Shown here piece after piece: positions 1-64,000 of a stretch of DNA of 64,000 nucleotides. Origin of the DNA: an uncultured Eubacterium sp. (GTDB lineage: Bacteria; Bacillota; Clostridia; Lachnospirales; Lachnospiraceae). The notes beneath the pieces were generated by a model that was not told the DNA's origin, did not search any database, and saw nothing but the letters and a program-made list of their open reading frames with translations. The position numbers and the translations under genes are program-made. Position 1 is the stretch's first letter; the number at the start of each line of letters is the position of its first letter. Location: NCBI GenBank assembly GCA_945939115.1, contig CAMEVC010000008.1, forward strand, positions 1 to 64,000, given 5' to 3'.

Positions 1-24
1 CTTAGCAGATTTAATGTTAGCCAA
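1..24 (-). CDS. rpsT: 30S ribosomal protein S20 (N-terminal fragment, truncated by window edge)
   Basis: Reverse strand reads TTG GCT AAC ATT AAA TCT GCT AAG = M-A-N-I-K-S-A-K, typical S20 N-terminus, with GGAGGTG RBS upstream; divergent from gpr as in other Clostridia. Confidence 0.75.
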
Positions 25-230
25 TCCGTACACCTCCAAATCATAATTCAATAATCTTATCTGTTTCGCATTAAAGCCGGACACGGACGTTCTAATGTAA
101 ACATACTCACACATTTTATAGTACAAACATCATAATGTCAATAAGAAAATGAATATTTTGGTATAAAAATATTTTAAAAAACCACAATATTTTGTGGTAT
201 ATCAAGTGAAACATAGAGGTGTATTGTTAT

Positions 231-1046
231 ATGGGAAGAATAGTAGTGAGAACAGATCTGGCAGTTGAAGCAAATGAGGAGGCCATGAATGGCACAGAAC
301 GAATAAAAGGCATAAGGCTTAAAGAGAGCAGACGGTCGAGAACGGGAGTAAAGGTCACTGAATTACAGGTAATGAATCATTATGGGGAAATTGCAATAAA
401 AAGACCAAAGGGAACCTATCTGACTATAGAAGCGCAGGAACTTGCCACAGGGGATGAAGATTATGCCAGTGAAGTAATATCGACGCTGGCAGGATATATA
501 TTTAAACTTATTAAGAGGATGAATAAAAATGTAAAACCACAGAAAATACTTGTCATAGGACTTGGAAACAGAAATATAACGTCTGACTCACTCGGACCTG
601 CTGTGATAGATAACATTTATATAGATATAGGAAAGCAGCAGGAGGCGGGAGTGTGTACATTAAGTCCTGGCGTTATGGCACAGACAGGAATCGAGACAGC
701 AGGCATAATAAAAGGTGTGGTGGAACAGATAAAGCCGGATGTATGTATCGCAATAGATGCGTTAGCGGCAAGGAGTGCAGTCAGACTCAACAGCACAATC
801 CAATTGTCAGACCAGGGGATAAATCCCGGTTCGGGGGTGGGAAATCATCGTGTAGGAATAACAAGGAACAATATAGGAGTTCCGGTGCTGGCAATCGGCG
901 TTCCTACAGTAATAGATGCGGAAGGTATAGTAAAAGGAGCAGGAAAGATGTATGTTACCCCTAAGGATATAGATTCAGATATAAAGAATATCAGCCTGAT
1001 AATTTCCAAAGCGATAAACCGTGTTGGGATTCATATTCACAGCTAA
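231..1046 (+). CDS. gpr: GPR endopeptidase (germination protease); start moved to ATG 231
   Basis: RTDLAVEA N-terminal motif, LVIGLGNRNITSDSLGP and TPKDID motifs of GPR; next to spoIIP. Confidence 0.95.
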   Translation: MGRIVVRTDLAVEANEEAMNGTERIKGIRLKESRRSRTGVKVTELQVMNHYGEIAIKRPKGTYLTIEAQELATGDEDYASEVISTLAGYIFKLIKRMNKNVKPQKILVIGLGNRNITSDSLGPAVIDNIYIDIGKQQEAGVCTLSPGVMAQTGIETAGIIKGVVEQIKPDVCIAIDALAARSAVRLNSTIQLSDQGINPGSGVGNHRVGITRNNIGVPVLAIGVPTVIDAEGIVKGAGKMYVTPKDIDSDIKNISLIISKAINRVGIHIHS

Positions 1047-1077
1047 ACCGAATACAATGTAGTGTTGGAGGTTAGGC

Positions 1078-2190
1078 ATGGGTGATAGAAAGTACAGGCC
1101 TGTATATATGCTTATATGTATGGGATTAATACTGATGATTGTCATTATGAATTATAGCTTTAATGTTATCTGGTACATTCAGAACCGCATTTATGAAAAT
1201 GCGGTTAAAACCCTTTTTCCGGTTGAAACATTTATAGAAGAGGAAAAAGAAGATGATTCCGGCTCTGTATGGGCAGATTCCGAATATATATTTGGAATGC
1301 TTCAGGAGGAAAAAGACCCTGCAACTAAGACAGAAGACGGTGTTGTTGAAGCTGGAGCAGGTGTGGTTAACGAGCAGCCGGGGATTTCTTCAGAGATTCC
1401 CGGAACAGTTTACAATATGACTGACCTTACCAATTATAATTTTCTTATGGGTTTTTATACAGTTACATCAATAACAAGTCTTACACAGGATATTATGCGT
1501 CCGGCTGAATTTCTGGCAAAAGACCTTTCTCTTGAAAAAAATCCGGACGCACCCCAGATACTGATATTTCATACTCACTCTCAGGAGGGATTTACGGATA
1601 CAGTTGAAGGCGACACATCTACTACTATAGTAGGAGTTGGGGATTATCTGGCAGAACTGCTGACAAACACATATGGTTACAATGTTTATCATGACACAAC
1701 TGTTTATGATTATGTGGATGGGAAGCTTGACCGAAGCAAGGCGTATACTTATGCAGAAGAAAATGTAGCTAAAATCCTTGAGGCTAACCCCACAATAGAA
1801 GTAGTTATTGACCTGCACAGAGATGGGGTCGATGATTCGACAAGGCTTGTCACAGAGGTGAATGGGGTATCAATGGCAAAGGTCATGCTGTTTAATGGTA
1901 TAAGCTACAGCAAAACAAAGGGGGATATCGGGTATCTGTATAATCCAAACAGAGACGACAATCTTGCAATGAGCCTGCAGATGTATCTTCTTGGTCAGGA
2001 GTATTATCCGGGATATCTTAGGAAAATATATATTAATGCCTACAGATACTGCCTGCATTTGAAAGGAAGGTCAATGCTTGTGGAGGCCGGAGCACAGACA
2101 AATACAAGCACAGAAGTCAAAAATGCAATGGTTCCGTTAGCAGATATGCTTGACAGGCTGTTAAAGGGAGAAAAGGCGTATCAGGGATAG
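1078..2190 (+). CDS. spoIIP: Stage II sporulation protein P
   Basis: N-terminal TM; ILIFHTHSQE and DLHRDGVD motifs of the SpoIIP amidase. Confidence 0.93.
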   Translation: MGDRKYRPVYMLICMGLILMIVIMNYSFNVIWYIQNRIYENAVKTLFPVETFIEEEKEDDSGSVWADSEYIFGMLQEEKDPATKTEDGVVEAGAGVVNEQPGISSEIPGTVYNMTDLTNYNFLMGFYTVTSITSLTQDIMRPAEFLAKDLSLEKNPDAPQILIFHTHSQEGFTDTVEGDTSTTIVGVGDYLAELLTNTYGYNVYHDTTVYDYVDGKLDRSKAYTYAEENVAKILEANPTIEVVIDLHRDGVDDSTRLVTEVNGVSMAKVMLFNGISYSKTKGDIGYLYNPNRDDNLAMSLQMYLLGQEYYPGYLRKIYINAYRYCLHLKGRSMLVEAGAQTNTSTEVKNAMVPLADMLDRLLKGEKAYQG

Positions 2191-2295
2191 CACACTTGTT
2201 TTCACTTAGCCAAGCTACTATAATGTAGAGCGTGAAAAGTATGGCGGAAAAAGAAATGTATTTGTGTAATCTGCCGTCATGAGAGGAGGATTAAT

Positions 2296-3741
2296 ATGGG
2301 TGTCTTAGATAGTTTACAGCCGGAGAATGTATTCAGATATTTCGAGCAGATATGCAGCATACCGCATGGCTCCGGGAATGTGGAAGCAATAAGTAATTAC
2401 CTGTGTGATTTTGCGAAAGAAAGAGGTCTGTGGTATAAACAGGATGAAAACTTTAATGTGATAATCAAGAAACCGGCAAGCAATGCACAAAGCAGTGCGA
2501 AACCGGTTATTCTTCAGGGACATATTGACATGGTCGCGGTCAAGACAGATGATAAATGCAAAGATATGGAAAAAGAGGGCCTTGATCTTATTGTTGAGGA
2601 TGGATTTGTCAGGGCTGACAGGACAACTCTTGGAGGAGATGACGGAATAGCTGTTGCCTATGCTTTGGCAGTGCTTGACAGTGAAGAACTGATACACCCT
2701 CCGGTTGAAGCGGTCTTTACTGTAGATGAAGAGATAGGAATGTTGGGGGCGTCTTCTATAGACCTTAGCTGTATTGATGGAAATGTAATGTTAAACATGG
2801 ATTCAGAGGAGGAAGGAGTATTTCTTTCAGGCTGTGCAGGAGGTGCAACCCTGAAAGGTGAGTATCCGGTTACAACCTGCAACGAAAGCGGCATAAAGCT
2901 TGATATAAGAGTTACCGGACTTACAAGCGGACACTCTGGTACAGATATTATATTCCAGAGAGCCAATGCTAATATTATCATGGGAAGACTTCTGGCTGCT
3001 GCTGGGATAGACAATATTAGCATAATAGATATTTCGGGAGGAGAGAAGGATAATTCAATAGCTCCATATGCATCTGTTTCAATTCTTGTCCGGGAGAATG
3101 TTATTGCAAATGTGTCAGAAAACCTTGAAACTGCTATCCGGGAACTGAAAAATGAATATACCGTGACTGACCCTGATATGGATATCCGTTTTGGTGGAGA
3201 AGAGTCAGTGAACACAGGTGTTTACGATGAGAAATCCACAGCAATGGTAATAAATGTGCTGAGTCTTATTCCGGATGGAGTGGTGAGAATGAGCAATGAC
3301 ATAAAAGGACTTGTGCAGACCTCATTAAATCTCGGCGTGATGAGGGGAGATAACAGATTATTTACCGCAACATATCTTATAAGGAGCAGTGTGGAGAGTG
3401 AGAAAAAATGTCTTATAGATAAGGTCGCAAAGCTGACCTGTATACTTGGAGGAAGATTCAATCTTACAGGAGTTTATCCTGCATGGGAATTTAAGCGGGA
3501 TTCTGTAATAAGAAATGTAATATGCGATTCTTATAAAGAATTATTTGGTAAGGAAGCTAAGGTTGAGACAATACACGCAGGAGTAGAATGTGGAATAATG
3601 GCAGCCAAAATAGCAGAACTTGACTGTGTTTCATTTGGCCCTGATATCAGGGATATCCATACTGTAAAAGAAAGACTTGATATAGCATCAACGAAAAGGA
3701 CATGGGAGCTTATTGTAAATGTCCTTGAAAAACTTGCGTAA
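2296..3741 (+). CDS. pepD: Aminoacyl-histidine dipeptidase (M20 family)
   Basis: QGHIDMV, GGDDGIAVA, DEEIGMLGA, HAGVECG motifs; RBS GGAGG. Confidence 0.92.
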   Translation: MGVLDSLQPENVFRYFEQICSIPHGSGNVEAISNYLCDFAKERGLWYKQDENFNVIIKKPASNAQSSAKPVILQGHIDMVAVKTDDKCKDMEKEGLDLIVEDGFVRADRTTLGGDDGIAVAYALAVLDSEELIHPPVEAVFTVDEEIGMLGASSIDLSCIDGNVMLNMDSEEEGVFLSGCAGGATLKGEYPVTTCNESGIKLDIRVTGLTSGHSGTDIIFQRANANIIMGRLLAAAGIDNISIIDISGGEKDNSIAPYASVSILVRENVIANVSENLETAIRELKNEYTVTDPDMDIRFGGEESVNTGVYDEKSTAMVINVLSLIPDGVVRMSNDIKGLVQTSLNLGVMRGDNRLFTATYLIRSSVESEKKCLIDKVAKLTCILGGRFNLTGVYPAWEFKRDSVIRNVICDSYKELFGKEAKVETIHAGVECGIMAAKIAELDCVSFGPDIRDIHTVKERLDIASTKRTWELIVNVLEKLA

Positions 3742-3755
3742 CTGTATATTGTGTC

Positions 3756-3815
3756 TGTCGTATCTGTGACATTACATTTTCTATGACGAAAATGTTGCCG
3801 GATACGACATTTTTT
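3756..3815 (+). terminator. Rho-independent terminator after pepD
   Basis: TGTCGTATC...GATACGACA outer stem plus ACATTTTC/GAAAATGT inner stem followed by TTTTTT. Confidence 0.75.
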
Positions 3816-3877
3816 ATGCATATCACGACAGATTTGATACTACATGCAACAAAAGCGATACAATACAATATATATTG

Positions 3878-3906
3878 TTGACAAACATAGCGATTTACTA
3901 TAATCT
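3878..3906 (+). promoter_or_regulatory. Predicted SigA promoter (TTGACA-N17-TAATCT) for the 4087 CDS
   Basis: Consensus -35, 17 bp spacer, -10; leaves a ~170 nt leader. Confidence 0.5.
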
Positions 3907-4086
3907 TTGTATTGTACAGAAACACTTATCTGAGTTCAGCAAGAGCATTTATCTTAAGTTGTACATTTCATTTACCTGCTGATTAGTTGGCAGGTTCTTA
4001 ATCAATCTTTATCCATTTAATGTGGAGACCTTTATTTCCAGTGCACAGGAATATAAGAATATTTTTTCAGGAAAGGACAATTGTAT

Positions 4087-4983
4087 ATGGAATACCAGGA
4101 GTTTATTGAGTATGTTAAGGATAATACGCTGTATTTGACAGGGGAAGGGGGAACCGCAACAATTAACCATGTTATTAAGAATAACGGCTGCGAACTGGAC
4201 GGACTTGTCTTAATGGAAAAGGACAATGATATTGCACCTACAATATATCTTAACAGATTATATGAGGAATATAAGAGCGGTAAGGATATTGATGCTATCA
4301 TAAGAGAAATAGAAACAATATATGTTGATAACAAGCCAAAGCTGTCCTTTGATGTCAATATTCTCAAGAAGTTTGATACAGTAAAAGACAGGATTGTGTA
4401 TAAGGTTATTAATTATCGCAGCAATGAGAAACTGTTAAAGCAGGTGCCTCACAAGAGAATATTAGACCTCGCTGTGGTATTTTACTGTCTTCTTGACCAG
4501 GACAGTGAAAAGAATACAACATCTCTTATCTATAACAGCAATCTGGAATTATGGAAGGTGGATATTGATGACGTGTATAAAGCTGCATTAAAGAATACAC
4601 CGAAGCTGCTGCATAGTAAGATTAGTTCTATGTCCACTTTTTTTAACCAGTGTGGTCTTATTCCGGAGAATGAAGAGATAGAATTAAAGGATTATATTCC
4701 TGGGGATATGTACGTACTGACTAATGAGAGCAGGCTTAATGGTGCTTCCTGTATTCTTTATGAGGATGTACTATATGACTTTGCACACGAGATAGACAAT
4801 GATTTATATATTCTTCCTTCATCTATTCATGAAGTTATATTACTGCCTAAGTTGTCAATATATGAGAAGAAAGAACTTGTAAATATGGTTAGAGAAGTTA
4901 ATACTGAAGGGGTTGATGCTGATGAGGTTCTTTCGGATAATGTATATGAATATAACAGAAAAGACAGAATTATAACTATGTGA
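4087..4983 (+). CDS. Uncharacterised protein, DUF5688-like
   Basis: ORF with RBS AGGAAAGG; resembles the Lachnospiraceae DUF5688 family by recall only (YQEFIEYVKDN N-terminus). Confidence 0.6.
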   Translation: MEYQEFIEYVKDNTLYLTGEGGTATINHVIKNNGCELDGLVLMEKDNDIAPTIYLNRLYEEYKSGKDIDAIIREIETIYVDNKPKLSFDVNILKKFDTVKDRIVYKVINYRSNEKLLKQVPHKRILDLAVVFYCLLDQDSEKNTTSLIYNSNLELWKVDIDDVYKAALKNTPKLLHSKISSMSTFFNQCGLIPENEEIELKDYIPGDMYVLTNESRLNGASCILYEDVLYDFAHEIDNDLYILPSSIHEVILLPKLSIYEKKELVNMVREVNTEGVDADEVLSDNVYEYNRKDRIITM

Positions 4984-5001
4984 TATCAATAGAATAATGA
5001 A

Positions 5002-5075
5002 TGTACATGATGGGATTCGAACCCACGATCTTCCGCTCCGGAGGCGAACGCTCTATCCAGCTGAGCTACATGTAC
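5002..5075 (-). tRNA. tRNA-Arg (anticodon CCG)
   Basis: Reverse strand GTACATGTAGCTCAGCTGGATAGAGCGTTCGCCTCCGGAGCGGAAGATCGTGGGTTCGAATCCCATCATGTACA folds as a cloverleaf; acceptor GTACATG/CATGTAC; loop CTCCGGA. Confidence 0.95.
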
Positions 5076-5139
5076 ATAGAATTATTAGTGGGCGTGTGAG
5101 TAATGTTATGTTGTATAATATTATGTCGCACGCTTATTT

Positions 5140-5168
5140 AATATACATTATTAAATAAAATCTCGCAA
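5140..5168 (-). promoter_or_regulatory. Predicted promoter for tRNA-Arg (TTGCGA-N17-TATATT)
   Basis: Reverse strand -35/-10 with 17 bp spacing upstream of the tRNA. Confidence 0.45.
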
Positions 5169-5277
5169 CAATTGAATAAATTTTTTTCTTTTGTTAGAAT
5201 TAATGCATGTATTTTATATTATCTCATAATGAGAAATCTTATAAGGAGAAATCTCACGCTGAGAAGTTGGAGGAAGC

Positions 5278-5988
5278 ATGCCGGAGCGTATTAATAAGTA
5301 TCTCAGTTCCCATGGAGTGTGTTCAAGAAGGGAAGCAGACAGAATGGTTGCAGAAGGACGGGTCCTTGTGGATGGCAAAACTGCGGTTATGGGTGAGATG
5401 GTGGATGACAGTAATACAATATGTATAGATGGGAGACAGATAAGCAGTGCTTCTCCAGAACAGATTATTATTGCTTTTAACAAGCCTGCAGGGATTGTAT
5501 GCACTACAAAAGATAGACATAACAAGAATAATATTGTTGATTATATTAGGTATCCGGAGAGAATATATCCTGTGGGAAGGCTTGATAAGGAATCAGATGG
5601 ATTAATTCTTCTTACCAATGACGGGGATATGATGGACAGGATATTAAGGTCTGTCAACGGACATGAGAAGGAATATATTGTTTCAGTTAACCGGCCTATT
5701 GATGATACATTTATAAAGCGGATGTCAGAGGGAATATATCTTGAAGAGCTGGAACGCACAACTAAGAAATGTGTTGTCAGAAAGGTATCAGACAGGACAT
5801 TCCGGATAATACTGACACAGGGGCTTAACAGACAGATAAGAAGAATGTGTGACGCTTTAGGATATAAGGTTACAAAGCTTACAAGAATACGCATTATGAA
5901 TATTGAACTGGGGGAGCTTGCTGTGGGACAGTATCGTGAGTTAACAGAGAGTGAAGTTACGGTACTTAAAGAACAGCTTTATAAATAG
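5278..5988 (+). CDS. rluF: 23S rRNA pseudouridine synthase, RluF/RsuA family
   Basis: S4 domain (RINKYLSSHGVCSRREAD), PVGRLDKESDGLILLTNDG, GLNRQIRRMCDALGY. Confidence 0.85.
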   Translation: MPERINKYLSSHGVCSRREADRMVAEGRVLVDGKTAVMGEMVDDSNTICIDGRQISSASPEQIIIAFNKPAGIVCTTKDRHNKNNIVDYIRYPERIYPVGRLDKESDGLILLTNDGDMMDRILRSVNGHEKEYIVSVNRPIDDTFIKRMSEGIYLEELERTTKKCVVRKVSDRTFRIILTQGLNRQIRRMCDALGYKVTKLTRIRIMNIELGELAVGQYRELTESEVTVLKEQLYK

Positions 5989-8022
<2,034 letters not shown>

Positions 8023-8093
8023 TCCTTTTCAAATGTGGTGAAATAGATTATAATGAACAAACTTACACTAATGGGTAGAAAGAAGGAATAAGT

Positions 8094-9026
8094 ATGCCAA
8101 TTAAGATTCAGAGTGACCTTCCGGCTAAGGCAGAGCTTGAGGATGAGAATATATTTGTCATGGATGAGAACAGGGCTATATCGCAGAATATAAGACCTCT
8201 GGAGATAGTTATTCTCAACCTGATGCCAATTAAACAGGATACAGAGCTGCAGCTGCTGAGGGGATTATCTAATACTCCTTTACAGATAGATGTCACATTT
8301 TTACAGATGTCATCACATGTATCTAAGAACACATCAGCTTCTCACATTAAGAAGTTTTACCAGACATTTGATGAAATTAAGCGTAATAACTATGATGGTA
8401 TGATTATTACAGGAGCACCGGTTGAGAAGATGGAATTTGAGGAAGTTAATTACTGGGACGAGCTGACCACTGTTATGGAGTGGTCTAAGAAACATGTAAC
8501 TTCAACAATACATATATGCTGGGGAGCACAGGCAGGGCTTTATTATCACTATGGAATAGAGAAGGTGCTTCTTCCCAAGAAACTGTCAGGTGTGTACAGA
8601 CACAAGGTAATGAAGAGAAAAGAACCTCTTGTAAGGGGATTTGATGATATTTTCATGGCACCGCATTCAAGATATACAGAAGCGAACAGGCAGCAGATTC
8701 TTGCTGATACAAGACTTAAGGTACTTGCAGATTCGGAAGAGGCAGGAATATATATAGTTTTGGGAGATGATGGCAAACAGATATTTGTTATGGGACATCC
8801 CGAATATGACAGACTCACACTCGACCAGGAGTATAAGCGTGATATTGATAAAGGGATAGAGCCGGAACTTCCTGTTAATTATTATCCGGAGGATGACTGT
8901 AACAGAAAGCCAACTCTTTCATGGAGAAGTCATGCTAATAACCTCTATACGAACTGGCTTAATTATTATGTATACCAGATAACTCCTTATGACCTTAATG
9001 AGAGTTATGATAATTACTGTATTTAA
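8094..9026 (+). CDS. metA: Homoserine O-acyltransferase MetA
   Basis: [54 protein letters not shown]. Confidence 0.95.
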
Positions 9027-9067
9027 GCAGGACGGTAAGACATAAAATCTTATAGGAGGGATGATTT

Positions 9068-9217
9068 ATGACAACTTTAAGAGAAAGTGCAATAATGGAA
9101 CTGGAAAAATTACCCGAAGATAAATTGAGTTTTATTATTCAGATAATGCAAGAGGTAAATGGATTATCTTCTTCACCCAAAGGATTATTTAAGACTGTAG
9201 GTAAGTTATGTATATAA
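9068..9217 (+). CDS. Small 49-aa protein, antitoxin-like N-terminus (below ORF-track cut-off)
   Basis: ATG with RBS TAGGAGGG; MTTLRESAIMELEKLPEDKLSFIIQIMQEVNGLSSSPKGLFKTVGKLCI. Confidence 0.5.
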   Translation: MTTLRESAIMELEKLPEDKLSFIIQIMQEVNGLSSSPKGLFKTVGKLCI

Positions 9218-9256
9218 TCAAAAATATATAGGAAAAACAAGAAGGAGACGCTGGAA

Positions 9257-9724
9257 ATGAGTGCTGTTAGAGAAAAAACTAAATGCAGGCTTCTTAAGCT
9301 GGCTGCCATGCTTGCAGTGACGGTTGGAATTATTATGGCTTTCTATGGATTTTATATTATGTCGGAATTGTATTCATTATCAATGTCGGATTCGGGCAAG
9401 GCAATGTATACTGCAATTAAGATGTTAAATATTGCATTCCTCGCAGTGATAGCAGAGGGTGTGTTTTTTGTTATTGCCGGTTTTTATGGAATGATTAATA
9501 TAGGCGATGAGGACGCATCTAAGAAAATCAAGCTATATGGTATAATAATGTGCGTTGCAGGATTAGTTGATTTAATTATTGTGTTTGCTGTTTCACATTA
9601 TGATATAACAGGAAGGACACTGCTTTTAATATGTCTTCCTGTAATTATAGGTGCATTATATCTTGGAGGAGCATTCCTTAATGTAAGTCAGATCAGAGCG
9701 AAGAAGGGTGAAGATAATGATTGA
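9257..9724 (+). CDS. Hypothetical four-TM membrane protein
   Basis: Hydrophobic segments; RBS AAGGAGA. Confidence 0.6.
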   Translation: MSAVREKTKCRLLKLAAMLAVTVGIIMAFYGFYIMSELYSLSMSDSGKAMYTAIKMLNIAFLAVIAEGVFFVIAGFYGMINIGDEDASKKIKLYGIIMCVAGLVDLIIVFAVSHYDITGRTLLLICLPVIIGALYLGGAFLNVSQIRAKKGEDND

Positions 9725-10034
9725 TGCAGAGGGAATAATGCCGCTTAATTTCTTTAAATATAAAGGTGTTTATAGCGGACAGCATAATGGAATGAGGTAT
9801 ATTATAAAACCTGTTGGGGAAAAGCCGGATTTAAAGCTTTCCGCATCAGTGTGGCGGGGGCCTTATGCATCATGTGCTGTAAGCGCGGAGAACATGACAA
9901 CATCTGAATTCGAGCTTACCGAAGAAGGGCGCTTTGCCGCTGTAGAATGGATAAAGCAACAGTATGAGAAAAGAAAAGAATACTGGGATGCAGCTCCATC
10001 CATAAAGCAGGTTGAACCGATTGTACATGAATAA
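9717..10034 (+). CDS. Hypothetical protein, translationally coupled to upstream CDS
   Basis: ATG 9717 overlaps the stop of the upstream CDS (9724). Confidence 0.6.
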   Translation: MIDAEGIMPLNFFKYKGVYSGQHNGMRYIIKPVGEKPDLKLSASVWRGPYASCAVSAENMTTSEFELTEEGRFAAVEWIKQQYEKRKEYWDAAPSIKQVEPIVHE

Positions 10035-10037
10035 ATA

Positions 10038-11561
10038 TTACATGAATTTTCTGTATTCACGAATGAATAACAATAGATATATTATGCAGCATATTGCTGC
10101 ACCGGAAAGCAGGATGACAGGTTCGCCTGCTTTTTTTATTATTACACCGAATATTACACGGCATATTATCCTTGATGAAAAAATAGATATGACTGATGTG
10201 CAAATAGGAATTATTATACTGTCAAAAGGGGATGGAAGTATATTAAGCTTATGGTAAATGTTAAATATATAGAGAAGACTTACTAATATATTACTTGCCA
10301 GTAGTCCGTACAGGTATCCACATATGCCGATATGTGGAATGAATACCAGTATGAAAAGCAGACGAATCATTATTCCTACTATATTAATTATACATGTAAG
10401 ACTTGTGTGACCAAGACCGTTAAGAATACTACCAAGACTGATTTTCAGATATAGGAATGGACAAAGCCAGGCAAGAATACATGTATATATATACACAGAT
10501 GGCTGTGAAAAAATCATGGAACCAAGTCTTGCACCATAATTGATGAACAGAAAAATACTTATGATTCCAAGATTAAGGCACATTGATACAGTACTTTTGA
10601 CAGTGTGGCATAGCCTTAAATTTGATTCTTTTTTATTATTAGTATTATGGAGATGGCTTTCGTCAGATACCTTTGGCAGAAGCATGACAGCAAATGAGTT
10701 GGCAGCAGTGCAGGGAAACATAACGAGAGGAAGGGCCATTCCGGTTATTATTCCAAACTGGCTTATGGCATCATCCTTTGATATGCCGCTGAGTGTAAGG
10801 ATGGCAGGTATAAGGATAGCTTCAGCACTTTCTAACAGGTGCATTATAGTCTGGTTGGTATTAATTGGCAGAGAGAATTTAATAATATGCTTAAACTCCC
10901 GGAAGGAGCAGGAAATGTTCTTATATATTGATTTATTACGTGCAGCGTTACAGACAAGGGGAACAATACAGTATAAACTTGCTGCAAGTTCACCAAATAT
11001 ATTGCCGGCAAGAGCATCTGCGGCTGAAATCAGGGGAACATTGCGTATTTTAACAAAAAGTAGCAGACTTCCTATTCTTGCAAACTGTTCTATAAGCTGT
11101 GAAGATGCCGGGATAAAAGACTCTTTCTGGCTATAGAAATAATTTGATATACAGTTATGTATGCACATGAAGGGAAGTGCAAATGAAATAATCCTTATAA
11201 GATTCTCACATCGTTCTTCCATGAATATCTGGCGTGCGATAAAGCTGCTGTTTGTGAAAAGCAGGACAGAAACAAGACATGATATCAGAACAGAAATGCG
11301 CAACCCTGCAAAAAGCCATTTATAAGATGGTGATGATGCGGAGAATTTAGACACTGATATTGAAAATCCGCTGCAGGATAAGGCAAATGCAAATGCCGCA
11401 AGAGGCATACACATTTGAAATAATCCGACTCCGGTGGCTCCTACATATTTTGTTAACAGTATTCTGTAGTAAAATCCGAGTAATCTTGACAGAACACCTG
11501 CAACAGTGAGAATTGCGGCGGATTTTAAAAGGCTGTTTTTGAAGGATATTCTGTTATTCAT
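10038..11561 (-). CDS. Polysaccharide biosynthesis / SpoVB-like MOP-superfamily flippase
   Basis: SLLKSAAILTVAGVLSRLLGFYYRILLTKYVGATGVGLFQM N-terminus; many TM segments; RBS GGAGG before MNNRIS. Confidence 0.85.
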   Translation of the reverse strand: MNNRISFKNSLLKSAAILTVAGVLSRLLGFYYRILLTKYVGATGVGLFQMCMPLAAFAFALSCSGFSISVSKFSASSPSYKWLFAGLRISVLISCLVSVLLFTNSSFIARQIFMEERCENLIRIISFALPFMCIHNCISNYFYSQKESFIPASSQLIEQFARIGSLLLFVKIRNVPLISAADALAGNIFGELAASLYCIVPLVCNAARNKSIYKNISCSFREFKHIIKFSLPINTNQTIMHLLESAEAILIPAILTLSGISKDDAISQFGIITGMALPLVMFPCTAANSFAVMLLPKVSDESHLHNTNNKKESNLRLCHTVKSTVSMCLNLGIISIFLFINYGARLGSMIFSQPSVYIYTCILAWLCPFLYLKISLGSILNGLGHTSLTCIINIVGIMIRLLFILVFIPHIGICGYLYGLLASNILVSLLYIFNIYHKLNILPSPFDSIIIPICTSVISIFSSRIICRVIFGVIIKKAGEPVILLSGAAICCIIYLLLFIREYRKFM

Positions 11562-11642
11562 GGCGCCTCCGAAGCTTAACTTGTTAACACTATATGCCCG
11601 TGATGAATACAATATTATAAGGAATTGCAGGATGGATTGTTA

Positions 11643-12776
11643 ATGATATATATGGATAATGCGGCAACTACAGCGATAAGGAGAGAAGTAGTTGAATCAA
11701 TGCTGCCGTACCTGATAAATGATTATGGAAATCCTTCGGGGGTATACAGGCTTTCTGAGAGAGCTAAAAATGCTGTTGAGGAGTCCAGAAGAGTTATTGC
11801 TGACATAATAAATGCTGACAGTGACGAGATTTTCTTTACATCCGGAGGAACAGAGTCAGATAACTGGGCAATAAAGGCAGAGGGACTGGAACGGAAGAAA
11901 GGCAATATTATAGTCAGCTCCATAGAACACCATGCGGTGACGGAGTCTGCCCTTTGGATGAAGAAACAGGGGATAGATGTGACATTTGCACCAGTGGATG
12001 AATTCGGAATAATAAGGCTTGATTATTTAAAAAAAATCATAAGAAGGGATACATTTCTTATATCTGTTATGCTTGCGAATAATGAGATAGGAACAATACA
12101 GCCAGTGGAGGAAGTGAGCAGGCTTGCAGGTAAGTATGGTGCAAAAGTACATTCTGATGCCGTTGCTGCATTTGGACATATTGACGTGGATGTTAAAAAG
12201 CTGGGAGTGGACTATTTAAGCGTGAGCGGACATAAAATATGCGGGCCGAAGGGAACCGGGTTTTTGTATGTAAAGGGTGGAAATCCTGTACCGTATATGC
12301 ATGGCGGAGCTCAGGAAAGAGACAGGAGGGCAGGAACTGAGAATGTTGCAGGAATAGTGGGGCTTGCCACGGCTGCAAGGATTGCAGCTGATACAATTAA
12401 TGAGCGCTCCAAACAGGAAAAACGCATAAGCGAATATATGACAAAACGTATATTGCGGGAGATTCCTTATTCAAGACTCAACGGAGACTTAAGGAACAGA
12501 GTTCCGGGTAATATGAATTTCAGCTTTCAGTATGCTAACGGCGGCATGTTGGTTGTAATGCTTAATAAACAGGGAATATGTGCATCTGCCGGTTCAGCGT
12601 GCACATCTAATTCAGGAAAGCCTTCACATGTGCTTTTGGGTATCGGACTTGACGATGAGCTGGCTGAGTCATCACTCCGGCTCACAATTAATCATACAAT
12701 AACACACAGAGAGGCAGATTATGTTGTAGAATGTATAAAGAAAGATGTGGAGAAACTTAGAAAACTTGTGTTATAA
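11643..12776 (+). CDS. Cysteine desulfurase (NifS/IscS-like), copy 1
   Basis: MIYMDNAATT, TSGGTESDNWAIK, SGHKICGPKGTGFLYV, SAGSACTS. Confidence 0.93.
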   Translation: MIYMDNAATTAIRREVVESMLPYLINDYGNPSGVYRLSERAKNAVEESRRVIADIINADSDEIFFTSGGTESDNWAIKAEGLERKKGNIIVSSIEHHAVTESALWMKKQGIDVTFAPVDEFGIIRLDYLKKIIRRDTFLISVMLANNEIGTIQPVEEVSRLAGKYGAKVHSDAVAAFGHIDVDVKKLGVDYLSVSGHKICGPKGTGFLYVKGGNPVPYMHGGAQERDRRAGTENVAGIVGLATAARIAADTINERSKQEKRISEYMTKRILREIPYSRLNGDLRNRVPGNMNFSFQYANGGMLVVMLNKQGICASAGSACTSNSGKPSHVLLGIGLDDELAESSLRLTINHTITHREADYVVECIKKDVEKLRKLVL

Positions 12777-12839
12777 GGCTTTTTTTGGTAAAATATCAGA
12801 CATAAACAGCTAGAAATGATAGATACGGAGGAATGTTTT

Positions 12840-14150
12840 ATGTGGTATGATGAAGCGGTATTTTACCAAATTTTCCCATTGGGGTTCTGTGACGGTTTAA
12901 GAGATAATGATGGCGTGATGAGAAGGTGCATAACAGATTTTGAACAATGGATACCACATTTGAAGAATCTTGGAATAAATGCTGTGTATTTTTCACCGGT
13001 TTTTGAGAGCGATTATCATGGGTACGACACAAGAGACTACCGTGTGATTGACAGAAGAATCGGAACTAACGAGAATTTTGCAGAACTTGTAAAGAAACTT
13101 CATGAAGCGGGAATTAAAGTTGTGATAGATGGCGTATTTAACCATGTCGGAAGAGGATTCTTCGCATTTAAAGATGTCTGTGAGAAGAAATGGGATTCAC
13201 AGTACAAGGACTGGTTTAATATTAACTTTGATGGCAATTCATCATACAATGACGGATTCTGGTATGAGGGATGGGAAGGCTATTATAATCTGGTAAAGCT
13301 TAATCACAATAATCCTGCAGTTGGGGATTATCTTATTGAATCTGTGCGTAGCTGGGTAGATGAATTCGATATTGATGGAATCAGGCTTGATGTCGCATAC
13401 TGTCTTAACAGGGATTTCATGAAAAGACTGCGCTATGAGACTGACAGAATGAAACCGGAGTTTTTCCTTGTGGGAGAGATGCTCCATGGCGATTATAATA
13501 CGATTGTCAATGATGAGTGCCTGCACAGTGCAACTAATTATGAGTGCTATAAAGGCTTATATTCAAGCTTTAATTCGATGAATATGTTTGAGATAGCCCA
13601 CAGCCTTGAGAGACAGTTCGGAAAAGAGCAGTGGTGTCTGTATACAGGCAAACATCTTCTGACATTTGTTGATAACCATGATGTCAGCCGTATAGCAAGT
13701 ATGCTCACCAATAAAGCACATTTGCCACTTATATATGCATTGATGTTCGGAATGCCGGGAATTCCATGTATATATTATGGAAGTGAGTGGGGATGCGAGG
13801 CGGTAAAGGGCAGTGGCAATGACAATGTTCTGCGTCCTGCATTTGTGAAGCCTGAAAGCAATGAACTCACTAAGACCATAAGTGATATATCTAATGTATA
13901 TCACAATACAAAAGCCTTAAGTTATGGGGAATATACTAAGAAACTGCTTACAAACAGGCAGTTTGTGTTCAAGCGTGAATACGATGGGGAGAAGATTCTT
14001 GTGGCTGTCAATGCGGATGATAAGGAATATACAGCATGTTTTGATACAGAGTGTGAGAATGCTTTGAACCTTATAACGGGTCAGACAGAACAGCTTTCAG
14101 GAGAAATCAGGCTTCCAGCATATTCCTTTAGATTCTACAGGTGTTCTTGA
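12840..14150 (+). CDS. GH13 alpha-amylase family glycosidase
   Basis: DGVFNHVG, DGIRLDVA, FVDNHDVSR motifs; RBS GGAGG. Confidence 0.9.
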   Translation: MWYDEAVFYQIFPLGFCDGLRDNDGVMRRCITDFEQWIPHLKNLGINAVYFSPVFESDYHGYDTRDYRVIDRRIGTNENFAELVKKLHEAGIKVVIDGVFNHVGRGFFAFKDVCEKKWDSQYKDWFNINFDGNSSYNDGFWYEGWEGYYNLVKLNHNNPAVGDYLIESVRSWVDEFDIDGIRLDVAYCLNRDFMKRLRYETDRMKPEFFLVGEMLHGDYNTIVNDECLHSATNYECYKGLYSSFNSMNMFEIAHSLERQFGKEQWCLYTGKHLLTFVDNHDVSRIASMLTNKAHLPLIYALMFGMPGIPCIYYGSEWGCEAVKGSGNDNVLRPAFVKPESNELTKTISDISNVYHNTKALSYGEYTKKLLTNRQFVFKREYDGEKILVAVNADDKEYTACFDTECENALNLITGQTEQLSGEIRLPAYSFRFYRCS

Positions 14151-14288
14151 TTGCTGGAAATTCTGATAAAATATATCAAAAGTACTATTGTATATGTTTA
14201 AATATATGATATACTTAATATATCTTAAAGGTAATAATTTAATAATTGCAGATACAGATTTGCGGCTGTATCTGTCTGTATATTCAAG

Positions 14289-14322
14289 AAAAGCACAACC
14301 TCCTCCCGGTTGTGCTTTTCTT
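14289..14322. terminator. Convergent terminator hairpin
   Basis: AAAAGCACAACC-N7-GGTTGTGCTTTT between converging CDSs. Confidence 0.65.
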
Positions 14323-15130
14323 ATAGTCTGATAAACTCCGGCTTTCTCTGCCTGAATATGGTGTAATAATCAAATCCTGCGTCCATTAAATAATCTGGAA
14401 TTATATCGAACTTATATCCAAGATAATTCATGCTGTGGGCGTCAGAGCCGATAGTTATTATCTCACCCCCAAGCTCACGGTACATTTTAAGAATGCCAGA
14501 GCATGGGTTAGGTTCAGAAAGACCATACTTGAGTCCGGCAGTATTTATCTCAATTCCTTTTCCGTTCTCAATAAGGGTCTTGAGAATGTCGTGTAAATAA
14601 TCCTGATATCTGTGCCAGTCATATATATAGGATTTGTCAGGAATGTATCTTATAATGTAATCAAGGTGTCCGTAAACATCGAAATTATCACAGCATTTAA
14701 GATTTTCAATTATACTTTCATAATAGGTTAAGATTGCATCATCAATGGAACATTTGTCCCAGAAGTCGGGATAGTAAGGGTCCTGGCCATATACAAGGTG
14801 GGATGAGCCTATAATAAAATCAAGCTGTCTGCCAGAATCATAATTATTCACAGAGGAAGAAACACTTTTCATGAGTCCCTGTTCAACGCCTATGCAAATG
14901 TTTATTGAGTTTTTGTATTTTTCTCTCAAGTTCTGGAAATACTTGATATATTCCTGATAATTGAGAAGGAACATGACTTTACCCTCTTCTAAGGGAAAAT
15001 CGAAGTCATTATGGTCTGTGAAACAGATATTTTTAAAACCGAGAGAGATGGCTTTCTTAACGATATCTTCAGGGTTCTGCTCTGAGTCAGAAGAAAATGA
15101 TGTGTGAATGTGGTAATCAGATAATATCAT
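14321..15130 (-). CDS. PHP-domain histidinol-phosphatase family protein
   Basis: DYHIHTSFSSDS, FTDHNDF, GSDAHSM. Confidence 0.8.
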   Translation of the reverse strand: MILSDYHIHTSFSSDSEQNPEDIVKKAISLGFKNICFTDHNDFDFPLEEGKVMFLLNYQEYIKYFQNLREKYKNSINICIGVEQGLMKSVSSSVNNYDSGRQLDFIIGSSHLVYGQDPYYPDFWDKCSIDDAILTYYESIIENLKCCDNFDVYGHLDYIIRYIPDKSYIYDWHRYQDYLHDILKTLIENGKGIEINTAGLKYGLSEPNPCSGILKMYRELGGEIITIGSDAHSMNYLGYKFDIIPDYLMDAGFDYYTIFRQRKPEFIRL

Positions 15131-15406
15131 GGTAAAAAATCCTCCCTGACTGTACTTTGATGTCTTTATATTTAAATGTCAATATACATTATACATAAAC
15201 ATTTTTGCCGTGCAATCGGTAATTTTGATGCTTATGTAGAATATGTAAAGGGATTGTAAAATAAAGGTAATTTTTCCTTGAAAATGATTATTCGTATTGA
15301 TATTATTAAAAGGACGGCGTATAAATTCTGTTTATTTGGATGCGCATAGATTTATGATTTCAATACGCTGTCAGACCTTGACTTTTATGCGCAGATAGGA
15401 GCTTTC

Positions 15407-17185
15407 GTGAGTTTTGAATTGATACACATAGTGATTATTCTTCTCGGTGGAATTGCTTTGTTCCTTTTTGGAATGCAGCTTATGGGAGATGGCTTGAAGA
15501 AAGTTGCTGGAGGCAAGCTGGAAGTAATTCTTTACAGACTTAGCAACACACCCCTTAAGGGAGTTCTTCTTGGTACGGCTGTTACAGCTATTATTCAGTC
15601 ATCATCAGCAACTTCAGTTATGGTAGTCGGTTTTGTTAATGCCGGAATGATTAAGATGCAGCAGGCTATTGGTATTATAATGGGTGCAATTATAGGTACA
15701 TCTGTTACAGGCTGGGTGCTCTGTCTTTCTGATATCAGTGGCGGTGCAGGCTGGGTTGAACTTTTGTCAACAGAAGTTCTTGCAGCGATTATTGGTGTTA
15801 TTGGAATAGTAGTCAGGATGGTCAATAAGAATCCGGTTAAAAAGCATGTTGGCGACATTATGATAGGATTCTGTATCCTTATGGTCGGAATGCAGAACAT
15901 GAGTGCTGCTGTAGCACCTTTGAGAACAGAACCGGCATTTATTGATATATTAACTAAGTTTTCTAATCCTTTCATTGGTATTCTTATAGGTCTTGTTGTT
16001 ACGGCTATTTTACAGAGTGCATCGGCTACAGTAGGTATTCTTCAGGCACTGGCGGTTACAGGTGCTATTGATTTTTCGATTGCATTTCCAATTATTATGG
16101 GTATTGCAGTCGGTGCTGCCATGCCGGTTATTATTTCTTCATTTGGTGCAACTACTGATGGTAAGAGAACAGCATTTGTATATCTTCTTGTAGATGTACT
16201 GGGAGCAATAATATGGGCTGTAGTATTTTACAGCGTTAACCATTTTGTCCATTTTCCATTTATGGACAGAACGATGACTACTGTGTCAATTGCCTTTGTC
16301 AACTCACTGTTCAGAATTGCAACAGTTGTTGTATTGTTCCCTTTTATCCGTTTGCTTGAGAAGATTGTATGCTTCATATTTAAGGAAGTTGTGGATGAGG
16401 AGGATAAGGATATTGTTGAAATCGGTGTCCTTGATGACAGATTCATAGCACATCCGACTCTGGCAATTGAGCAGGCTAAGACGGTTCTTTGCTCAATGGC
16501 TCATATGGCAGAGAAGAACCTTGTACGTTCCATGGAACTTCTTGACACATTTTCACAGGAGAAATATGACAAAATCCAGAGAAGAGAAGATAAGGTTGAC
16601 AGATATGAGGATAAGCTGGGAACTTATCTTGTCAAGATAACACAGCAGGAACTTACTCCTGCGCAGAATAAAGAGGTGTCAAAGCTTCTTCACACAATTT
16701 CTGATTTTGAGAGAATGAGTGACCATGCGGTTAATATTGCACAGGCCGCAGCAGAACTTTATAATGAGAAGCTGAGATTTTCAGATTATGCTGTTGAAGA
16801 TATTGAGCTTATGTCTTCAATTATGCGTGAGATTGTCGGAAATGTTATTGATGCATTTGAGCAGAATAAGATTGTCAATGCGTATAAGACTGAGCCTCTC
16901 GAAGAACTTGTGGATATTTACTGCGATGAGATGAAGATGAATCATGTCAAGCGTGTGCAGAAGGGTGAGTGTACTCTTCATCAGGGCTTTATATTTAATG
17001 ACCTGCTCACAGATTTTGAGAGAATTGCAGACCATTGCTCTAATGTCGCTGTAGCGATTATTGAGCTGGAGATTAACGCATTTGATACACACGAGTACCT
17101 TATCAATCTCAAGAAAGATAAGGGAGAAGCATTTGATAAATATTTTGAAGAGTATAAAGAAAAGTTTCCAATGGGGTCATATTAA
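15407..17185 (+). CDS. Na/Pi cotransporter family protein with PhoU-like C-terminus
   Basis: GIALFLFGMQLMGDGLKK, TAIIQSSSATSVM, second ILQSASATVG repeat; GTG start with AGGAG RBS. Confidence 0.9.
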   Translation: MSFELIHIVIILLGGIALFLFGMQLMGDGLKKVAGGKLEVILYRLSNTPLKGVLLGTAVTAIIQSSSATSVMVVGFVNAGMIKMQQAIGIIMGAIIGTSVTGWVLCLSDISGGAGWVELLSTEVLAAIIGVIGIVVRMVNKNPVKKHVGDIMIGFCILMVGMQNMSAAVAPLRTEPAFIDILTKFSNPFIGILIGLVVTAILQSASATVGILQALAVTGAIDFSIAFPIIMGIAVGAAMPVIISSFGATTDGKRTAFVYLLVDVLGAIIWAVVFYSVNHFVHFPFMDRTMTTVSIAFVNSLFRIATVVVLFPFIRLLEKIVCFIFKEVVDEEDKDIVEIGVLDDRFIAHPTLAIEQAKTVLCSMAHMAEKNLVRSMELLDTFSQEKYDKIQRREDKVDRYEDKLGTYLVKITQQELTPAQNKEVSKLLHTISDFERMSDHAVNIAQAAAELYNEKLRFSDYAVEDIELMSSIMREIVGNVIDAFEQNKIVNAYKTEPLEELVDIYCDEMKMNHVKRVQKGECTLHQGFIFNDLLTDFERIADHCSNVAVAIIELEINAFDTHEYLINLKKDKGEAFDKYFEEYKEKFPMGSY

Positions 17186-17287
17186 TTATATTGGATACAG
17201 AATTTACCAAGATTTCGTTAAAATGACTAATCGAGAATGAATATTCTTTGAAAAATATGCCAAAATGTAAAAAATGGGAAGAAAGTC

Positions 17288-17316
17288 TTGATATTTTGTT
17301 TCTTCTTATGTACAAT
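17288..17316 (+). promoter_or_regulatory. Predicted gapA promoter (TTGATA-N17-TACAAT)
   Basis: Consensus-like hexamers, 17 bp spacer. Confidence 0.6.
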
Positions 17317-17379
17317 ACTCGGTAGTTGAAATTTTAACAAACTATGTTTTAAAAATTCATTTTAGGAGGAATTGTTTTT

Positions 17380-18408
17380 ATGTCAGTAAAAGTTGCAATC
17401 AATGGTTTTGGTCGTATCGGAAGACTCGCATTCAGACAGATGTTTGGTGCAGAGGGATATGAGGTAGTTGCTATCAACGATTTAACAAGCCCAACAATGT
17501 TAGCTCATCTTTTAAAGTATGATACATCACAGGGAAGATATGTTGAAATCGGACACGAGAGCGATGTTACAGCAGATGATGAGGCTGGAACAATTACTGT
17601 AAAGGGTAAGACAATTAAGATTTACAAAGAGCCAGATGCTAATAACTGCCCATGGGGAGAGCTTGATGTAGATGTTGTTCTTGAGTGTTCAGGATTCTAT
17701 ACATCTAAGGCTAAGGCTCAGGCTCATATCAATGCAGGTGCTAAGAAGGTAGTTATCTCAGCTCCAGCAGGTAATGATCTTAAGACTATCGTATATAATG
17801 TTAACCATGAGACACTTACTAAGGATGACCAGATCATCTCAGCAGCTTCATGTACAACTAACTGCTTAGCTCCTATGGCTAAGGCTCTTAATGACTTTGC
17901 TCCAATCGAGTCAGGTATTATGTGTACAATTCATGCTTATACAGGTGACCAGATGATCCTTGATGGACCACAGAGAAAGGGTGATTTAAGAAGATCTAGA
18001 GCAGGTGCTTGCAACATCGTACCTAACTCAACAGGTGCTGCTAAGGCTATCGGTCTTGTTATCCCAGAACTTAATGGAAAGCTTATCGGAGCTGCTCAGA
18101 GAGTTCCTACTCCTACAGGTTCTACAACACTTCTTTTCGCTGTAGTTAACAAGGAAGTGACAGTTGATGAGATTAACGCTGCTATGAAGGCTGCTGCTAC
18201 AGAGAGCTTTGGATACAATGAAGAGCAGATCGTATCTAGCGATATCGTTGGTATGAGATTTGGTTCATTATTCGATGCTACACAGACTATGGTTTCTAAG
18301 TTACCAGATGGAAAGAGCCAGGTTGAGGTTGTTTCTTGGTATGATAACGAGAACTCATACACAAGCCAGATGGTTAGAACAATCAAGTACTTCGCTGAGT
18401 TAAACTAA
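17380..18408 (+). CDS. gapA: Glyceraldehyde-3-phosphate dehydrogenase
   Basis: [38 protein letters not shown]. Confidence 0.98.
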
Positions 18409-18433
18409 TCATTTAGATTGCCTTGATTTTTAT

Positions 18434-18467
18434 ACCGGAGAATGGTTTGGCTATTCTCCGGTTTTTT
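18434..18467 (+). terminator. Terminator between gapA and pgk
   Basis: ACCGGAGAAT...ATTCTCCGGT + TTTTT. Confidence 0.8.
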
Positions 18468-18511
18468 AAAAGCTGACTGACAGCTATTTTATTTTTATGG
18501 AGGAAACTTAT

Positions 18512-19705
18512 ATGCTTAATAAAAAGTCTATTGATGATATCAATGTGAAGGGCAAAAGAGTATTATGCAGATGCGATTTTAATGTACCTTTAGATGGAAA
18601 CAGAATTACAGATGAGACAAGACTTGTAGCTGCACTTCCTACAATCAAGAAGCTTATTGCTGATGGAGGAAAAGTTATTCTTTGTTCACATCTTGGCAAA
18701 CCAAAGGGACCAGACGCTGCATTTTCTCTTGCACCAGTTGCAAAGAGACTTTCAGAACTTCTTGGCCAGGAGGTAAAGTTTGCTGCTGACGATACAGTGG
18801 TAGGTGATAATGCAAGAGCAGCAGTTGCTGCAATGAATGACGGAGATGTTATTCTTCTTGAGAATACAAGATTCAGACCTGAAGAGACTAAGAACGGAGA
18901 GGCATTCTCTAAGGATTTAGCTTCTATCACAGACATATTTGTAAATGATGCATTTGGTACAGCTCACAGAGCTCACTGCTCAAATGTCGGTATAACACAG
19001 TATGTTGATACAGCAGTTGTAGGATATCTTATGCAGAAAGAGATTGATTTCCTTGGAAATGCAGTCAATAATCCGGTAAGACCATTTGTAGCAATTCTTG
19101 GTGGTTCAAAGGTTTCCTCTAAGATTTCAGTTATCAATAATCTTCTTGACAAGGTTGATACACTTATCATCGGTGGTGGTATGTCTTATACATTCCAGAA
19201 GGCTCATGGCGGAAGTGTAGGCCAGTCTTTAGTAGAGGATGATTATCTTGATTATGCTAAGGATATGATGAAGAAGGCTGAGGAGAAGGGCGTTAAGATG
19301 CTCATTCCTATTGATACAGTAGTAGCTAAGGAATTCAGCAATGATTCACCTTCACATGTTGTCGTTGCAGGACATCAGGCAGATGATGATATGGGTATGG
19401 ATATTGGCCCTAAGACATGCGAGCTTTATAAGGATGCATTAAAGGATGCTAAGACAGTAGTATGGAACGGACCAATGGGTGTATTTGAGTTCTCTAACTT
19501 TGCAAAGGGAACAATCGCTGTTGCTGAGGAACTTGCTTCTCTTGAGGGAGCAACAACAATAATCGGCGGAGGTGATTCAGCAGCCGCTGTTAATAACCTT
19601 GGATTTGGCGATAAGATGACTCATATTTCAACAGGCGGCGGAGCTTCACTTGAATTCCTTGAGGGCAAGGAACTTCCTGGTGTAGCAGCAGCTAATGATA
19701 AGTAG
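18512..19705 (+). CDS. pgk: Phosphoglycerate kinase
   Basis: [29 protein letters not shown]; start after GGAGG. Confidence 0.98.
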
Positions 19706-19745
19706 TTTTATCTGATAAAACAATTTTTATATATAGTATTAATTG

Positions 19746-19780
19746 CAGACTTCCGTTTATTATCGGGAGTCTGTTTTTTT
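19746..19780 (+). terminator. Terminator after pgk
   Basis: CAGACTTCCG...CGGGAGTCTG + T7. Confidence 0.8.
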
Positions 19781-19925
19781 ACAATTTTTGTTATTTTTTT
19801 CACAAACACTATTGAATTTATATTACTTTTATGCTATTATCAAGGTCAGATAAATAGTATTACGGAATATTTTATATGACTTGTCCATATATTATATGGT
19901 ATGTTTTATTGAATGGAGGGGTAGA

Positions 19926-20675
19926 ATGAGAAGAAAAGTAATAGCGGGTAATTGGAAGATGAATATGACACCAAGCCAGGCAGTAAAGCTTGTTACAGAA
20001 CTGAAGCCGAATGTCAATAATCCTGATGTTGATGTAGTGTTTTGTGTGCCGTCAATTGATATTGTTCCTGTTGTGGAAGCTGTCAAGGGTTCGAACATAT
20101 TTATTGGGGCTGAGAACGTATATTATCAGGAGAAAGGCGCTTTTACGGGGGAGTTATCACCGGAAATGCTTGTTGATGCAGGGGTTTCTCATGTAATCAT
20201 CGGGCATTCTGAGAGAAGAATGTATTTCAATGAGAGCAATATGGTGCTTAACCTTAAGATGCGCAAGGTTATCGAACATAATATGATTCCGATTATGTGT
20301 TGCGGTGAGACGCTTGAGCAGAGAGAGCAGGGAATAACACTGGATTTTATTAAAGGACAGATTATAGCAGCCTATGCAGGTGTAACTAAAGAACAGGCAA
20401 TTGATACAATTGTTGCATATGAGCCGATATGGGCTATTGGAACAGGTAAGGTTGCTACTTCAGACCAGGCTCAGGAGGTCTGTGGATTTATCAGAACTGT
20501 ATTTGCAGAGTTATATGATGATGAAGCTGCCGATAAGATAAGAATTCTGTATGGTGGAAGTGTGAATGCATCTAATGCTGCTGAGTTGTTCTCACAGCCT
20601 GATATTGATGGCGGACTGGTGGGAGGCGCAAGCCTTAAACCTGATTTTGCAGATATTGTTAATTATAACCGTTAA
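19926..20675 (+). CDS. tpiA: Triosephosphate isomerase
   Basis: [32 protein letters not shown]. Confidence 0.98.
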
Positions 20676-20686
20676 CAGGAATTAAT

Positions 20687-20731
20687 AGACCCTGCTTTGA
20701 ACATAATATCAAAGTAGGGTCTTTGTTTTTT
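20687..20731 (+). terminator. Terminator after tpiA
   Basis: AGACCCTGCTTTGA...TCAAAGTAGGGTCT + T-rich. Confidence 0.8.
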
Positions 20732-20766
20732 TATACAAATGTGCTATCATGCTATAGACAAAATAG

Positions 20767-20946
20767 TCCCTTTTCGGATTTGTATTACCGAGAATGAATT
20801 TGCATATTTGATTTCAGACGCGCTCCCGCTCGGGACGCAACGTAGCGGTGCTAAATTCGCAACAATGCTCATTAAGTACCAACGTTGCTTTACGGTCTGC
20901 AATCAAATATGCAAATTCATTCAGCAACATAAATCTGGAAAAGGGA
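20767..20946. repeat. Long-armed palindromic element (~180 bp, ~52 bp arms), candidate mobile hairpin unit
   Basis: Arms 20767-20819 and 20895-20946 complementary including a perfect 22-bp core (GAATGAATTTGCATATTTGATT); nested stems GCAACGT/ACGTTGC and TCCC/GGGA. Confidence 0.8.
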
Positions 20947-20987
20947 GATGAATATTTGAAAGAACATATTTAAAGGAGAATCAGAAT

Positions 20988-22538
20988 ATGAGTAAGAAAC
21001 CGGTTGTTTTAATGGTGCTTGATGGTTATGGTCTTAATGATAGAACAGAAGGTAATGCTATTGCTTTAGCAAATACTCCTGTTATGGATAAGCTTATGAA
21101 GGAGTGTCCGTTCCAGCAAGGATTCGCATCAGGTCTTTCAGTTGGACTTCCAGATGGACAGATGGGTAATTCAGAGGTTGGCCATATGAACATTGGTGCC
21201 GGAAGAATCATTTATCAGGATCTTACAAGAATCACGAAGGATATTGAGGATGGCACATTCTTTAAGAATGAGGAACTTATAGCGGCTATGGAGAACTGTA
21301 AGAAGAATGATTCAGATCTCCATCTTTTCGGACTTTTATCAGATGGCGGAGTTCACAGTCATTTAAGTCATGTATACGGACTGCTTGAGATGGCAAAGAA
21401 ACAGGGAGTATCTAAAGTATATGTACATGCTTTCCTTGACGGAAGAGATACACCACCAGCATCTGCTAAAGGATTTGTTGAGACTCTTGAGAACAAGATG
21501 GCTGAAATCGGAGTTGGTAAGGTTGCTTCCCTCTCTGGACGTTATTATGCTATGGATAGAGATAACAACTGGGACAGAGTTGAAAAGGCATATAATTCAT
21601 TGATTACAGGTGATGGAATAAAGGCAGAGTCTGCTACACAGGCACTTCAGGAATCTTATGACAACGGCAAGACAGATGAATTCGTTGAGCCAACAGTTAT
21701 CTGCGAGGATGGAAAGCCATTATCTTTAGTTAAGGCTGGGGATTCAGTTATTTTCTTTAATTTCCGTCCAGACCGCGCAAGAGAGATGACAAGAGCTTTC
21801 TGTGATGATAAGTTTACAGGATTTGAGAGAAAGACAGGATTTATTCCATTAACATTTGTATGTTTTAAGGATTATGATGAGACAATTCCTAATAAGCTCG
21901 TAGCTTTTAAGAAGGAAGAGATTAAGAATACATTAGGCGAATTCCTTGCTAAGCAGGGAAAGAAACAGTTAAGACTTGCTGAGACAGAGAAATACGCTCA
22001 TGTTACATTCTTCTTCAATGGCGGAGTTGAGGACCCTAATATGGATGAGTTCAGAATACTCGTTAACTCGCCTAAGGATGTTGCAACCTATGATTTAAAG
22101 CCTGAAATGAGTGCTCCAGAGGTTGGTATGGATCTGGTTGATGCAATTAAATCTGACAAATATGATGTGATAATTATTAATTTTGCTAATCCTGATATGG
22201 TTGGTCACACAGGTGTCATTCCTGCAGCAGTCAAGGCCGTTGAGAAGGTGGATGAGCTTGTGGGCAGGGCTGTTGAGGCTGTGAAGGAAGTAGACGGAGT
22301 TATGTTTATATGTGCAGACCATGGAAATGCTGAGAAGATGATTGATTATGAGACAGGCGCTCCACATACTGCCCACACAACTAATCCGGTTCCATTCATT
22401 CTCGTTAATTATGATGATAATTATACATTGCGTGAGGGAGGAAGACTCTGCGATATCGCTCCTACACTTATTGAGATTATGGGGCTTGAAAAGCCTGTTG
22501 AAATGACAGGTGAGTCTCTTCTTGTAAAGAAGAATTAA
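20988..22538 (+). CDS. gpmI: 2,3-bisphosphoglycerate-independent phosphoglycerate mutase
   Basis: MVLDGYGLN, GNSEVGHMNIGAGR, DHGNAE. Confidence 0.98.
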   Translation: MSKKPVVLMVLDGYGLNDRTEGNAIALANTPVMDKLMKECPFQQGFASGLSVGLPDGQMGNSEVGHMNIGAGRIIYQDLTRITKDIEDGTFFKNEELIAAMENCKKNDSDLHLFGLLSDGGVHSHLSHVYGLLEMAKKQGVSKVYVHAFLDGRDTPPASAKGFVETLENKMAEIGVGKVASLSGRYYAMDRDNNWDRVEKAYNSLITGDGIKAESATQALQESYDNGKTDEFVEPTVICEDGKPLSLVKAGDSVIFFNFRPDRAREMTRAFCDDKFTGFERKTGFIPLTFVCFKDYDETIPNKLVAFKKEEIKNTLGEFLAKQGKKQLRLAETEKYAHVTFFFNGGVEDPNMDEFRILVNSPKDVATYDLKPEMSAPEVGMDLVDAIKSDKYDVIIINFANPDMVGHTGVIPAAVKAVEKVDELVGRAVEAVKEVDGVMFICADHGNAEKMIDYETGAPHTAHTTNPVPFILVNYDDNYTLREGGRLCDIAPTLIEIMGLEKPVEMTGESLLVKKN

Positions 22539-22643
22539 ATTTCTTCTTGCACAAGATGTTTGATTGTGTTAGAATAACCTATGTTGCCATATTGGCATTA
22601 TTATGTAATAAAAAGCGCTCCATGCGCAGGAATGAGGATTAGT

Positions 22644-22919
22644 ATGGATAAGATGATACCATTGTTTCATATGTCTGTCGGAGATGTATTAAGAATTGGA
22701 TTAATGGGAGTATTTATAGTAATTTGTATAGCAATCGCAATAATTATTCTTATGCAGGAAAGCAAACAGAATGGATTATCAGGAACAATCAGTGGTGCTG
22801 CTGATTCATACTGGGGTAGAAACAAGGGACGCTCTATGGAGGGTAAGCTTGTTAAGATTACCAAGATTCTTGTTATTCTTTTCATTGTGATAGCAGTTAT
22901 ACTTAATTTTAATTTCTAA
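22644..22919 (+). CDS. secG: Preprotein translocase subunit SecG
   Basis: Two TM segments with ILMQESKQNGLSGTISGAADSYWG. Confidence 0.9.
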   Translation: MDKMIPLFHMSVGDVLRIGLMGVFIVICIAIAIIILMQESKQNGLSGTISGAADSYWGRNKGRSMEGKLVKITKILVILFIVIAVILNFNF

Positions 22920-22925
22920 ACTACG

Positions 22926-22962
22926 AACGCTCTTAAGAAAAATAATTCTTAAGAGCGTTTTG
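22926..22962 (+). terminator. Terminator after secG
   Basis: AACGCTCTTAAGAA-N6-TTCTTAAGAGCGTT. Confidence 0.75.
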
Positions 22963-22982
22963 CTTATTATTCAGGAGGATAT

Positions 22983-25112
22983 ATGGAGAAGGATATTTTT
23001 ACAGAACGCAGGCGTATGCTTGCTGATATGATTCTTAATAATGAATTATATGTACCTATGAAAGCTAAAGAGATTGCAATCCTTCTTGATATTCCGAAGG
23101 GACAGCGGGGGGAACTTCAGGAGGTGCTTGACAGTCTTGTGTCAGATGGAACTATCGGGGTTTCAAAGAAGGGCAAATATATGAAGCCGGAGAATGTTGC
23201 TTTGACAGGAATCTTTGAAAGCACAGGCAAAGGCTTTGGTTTTGTTGTCATTCCTGACCGTGAAGATGATATATTTGTCAAGGCCAATGACACAATGAAT
23301 GCATTTTACCATGATAAGGTTAAAGTAGTGATTACCAGTGAGAAGACAAAGGGTAAAAGGGCTGAAGGCAGGATAATTGCTGTGCTTGGACATGAAATTG
23401 TCAATGTGGTAGGAACATTTCAGAAAAACAGAACTTACGGTTTTGTTATTCCTGATAACATGAAGATTAACTGTGATATATTTGTACCACAGGAGTGTAT
23501 AAACGGTGCAGTTGACGGCTCCAAGGTAGTTGCACAGATAACCGATTATGGAAGCTGTAATAAGAATCCGCAGGGCAGGATTACTGAGGTTTTAGGTCAC
23601 ATTAATGACCCGGGAGTAGACATAATGTCCGTTATCAGAGCATATGATTTACCAGTGGAATTTCCGGATTCTGTTAAAAAGGCTTTGGAGGATATTCCTG
23701 ATACTGTTAAAGAAGAAGATAAGAATGGCAGGGTGGATTTGAGAAATGTCCAGATGGTAACCATAGATGGTGAAGATGCGAAGGATTTGGATGATGCTGT
23801 ATCTATATCAAAGGAAGGACCTGTATACCACCTTGGTGTTCATATTGCAGATGTTAGTCATTATGTGACGGAGGGCAGTGCGCTTGATAAGGAGGCACTT
23901 AAACGAGGGACAAGTGTTTATCTTGTGGACAGGGTTATTCCTATGATTCCGCACAAGCTGTCCAATGGAATATGCTCTCTTAATGAGGGAGAGGACAGGC
24001 TTGCATTGAGCTGCCTTATGGATATTGATGAAAAGGGGAATATTGTCGGTCACAGGATATGTGAAACATTAATTAATGTTAACAGAAGAATGAGCTATAC
24101 AAGTGTCAAGAAGATTCTTGCAGATGAAGATGCCGAAGAAATCATGAAATATAAAGAATTGGTTCCTATGTTTCATATGATGGAAGAGGCGGCATCTCTC
24201 CTCAGAAAGAAAAGATTTGCAAGAGGCTCAGTTGATTTCGACTTTCCGGAGAGCAAGATAATACTTGATAAAGATGGTCATCCGACAGATATTAAGCCTT
24301 ATGACAGGAATGTTGCAACTAAGATTATAGAGGATTTTATGCTTGCAGCTAATGAGACTGTAGCAGAGGATTATTTCTGGCAGGATATGCCTTTTCTGTA
24401 CAGGACGCATGAGAATCCGGACCCGGAAAAGATGAGGAAGCTTGCCACATTTATTAATAATTTTGGTTACACATTAAGACTGAATGACGATATGCGGCCT
24501 AAGGAGATTCAGAAGCTTTTATCTGATATTGAGGGCTCTGATGCTGAGAATCTTATAAGCAGGCTTACACTTCGTTCAATGAAGAAGGCTAAGTACACAA
24601 CAGAATGTGTGGGACATTTTGGACTTGCGGCAAAGTATTACTGCCATTTTACCTCGCCAATAAGAAGATATCCTGATTTGCAGATTCACAGAATTATCAA
24701 GGAAAATATGCATGGCGGATTAAGCGGGAAGAGACGGGAACATTTCTCGGGGATTCTTCCGGATGTGGCTGTGTCTACAAGTGCCACAGAGCGCAGGGCT
24801 GCTGATGCAGAGAGAGATACTGACAAGCTTAAGATGGCAGAATATATGGAACAATTTGTAGGAGAGACATTTGAAGGTGTAATATCCGGGGTCACAGCCT
24901 GGGGTGTATATGTGGAGCTGCCGAATACTATTGAGGGAATGGTTTCTGTTAATAATATGCGGGGATTCTATACATTTGATGAGGAACATTATGAGATGGT
25001 AAGTGAACTCGGCAATAAAACTTACAAACTGGGGCAGAAGGTTAAGGTTGTTGTGGCTGGAACCGATAAAATATCAAGAACAATAGATTTTGTTTTTGAA
25101 GAAGATATGTGA
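22983..25112 (+). CDS. rnr: Ribonuclease R
   Basis: RNB motif DGEDAKDLDDAVSI, HFTSPIRRYPDLQ, C-terminal S1 domain. Confidence 0.97.
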   Translation: MEKDIFTERRRMLADMILNNELYVPMKAKEIAILLDIPKGQRGELQEVLDSLVSDGTIGVSKKGKYMKPENVALTGIFESTGKGFGFVVIPDREDDIFVKANDTMNAFYHDKVKVVITSEKTKGKRAEGRIIAVLGHEIVNVVGTFQKNRTYGFVIPDNMKINCDIFVPQECINGAVDGSKVVAQITDYGSCNKNPQGRITEVLGHINDPGVDIMSVIRAYDLPVEFPDSVKKALEDIPDTVKEEDKNGRVDLRNVQMVTIDGEDAKDLDDAVSISKEGPVYHLGVHIADVSHYVTEGSALDKEALKRGTSVYLVDRVIPMIPHKLSNGICSLNEGEDRLALSCLMDIDEKGNIVGHRICETLINVNRRMSYTSVKKILADEDAEEIMKYKELVPMFHMMEEAASLLRKKRFARGSVDFDFPESKIILDKDGHPTDIKPYDRNVATKIIEDFMLAANETVAEDYFWQDMPFLYRTHENPDPEKMRKLATFINNFGYTLRLNDDMRPKEIQKLLSDIEGSDAENLISRLTLRSMKKAKYTTECVGHFGLAAKYYCHFTSPIRRYPDLQIHRIIKENMHGGLSGKRREHFSGILPDVAVSTSATERRAADAERDTDKLKMAEYMEQFVGETFEGVISGVTAWGVYVELPNTIEGMVSVNNMRGFYTFDEEHYEMVSELGNKTYKLGQKVKVVVAGTDKISRTIDFVFEEDM

Positions 25113-25153
25113 AGTGTATAAATGTTGCATTCACTTAAGGAATGGAGACAAAT

Positions 25154-25633
25154 ATGGCAAAGAACAGTGCATCAGGAAACAGACTGATATCTAATAATAA
25201 GAAGGCTTATTTCGATTATTTCATTGAGGAGAAATATGAAGCAGGAATGGTGCTGTGCGGAACAGAGGTAAAGTCTGTGAGGGCAGGGAAATGCTCTATT
25301 AAGGAGTCTTATATACAGATTCAGAACGGTGAAGTATATGTAATTAATATGAATATCACACCTTATGAGAAGGGGAATATATTCAATAAAGACCCTTTAA
25401 GACCTAAGAAGCTTCTTCTCCATAAGAACGAGATTAATAAGCTCGCAGGTGAGCTTACTATCAAGGGATATACGCTTGTTCCTCTTCAGGTGTATCTTAA
25501 AGAGGGAAAGGTCAAGATGGAGATTGGTCTTGGAAAGGGTAAGAAAAACTTTGATAAGAGAGACTCTATTGCTAAGAAAGACCAGCAAAGAGAGGCTCAG
25601 AAGGAATTTAAGAACAGAAATCTAAAGTTTTAG
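25154..25633 (+). CDS. smpB: SsrA-binding protein SmpB
   Basis: [32 protein letters not shown]; adjacent to ssrA. Confidence 0.97.
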
Positions 25634-25655
25634 ATTATTTTTAGAATTAAGTTAA

Positions 25656-25684
25656 TTGACTTGGCATAATGCCAATGTTATTAT
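25656..25684 (+). promoter_or_regulatory. Predicted ssrA promoter (TTGACT-N17-TATTAT) with internal dyad TTGGCAT-A-ATGCCAA
   Basis: Hexamers and 15-bp palindrome 25661-25675 read directly. Confidence 0.55.
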
Positions 25685-25710
25685 AATTAAGCAGTGAGAA
25701 CTGCTGATAA

Positions 25711-26046
25711 GGGCTAGTAAAGGTTTCGACGGGGATCTTGAAGCTGGTGAAGCTATCCGCAGGAAAGCGTTAAATTCCAAACCTAAATATAAACGCTAAC
25801 GATAATTTAGCATACGCTGCCTAATTGCAGCAGTCTGACCTGGAGCACCTACACTTTAGGATTCGGGCTTCGATTATGTAGGAAACGACGTTGCCAAAGC
25901 TTTGCGGTACCGGACGTATTATGAAGCTACTGAAGATACAAGGATGTTGGTTTCCGTGTATCAGAGGGAATGTTAAATAATCAACTATGATAGTAGAAGA
26001 ACAGGGAATGGGTTTTCGGACAGGGGTTCGACTCCCCTCTGGTCCA
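25711..26046 (+). ncRNA. ssrA: Transfer-messenger RNA; tag ANDNLAYAA encoded at 25795-25824
   Basis: 5' GGGCTAG pairs with 3' CTGGTCC; TTTCGACGGGG; tag GCT AAC GAT AAT TTA GCA TAC GCT GCC TAA; T-arm GGGGTTCGACTCCCC. Confidence 0.97.
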
Positions 26047-26179
26047 TTGAATGAATCCGAACCATTATGGTTCGGATTTATTTATTTTCTTTTCCAAGCC
26101 GGCAAGCTATGGTAGAATAAAACTAATAAAGGTTTCAATATAACGCTGTGTATTTTTGTGTATGTGGGGAAGTGAATTT

Positions 26180-26872
26180 ATGAGCGAAAGTAGGAATATT
26201 AAGATTAAGAATGGCAGAGATAATAAGGATAAGACGTCAGCTAAGGAAAAGGGCTATGTTGTAGGTGGATATACATTTAAGACAAAGCAGGAGGCTGACG
26301 AGGCGAGAGATGAGATGAATGCCATAAAGTACCTGTCTGGTAATACGGATGGTTCTGACCCTAAGCAGGTTTATGTTCTGTATAATAAAATTATTGACAG
26401 ACAATTATTCTATTCATCTATTGGACTAAATTATCTCAAGGAGTTACAGCAGTTTCTGTATAATTCACCGGAAATTCCAGATGATAAGATAAAGCCTATA
26501 CCAGTAAAAAGTGAGACACAGGCTGAGATTGACAGAAGAAGGGAGCGCAATGCCCATAGAAGTGAGCTTCATACCCTGTCTATCCAGGTGGCAAAGTACA
26601 GGAATAATTTTGTGAAGGTGATGATTGTCAATGCATTTTTGGTGGTGGCAATTCTTGGAATGTTTCTGATACTTAAGACAAGCTCTAACTCCAATGTAGT
26701 GAATTACGAGGTGAATCTTCAGAATAAGTATTCTTCATGGCAGAGTGAACTTGAATCTAAGGAGGAAAAGCTTAAGGCAAAAGAGAAGGAACTTAACTCC
26801 AGAGAAGCAGAACTTAAGTCTAAGGAAACGGAGAATACCACGGGCACATCTAAGTCTTCCCAGAATAAGTGA
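26180..26872 (+). CDS. Hypothetical protein with one TM segment and C-terminal coiled coil
   Basis: TM FVKVMIVNAFLVVAILGMFLIL, heptad-like ELESKEEKLKAKEKELNSREAELKSKE tail. Confidence 0.6.
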   Translation: MSESRNIKIKNGRDNKDKTSAKEKGYVVGGYTFKTKQEADEARDEMNAIKYLSGNTDGSDPKQVYVLYNKIIDRQLFYSSIGLNYLKELQQFLYNSPEIPDDKIKPIPVKSETQAEIDRRRERNAHRSELHTLSIQVAKYRNNFVKVMIVNAFLVVAILGMFLILKTSSNSNVVNYEVNLQNKYSSWQSELESKEEKLKAKEKELNSREAELKSKETENTTGTSKSSQNK

Positions 26873-26956
26873 GGAATATATTGGCAGAAAACACATTTTA
26901 AACATAATTATCAGATAATATAAAATCAGAATTGAGGCTGAAAGCGAGGATTACAT

Positions 26957-27634
26957 ATGGATAGGATGAAGATTTTAGTTGTAGATGATGAGAGCAGAAT
27001 GAGAAAACTGGTGAGTGATTTCCTTACAAGAAAAGGATATGAGGTAATTGAGGCTGCAGATGGAATTGAGGCAGTTGATACATTTATGGAGAATAAGGAT
27101 ATAGCACTTATTATTCTTGATGTCATGATGCCGGGAATGGACGGCTGGGAAGTATGCCGGGAGATAAGAAAGGATTCTAAGGTGCCTATTATTATGCTGA
27201 CGGCTAAGGGAGAAGAGAATGATGAGCTTCACGGTTTTGAGTGTGGAGCTGATGAATATATTTCCAAGCCATTCTCTCCGAAAATCCTCACTGCCAGAGT
27301 TGATGCCATATTAAGGCGTGCTTATGGAGTCGACAGTAATGAGATAATAGAGATTGGCGGTATTGTGATTGATAAGGCTGCACACATTGTAAAGATTGAT
27401 GGTGAAGAGATAGATTTAAGCTACAAGGAATTTGAACTTCTGACATTTTTTGTGGAGAATAAGGGACTGGCTCTCTCAAGAGAGAAGATTCTTAATAATG
27501 TGTGGAATTATGATTATTTTGGTGATGCAAGAACCATAGATACCCATGTTAAGAAATTGAGAAAGAAGATGGGCGACAAGGGAGATTACATTAAGACAAT
27601 CTGGGGAATGGGCTACAAGTTTACTGTGGATTAA
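26957..27634 (+). CDS. OmpR-family response regulator
   Basis: REC VVDDESRMRK, LDVMMPGMDGWE; winged helix RTIDTHVKKLRKK. Confidence 0.93.
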   Translation: MDRMKILVVDDESRMRKLVSDFLTRKGYEVIEAADGIEAVDTFMENKDIALIILDVMMPGMDGWEVCREIRKDSKVPIIMLTAKGEENDELHGFECGADEYISKPFSPKILTARVDAILRRAYGVDSNEIIEIGGIVIDKAAHIVKIDGEEIDLSYKEFELLTFFVENKGLALSREKILNNVWNYDYFGDARTIDTHVKKLRKKMGDKGDYIKTIWGMGYKFTVD

Positions 27635-27668
27635 TATGATGTAATTGTATAGTGAGGTTACAGATTTT

Positions 27669-29321
27669 ATGAAGATACATTCAATTAAATTCAAAATCAC
27701 ATTTCTTATGGTTGCCACGGTTGCGTGTCTTGTTGTGCTTCTTATCGTATTTAACAGCATTTTTTCCGGAACGGTATACATGCAGAGAAAGCAGACAACA
27801 ATGGTTAATTCGTATGAGTGCGTTAATCAGATTATGCAACAGTATACAGATAATGAAATTGACAAGGATACAATGAATGCTGATATGGAAAATATATCTA
27901 CTGCTAAAGGAATATCAGTGCTTGTTGTTGACAGTAGCTGGTGTACAATATATGTCAGCACACAGGGTGAAGACTCTATGATGGAGCGTCTCCGGATGAG
28001 CATTTTTAATGGGGATATTTTTCAAAATGACAGTATTCTAAACAGACCGCCTGAACCTAAGAGTGATTCTGAGCAGGAAACCAGAGCAGGGGAAGAGGAA
28101 CCGGGCAACACACAGGACAGCAAGAAAGAACATAAAAAGCGCCTTCAGGATATAATTGATATGTCTGACAATTCTTTAGTGGAAAACAGGACGATAATAA
28201 GTTCTAATGAGAAATATACTCTCCAGAAGGTTTACGATGACCGTCTTGGAGATTATTATCTTGAAATATGGGGCACTCTGGATAATGGCTATTCAATAAT
28301 ATTGAGAACACCTATCCAGGGAATTAAGGATAATGTCAATATATCAACAACCCTGATAAAATATGTTGGCGGTGTGATTCTGATTATAGGTATTATAGCC
28401 GCATTTGTTGTTTCCACATATATTACAAAGCCGATTAAGCAGCTTTCGGGTATTGCTGAACGTATGTCAGAGATGGATTTCGATGCCAGGTATGAAGGCA
28501 GTGATAAAGGAGAGATAGGGCTTCTTGGAAAGAGTATGAACAATATGTCTGAAAAGCTTGAGCAGAATATTGCGGAATTAAAGAAAGCCAATCTTGAACT
28601 TAAAAGGGACATTGATAAAAAAGAAAAGCTGGAGATAATGAGAACAGATTTCCTGTCAAATGTATCTCATGAATTAAAAACCCCTATTACGCTTATTCAG
28701 GGATATGCAGAAGGCCTGAAAGAGGGAATAACTGATGACCCGGAGAGTATGGAATTTTACTGTGATGTAATAATAGATGAAGCCAATAAAATGAACACTA
28801 TGGTAAAAAGGCTTCTTACTCTTAACCAGATAGAATTCGGTAATGATGAGCCTGTAATGGAACGCTTTGATATTAATGAACTTATTACATCTGTAGTAGA
28901 TGCCAATGAAATCAGGGCAGAACAGAAGGATATGAGCATTGTCTTCGATAACCGTGGCGAACATAATTATGTCTGGGCAGATGAATATAAGACAGAGGAG
29001 GTTCTTACTAATTATATTTCAAATGCGTTGAATCATTGTGATGGAAAGCGTTCAATTGAGGTGAGAACCATAAAGAACAATGACGATGGAACAATTAAGG
29101 TGATTGTCTACAATAGTGGAAAGAATATTGAGGATGAGGATATAGACCGTATCTGGGAGAAGTTCTACAAGACAGATAAGGCAAGAACCCGGGAATATGG
29201 TGGCAATGGAATTGGACTTTCGATTGTAAAGGCTATTATGGAGTCTATGGGTCAGAATTATGGTGTTAATAATGTTTCCGATGGCGTAGAATTCTGGTTT
29301 AATCTTGATTGTAAATCATGA
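27669..29321 (+). CDS. Sensor histidine kinase (HAMP, HisKA, HATPase)
   Basis: SNVSHELKTPITLIQGYAEGLKEGI, NYISNALNH, GGNGIGLSIVKAIM. Confidence 0.93.
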   Translation: MKIHSIKFKITFLMVATVACLVVLLIVFNSIFSGTVYMQRKQTTMVNSYECVNQIMQQYTDNEIDKDTMNADMENISTAKGISVLVVDSSWCTIYVSTQGEDSMMERLRMSIFNGDIFQNDSILNRPPEPKSDSEQETRAGEEEPGNTQDSKKEHKKRLQDIIDMSDNSLVENRTIISSNEKYTLQKVYDDRLGDYYLEIWGTLDNGYSIILRTPIQGIKDNVNISTTLIKYVGGVILIIGIIAAFVVSTYITKPIKQLSGIAERMSEMDFDARYEGSDKGEIGLLGKSMNNMSEKLEQNIAELKKANLELKRDIDKKEKLEIMRTDFLSNVSHELKTPITLIQGYAEGLKEGITDDPESMEFYCDVIIDEANKMNTMVKRLLTLNQIEFGNDEPVMERFDINELITSVVDANEIRAEQKDMSIVFDNRGEHNYVWADEYKTEEVLTNYISNALNHCDGKRSIEVRTIKNNDDGTIKVIVYNSGKNIEDEDIDRIWEKFYKTDKARTREYGGNGIGLSIVKAIMESMGQNYGVNNVSDGVEFWFNLDCKS

Positions 29322-29368
29322 TGTGTTATAATTGATATATATTTATAATTACCATGAGGAGCGGATTA

Positions 29369-30106
29369 ATGAAAAGAATAATTACAGGTCTTCTATTGCT
29401 GTTGTGTTGTGCTGCGCTTGCCGGTTGTGGAAAGAATGACATAACATTAACTAAAGAAGAAAATGACCTTATTGCAGAATATATTGCCGGAATACTCATG
29501 AAGTATTCCTATGAGAACGAATGGAAATATCAGAAGCTTAATTCATCAAACAGTGCTACAACATCTGATAAATCAGGCCAGACTCCAACCAAGTTACCAA
29601 GCCAGCCGCAGACAGTGGCAGAATCAACACAGAATACGAAGGCTTCAACACCTGTTAAGGGTGACATTACAGAGAATAAGGATTTGCTTACATCTCTTCC
29701 GGAAGCACTCGGACTTAGCGGAGTTACACTTACATATAAGGACTATATAACGGGAAATTCATATCCTGTGGATGATTATATACTATCAGTGCCGGCACAG
29801 TCAGGATGCAAGGTGGTTGCAGTTGAATTAAAGCTTACCAATACAGGGAATTCTGCTGTTGTGCTTAATTCATCAACAGGCAGTGTATCAATTAAGCTTA
29901 TGGCAGGGGATAAGAATGTAAACAGCTATGCATCAATGCTTAAGAATGATCTTACTACTCTCAAGAATGTAAGTCTTTCTGCCGGAGAGAGCAAAGATGT
30001 GGTTGTGCTTTTTCAGGTTAAAGAAAGCGATGCCAATTCTATAGCCGGTTCTGTTATGTCGGCTACATCATCCGGAGCATCGCTTGGTTCAATTACTCTT
30101 AATTAA
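29369..30106 (+). CDS. Lipoprotein, DUF4352-like C-terminal domain
   Basis: Lipobox ALAGC; Ig-like C-terminus. Confidence 0.65.
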   Translation: MKRIITGLLLLLCCAALAGCGKNDITLTKEENDLIAEYIAGILMKYSYENEWKYQKLNSSNSATTSDKSGQTPTKLPSQPQTVAESTQNTKASTPVKGDITENKDLLTSLPEALGLSGVTLTYKDYITGNSYPVDDYILSVPAQSGCKVVAVELKLTNTGNSAVVLNSSTGSVSIKLMAGDKNVNSYASMLKNDLTTLKNVSLSAGESKDVVVLFQVKESDANSIAGSVMSATSSGASLGSITLN

Positions 30107-31044
30107 GAGTTCATAACATTTGATTTAGTATATTTTGCAGCTTGTGTCTCATCTAACTGATGAACATAGGCTGCTCTTTTTTCGGGATTATATCCGGGAC
30201 CGTGTCCGTTATATTCTGCATAGAATACAGTATCGTGGGATTCGGGTTTGTTCCAGTCAGTAAAACCTTCATCAATAATCTGTTCTGAGTATTCACAGTT
30301 TAGCAGAACAGTTCTGGCATATATTCTCCATGGTCTGCTAAGCGCAACACTCTTAGGCGGGCAGTTTCCGGTAAAGGTGCAGCTATCGAACACATAGCCG
30401 AATTCCTGACCTCCATATGTGGAAGGAGCAGTATAGTAGGCGTTAATACTATTGTTTCTGTTAAGGGCGAAAAGTGTACAGTTTCTGAAGTATGCTGTTG
30501 CACTACCGAATATAAAATCCACTTCTCCTGCAATATAGCAGTCTTCATATAGCTGGTGTACATGGCGTCGTTTTGCATTAATTGTAGGACCGGTAAATCC
30601 ACCCGGCTGTTTTTCTTTCATTGGAAGAGGCCCGGTAAAAAGCGTATCCTGATGTCCAAGGAGCTTACAGTTCTTGAAAATAATATTGTCTCCTTCAGCA
30701 TAGACTGCAATCGCCTGACCGACATCATCGCCAAATCCGGCACTGTTTTCAAATGTGATATTGTATGCGCTGAAATTATCTGCGTACACAAGAAATGTAT
30801 ATGAACGGAATGTTCCTCGTTTAGAACCGTCAGGCATAAGCATACGAGCATAGTAGCCCTCAGTAACAATGACATTATCCTTAGATTCGCCAATCAGGGT
30901 TATGTTGTCCTGCCTTATCTCGACTCTTTCTTTGTATATTCCGTTTTTGATGTAAATTGTTTCAGGAATTCCGAAGGGAACGGAGTTAACAGCCTGCTGT
31001 AAAGAAGTATAATCTCCGGATTTATCCTTTGCTACGGTAATCAT
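30103..31044 (-). CDS. Pectinesterase (CE8), no signal peptide
   Basis: AKDKSGDYTSLQQAVNSVP, GHQDTLFTG, EDCYIAGEVDFIFGSATAYF, LSRPWRIYA. Confidence 0.92.
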   Translation of the reverse strand: MITVAKDKSGDYTSLQQAVNSVPFGIPETIYIKNGIYKERVEIRQDNITLIGESKDNVIVTEGYYARMLMPDGSKRGTFRSYTFLVYADNFSAYNITFENSAGFGDDVGQAIAVYAEGDNIIFKNCKLLGHQDTLFTGPLPMKEKQPGGFTGPTINAKRRHVHQLYEDCYIAGEVDFIFGSATAYFRNCTLFALNRNNSINAYYTAPSTYGGQEFGYVFDSCTFTGNCPPKSVALSRPWRIYARTVLLNCEYSEQIIDEGFTDWNKPESHDTVFYAEYNGHGPGYNPEKRAAYVHQLDETQAAKYTKSNVMNS

Positions 31045-31144
31045 GTCATCACCTCCAATATTTTTTAACATTATAGCATACTGGACATATATAAATAAAG
31101 CGAGTATAATACGCTCGTTTAAAAAAATTACAGGGATGATTATT

Positions 31145-31564
31145 ATGATAAGAATTGTTGAAGATTTAAAAAATGTGGATGTCTATCTTTCGTTGCGAAA
31201 ACAGGTGGGCTGGATAGAACTTGACAGACAACAGGCACAGAAGGCACTTGATAACAGTGTTAAGATATTTACCGTATACGATGATGACAAGCCAATTGGA
31301 ATGGGAAGAATTGTGGGAGATCAGGCAGTTATAAGCTATATTCAGGACCTTATTGTAATTCCGGAGTATCAGAGTCGTCATATTGGAAGTATGCTTATAG
31401 ATAAGCTGATAGATTATGTTAAGAGTATGACGAAGACTGGAACCAGAATGATGCTGTGCCTTATGTGTGCCAAAGGGCGTGAAGAATTCTATGAAAAACA
31501 TGGATTTATTGGGAGACCAACGCCGCAGCTCGGACCGGGAATGATACAGTACATATTGCAATAA
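31145..31564 (+). CDS. GNAT family N-acetyltransferase
   Basis: GMGRIVGDQAVISYIQDLIVIPEYQSRHIGSMLIDKLI. Confidence 0.85.
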   Translation: MIRIVEDLKNVDVYLSLRKQVGWIELDRQQAQKALDNSVKIFTVYDDDKPIGMGRIVGDQAVISYIQDLIVIPEYQSRHIGSMLIDKLIDYVKSMTKTGTRMMLCLMCAKGREEFYEKHGFIGRPTPQLGPGMIQYILQ

Positions 31565-31606
31565 ATGTGTGCGGCTTTATTTTACTGCCCTTATATTTGA
31601 ATTTAA

Positions 31607-31635
31607 TGTCAACCTAAAATAAATGACGGTTGACA
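31607..31635. promoter_or_regulatory. Inverted-repeat operator upstream of bioY (TGTCAACC-N13-GGTTGACA), candidate BirA box
   Basis: Perfect 8-bp half-sites; right half contains the -35. Confidence 0.55.
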
Positions 31636-31658
31636 ATATATTTTGCTATGTGTACAAT
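31630..31658 (+). promoter_or_regulatory. bioY promoter (TTGACA-N17-TACAAT)
   Basis: Perfect -35, 17-bp spacer. Confidence 0.7.
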
Positions 31659-31697
31659 GTTTACTGTTGTATTACATTAGAAAAGGAAGGCACAATA

Positions 31698-32255
31698 ATG
31701 AAAAGCAAAAAATTGACAATCTATCAGATTACTTTCATGGCATTAATGGCCGCAGTTACATGTATTCTCGGACCTCTTTCAGTTCCAATCGGTCAGGTTC
31801 CAATTTCATTAACTAACCTGGTTATATACTTTACAGTATATGTATTAGGCGCATGGGCTGGAACCGGCAGCTACTGTATATATCTTATTCTTGGGGCAGT
31901 AGGACTTCCAATATTTTCCGGATTTGCAGGTGGCTTGGGAAAACTGCTGGGACCTACTGGTGGTTATCTGGTAGGATTTATATTTATGGCATTAATTGGC
32001 GGACTTGTTATTGAACTTGCTCATAGAAATATATGGCTGACAATGATTGGATGGGTAGTTGGAACCGCTGTTGCATACCTTTTTGGAACGATCTGGTTCG
32101 TATATCTTTTGAAATGTTCAGTCGCATATGCACTTACGGTGTGTGTGTTCCCATTTATTGTATTTGATATAATCAAAATTGTTATAGCAACACTGCTTGG
32201 AAAAACAGTGAGAATAGCTTTGACTAAAGCAGGAATGATAGAGAAAACAGCTTAA
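31698..32255 (+). CDS. bioY: Biotin ECF transporter S component BioY
   Basis: MAAVTCILGPLSVPIGQVPISLTNLVIYF, LPIFSGFAGGLGKLLGPTGGYLVGF. Confidence 0.93.
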   Translation: MKSKKLTIYQITFMALMAAVTCILGPLSVPIGQVPISLTNLVIYFTVYVLGAWAGTGSYCIYLILGAVGLPIFSGFAGGLGKLLGPTGGYLVGFIFMALIGGLVIELAHRNIWLTMIGWVVGTAVAYLFGTIWFVYLLKCSVAYALTVCVFPFIVFDIIKIVIATLLGKTVRIALTKAGMIEKTA

Positions 32256-32279
32256 TAGACTTTATTACGGTCCCTAAAT

Positions 32280-32326
32280 AAAAGAGCCATGAACGGATAT
32301 GAATAATAATCGTTCATGGCTCTTTT
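32280..32326. terminator. Bidirectional terminator between bioY and the isomerase gene
   Basis: AAAGAGCCATGAACG...CGTTCATGGCTCTTT. Confidence 0.7.
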
Positions 32327-32338
32327 GTATGAAAAGAA

Positions 32339-32980
32339 TTATGCTCTTAATGTCTTAACATATTCAGCAATCTTATCATCCTTGCAGTTAGCAAAGAAGA
32401 GTTCTTCAAACTTCTCACCTGCAACAGCACCCTTTACAAGATCCTGATCGAGATTTTTAAGAATTTCTACGAGATCCTGCTTAAGTGATACAGCTCTTAC
32501 CCCATCAAGAATTTTCTTATTTCTCTGCTCTGGAACAACTCTTTCCTTAGGATATCCGCCACCTGGCTCACCTTCGAAAAGCTTCTCAAAGATATATGTA
32601 AGATTAAGCTCTGCACCCCAGCCGAATCCCTTGGCGAATGGAAGTGCGATAGCATTACCGTCATTAATCTGCATGAACATATAAGCGTCTGAAGGGTCAA
32701 CAACATGTCCGCAGAGAACTCCCGGAAATGAGTTGAGCGCTAACATAGCACCTTCACCTGTACCGCAGCCTGTTACAACAAAGTCAGCAGCACCGCTGTT
32801 TAAAAGGATTGCTGCAAGAATACCGTTTTGAACATATGTAAGCTGTGCAGTATCATCAGCAGAATACATACCATAGTTATCAACTGTGTGTCCTTTGCTC
32901 TCAGCAACATTCTTAAGTGCTGAGTAAATCATCTCATTCTTAGCAGCCTGGCTGTTTTCATTAATTAATGCAATTCTCAT
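32339..32980 (-). CDS. dhuI: RpiB/LacA/LacB-family isomerase, probable DhuI (4-deoxy-L-threo-5-hexosulose-uronate ketol-isomerase)
   Basis: 213 aa; MRIALINENSQAAKNEMIYSAL, LTYVQNGILAAILL, DFVVTGCGTGEGAMLALNSFPGV, AKGFGWGAEL, GGGYPKERVVPEQRN. Confidence 0.8.
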   Translation of the reverse strand: MRIALINENSQAAKNEMIYSALKNVAESKGHTVDNYGMYSADDTAQLTYVQNGILAAILLNSGAADFVVTGCGTGEGAMLALNSFPGVLCGHVVDPSDAYMFMQINDGNAIALPFAKGFGWGAELNLTYIFEKLFEGEPGGGYPKERVVPEQRNKKILDGVRAVSLKQDLVEILKNLDQDLVKGAVAGEKFEELFFANCKDDKIAEYVKTLRA

Positions 32981-33174
32981 TATTATCCTCCTTATTTCCC
33001 AATATATATCTGGGATTATATATAAACTATAAGCGAGGCACAGCCTTTTGTCAAATGTGCTTTCATAATAATACATTTACCAGAAAGGTTATTATGTGGT
33101 ATATTATACCATGCTGATAAAGTGCTGTTGTAATTCATAAGTTGAAAAATGCACTAATTATATGGAGGAATACT

Positions 33175-34137
33175 ATGGCAAATGTTAATAAAGACATTCA
33201 GGCTGCATTCATGGAAGCGGTTTCGAGTATTAAAGAATATGCAAAAGTAAATGGAAACACGGTTACAAGAGATGATATAAACAATTTTTTCAAGGATATG
33301 GCATTAGATGAGTCTAAGTTTCAGATGATTAGCGGATATCTTATGGCTAACAGCATTAAGATTGAGGGCGAGGCAGGTGATGACAACGAATTTCTTAACA
33401 TGATGGAAAATGCTGCTGCCAGCAAAGCAGGTGGAGAAGCTGAGGAAGAAGAGGACAGCGGTAATATATCTGAGGAAGAGAAAGAGGATAAGAAAGTTGC
33501 AGATGATATAGTAAGCCACCTCAATTATGAGGAGGATGAGAAATATCTGAAAATGTATCTTAATGACCTGTCAGGTATACAGCCTATGACAGATACTACA
33601 AGATCATATCTTCTTATGAATATTGTGGAGGATAAGGATAAGGAATCTCTTAAACTGCTTACAGAGAGCTATCTTGAGAAAATAGTTGGCTGGATTGAAC
33701 CTTTCCGTGGAAGGGGAGCACTCGCCTGTGATCTTATACAGGAGGCTAATCTTGCAATGACAGCATACATCGGACAGCAGGAATGGCTCAATAATTATGA
33801 GTGGAAGGATAAGATAAAGGAGGGAAGTTCACAGGATCTTCTCGATGTGATAAAGGAGATTGACAAGGCTGTACAGGAAGAGATTGAGGGCAGTCTTAAC
33901 ATGATGATTGATGAGCAGCAGGATGTTAATATGGTGTCCGGAAAGATACTCAATAAGGTTAATCTTGTGAACGACTGGGCTGTGAGATTAAGAGAGGAAC
34001 TTGGAAGAAAACCTACAGTTAAGGAAGTGGCTGAAAATATGGGAGTCTCAGAAAATATAGTTACAGAGGCAATAAGACTTTCAAGTGAAACAATTGAAGA
34101 TATTGATTATGAAAAGAGCGCTCCAGGGAAAGAATAA
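33175..34137 (+). CDS. Sigma-70-like protein with regions 1.1/1.2/2.1-2.2 and 3-like segment, no recognisable 2.3-2.4 or 4
   Basis: YLKMYLNDLSGIQPMTDTTRSYLLMNIVEDKDKESLKLLTESYLEKIVGWIEPFRGRGALACDLIQEANLAMTAYIG and VRLREELGRKPTVKEVAENMGVSENIV. Confidence 0.7.
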   Translation: MANVNKDIQAAFMEAVSSIKEYAKVNGNTVTRDDINNFFKDMALDESKFQMISGYLMANSIKIEGEAGDDNEFLNMMENAAASKAGGEAEEEEDSGNISEEEKEDKKVADDIVSHLNYEEDEKYLKMYLNDLSGIQPMTDTTRSYLLMNIVEDKDKESLKLLTESYLEKIVGWIEPFRGRGALACDLIQEANLAMTAYIGQQEWLNNYEWKDKIKEGSSQDLLDVIKEIDKAVQEEIEGSLNMMIDEQQDVNMVSGKILNKVNLVNDWAVRLREELGRKPTVKEVAENMGVSENIVTEAIRLSSETIEDIDYEKSAPGKE

Positions 34138-34273
34138 GTTAATATATTTAACTATTAAAAGGATATCGAGAAAATTTTAACAATTAATATTGATTTTAAT
34201 TATGGCTTGGTATAGAATTAAAGGGAATTTTGTAATATTTACAAGAAAATATATGAAAAGAGGTTAATGTAAG

Positions 34274-35878
34274 ATGGCAAAAATCGATTTAAGCAAGTAT
34301 GGCATCACAGGTGCAACAGAGATCGTGTACAATCCTTCTTATGAATTATTATTCGAGGAGGAGACAAAGTCTACAAACGAGGGCTATGAAGTTGGTAAGG
34401 AAAGTGAGCTTGGTGCAGTTAATGTTATGACAGGTATCTACACAGGTCGTTCTCCTAAAGACAAGTACATCGTTGTTGATGAGAACTCTAAGGACACAGT
34501 ATGGTGGACATCAGATGAGTACAAGAACGATAACCATCCAATGTCAGAAGATGTATGGGCTAAGGTTAAGGACATTGCTAAGAAAGAGCTTTCTAATAAG
34601 AGACTTTTTGTAGTTGATGCTTTCTGTGGAGCTAACAAGGACACAAGAATGGCAGTTCGTTTCATCGTTGAAGTTGCTTGGCAGGCACATTTTGTAACTA
34701 ATATGTTCATTAAGCCAACAGCAGAAGAACTTGAGAACTTCGAGCCAGATTTCGTTGTATATAATGCTTCTAAGGCTAAGGTTGAGAATTATGCAGAGTT
34801 AGGTCTTAATTCAGAGACATGTGTAGCATTCAATATCACAAGCCATGAGCAGGTAATCATCAATACATGGTATGGTGGAGAGATGAAGAAGGGTATGTTC
34901 TCTATGATGAACTATTACCTTCCATTAAAGGGTATTGCTTCAATGCACTGCTCAGCTAACACAGATATGAACGGAGAGAACACAGCTATATTCTTCGGCC
35001 TTTCAGGAACAGGTAAGACAACTCTTTCAACAGACCCTAAGAGACTTCTTATCGGTGATGATGAGCACGGCTGGGATGACAACGGGGTATTCAACTTTGA
35101 GGGTGGATGCTACGCTAAGGTTATCAATCTTGATAAGGATTCAGAGCCGGATATTTACAATGCTATCAAGAGAAATGCTCTTCTTGAGAACGTTACACTT
35201 GATGATAATGGAAAGATCGATTTTGCAGATAAGAGTGTAACAGAGAATACACGTGTTTCTTATCCAATTGACCATATTAATAATATTGTAAGACCAGTTT
35301 CTTCAGCTCCTGCTGCTAAGAATGTTATCTTCCTTTCAGCAGATGCATTTGGTGTACTTCCTCCAGTATCTATTCTTACGCCAGAGCAGACACAGTACTA
35401 TTTCCTTTCAGGATTTACTGCTAAGCTTGCCGGTACAGAGAGAGGTATCACAGAGCCTACACCTACATTCTCAGCTTGCTTCGGACAGGCTTTCCTTGAG
35501 CTTCATCCAACAAAGTATGCTGAAGAGCTTGTTAAGAAGATGGAGAAGAGTGGAGCTAAGGCTTACTTAGTTAACACAGGATGGAATGGAACAGGTAAGA
35601 GAATTTCTATTAAGGATACTCGTGGTATAATTGATGCAATCCTTTCAGGTGCTATTAATTCAGCTCCTACTAAGACAATTCCTATGTTCAATTTCGAAGT
35701 TCCTACAGAGCTTCCAGGTGTAGATCCTAAGATTCTTGACCCAAGAGATACATATGCTGATGCTTCAGAGTGGGAAGTTAAGGCTAAGGATCTTGCTGCA
35801 AGATTTAACAAGAACTTTGCTAAGTACGAGGGTAATGATGCTGGTAAGGCATTAGTTGCTGCCGGACCACAGCTTTAA
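34274..35878 (+). CDS. pckA: Phosphoenolpyruvate carboxykinase (ATP)
   Basis: [25 protein letters not shown]. Confidence 0.97.
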
Positions 35879-35919
35879 TTAAAAGCGATACAGTTATCAG
35901 AAACTGTTTATTATGTGAT

Positions 35920-35955
35920 AATGCCGCGTCTGTTTTTACGGACGTGGCATTTTAT
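35920..35955 (+). terminator. Terminator after pckA
   Basis: AATGCCGCGTC...GACGTGGCATT + TTT. Confidence 0.6.
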
Positions 35956-35984
35956 GTATATTTAACTTTTTTTCGCATATAATA

Positions 35985-36013
35985 TTGTGTAAAGAGAAAA
36001 GAAGTTGTATAAT
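35985..36013 (+). promoter_or_regulatory. 6S RNA promoter (TTGTGT-N17-TATAAT)
   Basis: Perfect -10 with 17-bp spacer. Confidence 0.6.
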
Positions 36014-36040
36014 CTATGTAAAGATACGGAACGTATCAAT

Positions 36041-36222
36041 TGAATATTTCCTGGGGCGCTCGCGAACCCACATTATTTTGATCCTACATTTCTTCGACGG
36101 GATTCCTATATCTCCATTCTAATGTCAAGCCTCCTTTGAGTGGAAGGCAGCGGTCTGGATGCGGTTGCCCACCTGGCTTAGCTAGGAGTCGAAAGCGTGG
36201 GAAACGGCGTTTTGGGATATAT
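36041..36222 (+). ncRNA. ssrS: 6S RNA (SsrS-like); ends approximate
   Basis: ATTTCCTGGGGCGCTCGCGAACCCA, TTGATCCTACATTTCTTCGACGGGATTC, GTTGCCCACCTGG, GTGGGAAACGGCG resemble Firmicutes 6S RNA; terminal stem AATATTTCC/GGGATATATT. Confidence 0.8.
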
Positions 36223-36223
36223 T

Positions 36224-36260
36224 AATGGGTTGTCATCGTAAGGTGACAACCCATTTTTTA
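36224..36260 (+). terminator. Terminator of 6S RNA gene
   Basis: AATGGGTTGTCA-N8-TGACAACCCATT + T5. Confidence 0.85.
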
Positions 36261-36349
36261 GGTCTATTATTAATTGAAAGTGCATATACTAGAAAGAGCT
36301 TGTCTTAGAATTTTTTTAATAATAATTCGTAAAACGAGGAGATGCACTT

Positions 36350-38083
36350 ATGAAAGATAAGATAAAGTATATATTTCTTATGAATTCTGCGCTGATAATA
36401 GTATTGTCGGCGGTCTGCGTATATATTTCGTCATTGATAAAGAGTCAATATAAAGGAAGCATTTCTGAGATAAATATTTATAAAAATGTATATGTTACTA
36501 ATATAAGTGCCGACAGGCTGACAGCTAATATGTATGGCAACATAAGAAGCTTTAAGGCTGGAAAGTTAAATGAGGATGTTACAGGATGCCTATGTGATAT
36601 TGTGATTAATGATGGCAGAGTTGTTGAAGTAAACACCAAGACAGATGTTGTCAGCGGAAAGGTATTATCTGTTTCTGATGATACAGTGGATATTGAAGGG
36701 TATGGAACAGTTAAGCTTGATGAAGATTTTATAATGTATGAAAAGGACAGCTCTATAATTAAGAATGCCAGCAGTATTATAGTTGGATATGCTCTTCAGG
36801 ATTTCATTGTCGCAGATGGAGAAGTGTGCGGTGCAATAAAGAATAAACCTCTTCTGGCTGATAATATCCGAGTTATAATAAAAACTAACGGATTTAAAGA
36901 TATATTTTTTACAGAGACAACATTTAGTGCTGATTCTGTAATTCAGGTTGAATACGGGGAAGAATCATTGCAGATACTTCCGGGAGAGAGCTTTACGGTT
37001 AATACTGACTCAGAACTGTTTCAGAGTGGAAGAGTAAAGCTTGTTTCAAAAGGAAGCGAGATAAGGTTTAATTCGATAACACGCGGTGTTGGTACGCCAG
37101 CCTATGGCGGGAGCATAGAACTTGTCAAATGCGATGAGGGTATTGTTGTTATTAACGAGGTCAATATAGAGGATTATCTCAAGAAAGTAGTTCCTAGTGA
37201 GATGCCATCAGGCTTTAATATAGAAGCACTAAAATGTCAGGCTGTATGCGCACGAAGCTATGCATATACAGAATTATCTAATAATTATTACAGTGCCTAT
37301 GGCGCGCATATAGATGATTCTATACAATTTCAGGTATATAACAATTCTGCAAGGAGTGATTCCACAGACAGGGCGGTGGAGGAGACATCAGGTCAGGTAT
37401 TGTCCTATAACGGTGAGACAATAAAGACCTATTATTATTCAACCTCCTGCGGAAGTACAACAGATGTGACACTATGGGGTAATACTAATGAGAAATATCC
37501 CTATTTTGTGGCAGAGTGTGTAGGTGGTATTGACAAAGGTCTGGCACTTACAGTAGAGTCAGAATTCACCCAATTTATCAAATCATATAATGAAGCTGAT
37601 TATGATTACGGATGTTCTCTTTATCGTTGGAAAATGGAAGAGACAGTGGATGAAATAAGTGACAGCTTTAGAAGACAGACAGGTAAGAATATAGGTAAAA
37701 TAAGTGATATTGATGTTGTTGAGAGAGTTAATGGCGGAGCAGCGGTAAGGGTTAAAGTTACAGGGGATAAAGGAGAGGTTATTCTTGAAAGCGAATCTGC
37801 AATAAGAGGAGCTTTTGGCAATTCAAATGTGGAGATGGAAACAATGACAGGAACAGCAAAATACGCTAATCTTCCAAGTACATTCTGCATATTTGAGAAA
37901 GTTATGGATGGAAAGAAGCTGACCGGATTTCGGATAACCGGAGGAGGATATGGACATGGGATTGGAATGAGCCAGAATGCTGCCAACAAAATGGCAGAAT
38001 CTATGACATATGCACAGATTCTGGAATTCTTCTACAGGGGAACCACACTTACTCTGATTTCTTCACAAGATAATGACGTATAA
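36350..38083 (+). CDS. SpoIID/LytB domain-containing protein
   Basis: YLKKVVPSEMPSGFNIEALKCQAVCARSYAY, TTDVTLWGN, GGYGHGIGMSQNAANKMA. Confidence 0.92.
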   Translation: MKDKIKYIFLMNSALIIVLSAVCVYISSLIKSQYKGSISEINIYKNVYVTNISADRLTANMYGNIRSFKAGKLNEDVTGCLCDIVINDGRVVEVNTKTDVVSGKVLSVSDDTVDIEGYGTVKLDEDFIMYEKDSSIIKNASSIIVGYALQDFIVADGEVCGAIKNKPLLADNIRVIIKTNGFKDIFFTETTFSADSVIQVEYGEESLQILPGESFTVNTDSELFQSGRVKLVSKGSEIRFNSITRGVGTPAYGGSIELVKCDEGIVVINEVNIEDYLKKVVPSEMPSGFNIEALKCQAVCARSYAYTELSNNYYSAYGAHIDDSIQFQVYNNSARSDSTDRAVEETSGQVLSYNGETIKTYYYSTSCGSTTDVTLWGNTNEKYPYFVAECVGGIDKGLALTVESEFTQFIKSYNEADYDYGCSLYRWKMEETVDEISDSFRRQTGKNIGKISDIDVVERVNGGAAVRVKVTGDKGEVILESESAIRGAFGNSNVEMETMTGTAKYANLPSTFCIFEKVMDGKKLTGFRITGGGYGHGIGMSQNAANKMAESMTYAQILEFFYRGTTLTLISSQDNDV

Positions 38084-38903
38084 GCTTCTCATCATTAATA
38101 AAATAGTTAATCTCTGCACCAATAAATATTATTATTATGCAGGCATACATCCATATTAGAGCAATAATAATTGTGGTAATGCTTCCATACATGTATGAGA
38201 AATTCGGTGAGTGGTCAACATACAGGGAATACAGAGCCGTGAACAGATACCAGCCTATAGCTGAGAAAAATGCACCTGGGATTTCCTTGTAGAATTTCTC
38301 CCTTCTTCGGGATGCAAGAGAAAATGCCACTGTAAAAAACAGAGTAAATATACTTGGAAACAGGAAGTGTTTACTGTTAAAAATACCTCTGAATACAGCC
38401 AGAACATTAGAAAGCTGTGGTATATTTCTCTGGGTAAAGTTCATGATATTGTTGCCGAAAACCATGAGAATCAGGCTGGCGATAATAAGTGCCATAAATA
38501 CAAGCGCATAAATACTTGCCCGCAGTCTCTCAAAAAACCAGTTCTTGCGGCTGTCTCTACCATATATCTGCATAAGACCGCGTACAATAGACATAAACCC
38601 CTTTCCTGCTGCCCATACGATACCGATGGCAGTGATAAGGGTGAGAGTTGTTGTGGAATTATCATATATATCTGAGAGCAGTCCCTGAACTATTGACTGT
38701 AATTGTGTCGGAAGAATTCCATTAATTATCAGTAAAAGATTATCCTGTGTGATTGGCAGATATTTAACAAGGCTCAGAAGTGCGATAAAGAATGGAAAAA
38801 AACTCAGCATAATATAATAACATGCTGAAGATGCATAATCGCCAATCCGGTCTTGTGATATTTTCGTTACTATTCTCTTTATAAATAAAATAAAATTATT
38901 CAT
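38049..38903 (-). CDS. YihY/virulence factor BrkB family membrane protein
   Basis: SACYYIMLSFFPFFIALLSL, WAAGKGFMSIVRGL, ALIWMYACIIIIFIGAEIN. Confidence 0.9.
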   Translation of the reverse strand: MNNFILFIKRIVTKISQDRIGDYASSACYYIMLSFFPFFIALLSLVKYLPITQDNLLLIINGILPTQLQSIVQGLLSDIYDNSTTTLTLITAIGIVWAAGKGFMSIVRGLMQIYGRDSRKNWFFERLRASIYALVFMALIIASLILMVFGNNIMNFTQRNIPQLSNVLAVFRGIFNSKHFLFPSIFTLFFTVAFSLASRRREKFYKEIPGAFFSAIGWYLFTALYSLYVDHSPNFSYMYGSITTIIIALIWMYACIIIIFIGAEINYFINDEKLIRHYLVKKSE

Positions 38904-39048
38904 GTCAGATTCCAAAACCTTTAATGTATTTGCAAGATATTATATGTTATTTTTTTGAATTTAGCAATTACTTGCAATAGTTTGCTATTTTATGTAAAAT
39001 GTGATTCGTGTAATTGCGCACAAATATTAAACCGGGAATAGTGATAAG

Positions 39049-39825
39049 ATGGGAATAAGTGTTAAGCTTCAGGTGTTTGAAGGCCCGCTGGATCTTTTAT
39101 TACATTTGATTGATAAGAACAAAGTTAATATATACGATATTCCGATTGCCATGATAACAGAGCAGTATATGGAATATGTGGAGCAGCTAAAGAAGGAAGA
39201 CCTTAATGTTGTGAGTGAATTCCTTGTGATGGCCGCTACTCTTCTGGATATTAAGTCCAGAATGCTTCTTCCTAAGGAAGTGGATGAGGAGGGCAATGAG
39301 GAAGACCCAAGAGCAGAACTCGTTGAAAAACTGTTGGAGTACAAGCTTTTTAAAGCTATGGCACAGGAGTTGAAAGATAAGCATAGTGATGCAGAGAGGT
39401 CTTATTATAAGAAACCGGATATTCCGGAGGAAGTGGCAGCATATACTCCGCCAGTCAATCTGTCTGAGGTTATCGGTGATGCAACGCTTTCCAGGTTGAA
39501 CCACATTTTTTCAGACGTGATGAGGCGCAAGGAGGATAAGATAGATCCGGTCAGAAGCAAGTTCGGCAAGATAGAGAAGGAAGAGGTTACCATGAGCGAA
39601 AAGCTTGTGGATATAAAAGCCTTTATGCTGGAACATGAGGAATTCAATTTCAGGGATCTGCTTATGGATAATCCGTCCAAGGTGGCTGTAATTGTAACAT
39701 TTCTTGTGGTGTTGGAATTAATTAAGACCGGGTTCGTTGAGGTGTGTCAGGATAGTCCTGACAAGGATATATTTATCAGGGTTGTAAGGAATCCGGAACT
39801 TATTGAAGATATAACTGAGGAGTAG
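39049..39825 (+). CDS. scpA: Segregation and condensation protein A
   Basis: FEGPLDLLLHLIDKNKVNIYDIPI. Confidence 0.95.
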   Translation: MGISVKLQVFEGPLDLLLHLIDKNKVNIYDIPIAMITEQYMEYVEQLKKEDLNVVSEFLVMAATLLDIKSRMLLPKEVDEEGNEEDPRAELVEKLLEYKLFKAMAQELKDKHSDAERSYYKKPDIPEEVAAYTPPVNLSEVIGDATLSRLNHIFSDVMRRKEDKIDPVRSKFGKIEKEEVTMSEKLVDIKAFMLEHEEFNFRDLLMDNPSKVAVIVTFLVVLELIKTGFVEVCQDSPDKDIFIRVVRNPELIEDITEE

Positions 39826-39829
39826 AATA

Positions 39830-40438
39830 ATGAGCATAGAACAGATGGAAGGCGTAATTGAGGCAGTTCTTTTTACCATGGGCGATTCCGTGGAAGTGGG
39901 GAAACTGGCAGATGCCATAGAACAGGATGTAGAAACTACTACTAAAATAGTTCATAATCTTATGGACAAATATGAATCAGACAATAGAGGAATCAGGATA
40001 ATTGAGCTGGAAAACAGTTTTCAATTATGCACCAAGCAGGAATATTATGATGCGCTTATCAAGGTGTGCAGCCAGCCAAGAAAGTACACTCTTACAGATG
40101 CCGCATTAGAGACATTGTCAATAATTGCATATAAGCAGCCTATTACTAAAATTGAGATAGAGAATATAAGGGGTGTTAACTCAGACAGAGCGGTGAGCAA
40201 ATTGGTTGAGTTAGGTCTTGTCAAGGAAGTGGGAAGACTGGATGCTCCGGGAAGACCTATGCTTTTCGGTACGACAGAGGATTTCTTAAGGTCTTTCGGC
40301 GTGCAGTCCATAGATGAACTTCCTGCCATCACAGAAGATATGGTGGAACAGTACAAGGAGGAAGCCGAGCTGGAGCTTGCTAATGAGAGCTTTAGCGAGG
40401 ATATGGATTCAGACGGACAGATAACTTTAGGTATATAA
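39830..40438 (+). CDS. scpB: Segregation and condensation protein B
   Basis: Follows scpA; ALETLSIIAYKQPITKIEIENIRGVNSD, GRLDAPGRPMLFGTTEDFL. Confidence 0.95.
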   Translation: MSIEQMEGVIEAVLFTMGDSVEVGKLADAIEQDVETTTKIVHNLMDKYESDNRGIRIIELENSFQLCTKQEYYDALIKVCSQPRKYTLTDAALETLSIIAYKQPITKIEIENIRGVNSDRAVSKLVELGLVKEVGRLDAPGRPMLFGTTEDFLRSFGVQSIDELPAITEDMVEQYKEEAELELANESFSEDMDSDGQITLGI

Positions 40439-40482
40439 TTGTTTGAGTTTTAGATTAGATAAAGAAAGGACAGGCGGTTTCA

Positions 40483-41898
40483 ATGGAAAAGGTTAATGCA
40501 TGGAAGAAGTATTCTTCAGAAGAAAGAAAGCAGGTGTTTGATTTTGCTGATGATTACAGACATTTTATATCTGAGTGTAAGACAGAGAGAGAATGTGTGA
40601 AGAGAGCTGTAGAGCTGGCAGAAAAGGCAGGTTACAGAAATCTTGAGGATGTGATTAAGAACAATGAAATGCTTAAGACAGGAGATAAAGTATATGCTGT
40701 CAATATGAAAAAGGCAGTTGTGCTTTTTAATATTGGAACAGAGCCTGTAAGTTCAGGAATGAACATCCTTGGCGCACATATTGATTCGCCGAGACTTGAC
40801 ATAAAGCAGAATCCTCTGTATGAGGATACAGAGCTTGTGCTTCTCGATACACATTATTACGGCGGAATTAAGAAATACCAGTGGGTTGCGCTTCCTCTTG
40901 CTCTTCACGGGGTTGTAGCATTAAAGAGTGGAGAGTGTGTTGATGTTGTTATCGGTGAGGATATGGATGATACAGTTGTAGGTGTGTCAGACCTTCTCAT
41001 ACATCTCGCTTCCAAGCAGATGGAAAAGAAGGGCAGTGCTGTGGTTGAAGGAGAAGACCTGGACATTCTTATCGGAAGCATGCCGGCATATGAAGAATCA
41101 ACAGAAGAATCTTCAGATAACCCATCTGATAAAGAAGAGAAAGAGGCTGTTAAAAAGAATATTCTTGCAATCCTTAAGGAGAAATACGGTATAGAGGAAG
41201 AAGATTTTCTGTCTGCAGAACTTGAGGCTGTACCAGCCGGTCCGGCAAGGGATTACGGTCTTGACAGAAGTATGATAATGGGTTACGGACATGATGACAG
41301 GGTGTGTGCATATCCGTCTCTCGTGGCACTTCTTAACACACCGGAGGTTTCAAGAACGGCTGTATGTATTCTTGTGGATAAGGAAGAAATCGGAAGTGTC
41401 GGTGCCACAGGAATGCAGTCACGTTTCTTTGAAAATATGGTAGCCGAGGTTATGGACAGATGTGGAGATTATTCAGAGCTTAAGTTAAGAAGAGCTCTTG
41501 CATGTTCTTATATGCTGTCTTCTGATGTAAGTGCGGCATACGACCCAAACTATGCGTCAGTATTTGAAAAGAAAAATGCTGCTTATTTTGGTAAGGGAAT
41601 GGTGTTTAACAAATATACCGGCTCCCGCGGTAAGAGCGGTTCTAATGATGCTTCAGCAGAATTTATCGGAAAGCTCCGCGCTACAATGGATGATGCAGAT
41701 GTAAGCTTCCAAATGGCAGAACTTGGAAAGGTTGATGCAGGTGGTGGTGGAACTATCGCATACATTCTGGCTAATCTTGATATGAATGTAATTGACAGTG
41801 GTATAGCAGTTCAGAATATGCACGCTCCGTATGAAGTTATAAGTAAGGCAGACCTTTATGAGACACTTAAAGGATATGAAGCATTTTTACGAATGTAA
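40483..41898 (+). CDS. M18 family aminopeptidase
   Basis: GAHIDSPRLDIKQNPLYED, DKEEIGSVGATGMQS. Confidence 0.93.
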   Translation: MEKVNAWKKYSSEERKQVFDFADDYRHFISECKTERECVKRAVELAEKAGYRNLEDVIKNNEMLKTGDKVYAVNMKKAVVLFNIGTEPVSSGMNILGAHIDSPRLDIKQNPLYEDTELVLLDTHYYGGIKKYQWVALPLALHGVVALKSGECVDVVIGEDMDDTVVGVSDLLIHLASKQMEKKGSAVVEGEDLDILIGSMPAYEESTEESSDNPSDKEEKEAVKKNILAILKEKYGIEEEDFLSAELEAVPAGPARDYGLDRSMIMGYGHDDRVCAYPSLVALLNTPEVSRTAVCILVDKEEIGSVGATGMQSRFFENMVAEVMDRCGDYSELKLRRALACSYMLSSDVSAAYDPNYASVFEKKNAAYFGKGMVFNKYTGSRGKSGSNDASAEFIGKLRATMDDADVSFQMAELGKVDAGGGGTIAYILANLDMNVIDSGIAVQNMHAPYEVISKADLYETLKGYEAFLRM

Positions 41899-41914
41899 TG
41901 GAAAGGGATAAGAT

Positions 41915-42871
41915 ATGAAGTGGAATAAATATTCGATTCAGACAACTACAGAGGCGGTTGACCTTATAAGCAGCGCCCTTAATGATTTGGGAATCGAAGG
42001 TATTGAGATAGAAGATAATGTGCAGCTCACTAAGGAAGAAGCAAAATCCATGTTTGTAGATTTCATTCCTGACCTTCCGCCTGATGACGGAAGAGCCAGA
42101 GTGAACTTTTACATTGACAGTGAGGATGATGATAAGTCCATGGTAAGCAGAGTTAAAGCAGAACTTGAGGAGTTGAGAACCTTTGTGGATATCGGGGAGG
42201 GTACGATTACTGAGTCTGAGACAGAGGATAAGGACTGGATTAACAACTGGAAACAATACTGGCATACATTTACTATTGGAGACCTGTATATTAAGCCGAC
42301 CTGGGAGCCTGTTACAGAGGAAATGCAGGGACATCCTGTTCTTAGTATCGACCCGGGAACAGCTTTCGGAACAGGTTCACATGAGACCACAAGAATGGTA
42401 ATAAGACAGCTCCAGAAGTATGTAAAGCCACAGGATGAAGTGCTTGACGTAGGATGTGGAAGTGGAATACTATCTGTTGTTGCGTTAAAATATGGCGCTG
42501 GACATGCCTTCGGCACAGACCTTGACCCTAATGCCATAATTGCATCAGAGGAGAATGCACAGCAGAACGGTATTGACAAGAAACAGCTTGAGGTCATAGA
42601 GGGTAATATCATAGATGATAAATATGTTAAGGATGCCTGCGGTTACGAGTGTTATGACATAGTGTGTGCCAACATTTTAGCAGATGTGCTTGAGCCGCTT
42701 TCAACATGTATTCATGAACATATGAAGCATGGTGCTTACTTCATTACTTCAGGTATAATTGATACAAAGGAGAATGAGGTAGCTGAGGCGTTCAGAAAGA
42801 ATAAGGAACTGGAGATTGTTGAGATAAACCATGATGGCGAGTGGGTTAATATTACAGCCAGAAGGAAATAG
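41915..42871 (+). CDS. prmA: Ribosomal protein L11 methyltransferase
   Basis: DPGTAFGTGSHETTRM, VLDVGCGSGILSVVALKYGA. Confidence 0.96.
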   Translation: MKWNKYSIQTTTEAVDLISSALNDLGIEGIEIEDNVQLTKEEAKSMFVDFIPDLPPDDGRARVNFYIDSEDDDKSMVSRVKAELEELRTFVDIGEGTITESETEDKDWINNWKQYWHTFTIGDLYIKPTWEPVTEEMQGHPVLSIDPGTAFGTGSHETTRMVIRQLQKYVKPQDEVLDVGCGSGILSVVALKYGAGHAFGTDLDPNAIIASEENAQQNGIDKKQLEVIEGNIIDDKYVKDACGYECYDIVCANILADVLEPLSTCIHEHMKHGAYFITSGIIDTKENEVAEAFRKNKELEIVEINHDGEWVNITARRK

Positions 42872-42873
42872 TT

Positions 42874-43614
42874 ATGTATCATTTTTTTGCAGAGCATGAG
42901 AATATTCACGATACTCATATTGATATCGTTGGAAGTGATGTCAATCATATCAGGAATGTTTTGAGATTCAGGCAGGGAGACAAGCTGCTTATAAGCAGCG
43001 GAGATAACGTTGATTATGAATGTTGTATTGCCACTATGTCTGATGAATATATAAGAGCAGATATAATCAGAGAAGACAGTAAGGGAAGAGAACTTCCATC
43101 CAGAATAATCCTGTTTCAGGGATTGCCAAAGGCTGATAAAATGGAGCTTATAATACAGAAGGCTGTTGAGCTTGGAGCTTACAGCATAGTTCCGGTTGCA
43201 ATGAAAAGAAGTGTTGTCAAGCTGGACGATAAAAAGGCCAAAGCCAAGGTTCTGCGTTGGAATTCAATTTCCCTCAGTGCAGCAAAGCAGAGCAAAAGAA
43301 GTATTATTCCGGAAGTTACAGAGGTGAAGACTTTCAAGGAAGCATTAAAGATGTCGTCTGAGCTTGATAAAATCCTCCTGCCTTATGAATGTGCGGATGG
43401 AATGGATAAGACAAGACGTGTGATTGAAGAAATCGGACATGGAGAGTCGGTGGGGATATTTATCGGACCGGAGGGAGGCTTTGACAGAGCAGAACTTGAT
43501 GAGGCAGTTGATGCCGGTGCCGAGGTAATCACGCTTGGAAACAGAATATTGAGAACTGAGACAGCAGGAATGATGCTCTTGTCAGTACTTATGTTCAACA
43601 TGGAAGGGAAGTAA
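42874..43614 (+). CDS. rsmE: 16S rRNA m3U1498 methyltransferase
   Basis: HIRNVLRFRQGD, FIGPEGGFDRAELD, LGNRILRTETA. Confidence 0.95.
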   Translation: MYHFFAEHENIHDTHIDIVGSDVNHIRNVLRFRQGDKLLISSGDNVDYECCIATMSDEYIRADIIREDSKGRELPSRIILFQGLPKADKMELIIQKAVELGAYSIVPVAMKRSVVKLDDKKAKAKVLRWNSISLSAAKQSKRSIIPEVTEVKTFKEALKMSSELDKILLPYECADGMDKTRRVIEEIGHGESVGIFIGPEGGFDRAELDEAVDAGAEVITLGNRILRTETAGMMLLSVLMFNMEGK

Positions 43615-43616
43615 AG

Positions 43617-44774
43617 ATGGAAGCGTATCTGGATAATTCTGCCACAACTAAATGTGCGGCAGAGGTAATAGAAACAGCAGTAAAGGTTATGTCAGAGGAT
43701 TATGGTAATCCGTCATCTAAGCATATGAAGGGTGTTGAGGCAGAAAAGTATATCCGTGATGCCAAGGAGGCCATTGCCAAGACATTAAAGTGTCAGGAAA
43801 AGGAAATTTTATTCACATCAGGTGGAACAGAATCCAACAATATGGCTATTATTGGTACAGCCATGGCGAACAGGCGTAAAGGTATGCACTGTATTGTATC
43901 ATCTGTTGAACATTCTTCAGTCAAGGAACCTTTTAATTATCTTGAGAAGGAGGGCTTCCGAATAACATATCTTCCGGTGGATTCTAAAGGAATTGTAGAT
44001 ATTGATGCCCTGAAAAATGCACTGGATGACGAGACAATTCTTGTCAGTATTATGTATGTTAATAATGAGATAGGTGCTGTTGAACCGATTGAAGAAATCG
44101 GACATATTGTTAAAACGTATAATCCTGATATTGTATATCATGTGGATGCAATACAGGCTTATGGTAAATACAGGATATATCCTAAGAAGCTGGGAATTGA
44201 TCTGCTCTCTGTAAGCGGACACAAGATTCATGGACCTAAGGGAAGCGGTTTCCTGTATATTGCTGATAAGACAAGAATTAAGCCTATTATATATGGTGGC
44301 GGACAGCAGAAGGGAATGCGCTCAGGAACAGAAAATGTTCCAGCTATTGCGGGACTTGGAACTGCCGTTAAGCTTATATATGATAAGGATTTTGATGATA
44401 AGATTGCACATTTGTATGAGTTGAAGGACTGGCTTATTGATGAGCTTAATAAGCTGCCAGACGTTGTGGTTAACAGCAGTAAGGGAACAGGGAGCGCTCC
44501 GCAGATAGTCAGTGCAAGTTTCCGGGGAGTCAGAGCAGAGGTACTTCTTCACTCACTCGAAGATAAGGGGATCTATGTTTCATCCGGCTCAGCCTGTTCA
44601 TCTAACAAGCCGGGCTTAAGCAACACTCTTGTTGCAATCGGTCTGGATAAAGACCTGTTAGATTCAACATTGAGGTTTAGTTTCTGCTATGATACAACGA
44701 AGGAAGAATTAGAGTATACGATTCAGATACTGGGAGAACTTCTTCCGGTTCTTAGAAAATATACAAGACACTGA
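43617..44774 (+). CDS. Cysteine desulfurase, copy 2 (ThiI partner)
   Basis: MEAYLDNSATTKC, TSGGTESNNMAI, SGHKIHGPKGSGFLYI; directly upstream of thiI. Confidence 0.95.
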   Translation: MEAYLDNSATTKCAAEVIETAVKVMSEDYGNPSSKHMKGVEAEKYIRDAKEAIAKTLKCQEKEILFTSGGTESNNMAIIGTAMANRRKGMHCIVSSVEHSSVKEPFNYLEKEGFRITYLPVDSKGIVDIDALKNALDDETILVSIMYVNNEIGAVEPIEEIGHIVKTYNPDIVYHVDAIQAYGKYRIYPKKLGIDLLSVSGHKIHGPKGSGFLYIADKTRIKPIIYGGGQQKGMRSGTENVPAIAGLGTAVKLIYDKDFDDKIAHLYELKDWLIDELNKLPDVVVNSSKGTGSAPQIVSASFRGVRAEVLLHSLEDKGIYVSSGSACSSNKPGLSNTLVAIGLDKDLLDSTLRFSFCYDTTKEELEYTIQILGELLPVLRKYTRH

Positions 44775-44788
44775 ATAAAGGAGATATT

Positions 44789-45970
44789 ATGTATAAAGCA
44801 TTTTTAATAAAGTATGGGGAAATCGGTGTTAAGGGTAAGAACAGATTTATATTTGAGGATGCCCTTGTAAGACAGATTAAGTTTGCTCTTAAGAACGTTG
44901 AGGGTGAATTCGATGTCAAGAGAGCGGATGGAAGAGTATATGTCAATGCACTCTCAGAATATGACTATGATGAGGTGGTGGAAAGTCTCACAAGAGTATT
45001 CGGTATTGTAGGAATATGTCCTGTTGTCCAGATTGAGGACAATGGATTTGATGACCTTTCCAAGCAGGTGATTAATTATCTTGACAAGGCATATTCAGAT
45101 AAGAATTTTACATTTAAGGTTAATGCGAGAAGAACAAGAAAGAATTATCCGATGAATTCTATGGAGATTAACATGGAACTCGGTGGAAGAATTCTTGATG
45201 CATTCCCTCAGATGAAGGTAGATGTACATAACCCGGATGTTCTTCTTCAGGTTGAGATACGAGGAGATGTTATAAACATTTATTCAATTGAGATTCCGGG
45301 ACCTGGCGGAATGCCTATCGGAACAGCAGGAAAAGCCATGCTTCTGTTATCTGGTGGCATTGACAGCCCTGTTGCCGGATACATGGTGGCTAAGAGAGGT
45401 GTACAGCTTGAGGCAACATATTTTCATGCGCCACCATATACCAGTGAGAGAGCTAAGCAGAAGGTTGTGGACCTCGCCAGAATTATCTCCAAGTATTCAG
45501 GCCCTATTGTTTTAAATGTAGTTAATTTTACTGATATCCAGATGGCTATTTATGAGAAATGCCCACATGATGAGCTTACAATCATTATGAGAAGATATAT
45601 GATGAAGATAGCAGAGGAGCTTGGCAACGCAGCAGGATGTCAGGGACTTGTAACGGGTGAGAGCATTGGACAGGTGGCAAGCCAGACTATGGCAAGTCTT
45701 TACTGTACTAATGAAGTATGTACAATGCCGGTTTTCAGACCTGTTATCGGATTCGACAAGCAGGAGATTATTGATATTTCAGAGAAAATCGGTTCCTACG
45801 AGACTTCAATTCAGCCTTTCGAGGACTGCTGTACAATATTTGTGGCAAAGCACCCGGTTACGAAGCCTAATCTCAATGTAATTAAACAGCATGAAAAGAA
45901 TCTTGAGGGTGTAATAGAAGAGCTTTACAAGACAGCAATAGAGACAACAGAAAAAATTATAATTGAATAA
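44789..45970 (+). CDS. thiI: tRNA 4-thiouridine synthase ThiI (no rhodanese domain)
   Basis: THUMP domain, LLLSGGIDSPVAGYMVAKRG PP-loop; 393 aa. Confidence 0.96.
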   Translation: MYKAFLIKYGEIGVKGKNRFIFEDALVRQIKFALKNVEGEFDVKRADGRVYVNALSEYDYDEVVESLTRVFGIVGICPVVQIEDNGFDDLSKQVINYLDKAYSDKNFTFKVNARRTRKNYPMNSMEINMELGGRILDAFPQMKVDVHNPDVLLQVEIRGDVINIYSIEIPGPGGMPIGTAGKAMLLLSGGIDSPVAGYMVAKRGVQLEATYFHAPPYTSERAKQKVVDLARIISKYSGPIVLNVVNFTDIQMAIYEKCPHDELTIIMRRYMMKIAEELGNAAGCQGLVTGESIGQVASQTMASLYCTNEVCTMPVFRPVIGFDKQEIIDISEKIGSYETSIQPFEDCCTIFVAKHPVTKPNLNVIKQHEKNLEGVIEELYKTAIETTEKIIIE

Positions 45971-45975
45971 AAAAG

Positions 45976-46010
45976 ACCGCTTTATCCAACATAAGGATAA
46001 AGCGGTTTTA
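45976..46010. terminator. Bidirectional terminator, thiI / HPr-like gene
   Basis: ACCGCTTTATCC-N7-GGATAAAGCGGT. Confidence 0.75.
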
Positions 46011-46029
46011 AATAATCTGTAGTTTATGA

Positions 46030-46263
46030 TTATTCAACGATGTATGGTTTTAATACGGCAAGGATTGTTTCAACATCAGTATCTGCATGGATGTTCAGGT
46101 CAATAGGCTTAGAAAGGTCTAAACTGAATATTCCCATGATAGACTTGGCATCAATAACATATCTGCCAGAAACAAGATCAAAGTCCACATCAAATTTAGT
46201 GATATCGTTGACGAAAGATTTTACTTTGTCGATTGAGTTTAATGAAATCTTCACAGTTTTCAT
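46030..46263 (-). CDS. HPr-family (Crh-like) protein lacking active-site His
   Basis: DAKSIMGIFSLDLSKPIDLNIHAD matches HPr Ser46 region; N-terminal part has no His. Confidence 0.8.
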   Translation of the reverse strand: MKTVKISLNSIDKVKSFVNDITKFDVDFDLVSGRYVIDAKSIMGIFSLDLSKPIDLNIHADTDVETILAVLKPYIVE

Positions 46264-46353
46264 CGGAATACCTCCTTAAATGTTTTCTATAAACTATAAT
46301 ATATATTTGTTAAACCTATGTCAATAAAGAAATGTAACAAAAATTAACAGGAA

Positions 46354-47703
46354 ATGGTGGTTAAATTGAAAAAAGTTGCTATTCACAGTTTAGGCTGCAA
46401 GGTCAATTCTTATGAAGCAGAATCCATGGAGATTATGCTTAGGGATGCAGGGTATGAGATTGTACCTTTTAAGGATGATGTGCAGGCTGACATATATATA
46501 ATAAATACATGCTCAGTTACTAATATAGCTGACAGAAAATCAAGGCAGATGCTTCACCGGGCAAAGAAGATGAACCCTGATGCAGTGGTTGTGGCTGCGG
46601 GATGTTATGTGCAGGCTGACCCGGAAGGGGTGGAAAGAGATGAATGTGTGGACATTATTCTTGGAAACAATATGAAAATCAGCATTGTTGAGGCTCTTGA
46701 AGAATATTTTGCCGATAAAGGGAATTCAACCTTTCTTGTTGATATCAATGACAGGCTGCAGGAATATGAGGAACTTAAGATTAACCAGACAGGTGAACAT
46801 ACGAGGGCATATATTAAGATTCAGGATGGATGCAATCAGTTCTGCTCCTACTGTATTATTCCTTATGTGAGAGGACGTGTTCGAAGCAGAAAGCCGGAGG
46901 ATATTATATCTGAGGTAAAGACACTGGCATTAACAGGGGTTAAAGAAGTTGTTCTCACAGGAATCCACATTTCCTCATATGGTACTGACCTTGAAAATGT
47001 TGGACTTATACAGCTTATTGAGATGATTCATGGAGTAGAGGGCATTCACAGAATCCGTCTGGGTTCTCTTGAACCAAGAATAATTACGGATGAATTTGCA
47101 GAGCGTATTTCCAAGCTTTCCAAAATATGTCCGCATTTTCATCTTTCACTCCAGAGCGGCTGCGATAAGACTCTTAAGGCTATGAACAGAAAATATAATA
47201 CAGAGGAATATTATGAAGGATGTGAACGCCTGAGGAAGTCCTTTGACAATCCGGCAATCACAACCGATGTAATAGTGGGATTTCCGGGGGAATCGGAAGA
47301 GGATTTCAGGCAGACTAAGAATTTTCTGGAAAAGGTTTCTTTCTATGAAATGCATATTTTCAAATATTCAAGAAGAAAAGGCACTGTAGCTGACAAGATG
47401 ACTGACCAGATTTCTGACGAGGTTAAGTCTCAAAGAAGTGCAGAGCTTCTTGAATTGGAAAAACAGCAGTCCTTTGATTACCGAAAGGGGTATATTGGCA
47501 CTGAAATTGAAGTTCTGATTGAGGAATTGACACAGATAGATGGAAAGTCATATTATACTGGATATACAAAGAATTATATAAGGGTTGCTGTCAATGCAGA
47601 TGATTTTGATGGTATCAATCCTGTCAATGAATTATATGTATGTCTGGCAGAGGGACTTTCTGAGGATGGAGTAACAATGTATGCGAGGCTGAAGGACAGA
47701 TAA
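46354..47703 (+). CDS. mtaB: tRNA ms2t6A methylthiotransferase MtaB
   Basis: HSLGCKVNSYEAE, NTCSVTNIADRKSRQMLHRAKK, QDGCNQFCSYCIIPYVRGRVRSR. Confidence 0.93.
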   Translation: MVVKLKKVAIHSLGCKVNSYEAESMEIMLRDAGYEIVPFKDDVQADIYIINTCSVTNIADRKSRQMLHRAKKMNPDAVVVAAGCYVQADPEGVERDECVDIILGNNMKISIVEALEEYFADKGNSTFLVDINDRLQEYEELKINQTGEHTRAYIKIQDGCNQFCSYCIIPYVRGRVRSRKPEDIISEVKTLALTGVKEVVLTGIHISSYGTDLENVGLIQLIEMIHGVEGIHRIRLGSLEPRIITDEFAERISKLSKICPHFHLSLQSGCDKTLKAMNRKYNTEEYYEGCERLRKSFDNPAITTDVIVGFPGESEEDFRQTKNFLEKVSFYEMHIFKYSRRKGTVADKMTDQISDEVKSQRSAELLELEKQQSFDYRKGYIGTEIEVLIEELTQIDGKSYYTGYTKNYIRVAVNADDFDGINPVNELYVCLAEGLSEDGVTMYARLKDR

Positions 47704-47732
47704 AGGCTTTGTTAAACAAGGAGGAATGTATT

Positions 47733-48539
47733 TTGAGAAAGAATACTAAGGGCACGATTCTGGCTATTGATATGGGAAATACTAATATAGTAATCGGATG
47801 TGTGAATGATAATGAAGTTATATTTGAGGAGCGTTTAAGTACCGACCTTTCCAAGACTGAGCTTGAGTATGCAATCAGTTTTAAGAATGTTCTTGAAATC
47901 TATGATATAGGGTCTGATGATATTAATGGAGCAATTATTTCTTCAGTTGTGCCACAGCTTACCAATGTTATTAAAGCGGCTGTTGGTAAGGTGGTTGATC
48001 TTGAACCGTTAGTTGTAGGTCCCGGCGTTAAGACAGGTCTTAATATTCTGATGGACCAGCCAAAGCAGGTGGGAAGTGACCTTATTGTTGATGCTGTAGC
48101 AGCTACGCATGATTATGGCGCTCCTGTTATTATTGTGGATATTGGAACTGCTACTACTATAAGCACAGTAGATGAGAATGGAGATTATATTGGTGGTGCA
48201 ATCTTACCCGGGGCAGGAGTTTCCATGAACTCACTTTCCTCAAGGACTGCACAGCTCCCAAGAATTAGTTTTGAAGCACCTAAAAGTCCTGTCGGTAAGA
48301 ATACAGTTGACTGTATGAAGAGCGGACTTATATATGGACATGCGGGAAGCATTGATGGAATTATTGACAGAATCAATGAGACATGCGGTTTTGGAAGGAA
48401 TGGAAAGCCGGCTGCCAGGCTTGTGGCAACAGGCGGATTAAGCAAGGTAATTATTCCTTTCTGCAGGAATGAAATCGTAACAGACCCGGCATTGCTTATA
48501 AGAGGTCTTAAATACATTTATGATAAGAATGTGCAGTAG
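47733..48539 (+). CDS. coaX: Type III pantothenate kinase (TTG start)
   Basis: ILAIDMGNTNIVIG, DIGTATTISTVDENGDYIGGAILPG; AAGGAGG RBS before TTG. Confidence 0.94.
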   Translation: MRKNTKGTILAIDMGNTNIVIGCVNDNEVIFEERLSTDLSKTELEYAISFKNVLEIYDIGSDDINGAIISSVVPQLTNVIKAAVGKVVDLEPLVVGPGVKTGLNILMDQPKQVGSDLIVDAVAATHDYGAPVIIVDIGTATTISTVDENGDYIGGAILPGAGVSMNSLSSRTAQLPRISFEAPKSPVGKNTVDCMKSGLIYGHAGSIDGIIDRINETCGFGRNGKPAARLVATGGLSKVIIPFCRNEIVTDPALLIRGLKYIYDKNVQ

Positions 48540-48557
48540 CGCAAGAAAGGAGATTCT

Positions 48558-49751
48558 ATGTTAAAAGGAAAGACGGTTGTTCTCGGGGTCACAGGAAGTA
48601 TTGCAGCATATAAAATTGCCGGACTCGCCAGCATGCTTGTAAAGAAAAATGCTGATGTGCATGTCATTATGACGCAGAATGCCTGTAATTTTATTAACCC
48701 GATTACATTTGAGACTCTGACAGGAAATAAATGTCTTGTTGACACATTTGACAGGAATTTCCAGTTCAATGTGGAGCATGTAAGCCTTGCAAAGCTGGCG
48801 GACATATTTCTTGTTGCTCCGGCTTCGGCTGATATAATCGGAAAGATTGCAAATGGTATTGCAGATGATATGCTGACCACAACGATTATGGCATGCAAGT
48901 GTCCAAAGCTGATTTCTCCGGCAATGAATACTAATATGTATGAGAATCCTATTGTTCAGGATAATCTGAAAAAACTGGAAAATTATGGGTATGAGATAAT
49001 ACAGCCGGATAGTGGAAGACTTGCATGTGGCGATACGGGAGCTGGAAAGATGCCTTCAGAGGAGGTGCTTATGAATTATATCTTAAGAACAATCGCCAGA
49101 AAGAAGGATATGTCCGGAATAAAGCTTTGTGTGTCAGCGGGACCGACAAGAGAAAAGCTGGACCCGGTTAGATTTATTTCTAACAATTCAACAGGAAAGA
49201 TGGGGTATGCAATTGCAAAGATGGCTATGCTTCGCGGGGCTTACGTTACGCTTGTGTCGGGGAATGTAAGTCTTGAACCGGTGCCATTTGTTAAGATGGC
49301 TGATGTGACTTCGGCGCAGGATATGTATGACGCTGTTACAGAGTGTGCTGTTGATTCTGATATTATTATTATGGCCGCAGCAGTTGCAGATTACAGACCG
49401 GCAACAGTAAGTGACCAGAAGATAAAGAAAAAAGACACAGATATGTCTATAGCCCTTGATAGAACAAAAGATATTCTTGGAACTCTGGGAAGCAGCAAGC
49501 GCGAAGGTCTGTATCTGTGCGGATTTTCTATGGAAACAGAGAATTTGCTTGAGAATTCAAGAGCAAAGCTTGATAAGAAGAATCTTGACCTGATTGTCGC
49601 CAATAATGTTAAGGTTGAAGGAGCAGGATTTGGCACAGATACGAATATTGTTACATTAATCTCCAGAGAGGAAACTAAGGAACTTCCTATTATGTCTAAA
49701 GAAGAAGTGGCAGACAGTCTGCTTGATTATATAATGGAACATAGAAAATAA
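48558..49751 (+). CDS. coaBC: Bifunctional CoaBC
   Basis: LGVTGSIAAYK, VAPASADIIGKIANGIADD, SAGPTREKLDPVRFISNNSTGKMG. Confidence 0.96.
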   Translation: MLKGKTVVLGVTGSIAAYKIAGLASMLVKKNADVHVIMTQNACNFINPITFETLTGNKCLVDTFDRNFQFNVEHVSLAKLADIFLVAPASADIIGKIANGIADDMLTTTIMACKCPKLISPAMNTNMYENPIVQDNLKKLENYGYEIIQPDSGRLACGDTGAGKMPSEEVLMNYILRTIARKKDMSGIKLCVSAGPTREKLDPVRFISNNSTGKMGYAIAKMAMLRGAYVTLVSGNVSLEPVPFVKMADVTSAQDMYDAVTECAVDSDIIIMAAAVADYRPATVSDQKIKKKDTDMSIALDRTKDILGTLGSSKREGLYLCGFSMETENLLENSRAKLDKKNLDLIVANNVKVEGAGFGTDTNIVTLISREETKELPIMSKEEVADSLLDYIMEHRK

Positions 49752-49813
49752 TAATATAAATGCATTAAAAGGTGGGGAATCATGGAATAATAGCCATGAT
49801 TCCCCGCCAATGT

Positions 49814-50026
49814 TTACATATTATCTCCAAGAGCCCTGATTCTTCCATATGTGCTGAGAAGATAAAGGCCGGAAAGACCAACAAGGGCATAGATAATGCG
49901 GTCTACCATTACAGAACGGAATATGAAATGGACGAGATTAAAGTCTAAGAATCCAATCAGTCCCCAGTTAAGTGTTCCTATGATGGCAATAGTAAGCGCA
50001 ATGTAGTCTATAGGTTTAGAATTCAT
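49814..50026 (-). CDS. DUF378 family small membrane protein
   Basis: IDYIALTIAIIGTLNWGLIGFLDFNLV, RIIYALVGLSGLYLL. Confidence 0.85.
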   Translation of the reverse strand: MNSKPIDYIALTIAIIGTLNWGLIGFLDFNLVHFIFRSVMVDRIIYALVGLSGLYLLSTYGRIRALGDNM

Positions 50027-50255
50027 AATACCTCCTTTAAAGGGATTAATCCCTTTTTTGCTGATTTTGAATTTCCTGTCATTAGTATGTGCAGGTTTAT
50101 AATAAAATAACTGGAAAAAATTAGAAAATAAATAATATCTTTTCTTGGTTTATATATATTTATCAGCGTCGAGTCTTGTATCAATTCAGTTAAAATGATA
50201 AAATAACTATGTATGTTAATCAGCACCGCGTGTGTGCAGAAGAATGAGGTTTATC

Positions 50256-51644
50256 ATGGCTGGTAAAAAAGTTGTCAGATACAGAAGAAGACCGAAAGCT
50301 GCAGCGATTATTTTTGGAATTGTCCTTGTATACATAATCTGTTTTATATCTATTTATGTGTCAAAGGCAAAAGTTCAGACATATGAAGTGGAAGTGGGTT
50401 CTTTGATGAATAATGCATCTTTCACAGCAGTTGCATTAAGACAGGAAGAAGTATATAATTCAGCCTATTCCGGTGATATCAATTATTATCAGCGGGAAGG
50501 CACAAGAGTTATGACCAACGAGACTGTATATACAGTGGATGAGACAGGTCGTGTGTCAGAGATACTTGCACAGTATACATCAGGTGAGGGCAATAAGCTC
50601 TCAGATGAGAATCTTGCTGTAATAAAGAATACACTTACCAATTATATAACAGAATATGATGACAATGATTTCAGCGCAGTATATGATTTGAAGTCAGATC
50701 TTAATGCTACGGTTTTACAGTCTATTAACGAGAATATTATGGCTAATCTTGATTCAATTGTCACAAGTACAGGAAGCCAGGACCTTTTTAAGACTGTTAA
50801 GGCTGAAAAGCCTGGTATTGTTGTATATTCTGTTGATGGTTATGAAGGAGTCACAGAGGAGACAATTGGAAATGTTGATTTCAAGAAGGAGTCATATGAT
50901 AAGCAGAATCTTAAGACAGAGAAGCTCATAGCGGCGAATGATTCTGCCTATAAGCTTATAACAAGTGAGAACTGGACTCTTATGTTTCCAATTACACAGA
51001 CTGACATTGATAAGTATTCTCTTTCTTCTAAGGATACAATTTCAATTAAGTTTACCAAGGATAACATAACAGGTACATTTCCATTTAATATTGTGAATAA
51101 TGGTAAGAATTCCTATGGCAGAATAACCTTGTCCAAGTATATGATACGGTACGCGACAGAGAGGTTTCTCGATATTGAGATTATCGTGTCCGGCAAGTCT
51201 GGAATTAAAGTTCCTGTATCTGCTGTCACAGAGAATGAGTTCTATAAGATTCCTAAGGATTACCTGATAACGAATGGAGAAAAGGGCAATTACGGATTCT
51301 TTGTTGAGAAGAATAATAATGAAGGACAGATGACACAGGTATTTCAGGGTGTTGACATCTATAAGTCCACAGATGACTGCGTATATGTTAAGAAGAGTGA
51401 ACTCACCGAAGGAACTAGTATAATTAAGATGGATTCTAATGACAGATTTGTTGTTGGACCTGTAGAAAAGCTCAAAGGAGTATATTGTGTCAATACAGGA
51501 TATACAGTGTTTAAGCTTGTTGAGATAATAGATGGCAACAATGAATATTATATAGTCAAGCAGTCGTTAAGCCACGGGGTTTCAATATATGACAGAATCA
51601 TCCTGGATGCAGACAAGTACTCTGAGAACGAGATGATTTACTAA
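50256..51644 (+). CDS. HlyD-like membrane-fusion family protein in sepF cluster
   Basis: Single N-terminal TM, barrel-sandwich-like extracellular region; next to yggS/sepF. Confidence 0.7.
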   Translation: MAGKKVVRYRRRPKAAAIIFGIVLVYIICFISIYVSKAKVQTYEVEVGSLMNNASFTAVALRQEEVYNSAYSGDINYYQREGTRVMTNETVYTVDETGRVSEILAQYTSGEGNKLSDENLAVIKNTLTNYITEYDDNDFSAVYDLKSDLNATVLQSINENIMANLDSIVTSTGSQDLFKTVKAEKPGIVVYSVDGYEGVTEETIGNVDFKKESYDKQNLKTEKLIAANDSAYKLITSENWTLMFPITQTDIDKYSLSSKDTISIKFTKDNITGTFPFNIVNNGKNSYGRITLSKYMIRYATERFLDIEIIVSGKSGIKVPVSAVTENEFYKIPKDYLITNGEKGNYGFFVEKNNNEGQMTQVFQGVDIYKSTDDCVYVKKSELTEGTSIIKMDSNDRFVVGPVEKLKGVYCVNTGYTVFKLVEIIDGNNEYYIVKQSLSHGVSIYDRIILDADKYSENEMIY

Positions 51645-51677
51645 TACATATGTGCAGAATAAGGAGATGTAATATTA

Positions 51678-52370
51678 ATGCTTAAGGACAACCTTACAAA
51701 TGTTGAACAGCATATTAAAGAGGCTTGTGAGAGGTCAGGGCGCAGTCTTTCGGAAGTTTGCCTTGTCGCAGTTAGCAAGACAAAGCCTAAGGAAATGCTT
51801 ATGGAAGTGTATGACTGTGGTATCAGACAGTTTGGAGAGAATTATGTTCAGGAAATGGTGGACAAGGTGGAGTCTCTTCCTAAGGATATAGCATGGCATA
51901 TGATAGGCCATCTGCAGAGAAATAAAGTAAAATATGTTGTTGGAAGAGCTGCAATGATACATTCAGTGGATTCAGAAAGGCTGGCGGCTGCCATAAGTGA
52001 GGAAGCTGTTAAGAAGAATATTGTTCAGGATATTCTTGTTGAAGTAAATGTGGCAGGAGAGGAAAATAAGTTTGGTGTTACCTGTGAGGACGCATCTGCA
52101 TTTATTGAGAATATTGCACAACTTAAGAATATCAGGATAAGAGGATTAATGACAAGCGCACCATTTGTTGATAATCCGGAGGATAATAGAAAGTATTTTA
52201 AGCAATTAAAGCAATTATTGGTTGACATAAATCAGAAAAACATTGATAATGTATGCATGGATGTTTTGTCCATGGGCATGACTAATGATTATACTGTTGC
52301 TGTTGAAGAAGGGGCTACTCATGTAAGAGTTGGAACAGCAATATTTGGTGCCAGAGACTATTCACACTGA
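51678..52370 (+). CDS. YggS family PLP-binding protein
   Basis: LVAVSKTKP, FGENYVQEMVDK, WHMIGHLQRNKVKYVV, LSMGMTNDYTVAVEEGATHVRVGTAIFG. Confidence 0.95.
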   Translation: MLKDNLTNVEQHIKEACERSGRSLSEVCLVAVSKTKPKEMLMEVYDCGIRQFGENYVQEMVDKVESLPKDIAWHMIGHLQRNKVKYVVGRAAMIHSVDSERLAAAISEEAVKKNIVQDILVEVNVAGEENKFGVTCEDASAFIENIAQLKNIRIRGLMTSAPFVDNPEDNRKYFKQLKQLLVDINQKNIDNVCMDVLSMGMTNDYTVAVEEGATHVRVGTAIFGARDYSH

Positions 52371-52431
52371 CTTGGTATTTAATGGGGATACTGAAGATGT
52401 GGATGATTATAAGATATAGGAGAGTGTTATA

Positions 52432-52992
52432 ATGGGAATGTTTGACGGAATAACTAATATGTTTAAGTTACATGATGACGATGATTTTGATGACGATTAC
52501 GAAGATTACGATGATGAATTCGATGATGATTCCTTTGAGGATGAGAAGCTTTCCACAAGAAAGAAGCTGTTTTCAGGTGCATCTAAGAAGGATAGTTCCT
52601 CAGCAGATGAGGATGTATCTTACACAGCAGAAAAGCCGGTAAGATTCGCTTCAAAGTCTAAGGTTGTACCTATGAAGACTCAGTCACCGAGAGGACTTGA
52701 GGTTGTTGTTATCAGACCGGAGTCTATGGAGGATGCCAAGGAAATCACAGATACCCTTCTTACAGGCAAGGCAGTTGTACTTAACCTTGAAGGTATTCAT
52801 GTTGAGATAGCACAGAGGATTATTGACTATTCAGCAGGTTCTACATACGCAATAAGGGGTAACCTTCAGAAGATAACTAACTATATTTTCCTGGTGACTC
52901 CACCTAATGTAGATATTTCAGGAGATATTCCTGAGATAGTTACAGGAGGAATAGATCTTTCATCATTTAACAAGAATGAAAACAGATTTTAG
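52432..52992 (+). CDS. sepF: Cell division protein SepF
   Basis: Acidic linker then VVVIRPESMEDAKEITDTLLTGKAVVLNLEG, RIIDYSAGSTYAI. Confidence 0.95.
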   Translation: MGMFDGITNMFKLHDDDDFDDDYEDYDDEFDDDSFEDEKLSTRKKLFSGASKKDSSSADEDVSYTAEKPVRFASKSKVVPMKTQSPRGLEVVVIRPESMEDAKEITDTLLTGKAVVLNLEGIHVEIAQRIIDYSAGSTYAIRGNLQKITNYIFLVTPPNVDISGDIPEIVTGGIDLSSFNKNENRF

Positions 52993-53071
52993 TTTGAATT
53001 TACACAGCCACCTATGAAAGTCATGGGTGGCTGTTTGATTAAAGGATATATTTTCAGATAAGGAGATTAAT

Positions 53072-54160
53072 ATGTCACAATGTATTAATGTTAAGTATGA
53101 TGGCAGTCCACTGTACGATATTGTTATAGAAAGTGATTTTTCAAGGCTGGCAGAATCATTTAATAAGCTTGGAATTACAGGGAGAAAGCTCTGTATAGTA
53201 ACAGATAGTAATGTTGGTCCCCTGTATGCAGATGCGGTGTCAGAAGAACTGCAAAAGACAGGTAATAAGGTATTTAGCTATACATTTGAAGCAGGAGAGA
53301 ATAATAAGAATCTTAATACTGTTCAGGATGTATATGAGTTTCTTATACAGAATCACTTTGACAGGAATGACTGTCTGGTTGCACTGGGAGGCGGAGTTGT
53401 TGGAGATTTGACAGGCTTCACTGCAGCTACATATCTTAGGGGAATTAAGTTTATTCAGGTGCCTACATCACTTCTTGCCCAGGTGGATTCTAGTATCGGT
53501 GGCAAGACAGGGGTTGATTTCAGGGCATATAAGAATATGGTGGGAGCATTTCATCAGCCTGAGCTTGTATATATGAATATATCAGTTCTTAAGTCATTAA
53601 GCACCAGATTATTCAATTCCGGATTTGGTGAGATAATAAAGCATGGCCTTATCAAGGACAGGGCTTATTATGAATGGCTTAAGGATAATGCAGAAGATAT
53701 TAAAGCGATGAAACCGGAAGCCCTTGAACATATGATATATGTAAGCTGCAATATTAAGAGAGAGGTTGTCGAGAATGACCCTAAGGAAAAGGGAGAGCGT
53801 GCGTTGCTTAATTTCGGACACACACTTGGGCATGCTATTGAGAAAGAAATGAATTTTACGCTTTATCATGGAGAGTGTGTAGTACTTGGCATGATAGCTG
53901 CACTTAACATATGCGTTGAACTAGGCACTGTGACAGAGACTGAGGCAGATGAAGTACTTGGTGTATTTAAAATGTATGGATTCCCTGATAGTGTATCAGG
54001 TATATCTATAGATGATGTAATAGCTGTTTCTAAGAATGATAAGAAGATGGATGCCGGGAAAGTTAAGTTTATTCTGCTAAGGTCTTTGGGGGATGCCTAT
54101 ATAGACAGGAATATAACAGATGAGCAGATGCATAGAGCATTAGAGAAGGTTATCAGATAA
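53072..54160 (+). CDS. aroB: 3-dehydroquinate synthase
   Basis: ALGGGVVGDLTGFTAATYLRG, DSSIGGKTGVD, NFGHTLGHAIE. Confidence 0.96.
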   Translation: MSQCINVKYDGSPLYDIVIESDFSRLAESFNKLGITGRKLCIVTDSNVGPLYADAVSEELQKTGNKVFSYTFEAGENNKNLNTVQDVYEFLIQNHFDRNDCLVALGGGVVGDLTGFTAATYLRGIKFIQVPTSLLAQVDSSIGGKTGVDFRAYKNMVGAFHQPELVYMNISVLKSLSTRLFNSGFGEIIKHGLIKDRAYYEWLKDNAEDIKAMKPEALEHMIYVSCNIKREVVENDPKEKGERALLNFGHTLGHAIEKEMNFTLYHGECVVLGMIAALNICVELGTVTETEADEVLGVFKMYGFPDSVSGISIDDVIAVSKNDKKMDAGKVKFILLRSLGDAYIDRNITDEQMHRALEKVIR

Positions 54161-54172
54161 CAGGGGGTTGAT

Positions 54173-54703
54173 ATGAATAATAAGAAGAAAATATCCAGCC
54201 TTTTATTCTATATATTGGGAATAGTTGTTCTTACAGAGCTTGACCAGATAACCAAGGCACTGGCAGAGGCTGCACTTTACAACAAACCGGATTACCACAT
54301 TATAGGAGATGCTCTTGTATTTTCATACCTTAGAAATTCCGGAGCAGCATGGGGGATGTTAAGTGGAAAGATTAATCTGTTTCTCGTGTTCACAGTTATA
54401 GTTGTATTGCTTATAACCTATGTTGTAATTAATATGCCTGCAGTTAAGAGGTACATACCACTTCTAATCACATGTACACTGTTAGTATCAGGAGCCGTTG
54501 GCAATTTTATCGACAGGGTAAGATTCGGATATGTAAGAGATTTTATATATTTCAAGCTTATTAATTTTCCGGTATTTAATGTGGCAGACTGTTATGTGAC
54601 TGTCTCAGTTATATTGTTTATTATTCTGATACTCTTCGTATACAAAGAAGAGGAATTTGATTTTATCAGGCTTTCTAAGAAAAAAGGTGATAATAATGAC
54701 TGA
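54173..54703 (+). CDS. lspA: Signal peptidase II
   Basis: LTELDQITKALAE, RNSGAAWGML, GNFIDRVRFGYVRDFI, FNVADCYV. Confidence 0.95.
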   Translation: MNNKKKISSLLFYILGIVVLTELDQITKALAEAALYNKPDYHIIGDALVFSYLRNSGAAWGMLSGKINLFLVFTVIVVLLITYVVINMPAVKRYIPLLITCTLLVSGAVGNFIDRVRFGYVRDFIYFKLINFPVFNVADCYVTVSVILFIILILFVYKEEEFDFIRLSKKKGDNND

Positions 54704-55628
54704 TTCAATACAGGATTCAATCCTTATTCCGGATATAGAGGATAGAGGAGCAAGAATTGATAAATATCTCTCACAGGAACTGGAGGATATATCAAGGTCG
54801 CGTATCCAGAAGCTTTTAGATGATGGAAATATTACAGTGGATGGAAGAATTGTCAAATCTAACTATAAGATTAACGGCGGCGAGAATATTAACGTTACAG
54901 TTCCGGAACTGATTGTGCCACAGATACTTCCCGAAAATATCCCACTGAATATTATATATGAAGATGATGATATAATACTTATTAACAAGCCTAAAGGGAT
55001 GGTAGTACATCCGGCGGCAGGACATTATACAGGAACTGTAGTGAATGCTCTTATGTATCACTGCAGGGATAATCTTTCAGGAATAAACGGAGTATTAAGA
55101 CCGGGAATTGTCCACAGGATTGATATGAATACCACAGGAGTAATAGTTGCCTGCAAGAATGATAAGGCGCATAATGATATTGCTAAGCAGCTTGCAGTAC
55201 ATTCGATTACGAGAAAGTATTATTGTATTGTACATAACAGGTTTTCAGAGGAAGAAGGCACAGTAGATGCACCTATCGGAAGAAATCCGAAGGACAGGAA
55301 GCTTATGGCTGTAGACAGGAAGAATGGAAAACATGCTGTAACTCATTACCGTGTTCTTGAGAATTTTGACAAATACAGCTTTCTTGAATGTCAGCTGGAG
55401 ACAGGAAGGACACACCAGATCAGAGTTCATATGGCGAGCATAGGGCATCCCATACTTGGGGATGATGTATACTGTCATTCCAGAAATGGATTCAGGCTTC
55501 AGGGACAAACATTACATGCCGGGGTGCTTGGATTCATACATCCATCAACAGGAGAATATATGGAGTTTCAGGCTCCGTTACCGGAATATTTCGAGAAACT
55601 TCTGGATGGATTCCGCAACAATGCATAA
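54696..55628 (+). CDS. rluD: RluA-family 23S rRNA pseudouridine synthase
   Basis: S4 domain, INKPKGMVVHPAAGH, GIVHRIDMNTTGVIV, GRTHQIRVH; overlaps lspA stop. Confidence 0.92.
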   Translation: MTDSIQDSILIPDIEDRGARIDKYLSQELEDISRSRIQKLLDDGNITVDGRIVKSNYKINGGENINVTVPELIVPQILPENIPLNIIYEDDDIILINKPKGMVVHPAAGHYTGTVVNALMYHCRDNLSGINGVLRPGIVHRIDMNTTGVIVACKNDKAHNDIAKQLAVHSITRKYYCIVHNRFSEEEGTVDAPIGRNPKDRKLMAVDRKNGKHAVTHYRVLENFDKYSFLECQLETGRTHQIRVHMASIGHPILGDDVYCHSRNGFRLQGQTLHAGVLGFIHPSTGEYMEFQAPLPEYFEKLLDGFRNNA

Positions 55629-55649
55629 GGGTATAACAAGGAGGGCGCA

Positions 55650-56192
55650 TTGAGACGTAAGGAGTTTATAGATATTATTCTGAACAGTATTTCTGATACA
55701 TTTGACATATACCATAATTACTGGTTTGAGGGAAGAAAGTTTGTTATTTATGCATACAGTTATAACAAGAAGGACAGATTTTCCACAACAGAGGATGCTA
55801 AGTTATGGGATTCTAAATGTTATGAACACCTGTTTTTTATTAATTGTGACACGCTTGGTATGCAGCAGCTTGAGGATTTGTATAATTTCGCAGTGGAAAA
55901 GATTGAACCACATTTTGTGAGAGGTGACGGAAAGCTGCCTGTTAAGAATCATATGTACACACATATTTCCTTCATAATAATAACGCGTAATCAGATATTA
56001 CCTGAGGTTGAGAAGGAATTGAGAAATAAGAACTTCAATAAGAATTATATGTTTGGTGCAAGAGGTTTTTCTAATATCAGACTTGTATGTGTGACACCGA
56101 GCAGATACAGTGTAATATCTAATAAATCAGGAACTAAGATTGCAGAGTTCCTGACTGAGATACTTCTGCATATTGACCATTTTGAAGAATAG
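55650..56192 (+). CDS. Uncharacterised protein
   Basis: TTG start with GGAGG RBS; 180 aa; no recognised motif. Confidence 0.6.
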   Translation: MRRKEFIDIILNSISDTFDIYHNYWFEGRKFVIYAYSYNKKDRFSTTEDAKLWDSKCYEHLFFINCDTLGMQQLEDLYNFAVEKIEPHFVRGDGKLPVKNHMYTHISFIIITRNQILPEVEKELRNKNFNKNYMFGARGFSNIRLVCVTPSRYSVISNKSGTKIAEFLTEILLHIDHFEE

Positions 56193-56296
56193 TTGTATTT
56201 CTTAAAGTTTTATATAGTTGTAGATTTTAGTACAGAAGTAGGTTATAATCTTTATATAATTATATCGTATACAATTGAAACCAGGAGGTAGGAATT

Positions 56297-56935
56297 ATGG
56301 ATGAGAGAACAGTTATTACTATCGGACGAGAATTTGGAAGCGGAGGACATGAGATAGGCATGAAACTGGCAGAGAAGCTGGGGATAAAGTGCTATGACAA
56401 GGAACTGCTTGAACTTGCAGCTAAGGAGAGTGGACTTTGTGAAGAGCTTTTCGCATCTCAGGATGAGAAGCCTACCAACAGCTTTCTTTATTCTCTTGTT
56501 ATGGATACATATTCACTAGGATATACTAATTCATATGTGGATATGCCAATCAATCACAAGGTATTTCTTGCACAGTTTGATGCAATCAAGAAACTTGCAG
56601 GAAGAGAATCCTGCGTTATTGTAGGAAGATGTGCAGATTATGCATTGGAAGATAATCCATATGCAATCAGTGTTTTCGTTAAAGCAAGCCTTGATGAGAG
56701 AGTGCAGAGAATTAAGAGAATATATGAACTTAATGATTCTAAGGCTGCTGACCTTATCCAGAAAACAGATAAGAGAAGAGCAAGCTATTATAATTACTAT
56801 TCAAGCAAGAAGTGGGGAGAGGCAAAGAGCTATGATCTGTGTATTGACAGTGGGCTTGTTGGCGTAGATGGTGCAATTGATATAATTCTTAAGTTTATTG
56901 AACTTAAAGAGAAGAATATAGGCAAAGATATCTAA
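56297..56935 (+). CDS. Cytidylate kinase-like family protein
   Basis: ITIGREFGSGGHEIGMKLAEKLGIKCYDKELL, IVGRCADYAL. Confidence 0.9.
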   Translation: MDERTVITIGREFGSGGHEIGMKLAEKLGIKCYDKELLELAAKESGLCEELFASQDEKPTNSFLYSLVMDTYSLGYTNSYVDMPINHKVFLAQFDAIKKLAGRESCVIVGRCADYALEDNPYAISVFVKASLDERVQRIKRIYELNDSKAADLIQKTDKRRASYYNYYSSKKWGEAKSYDLCIDSGLVGVDGAIDIILKFIELKEKNIGKDI

Positions 56936-56955
56936 TAATACATGGTTTGGTAGTT

Positions 56956-57669
56956 ATGGATTTTAATAGTTATAAGAGAACGAAGAAATTCGATATTAAG
57001 AGATGGTTTAAAGGGTCTAATCCGCTCATATACCTTGTTATTCTTATACTGATGGTAGTTGCACTACTGTTTGTTCTAAAGACTGTTATTAGTATGCATA
57101 ATAACAACAAGAAAGAAGATTCAGTGAAAGAAGAGAGTTCTTCAGCGGATGAATCGAAGAAGGAAGTTATTACAGAGACAGAAACTGTCGCCAAGAATCA
57201 GTCTTATTATATTAAGATAAGCATAGATAAGCATACTTTAGTTGTTTATCAGATGGATTCGGACAGGGAATTCACTATTCCGGTTAAAGCCTTTAAGGTG
57301 GCGATTGGTCCCAAGGTAAGTCCTGATAAAACAGCTATTTCTGAGAAGACCATATGGAGAAAGATAACAGATATCTATTATGTGCGTTATTCTTCAAGAC
57401 TAGATAATGCTGAATATCTGAGTTCTGCAGCATATTACAGCCAGAGCGATTATAATCTTAATCCTAAGTCATATAATGCTATTGGACAGAATGTTACAGA
57501 AGGTTCAATACTTATGACTTCTGCCAATGCCAAGTGGATATATGAGAATTGCGGTGCTAAGACAACAGTGGAGATATTGCAGGATTTTGATATTAGCCCT
57601 GATATTAAAGTTGAGGAGCCGGTGAGAATCGCAGATAATGCATACAAAGACCCTTCAGATGAGAAATAA
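56956..57669 (+). CDS. Membrane-anchored degenerate L,D-transpeptidase (YkuD)-like protein
   Basis: N-terminal TM; YYIKISIDKHTLVVYQ and SANAKWIYENCGAKTTVEI match YkuD flanks; SxGC motif is EGSILM. Confidence 0.7.
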   Translation: MDFNSYKRTKKFDIKRWFKGSNPLIYLVILILMVVALLFVLKTVISMHNNNKKEDSVKEESSSADESKKEVITETETVAKNQSYYIKISIDKHTLVVYQMDSDREFTIPVKAFKVAIGPKVSPDKTAISEKTIWRKITDIYYVRYSSRLDNAEYLSSAAYYSQSDYNLNPKSYNAIGQNVTEGSILMTSANAKWIYENCGAKTTVEILQDFDISPDIKVEEPVRIADNAYKDPSDEK

Positions 57670-57773
57670 TTTAATATTTTAGAGATTATAATCCCTTGTT
57701 ATACTTTTTATTAAGCATAATCTATGTTATAATAGATGCATTCGTGTTTAAGAAAGGATAATAAGGGATTTTT

Positions 57774-59303
57774 ATGTCAAACGCAATTATTTTAACAGCC
57801 ATTGTGCTTTATCTTGGAATGGTAGTATGTATTGGAATTGTATGTTCCAGAAAGAATAGTAATGTAGGTGATTTCTATCTTGGTGGAAGAAAGTTGGGAC
57901 CTATTGTAACAGCAATGAGTGCTGAGGCATCAGATATGAGCAGTTATCTGCTTATGGGTGTTCCGGGACTTGCATATCTTACAGGCCTTGCAGATGCAAC
58001 ATGGACAGCCATTGGACTTGCTATTGGTACATATCTTAACTGGCTTATTGTAGCTAAGAAGATACGTTTATATTCTCACGGATATAGGGCAATTACACTT
58101 CCAGATTACTTTTCGAAGAGATTTGGGGATGATAAGCATATCATTACATTTATTTCAGCAGCAATTATTGTAGTTTTCTTTATACCGTATACGGCATCCG
58201 GATTTGCTGCGTGTGGAAAGCTGTTCAACAGTCTGCTTGGATTTGATTATCATGCGGCAATGATTATCAGTGCAATTGTAATTGTTCTGTATTGTACACT
58301 AGGCGGTTTTCTTGCTGCCAGTACTTCCGACCTTGTGCAGAGTATAATCATGACATTTGCACTTGGTGTTGTTGTAGTATTTGGTATTGTGCAGGCTGGA
58401 GGACTTGATGTAGTAATTGATAATGCCAAGGCACTTCCGGGATATCTTGACATGTTCCATACTCATATTGCTGAAACAAATGGTTCGGGTGATTATGGAT
58501 TTTTCAAGATAATATCTACGCTTGCCTGGGGACTTGGATATTTCGGTATGCCACATATTCTTCTTAGATTTATGGCAATTGAGGATGAGAATAAGTTAAA
58601 GATTTCAAGAAGAATAGCAACAGTATGGGTATTTATCTCGCTTATTGTGGCAACTTCAATCGGAGTAATCGGTTTTTCTCTTTCTAAGGCCGGGGTTATT
58701 GATACACTTGTTGGGAATGATTCAGAGACTGTAATTGTAAAGATAGCACATCTGCTTTCATCCTTTAACCCTGTTGCAGCATTTATTGCAGGAATTATAC
58801 TTGCAGGAATTCTTGCAGCAACTATGTCAACTGCAGATTCGCAGCTTCTGGCCGCTTCATCAGCTATTTCCCAGAATCTGGCTGTTGAGTGCCTTCATAT
58901 TAAACTATCAGAGAAGAAAGCAATGCTTGTTGCAAGATTAACAGTAGTTGTAATCTCAATAATTGCTGTTTTCTTCGCGATGGACCCGGGAAGTTCTGTA
59001 TTTAACATAGTATCTTTTGCATGGGCAGGCTTTGGCGCTGCATTTGGTCCTGTTGTATTATGTTCATTGTTCTGGAGGAGAGCGAACAAATACGGCATTA
59101 TTTCCGGTATGATTGCCGGAGGAGCCATGATATTCATATGGAAGTTCGGTATAGCCAGGCTTGGTGGCATATTTGCTGTTTATGAGCTATTACCGGCATT
59201 TATATTTGCCACAATTGTTATTATTGTGGTAAGCCTTGTTACAGGAAAGCCTTCTAAGGATGTTATAGACAAGTTTGAAGAAGTTAAGAATATGAGCAGA
59301 TAA
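57774..59303 (+). CDS. putP: Sodium/proline symporter (SSS family)
   Basis: FYLGGRKLGPIVTAMSAEASDMSSYLLMGVPG, AATMSTADSQLLAASSAISQNL. Confidence 0.93.
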   Translation: MSNAIILTAIVLYLGMVVCIGIVCSRKNSNVGDFYLGGRKLGPIVTAMSAEASDMSSYLLMGVPGLAYLTGLADATWTAIGLAIGTYLNWLIVAKKIRLYSHGYRAITLPDYFSKRFGDDKHIITFISAAIIVVFFIPYTASGFAACGKLFNSLLGFDYHAAMIISAIVIVLYCTLGGFLAASTSDLVQSIIMTFALGVVVVFGIVQAGGLDVVIDNAKALPGYLDMFHTHIAETNGSGDYGFFKIISTLAWGLGYFGMPHILLRFMAIEDENKLKISRRIATVWVFISLIVATSIGVIGFSLSKAGVIDTLVGNDSETVIVKIAHLLSSFNPVAAFIAGIILAGILAATMSTADSQLLAASSAISQNLAVECLHIKLSEKKAMLVARLTVVVISIIAVFFAMDPGSSVFNIVSFAWAGFGAAFGPVVLCSLFWRRANKYGIISGMIAGGAMIFIWKFGIARLGGIFAVYELLPAFIFATIVIIVVSLVTGKPSKDVIDKFEEVKNMSR

Positions 59304-59328
59304 TTATTGATAAAGGTGTTTTGTATCT

Positions 59329-60042
59329 ATGATGTACAGTATTGCGATATGTGATGATGACAATTTAATAATTGAACAGATTGCAGATTGTTTACATAAA
59401 GCCTTTAATCAGCATAATGCCGAGGTAATTATTGATTATTATAATTCAGGTGATAAACTGCTTTTAAGTATTGATAATACTAAATATGATATCATTCTTC
59501 TGGATATTAATATGGAACCTATGGACGGATTTGGTGTTGCAGGGCTAATTGCAGTGAAAGACAAGAATGCTAAGATAGTTTTTGTTACATCCCATGAGGA
59601 AGTAGTATATGACAGCTTTGATTACAGACCATTTTACTTCATAAGGAAATCATTATATAGCAGTTATGTAGAGCGTATGGTTAATAAATTTTTTAAAATT
59701 ATTAGTCATGAGACTGATGTTCTGGTGGAGAATCATAACAGCATTATTAAAGTTAACTCATCGGATATTGAATATGCTGAGAGCGAGGACCACTATATTA
59801 CTATACATACCCATGATGGTGACTTTGTCTTACGAAAGAAACTCTCCGACTTTGAGCAGGAGATGAGTGGCTTCAATATGGCGAGAGCACATAAGAAATA
59901 TGTAATTAATTATCAATATGTCAGAAAGGTTGACTATGTTTCTGGTGAGGTAATAATGAAAGATGGTAAAAAGCTTAAGCTTGGACGCAGTTATAAGGAT
60001 ACATTCAAGAAAGGACTTGTACAGTATCACCGTACATTGTAG
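59329..60042 (+). CDS. LytTR-family response regulator (AgrA-like)
   Basis: REC (AICDDDN, LLDINMEPMDGFGVA); LytTR C-terminus (DIEYAESEDHYITIHT, FNMARAHKKYVINYQYVRKV). Confidence 0.93.
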   Translation: MMYSIAICDDDNLIIEQIADCLHKAFNQHNAEVIIDYYNSGDKLLLSIDNTKYDIILLDINMEPMDGFGVAGLIAVKDKNAKIVFVTSHEEVVYDSFDYRPFYFIRKSLYSSYVERMVNKFFKIISHETDVLVENHNSIIKVNSSDIEYAESEDHYITIHTHDGDFVLRKKLSDFEQEMSGFNMARAHKKYVINYQYVRKVDYVSGEVIMKDGKKLKLGRSYKDTFKKGLVQYHRTL

Positions 60043-60047
60043 AAAAA

Positions 60048-61163
60048 ATGAATCCATATTATATGATGATAGGAATAGGATATATATTATTGGCTGTTAT
60101 TGCTGTTATATTCTATAAGAAAATATCATTAATACTAAAGAAAAGAATAGGTGCAATGGCATATCCTGTATCTGTGCTGATAACAGTAGTAATTCCTGGC
60201 ATTATGTATGCGATTGTGCGATTAAGAACAATAAGGATATCCGCGATAAGTGCAAATGTATTATTATCTATTGTGGTATATATTATATTACTTGTAATCA
60301 CAGACGCCTTTTCATCTATAAGAAAAGGTAGTTTTTCAAGGTCTGACAAAATATATATTTTATTGTATATTTTTTTCTCGACGATACTTATAATAACCAA
60401 TATAGCATTATTTAGAACTTTGGGAAAACAATATTCCAGGGTTATTTTCATAATATGTATTCTTCAGTTTTTTTTATTGTATTTTTTCTATACAATCTCA
60501 AAGAGACTGTATGAGGAAAATTATAACGAAAAAGAAGCTGACAGACTGAGATATAAGGTTAATTCCAGTGAAGAATATCTCGAAAATGTTATGTTAATGG
60601 ACAGGCAGATAAAGGTAATAAAACATGATATGAAGAGACAGCTTCAAATACTTACTAACCTTATAACTTTGGAAAAATATGACGAAGCAGCCGTGTTTCT
60701 AAGACAGTATGGAATGAGTCTTGAGAAAATACAGGATTATATACATACGGAAAATGCATTTGTTAATACTTTAATTAATAACAAAATAGAATATGCCAGA
60801 AATGAGAATATTGTTATTACATCAAGTATTCATAAGAAGATAAAGGAAATTGATAATTATGATTTATGTACTATTCTTGGTAATATTATAGATAATGCTA
60901 TTGAAGCAGAACTTCGTGAAGAACAGGATAAAAGGGAGATAGAAATATCTTCTTTCTGGGATGACGGTGATTGTGTATTTCGCGTTGGTAATTACATATC
61001 ACAATCAGTACTTGAAGAAAACAAAGAACTTAAGACAACTAAGACAGACAAGAAAAATCATGGCATTGGAACACAGATTATAAAGAGCCTTACGAAGAAG
61101 AATCAATGTAGTTATGATTATTACGAAGAAGGTAGTATGTTCTATTGTGAGATAAGATGGTAA
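60048..61163 (+). CDS. GHKL-domain sensor histidine kinase (AgrC-like)
   Basis: Multi-TM N-terminus; VIKHDMKRQLQILTNLI; LCTILGNIIDNAIEAEL; KNHGIGTQIIKSL. Confidence 0.92.
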   Translation: MNPYYMMIGIGYILLAVIAVIFYKKISLILKKRIGAMAYPVSVLITVVIPGIMYAIVRLRTIRISAISANVLLSIVVYIILLVITDAFSSIRKGSFSRSDKIYILLYIFFSTILIITNIALFRTLGKQYSRVIFIICILQFFLLYFFYTISKRLYEENYNEKEADRLRYKVNSSEEYLENVMLMDRQIKVIKHDMKRQLQILTNLITLEKYDEAAVFLRQYGMSLEKIQDYIHTENAFVNTLINNKIEYARNENIVITSSIHKKIKEIDNYDLCTILGNIIDNAIEAELREEQDKREIEISSFWDDGDCVFRVGNYISQSVLEENKELKTTKTDKKNHGIGTQIIKSLTKKNQCSYDYYEEGSMFYCEIRW

Positions 61164-61182
61164 TAATTCAAATATTTTATAG

Positions 61183-61223
61183 GCAGCTATTATGCATTAA
61201 AAGTGCATAATAGCTGCTTTTTT
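61183..61223 (+). terminator. Terminator after the LytTR two-component operon
   Basis: GCAGCTATTATGCA-N7-TGCATAATAGCTGC + T6. Confidence 0.85.
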
Positions 61224-61246
61224 GCAACTATACTAAAAAAATATGT

Positions 61247-61278
61247 CGTTCACGACACCACAGATACCGTTCACGACA
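61247..61278 (+). promoter_or_regulatory. Direct-repeat site CGTTCACGACA x2, 21-bp period: candidate LytTR operator
   Basis: Perfect 11-bp repeats at 61247-61257 and 61268-61278. Confidence 0.65.
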
Positions 61279-61284
61279 TTGGTG

Positions 61285-61313
61285 TTGAAATGGTGGGTTA
61301 TATGATTTATGCT
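61285..61313 (+). promoter_or_regulatory. Predicted promoter (TTGAAA-N17-TATGCT) downstream of the direct repeats
   Basis: 17-bp spacing, weak hexamers, consistent with an activated promoter. Confidence 0.5.
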
Positions 61314-61369
61314 TGATATATAAAGAATAAGGACATAAACATTACAAATTTAATTCTAAGGAGGTTTTT

Positions 61370-62146
61370 ATGAGATTAAATAGACTGAAAATTGTTTCCA
61401 GCTTATTCTTAATTACTGCGTTGTGCGGATGCACAACGCAGTCTGTGAATAATGCTAAAGAAATAGAAGAAAGTAATACATATATATATAAGTATGAATA
61501 TGAAACAGGCTCAGATGGACAGGTAGAGACACAGTATCATGAAGAAAAACCTTCCTTTGATGACTTTGGGACAGTAAAAGCAGAGACAGTGGAAACATTA
61601 AAGAATAAGAATGGAAACTTAAAGTTTGTAAGAATGAATGAAGTGTATAACTGGGGCGGAATGGAATGTTCAGTTACAGAAGCACATATATCAACATATG
61701 TAGATTACGCTTATGAAATATTGGATGATGATGTGGTTGAATATGTGCTTAAACAACTTAAAAAACCATTCCCTTCTGGCAGAGTTGAGAAAGAAAAAGG
61801 AAAGATAATGTGGGTAAAGGTTCATATAAAAAATCCCGGATTAAAGGATCAGGATTTAAATATGAATTCCAGTAATGTGACAGAAAAAACAGAAGGGGTA
61901 ATTAGACCGGGGGGAGGTGCCTTGAGTTTAATAGATCAGGAACTGTGGTTAAAGGGAGAGGCGCCACATAGAGGTACAGTAAGAATAAAAGCAAACTGTG
62001 AGCAGGATTTATGGTATGTATTTGATTATGGCTCATACAATACTGATTATAAATACTACATGTTAGGCTCATTTGGATATATATTTGACCCAAGTGATTA
62101 TTCAGGAATATTAATTGAATTAAATGACGTGAAGGATGAAGGATAA
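61370..62146 (+). CDS. Uncharacterised lipoprotein, tandem copy A
   Basis: Lipobox ITALCGC; RBS AAGGAGG. Confidence 0.75.
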   Translation: MRLNRLKIVSSLFLITALCGCTTQSVNNAKEIEESNTYIYKYEYETGSDGQVETQYHEEKPSFDDFGTVKAETVETLKNKNGNLKFVRMNEVYNWGGMECSVTEAHISTYVDYAYEILDDDVVEYVLKQLKKPFPSGRVEKEKGKIMWVKVHIKNPGLKDQDLNMNSSNVTEKTEGVIRPGGGALSLIDQELWLKGEAPHRGTVRIKANCEQDLWYVFDYGSYNTDYKYYMLGSFGYIFDPSDYSGILIELNDVKDEG

Positions 62147-62228
62147 CTGTATTAAGAAATATAATAACATATAATATGCAACTATGCATAATAGTAACAT
62201 ATATGTTTATGTCAATCAGGAGTAAGTT

Positions 62229-63005
62229 ATGAGATTAAATAGACTGAAAATTGTTTCCAGCTTATTCTTAATTACTGCGTTGTGCGGATGCACAACGCAG
62301 TCTGTGAATAATGCTAAAGAAATAGAAGAAAGTAATACATATATATATAAGTATGAATATGAAACAGGCTCAGATGGACAGGTAGAGACACAGTATCATG
62401 AAGAAAAACCTTCCTTTGATGACTTTGGGACAGTAAAAGCAGAGACAGTGGAAACATTAAAGAATAAGAATGGAAACTTAAAGTTTGTAAGAATGAATGA
62501 AGTGTATAACTGGGGCGGAATGGAATGTTCAGTTACAGAAGCACATATATCAACATATGTAGATTACGCTTATGAAATATTGGATGATGATGTGGTTGAA
62601 TATGTGCTTAAACAACTTAAAAAACCATTCCCTTCTGGCAGAGTTGAGAAAGAAAAAGGAAAGATAATGTGGGTAAAGGTTCATATAAAAAATCCCGGAT
62701 TAAAGGATCAGGATTTAAATATGAATTCCAGTAATGTGACAGAAAAAACAGAAGGGGTAATTAGACCGGGGGGAGGTGCCTTGAGTTTAATAGATCAGGA
62801 ACTGTGGTTAAAGGGAGAGGCGCCACATAGAGGTACAGTAAGAATAAAAGCAAACTGTGAGCAGGATTTATGGTATGTATTTAATTTTAGTTCATATAAT
62901 ACTGATTATAAATACTACATGTTAGGTTCATTTGGATATATATTTGACCCAAGTGATTATTCAGGAATTTTAATTGAATTAAATGACGTGAAGGATGAAG
63001 GATAA
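62229..63005 (+). CDS. Uncharacterised lipoprotein, tandem copy B
   Basis: Same protein as copy A apart from FDYGSYN to FNFSSYN. Confidence 0.75.
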   Translation: MRLNRLKIVSSLFLITALCGCTTQSVNNAKEIEESNTYIYKYEYETGSDGQVETQYHEEKPSFDDFGTVKAETVETLKNKNGNLKFVRMNEVYNWGGMECSVTEAHISTYVDYAYEILDDDVVEYVLKQLKKPFPSGRVEKEKGKIMWVKVHIKNPGLKDQDLNMNSSNVTEKTEGVIRPGGGALSLIDQELWLKGEAPHRGTVRIKANCEQDLWYVFNFSSYNTDYKYYMLGSFGYIFDPSDYSGILIELNDVKDEG

Positions 63006-63031
63006 AATATTTTGCAAGAGAGGGAAAATAA

Positions 63032-63877
63032 ATGCATGATTTAAATATATTGTTAAAGCTTGAATTTAAAAGGGCATTAAAAAGCAGATTGTTATATATT
63101 AGTCTGGCAATAGGAATAGCAATAGCAACAGGCTCGTTTATTAACAAGACTGTGCCACATATGGATGTTCTCAATGGATTTACAGGAAATGTTGCCTCTT
63201 ATCCGTTTTCTGTGTATAACTCATGGATGGGAAATTTTATGGGATATGAACCGTTTGCAACGGCGTATATTTATATATGTATGTTATATTCGGCATTACC
63301 GTATTGTGGATTATTTTCAATTGATAATAAGAATCAGTACATATTGCAGTATTACAGCAGGGTATCAAAGAATAAGGTACATGCTGCGAAATTTATTACA
63401 ACATTTGTTGTTGGGGGATTGTTAGTGTTTATACCAATATTCATTAATCTTGTTGCAACGATGATGTTTATTCCGGCATTATCTCCGGTAGAGAATGGCT
63501 TATTTATTGGAACAGGAAAATCTATTATGTCTAATCTGTTTTGTGACCATACTATGATATATGTATTTATATACTTATTGCAGTTTTTTATATATGGAGG
63601 GGCTTTTTCTGTAGTTTCATTAGCCGTTTCATTTACATTTAACAATGTTTTCTTAGTCGTTATATCACCATTTGTTGCTTATTATGGAGTTGGTGTTATA
63701 TCGTCACTATGCAAGAATTATCTTGGGTTAACATCTTTTAATCCAATGGTATATTTAAGCCCGTCATATCTGTTACCTAATGTAGGGTTAGTAGGTTTTA
63801 TCTTAGAACCTATAATAATTATAATTATATGTATGTTGGTTTTCTTTAGAAAGGGTGCAAATAATGAAGCGTTGTAA
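63032..63877 (+). CDS. ABC-2-type permease-like membrane protein
   Basis: LKLEFKRALKSRLLYISLAIGI N-terminus and six or so TM segments. Confidence 0.7.
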   Translation: MHDLNILLKLEFKRALKSRLLYISLAIGIAIATGSFINKTVPHMDVLNGFTGNVASYPFSVYNSWMGNFMGYEPFATAYIYICMLYSALPYCGLFSIDNKNQYILQYYSRVSKNKVHAAKFITTFVVGGLLVFIPIFINLVATMMFIPALSPVENGLFIGTGKSIMSNLFCDHTMIYVFIYLLQFFIYGGAFSVVSLAVSFTFNNVFLVVISPFVAYYGVGVISSLCKNYLGLTSFNPMVYLSPSYLLPNVGLVGFILEPIIIIIICMLVFFRKGANNEAL

Positions 63878-64000
63878 AATAATTGGATTAATTATAGCTG
63901 GCATAATTGTGACAATATGTATAGCAATGATTGTCAGAATTAATATACTGTTTCCACAAGCAGAAGATGTGAGTTTTACCGTCGATAATCCTGCCAATAT
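63864..64000 (+). CDS. Uncharacterised membrane-anchored protein (truncated by window end)
   Basis: ATG 63864 overlaps upstream stop; MKRCKIIGLIIAGIIVTICIAMIVRINILFPQAEDVSF... open to the end. Confidence 0.6.
   Translation, partial: MKRCKIIGLIIAGIIVTICIAMIVRINILFPQAEDVSFTVDNPAN

Follow-up and report, generated by a model that had tools for sequence, protein, structure and literature searches.

Repeat pair and predicted promoter

Two exact copies of the 11-mer CGTTCACGACA with a start-to-start distance of 21 bp, lying between a regulator/kinase gene pair and a lipoprotein/ABC-transporter operon, most probably serve the neighboring LytTR response regulator as its pair of half-sites, from which it would activate that operon. 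What was computed here is the site with its geometry and conservation, its gene context and a family-wide signal at 20/21 bp, for a 64,000-nucleotide stretch of DNA from an uncultured Eubacterium sp., referred to as the window, and for related loci. The following features of the window are concerned:

59329–60042, + strand: REC-LytTR response regulator, 237 aa (Pfam Response_reg, 4.6e-13; LytTR, PF04397, 4.1e-21), presumed binder of the repeats
60048–61163, + strand: GHKL-type sensor histidine kinase, 371 aa (Pfam HATPase_c_5 (GHKL), 1.4e-18), presumed partner of the regulator
61181–61223, + strand: intrinsic-terminator-like hairpin with a U run (18-bp stem, -25.2 kcal/mol, z -5.9), closing the regulator/kinase unit
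61244–61257, no strand: dyad TGTCGT-TC-ACGACA, read from the sequence and overlapping repeat 1
61247–61257, + strand: repeat 1, CGTTCACGACA; 9-bp LytTR register 61245–61253, GTCGTTCAC
61268–61278, + strand: repeat 2, CGTTCACGACA; 9-bp LytTR register 61266–61274, ACCGTTCAC, 10 bp 5' of the -35 box
61285–61290, + strand: -35 box TTGAAA, identical across four aligned loci
61308–61313, + strand: -10 box TATGCT, spacer 17 bp; hexamer and spacer identical in locus L027
61370–62146, + strand: lipoprotein-like gene, 258 aa, first in the operon (ORF; LCGC motif; no Pfam match)
62229–63005, + strand: second lipoprotein-like gene, at the protein level a 99% identical copy of the first
63032–63877, + strand: membrane (permease-like) protein; the operon runs on past the window

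The initial annotation of this region had described two perfect 11-bp direct repeats 21 bp apart, a TTGAAA-N17-TATGCT promoter after them and the dyad over the first repeat, all of which were found exactly as described. Its distance of 7 bp from the repeats to the -35 box had to be adjusted: the gap is exactly 6 bp (61279–61284), the -35 box starting at the seventh base. The repeats indeed adjoin this box, which matches the consensus at five of six positions (TATGCT at four of six) and is therefore not especially weak. With the LytTR register fixed by stepping 10 bp 5' from the -35 box, the whole arrangement reads GTCGTTCAC-12 bp-ACCGTTCAC-10 bp-TTGAAA-17 bp-TATGCT. A whole-genome scan of the assembly (2,457,956 bp), proposed together with the annotation, detected two copies of the 11-mer only, starting at 61247 and 61268, i.e., a single paired site, which adjoins a LytTR gene.

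Conservation in relatives and the overlapping dyad

A MAG (locus L026, genome G014), Eubacterium sp. AF22-9 (locus L027, genome G008) and genome G001 have relatives of the regulator with 50–51% identity and an unchanged gene order around them. Phylogenetic footprinting, likewise proposed with the annotation, showed that each of these three syntenic loci keeps the repeat pair and the -35 box 5' of its orthologous operon, with repeat offsets of 21, 21 and 20 bp (12, 12 and 11 bp between the 9-bp registers; 12 bp in the window) and with GTTGAAA directly after the repeats, while the flanks of the aligned loci have diverged. The 10-bp distance from the repeats to TTGAAA is common to the window and loci L026, L027, L037, L074, L141 and L127. 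L039, a locus that is further removed (its regulator is 34% identical) but has the same operon, carries the repeats ATACCGCTT/ATACCGTTT at an offset of 21 bp immediately 3' of the kinase gene; their word differs from that of the window, and a clear -35 box was not found at the expected position of the L039 alignment. The regulator frame of Eubacterium sp. AF22-9 (L027:6001–6709; 195 aa, one stop) is broken within the LytTR domain, although the repeats are intact; either the gene was lost recently or the sequence contains an error. This break and the lack of a clear -35 box in L039 count against the assignment of the site.

The same alignments bear on the dyad TGTCGT-TC-ACGACA, which might serve another dimeric helix-turn-helix factor as an operator 5' of the -35 box, with the second repeat as an accessory copy. 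A perfect dyad is in fact available at repeat 1 in the window and at repeat 2 in L026, L027 and L037, but it is complete in a single copy per locus, which copy it is varies between the loci, and it is the direct repeat with its distance to the -35 box that is kept between them, so that such a factor appears improbable. Related sites beside LytTR genes of the genus are without a dyad (L074, ATTCACGACA; L141, ATTCACG), and the core CGTTCACG itself contains CGT/ACG, making partial symmetry inherent to the word. Being complete just once per locus and absent from the related sites, the dyad overlapping repeat 1 is probably incidental. As the primary element it was ruled out because its left arm is not kept in all copies and loci.

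Regulator and kinase

The regulator/kinase unit is preceded by a symporter gene, and its terminal hairpin separates it from the promoter at 61285–61313; comparable palindromes ahead of a U run are present in relatives L026 and L027. When the PDB was queried with the regulator sequence by itself, the matches listed were receiver domains only; a query with the alignment also recovered the LytTR regulator ComE (4cbv).

The genome of the window encodes ten LytTR matches and LytTR words within the genus can look alike, so another of these regulators might be thought to bind the site, either instead of or besides the adjacent one. The distribution of the genes makes this very unlikely: the regulator gene adjoins the site in all four loci, and of 22 genomes of the genus, the four that have the site are those whose regulators are most closely related (at least 49% identity, the window itself being 100%).

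A separate type of array, consisting of three ACCG(A/T)(A/T)T(A/G)CGACA-like copies with 21-bp phasing, was observed in G001 (L069, L070, L071 and L175) and G008 (L065, L078 and L173), while none is present in the genome of the window. These arrays are dispersed in the genome without an adjoining LytTR gene, some of them preceding DUF5688 or PD-(D/E)XK/Rpn-like nuclease genes; in L071 the last copy ends 10 bp 5' of TTTACA in the 9-bp register. They possibly represent a LytTR regulon acting in trans. It is conceivable, albeit doubtful, that the LytTR regulators of the genus use a half-site extended past the classical 9 bp by a conserved CGACA/CAACA tail and, in some species, additionally control a dispersed trans regulon of three 21-bp-phased half-sites that includes the PD-(D/E)XK (Rpn-like) nuclease and DUF5688 genes.

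Simulations and the genus-wide survey of LytTR loci

Exact repeats of at least 11 bp at offsets of 12–40 bp numbered 3 in the window vs a Markov mean of 1.1, and an exact repeat of this length at an offset of 20–22 bp with at least six G+C was absent from all 40 Markov-simulated windows. Although AT-rich DNA commonly contains short repeats in two copies and the promoter scan taken alone was not above chance, a chance repeat without function or a piece of an RNA element is hardly credible here, the former being ruled out by the simulation and footprinting (a pair kept in four loci despite diverged flanks, its 11-mer without further copies elsewhere in the genome) and the latter by the Rfam search, which gave only sub-threshold matches to unrelated families and nothing over the cut-off.

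The survey covered 71 loci that carry LytTR response-regulator genes and, with few exceptions, belong to the genus. Their intergenic regions within 2.5 kb were scanned for direct repeats of 10 bp with at most one mismatch at offsets of 12–60 bp; the window's own site was left out and its three orthologous sites were taken in. Two peaks emerged at offsets 20 and 21, with 18 and 16 regions, respectively (15 and 15 nonredundant); the other offsets averaged 1.0 regions and never exceeded 4, and the Markov expectation was 2.0 for offsets 20 and 21 jointly. Many of these repeats lie 5' of the regulator itself or in the gap that follows a kinase gene and precedes the next operon, and their words vary by locus (CACAACA, CTTGTG, TCAAACT etc.). 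The earlier proposal that the window's repeats are of the LytTR type is thus supported, for a candidate site, by the genome scan, the footprinting and the genus-wide 20/21-bp peak.

Loci L072, L075 and L079 contain another LytTR/kinase pair, with GTTCACAACA-type repeats at 21 bp on either side, 5' of the regulator and 3' of the kinase, the latter preceding a FlxA-like gene in L079; this pair is likely an autoregulated version. Furthermore, ATTCACGACA and GTTCATGACA/GTTTATGACA pairs were found 5' of AgrB-family genes in L074 (5408–5780) and L073, so that the genus also uses related words for Agr-like peptide systems.

Presumed target operon and proposed mechanism

Beyond the window the operon also encodes an ABC ATPase (ABC_tran match, 1.2e-28) besides additional membrane proteins. 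The best NCBIfam model for the ATPase is a lantibiotic-protection ATPase with a score of 175 bits, below the cut-off of 309.75, and the likeness is therefore a resemblance only. Relatives of the lipoprotein-like gene occupy the same position in L036, L037 and L038. A search for the lipoprotein in 396 genomes of the family matched the genome of the window alone, although synteny reveals divergent relatives; the genomes bearing them are probably missing from this sample. The two lipoprotein-like genes form a tandem pair, while G014 and G001 carry one copy here, which suggests a recent duplication or gene conversion.

Binding, phosphorylation, activation as the sign of regulation and the inducing signal are inferred. 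The GHKL kinase would phosphorylate the adjacent LytTR response regulator, whose dimer would then occupy the pair of half-sites; these would lie two helical turns apart on one face of the DNA, immediately 5' of the -35 box. The bound regulator may recruit or stabilize RNA polymerase at TTGAAA-17-TATGCT, by which the separately transcribed lipoprotein/ABC-transporter operon would be activated. Since the ATPase is lantibiotic-protection-like, an antimicrobial or signaling peptide can be guessed, by analogy, as the inducing signal.

A precise candidate operator and a single target operon are hereby assigned to an uncharacterized two-component system from a gut genus of the Lachnospiraceae. On a wider scale, LytTR operators can be read from genomes through their 20/21-bp phasing beside the regulator gene despite regulator-specific words, which makes the decoding from regulator to site testable for the LytTR family.

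Comparison with known systems

In LytTR-family promoters the 9-bp repeats are usually separated by 12 bp, less often by 11 or 13 bp, and have a strong bias to a position 10 bp ahead of the -35 box, while their sequence is poorly conserved (PMC6193735). The window has a linked LytTR regulator, a gap within the range of 11–13 bp, about 10 bp to the -35 box and conservation 5' of orthologous operons, and its promoter thereby very probably belongs to the LytTR-regulated ones. The closest geometry is that of HdrR/BrsR and other LRS promoters, with 9-bp repeats, a 12-bp gap and 10 bp to the -35 box; LRS systems, too, may have ABC transporter genes linked to them (PMC6193735). Repeat 2 (ACCGTTCAC) is similar to the ACC-type repeats tabulated there (Table 3), repeat 1 (GTCGTTCAC) less so, and the word is GTTCACGACA in the window vs the ACCACTTAC type in LRS (PMC6193735). 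In contrast to the LRS regulators, which pair with a membrane inhibitor and control their own operon (PMC6193735), the regulator of the window has a receiver domain, pairs with a GHKL kinase and is followed by repeats located 3' of its gene, ahead of a downstream operon; it is thus outside the LRS group.

The AgrA-dependent P2/P3 promoters of Staphylococcus aureus share with the window a LytTR-domain response regulator, direct repeats just 5' of the promoter and a kinase partner, but the word differs and their spacers are suboptimal (18 and 20 nt), that of the window being 17 (PMC4227749). Neither an AgrB-family protein nor agrD was seen among the genes scanned beside the system, where small peptide genes were searched non-exhaustively, and the locus is not placed among Agr quorum-sensing systems, which have an AgrB protease and an AgrD peptide gene at the locus. 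The AlgR sites of Pseudomonas aeruginosa (CCGTTCGTC) have the core CCGTTC in common with repeat 2 (ACCGTTCAC), but they are scattered, often distant from the promoter, and continue after the core with GTC vs ACGACA in the window (PMC4064291).

The initial annotation had suggested a new LytTR recognition sequence. The word would be specific to the regulator of the window, as tends to hold for LytTR regulators one by one, and is new in this sense only. In the literature searched, CGTTCACGACA appeared in five papers, none with LytTR regulation as its titled subject, and none joining Lachnospira eligens with LytTR was retrieved, so the word is new to the literature searched. LytTR repeats diverge in sequence yet keep their spacing, and the site of the window is therefore very probably one more, well-conserved but ordinary instance of a familiar kind of switch that uses a recognition word of its own.
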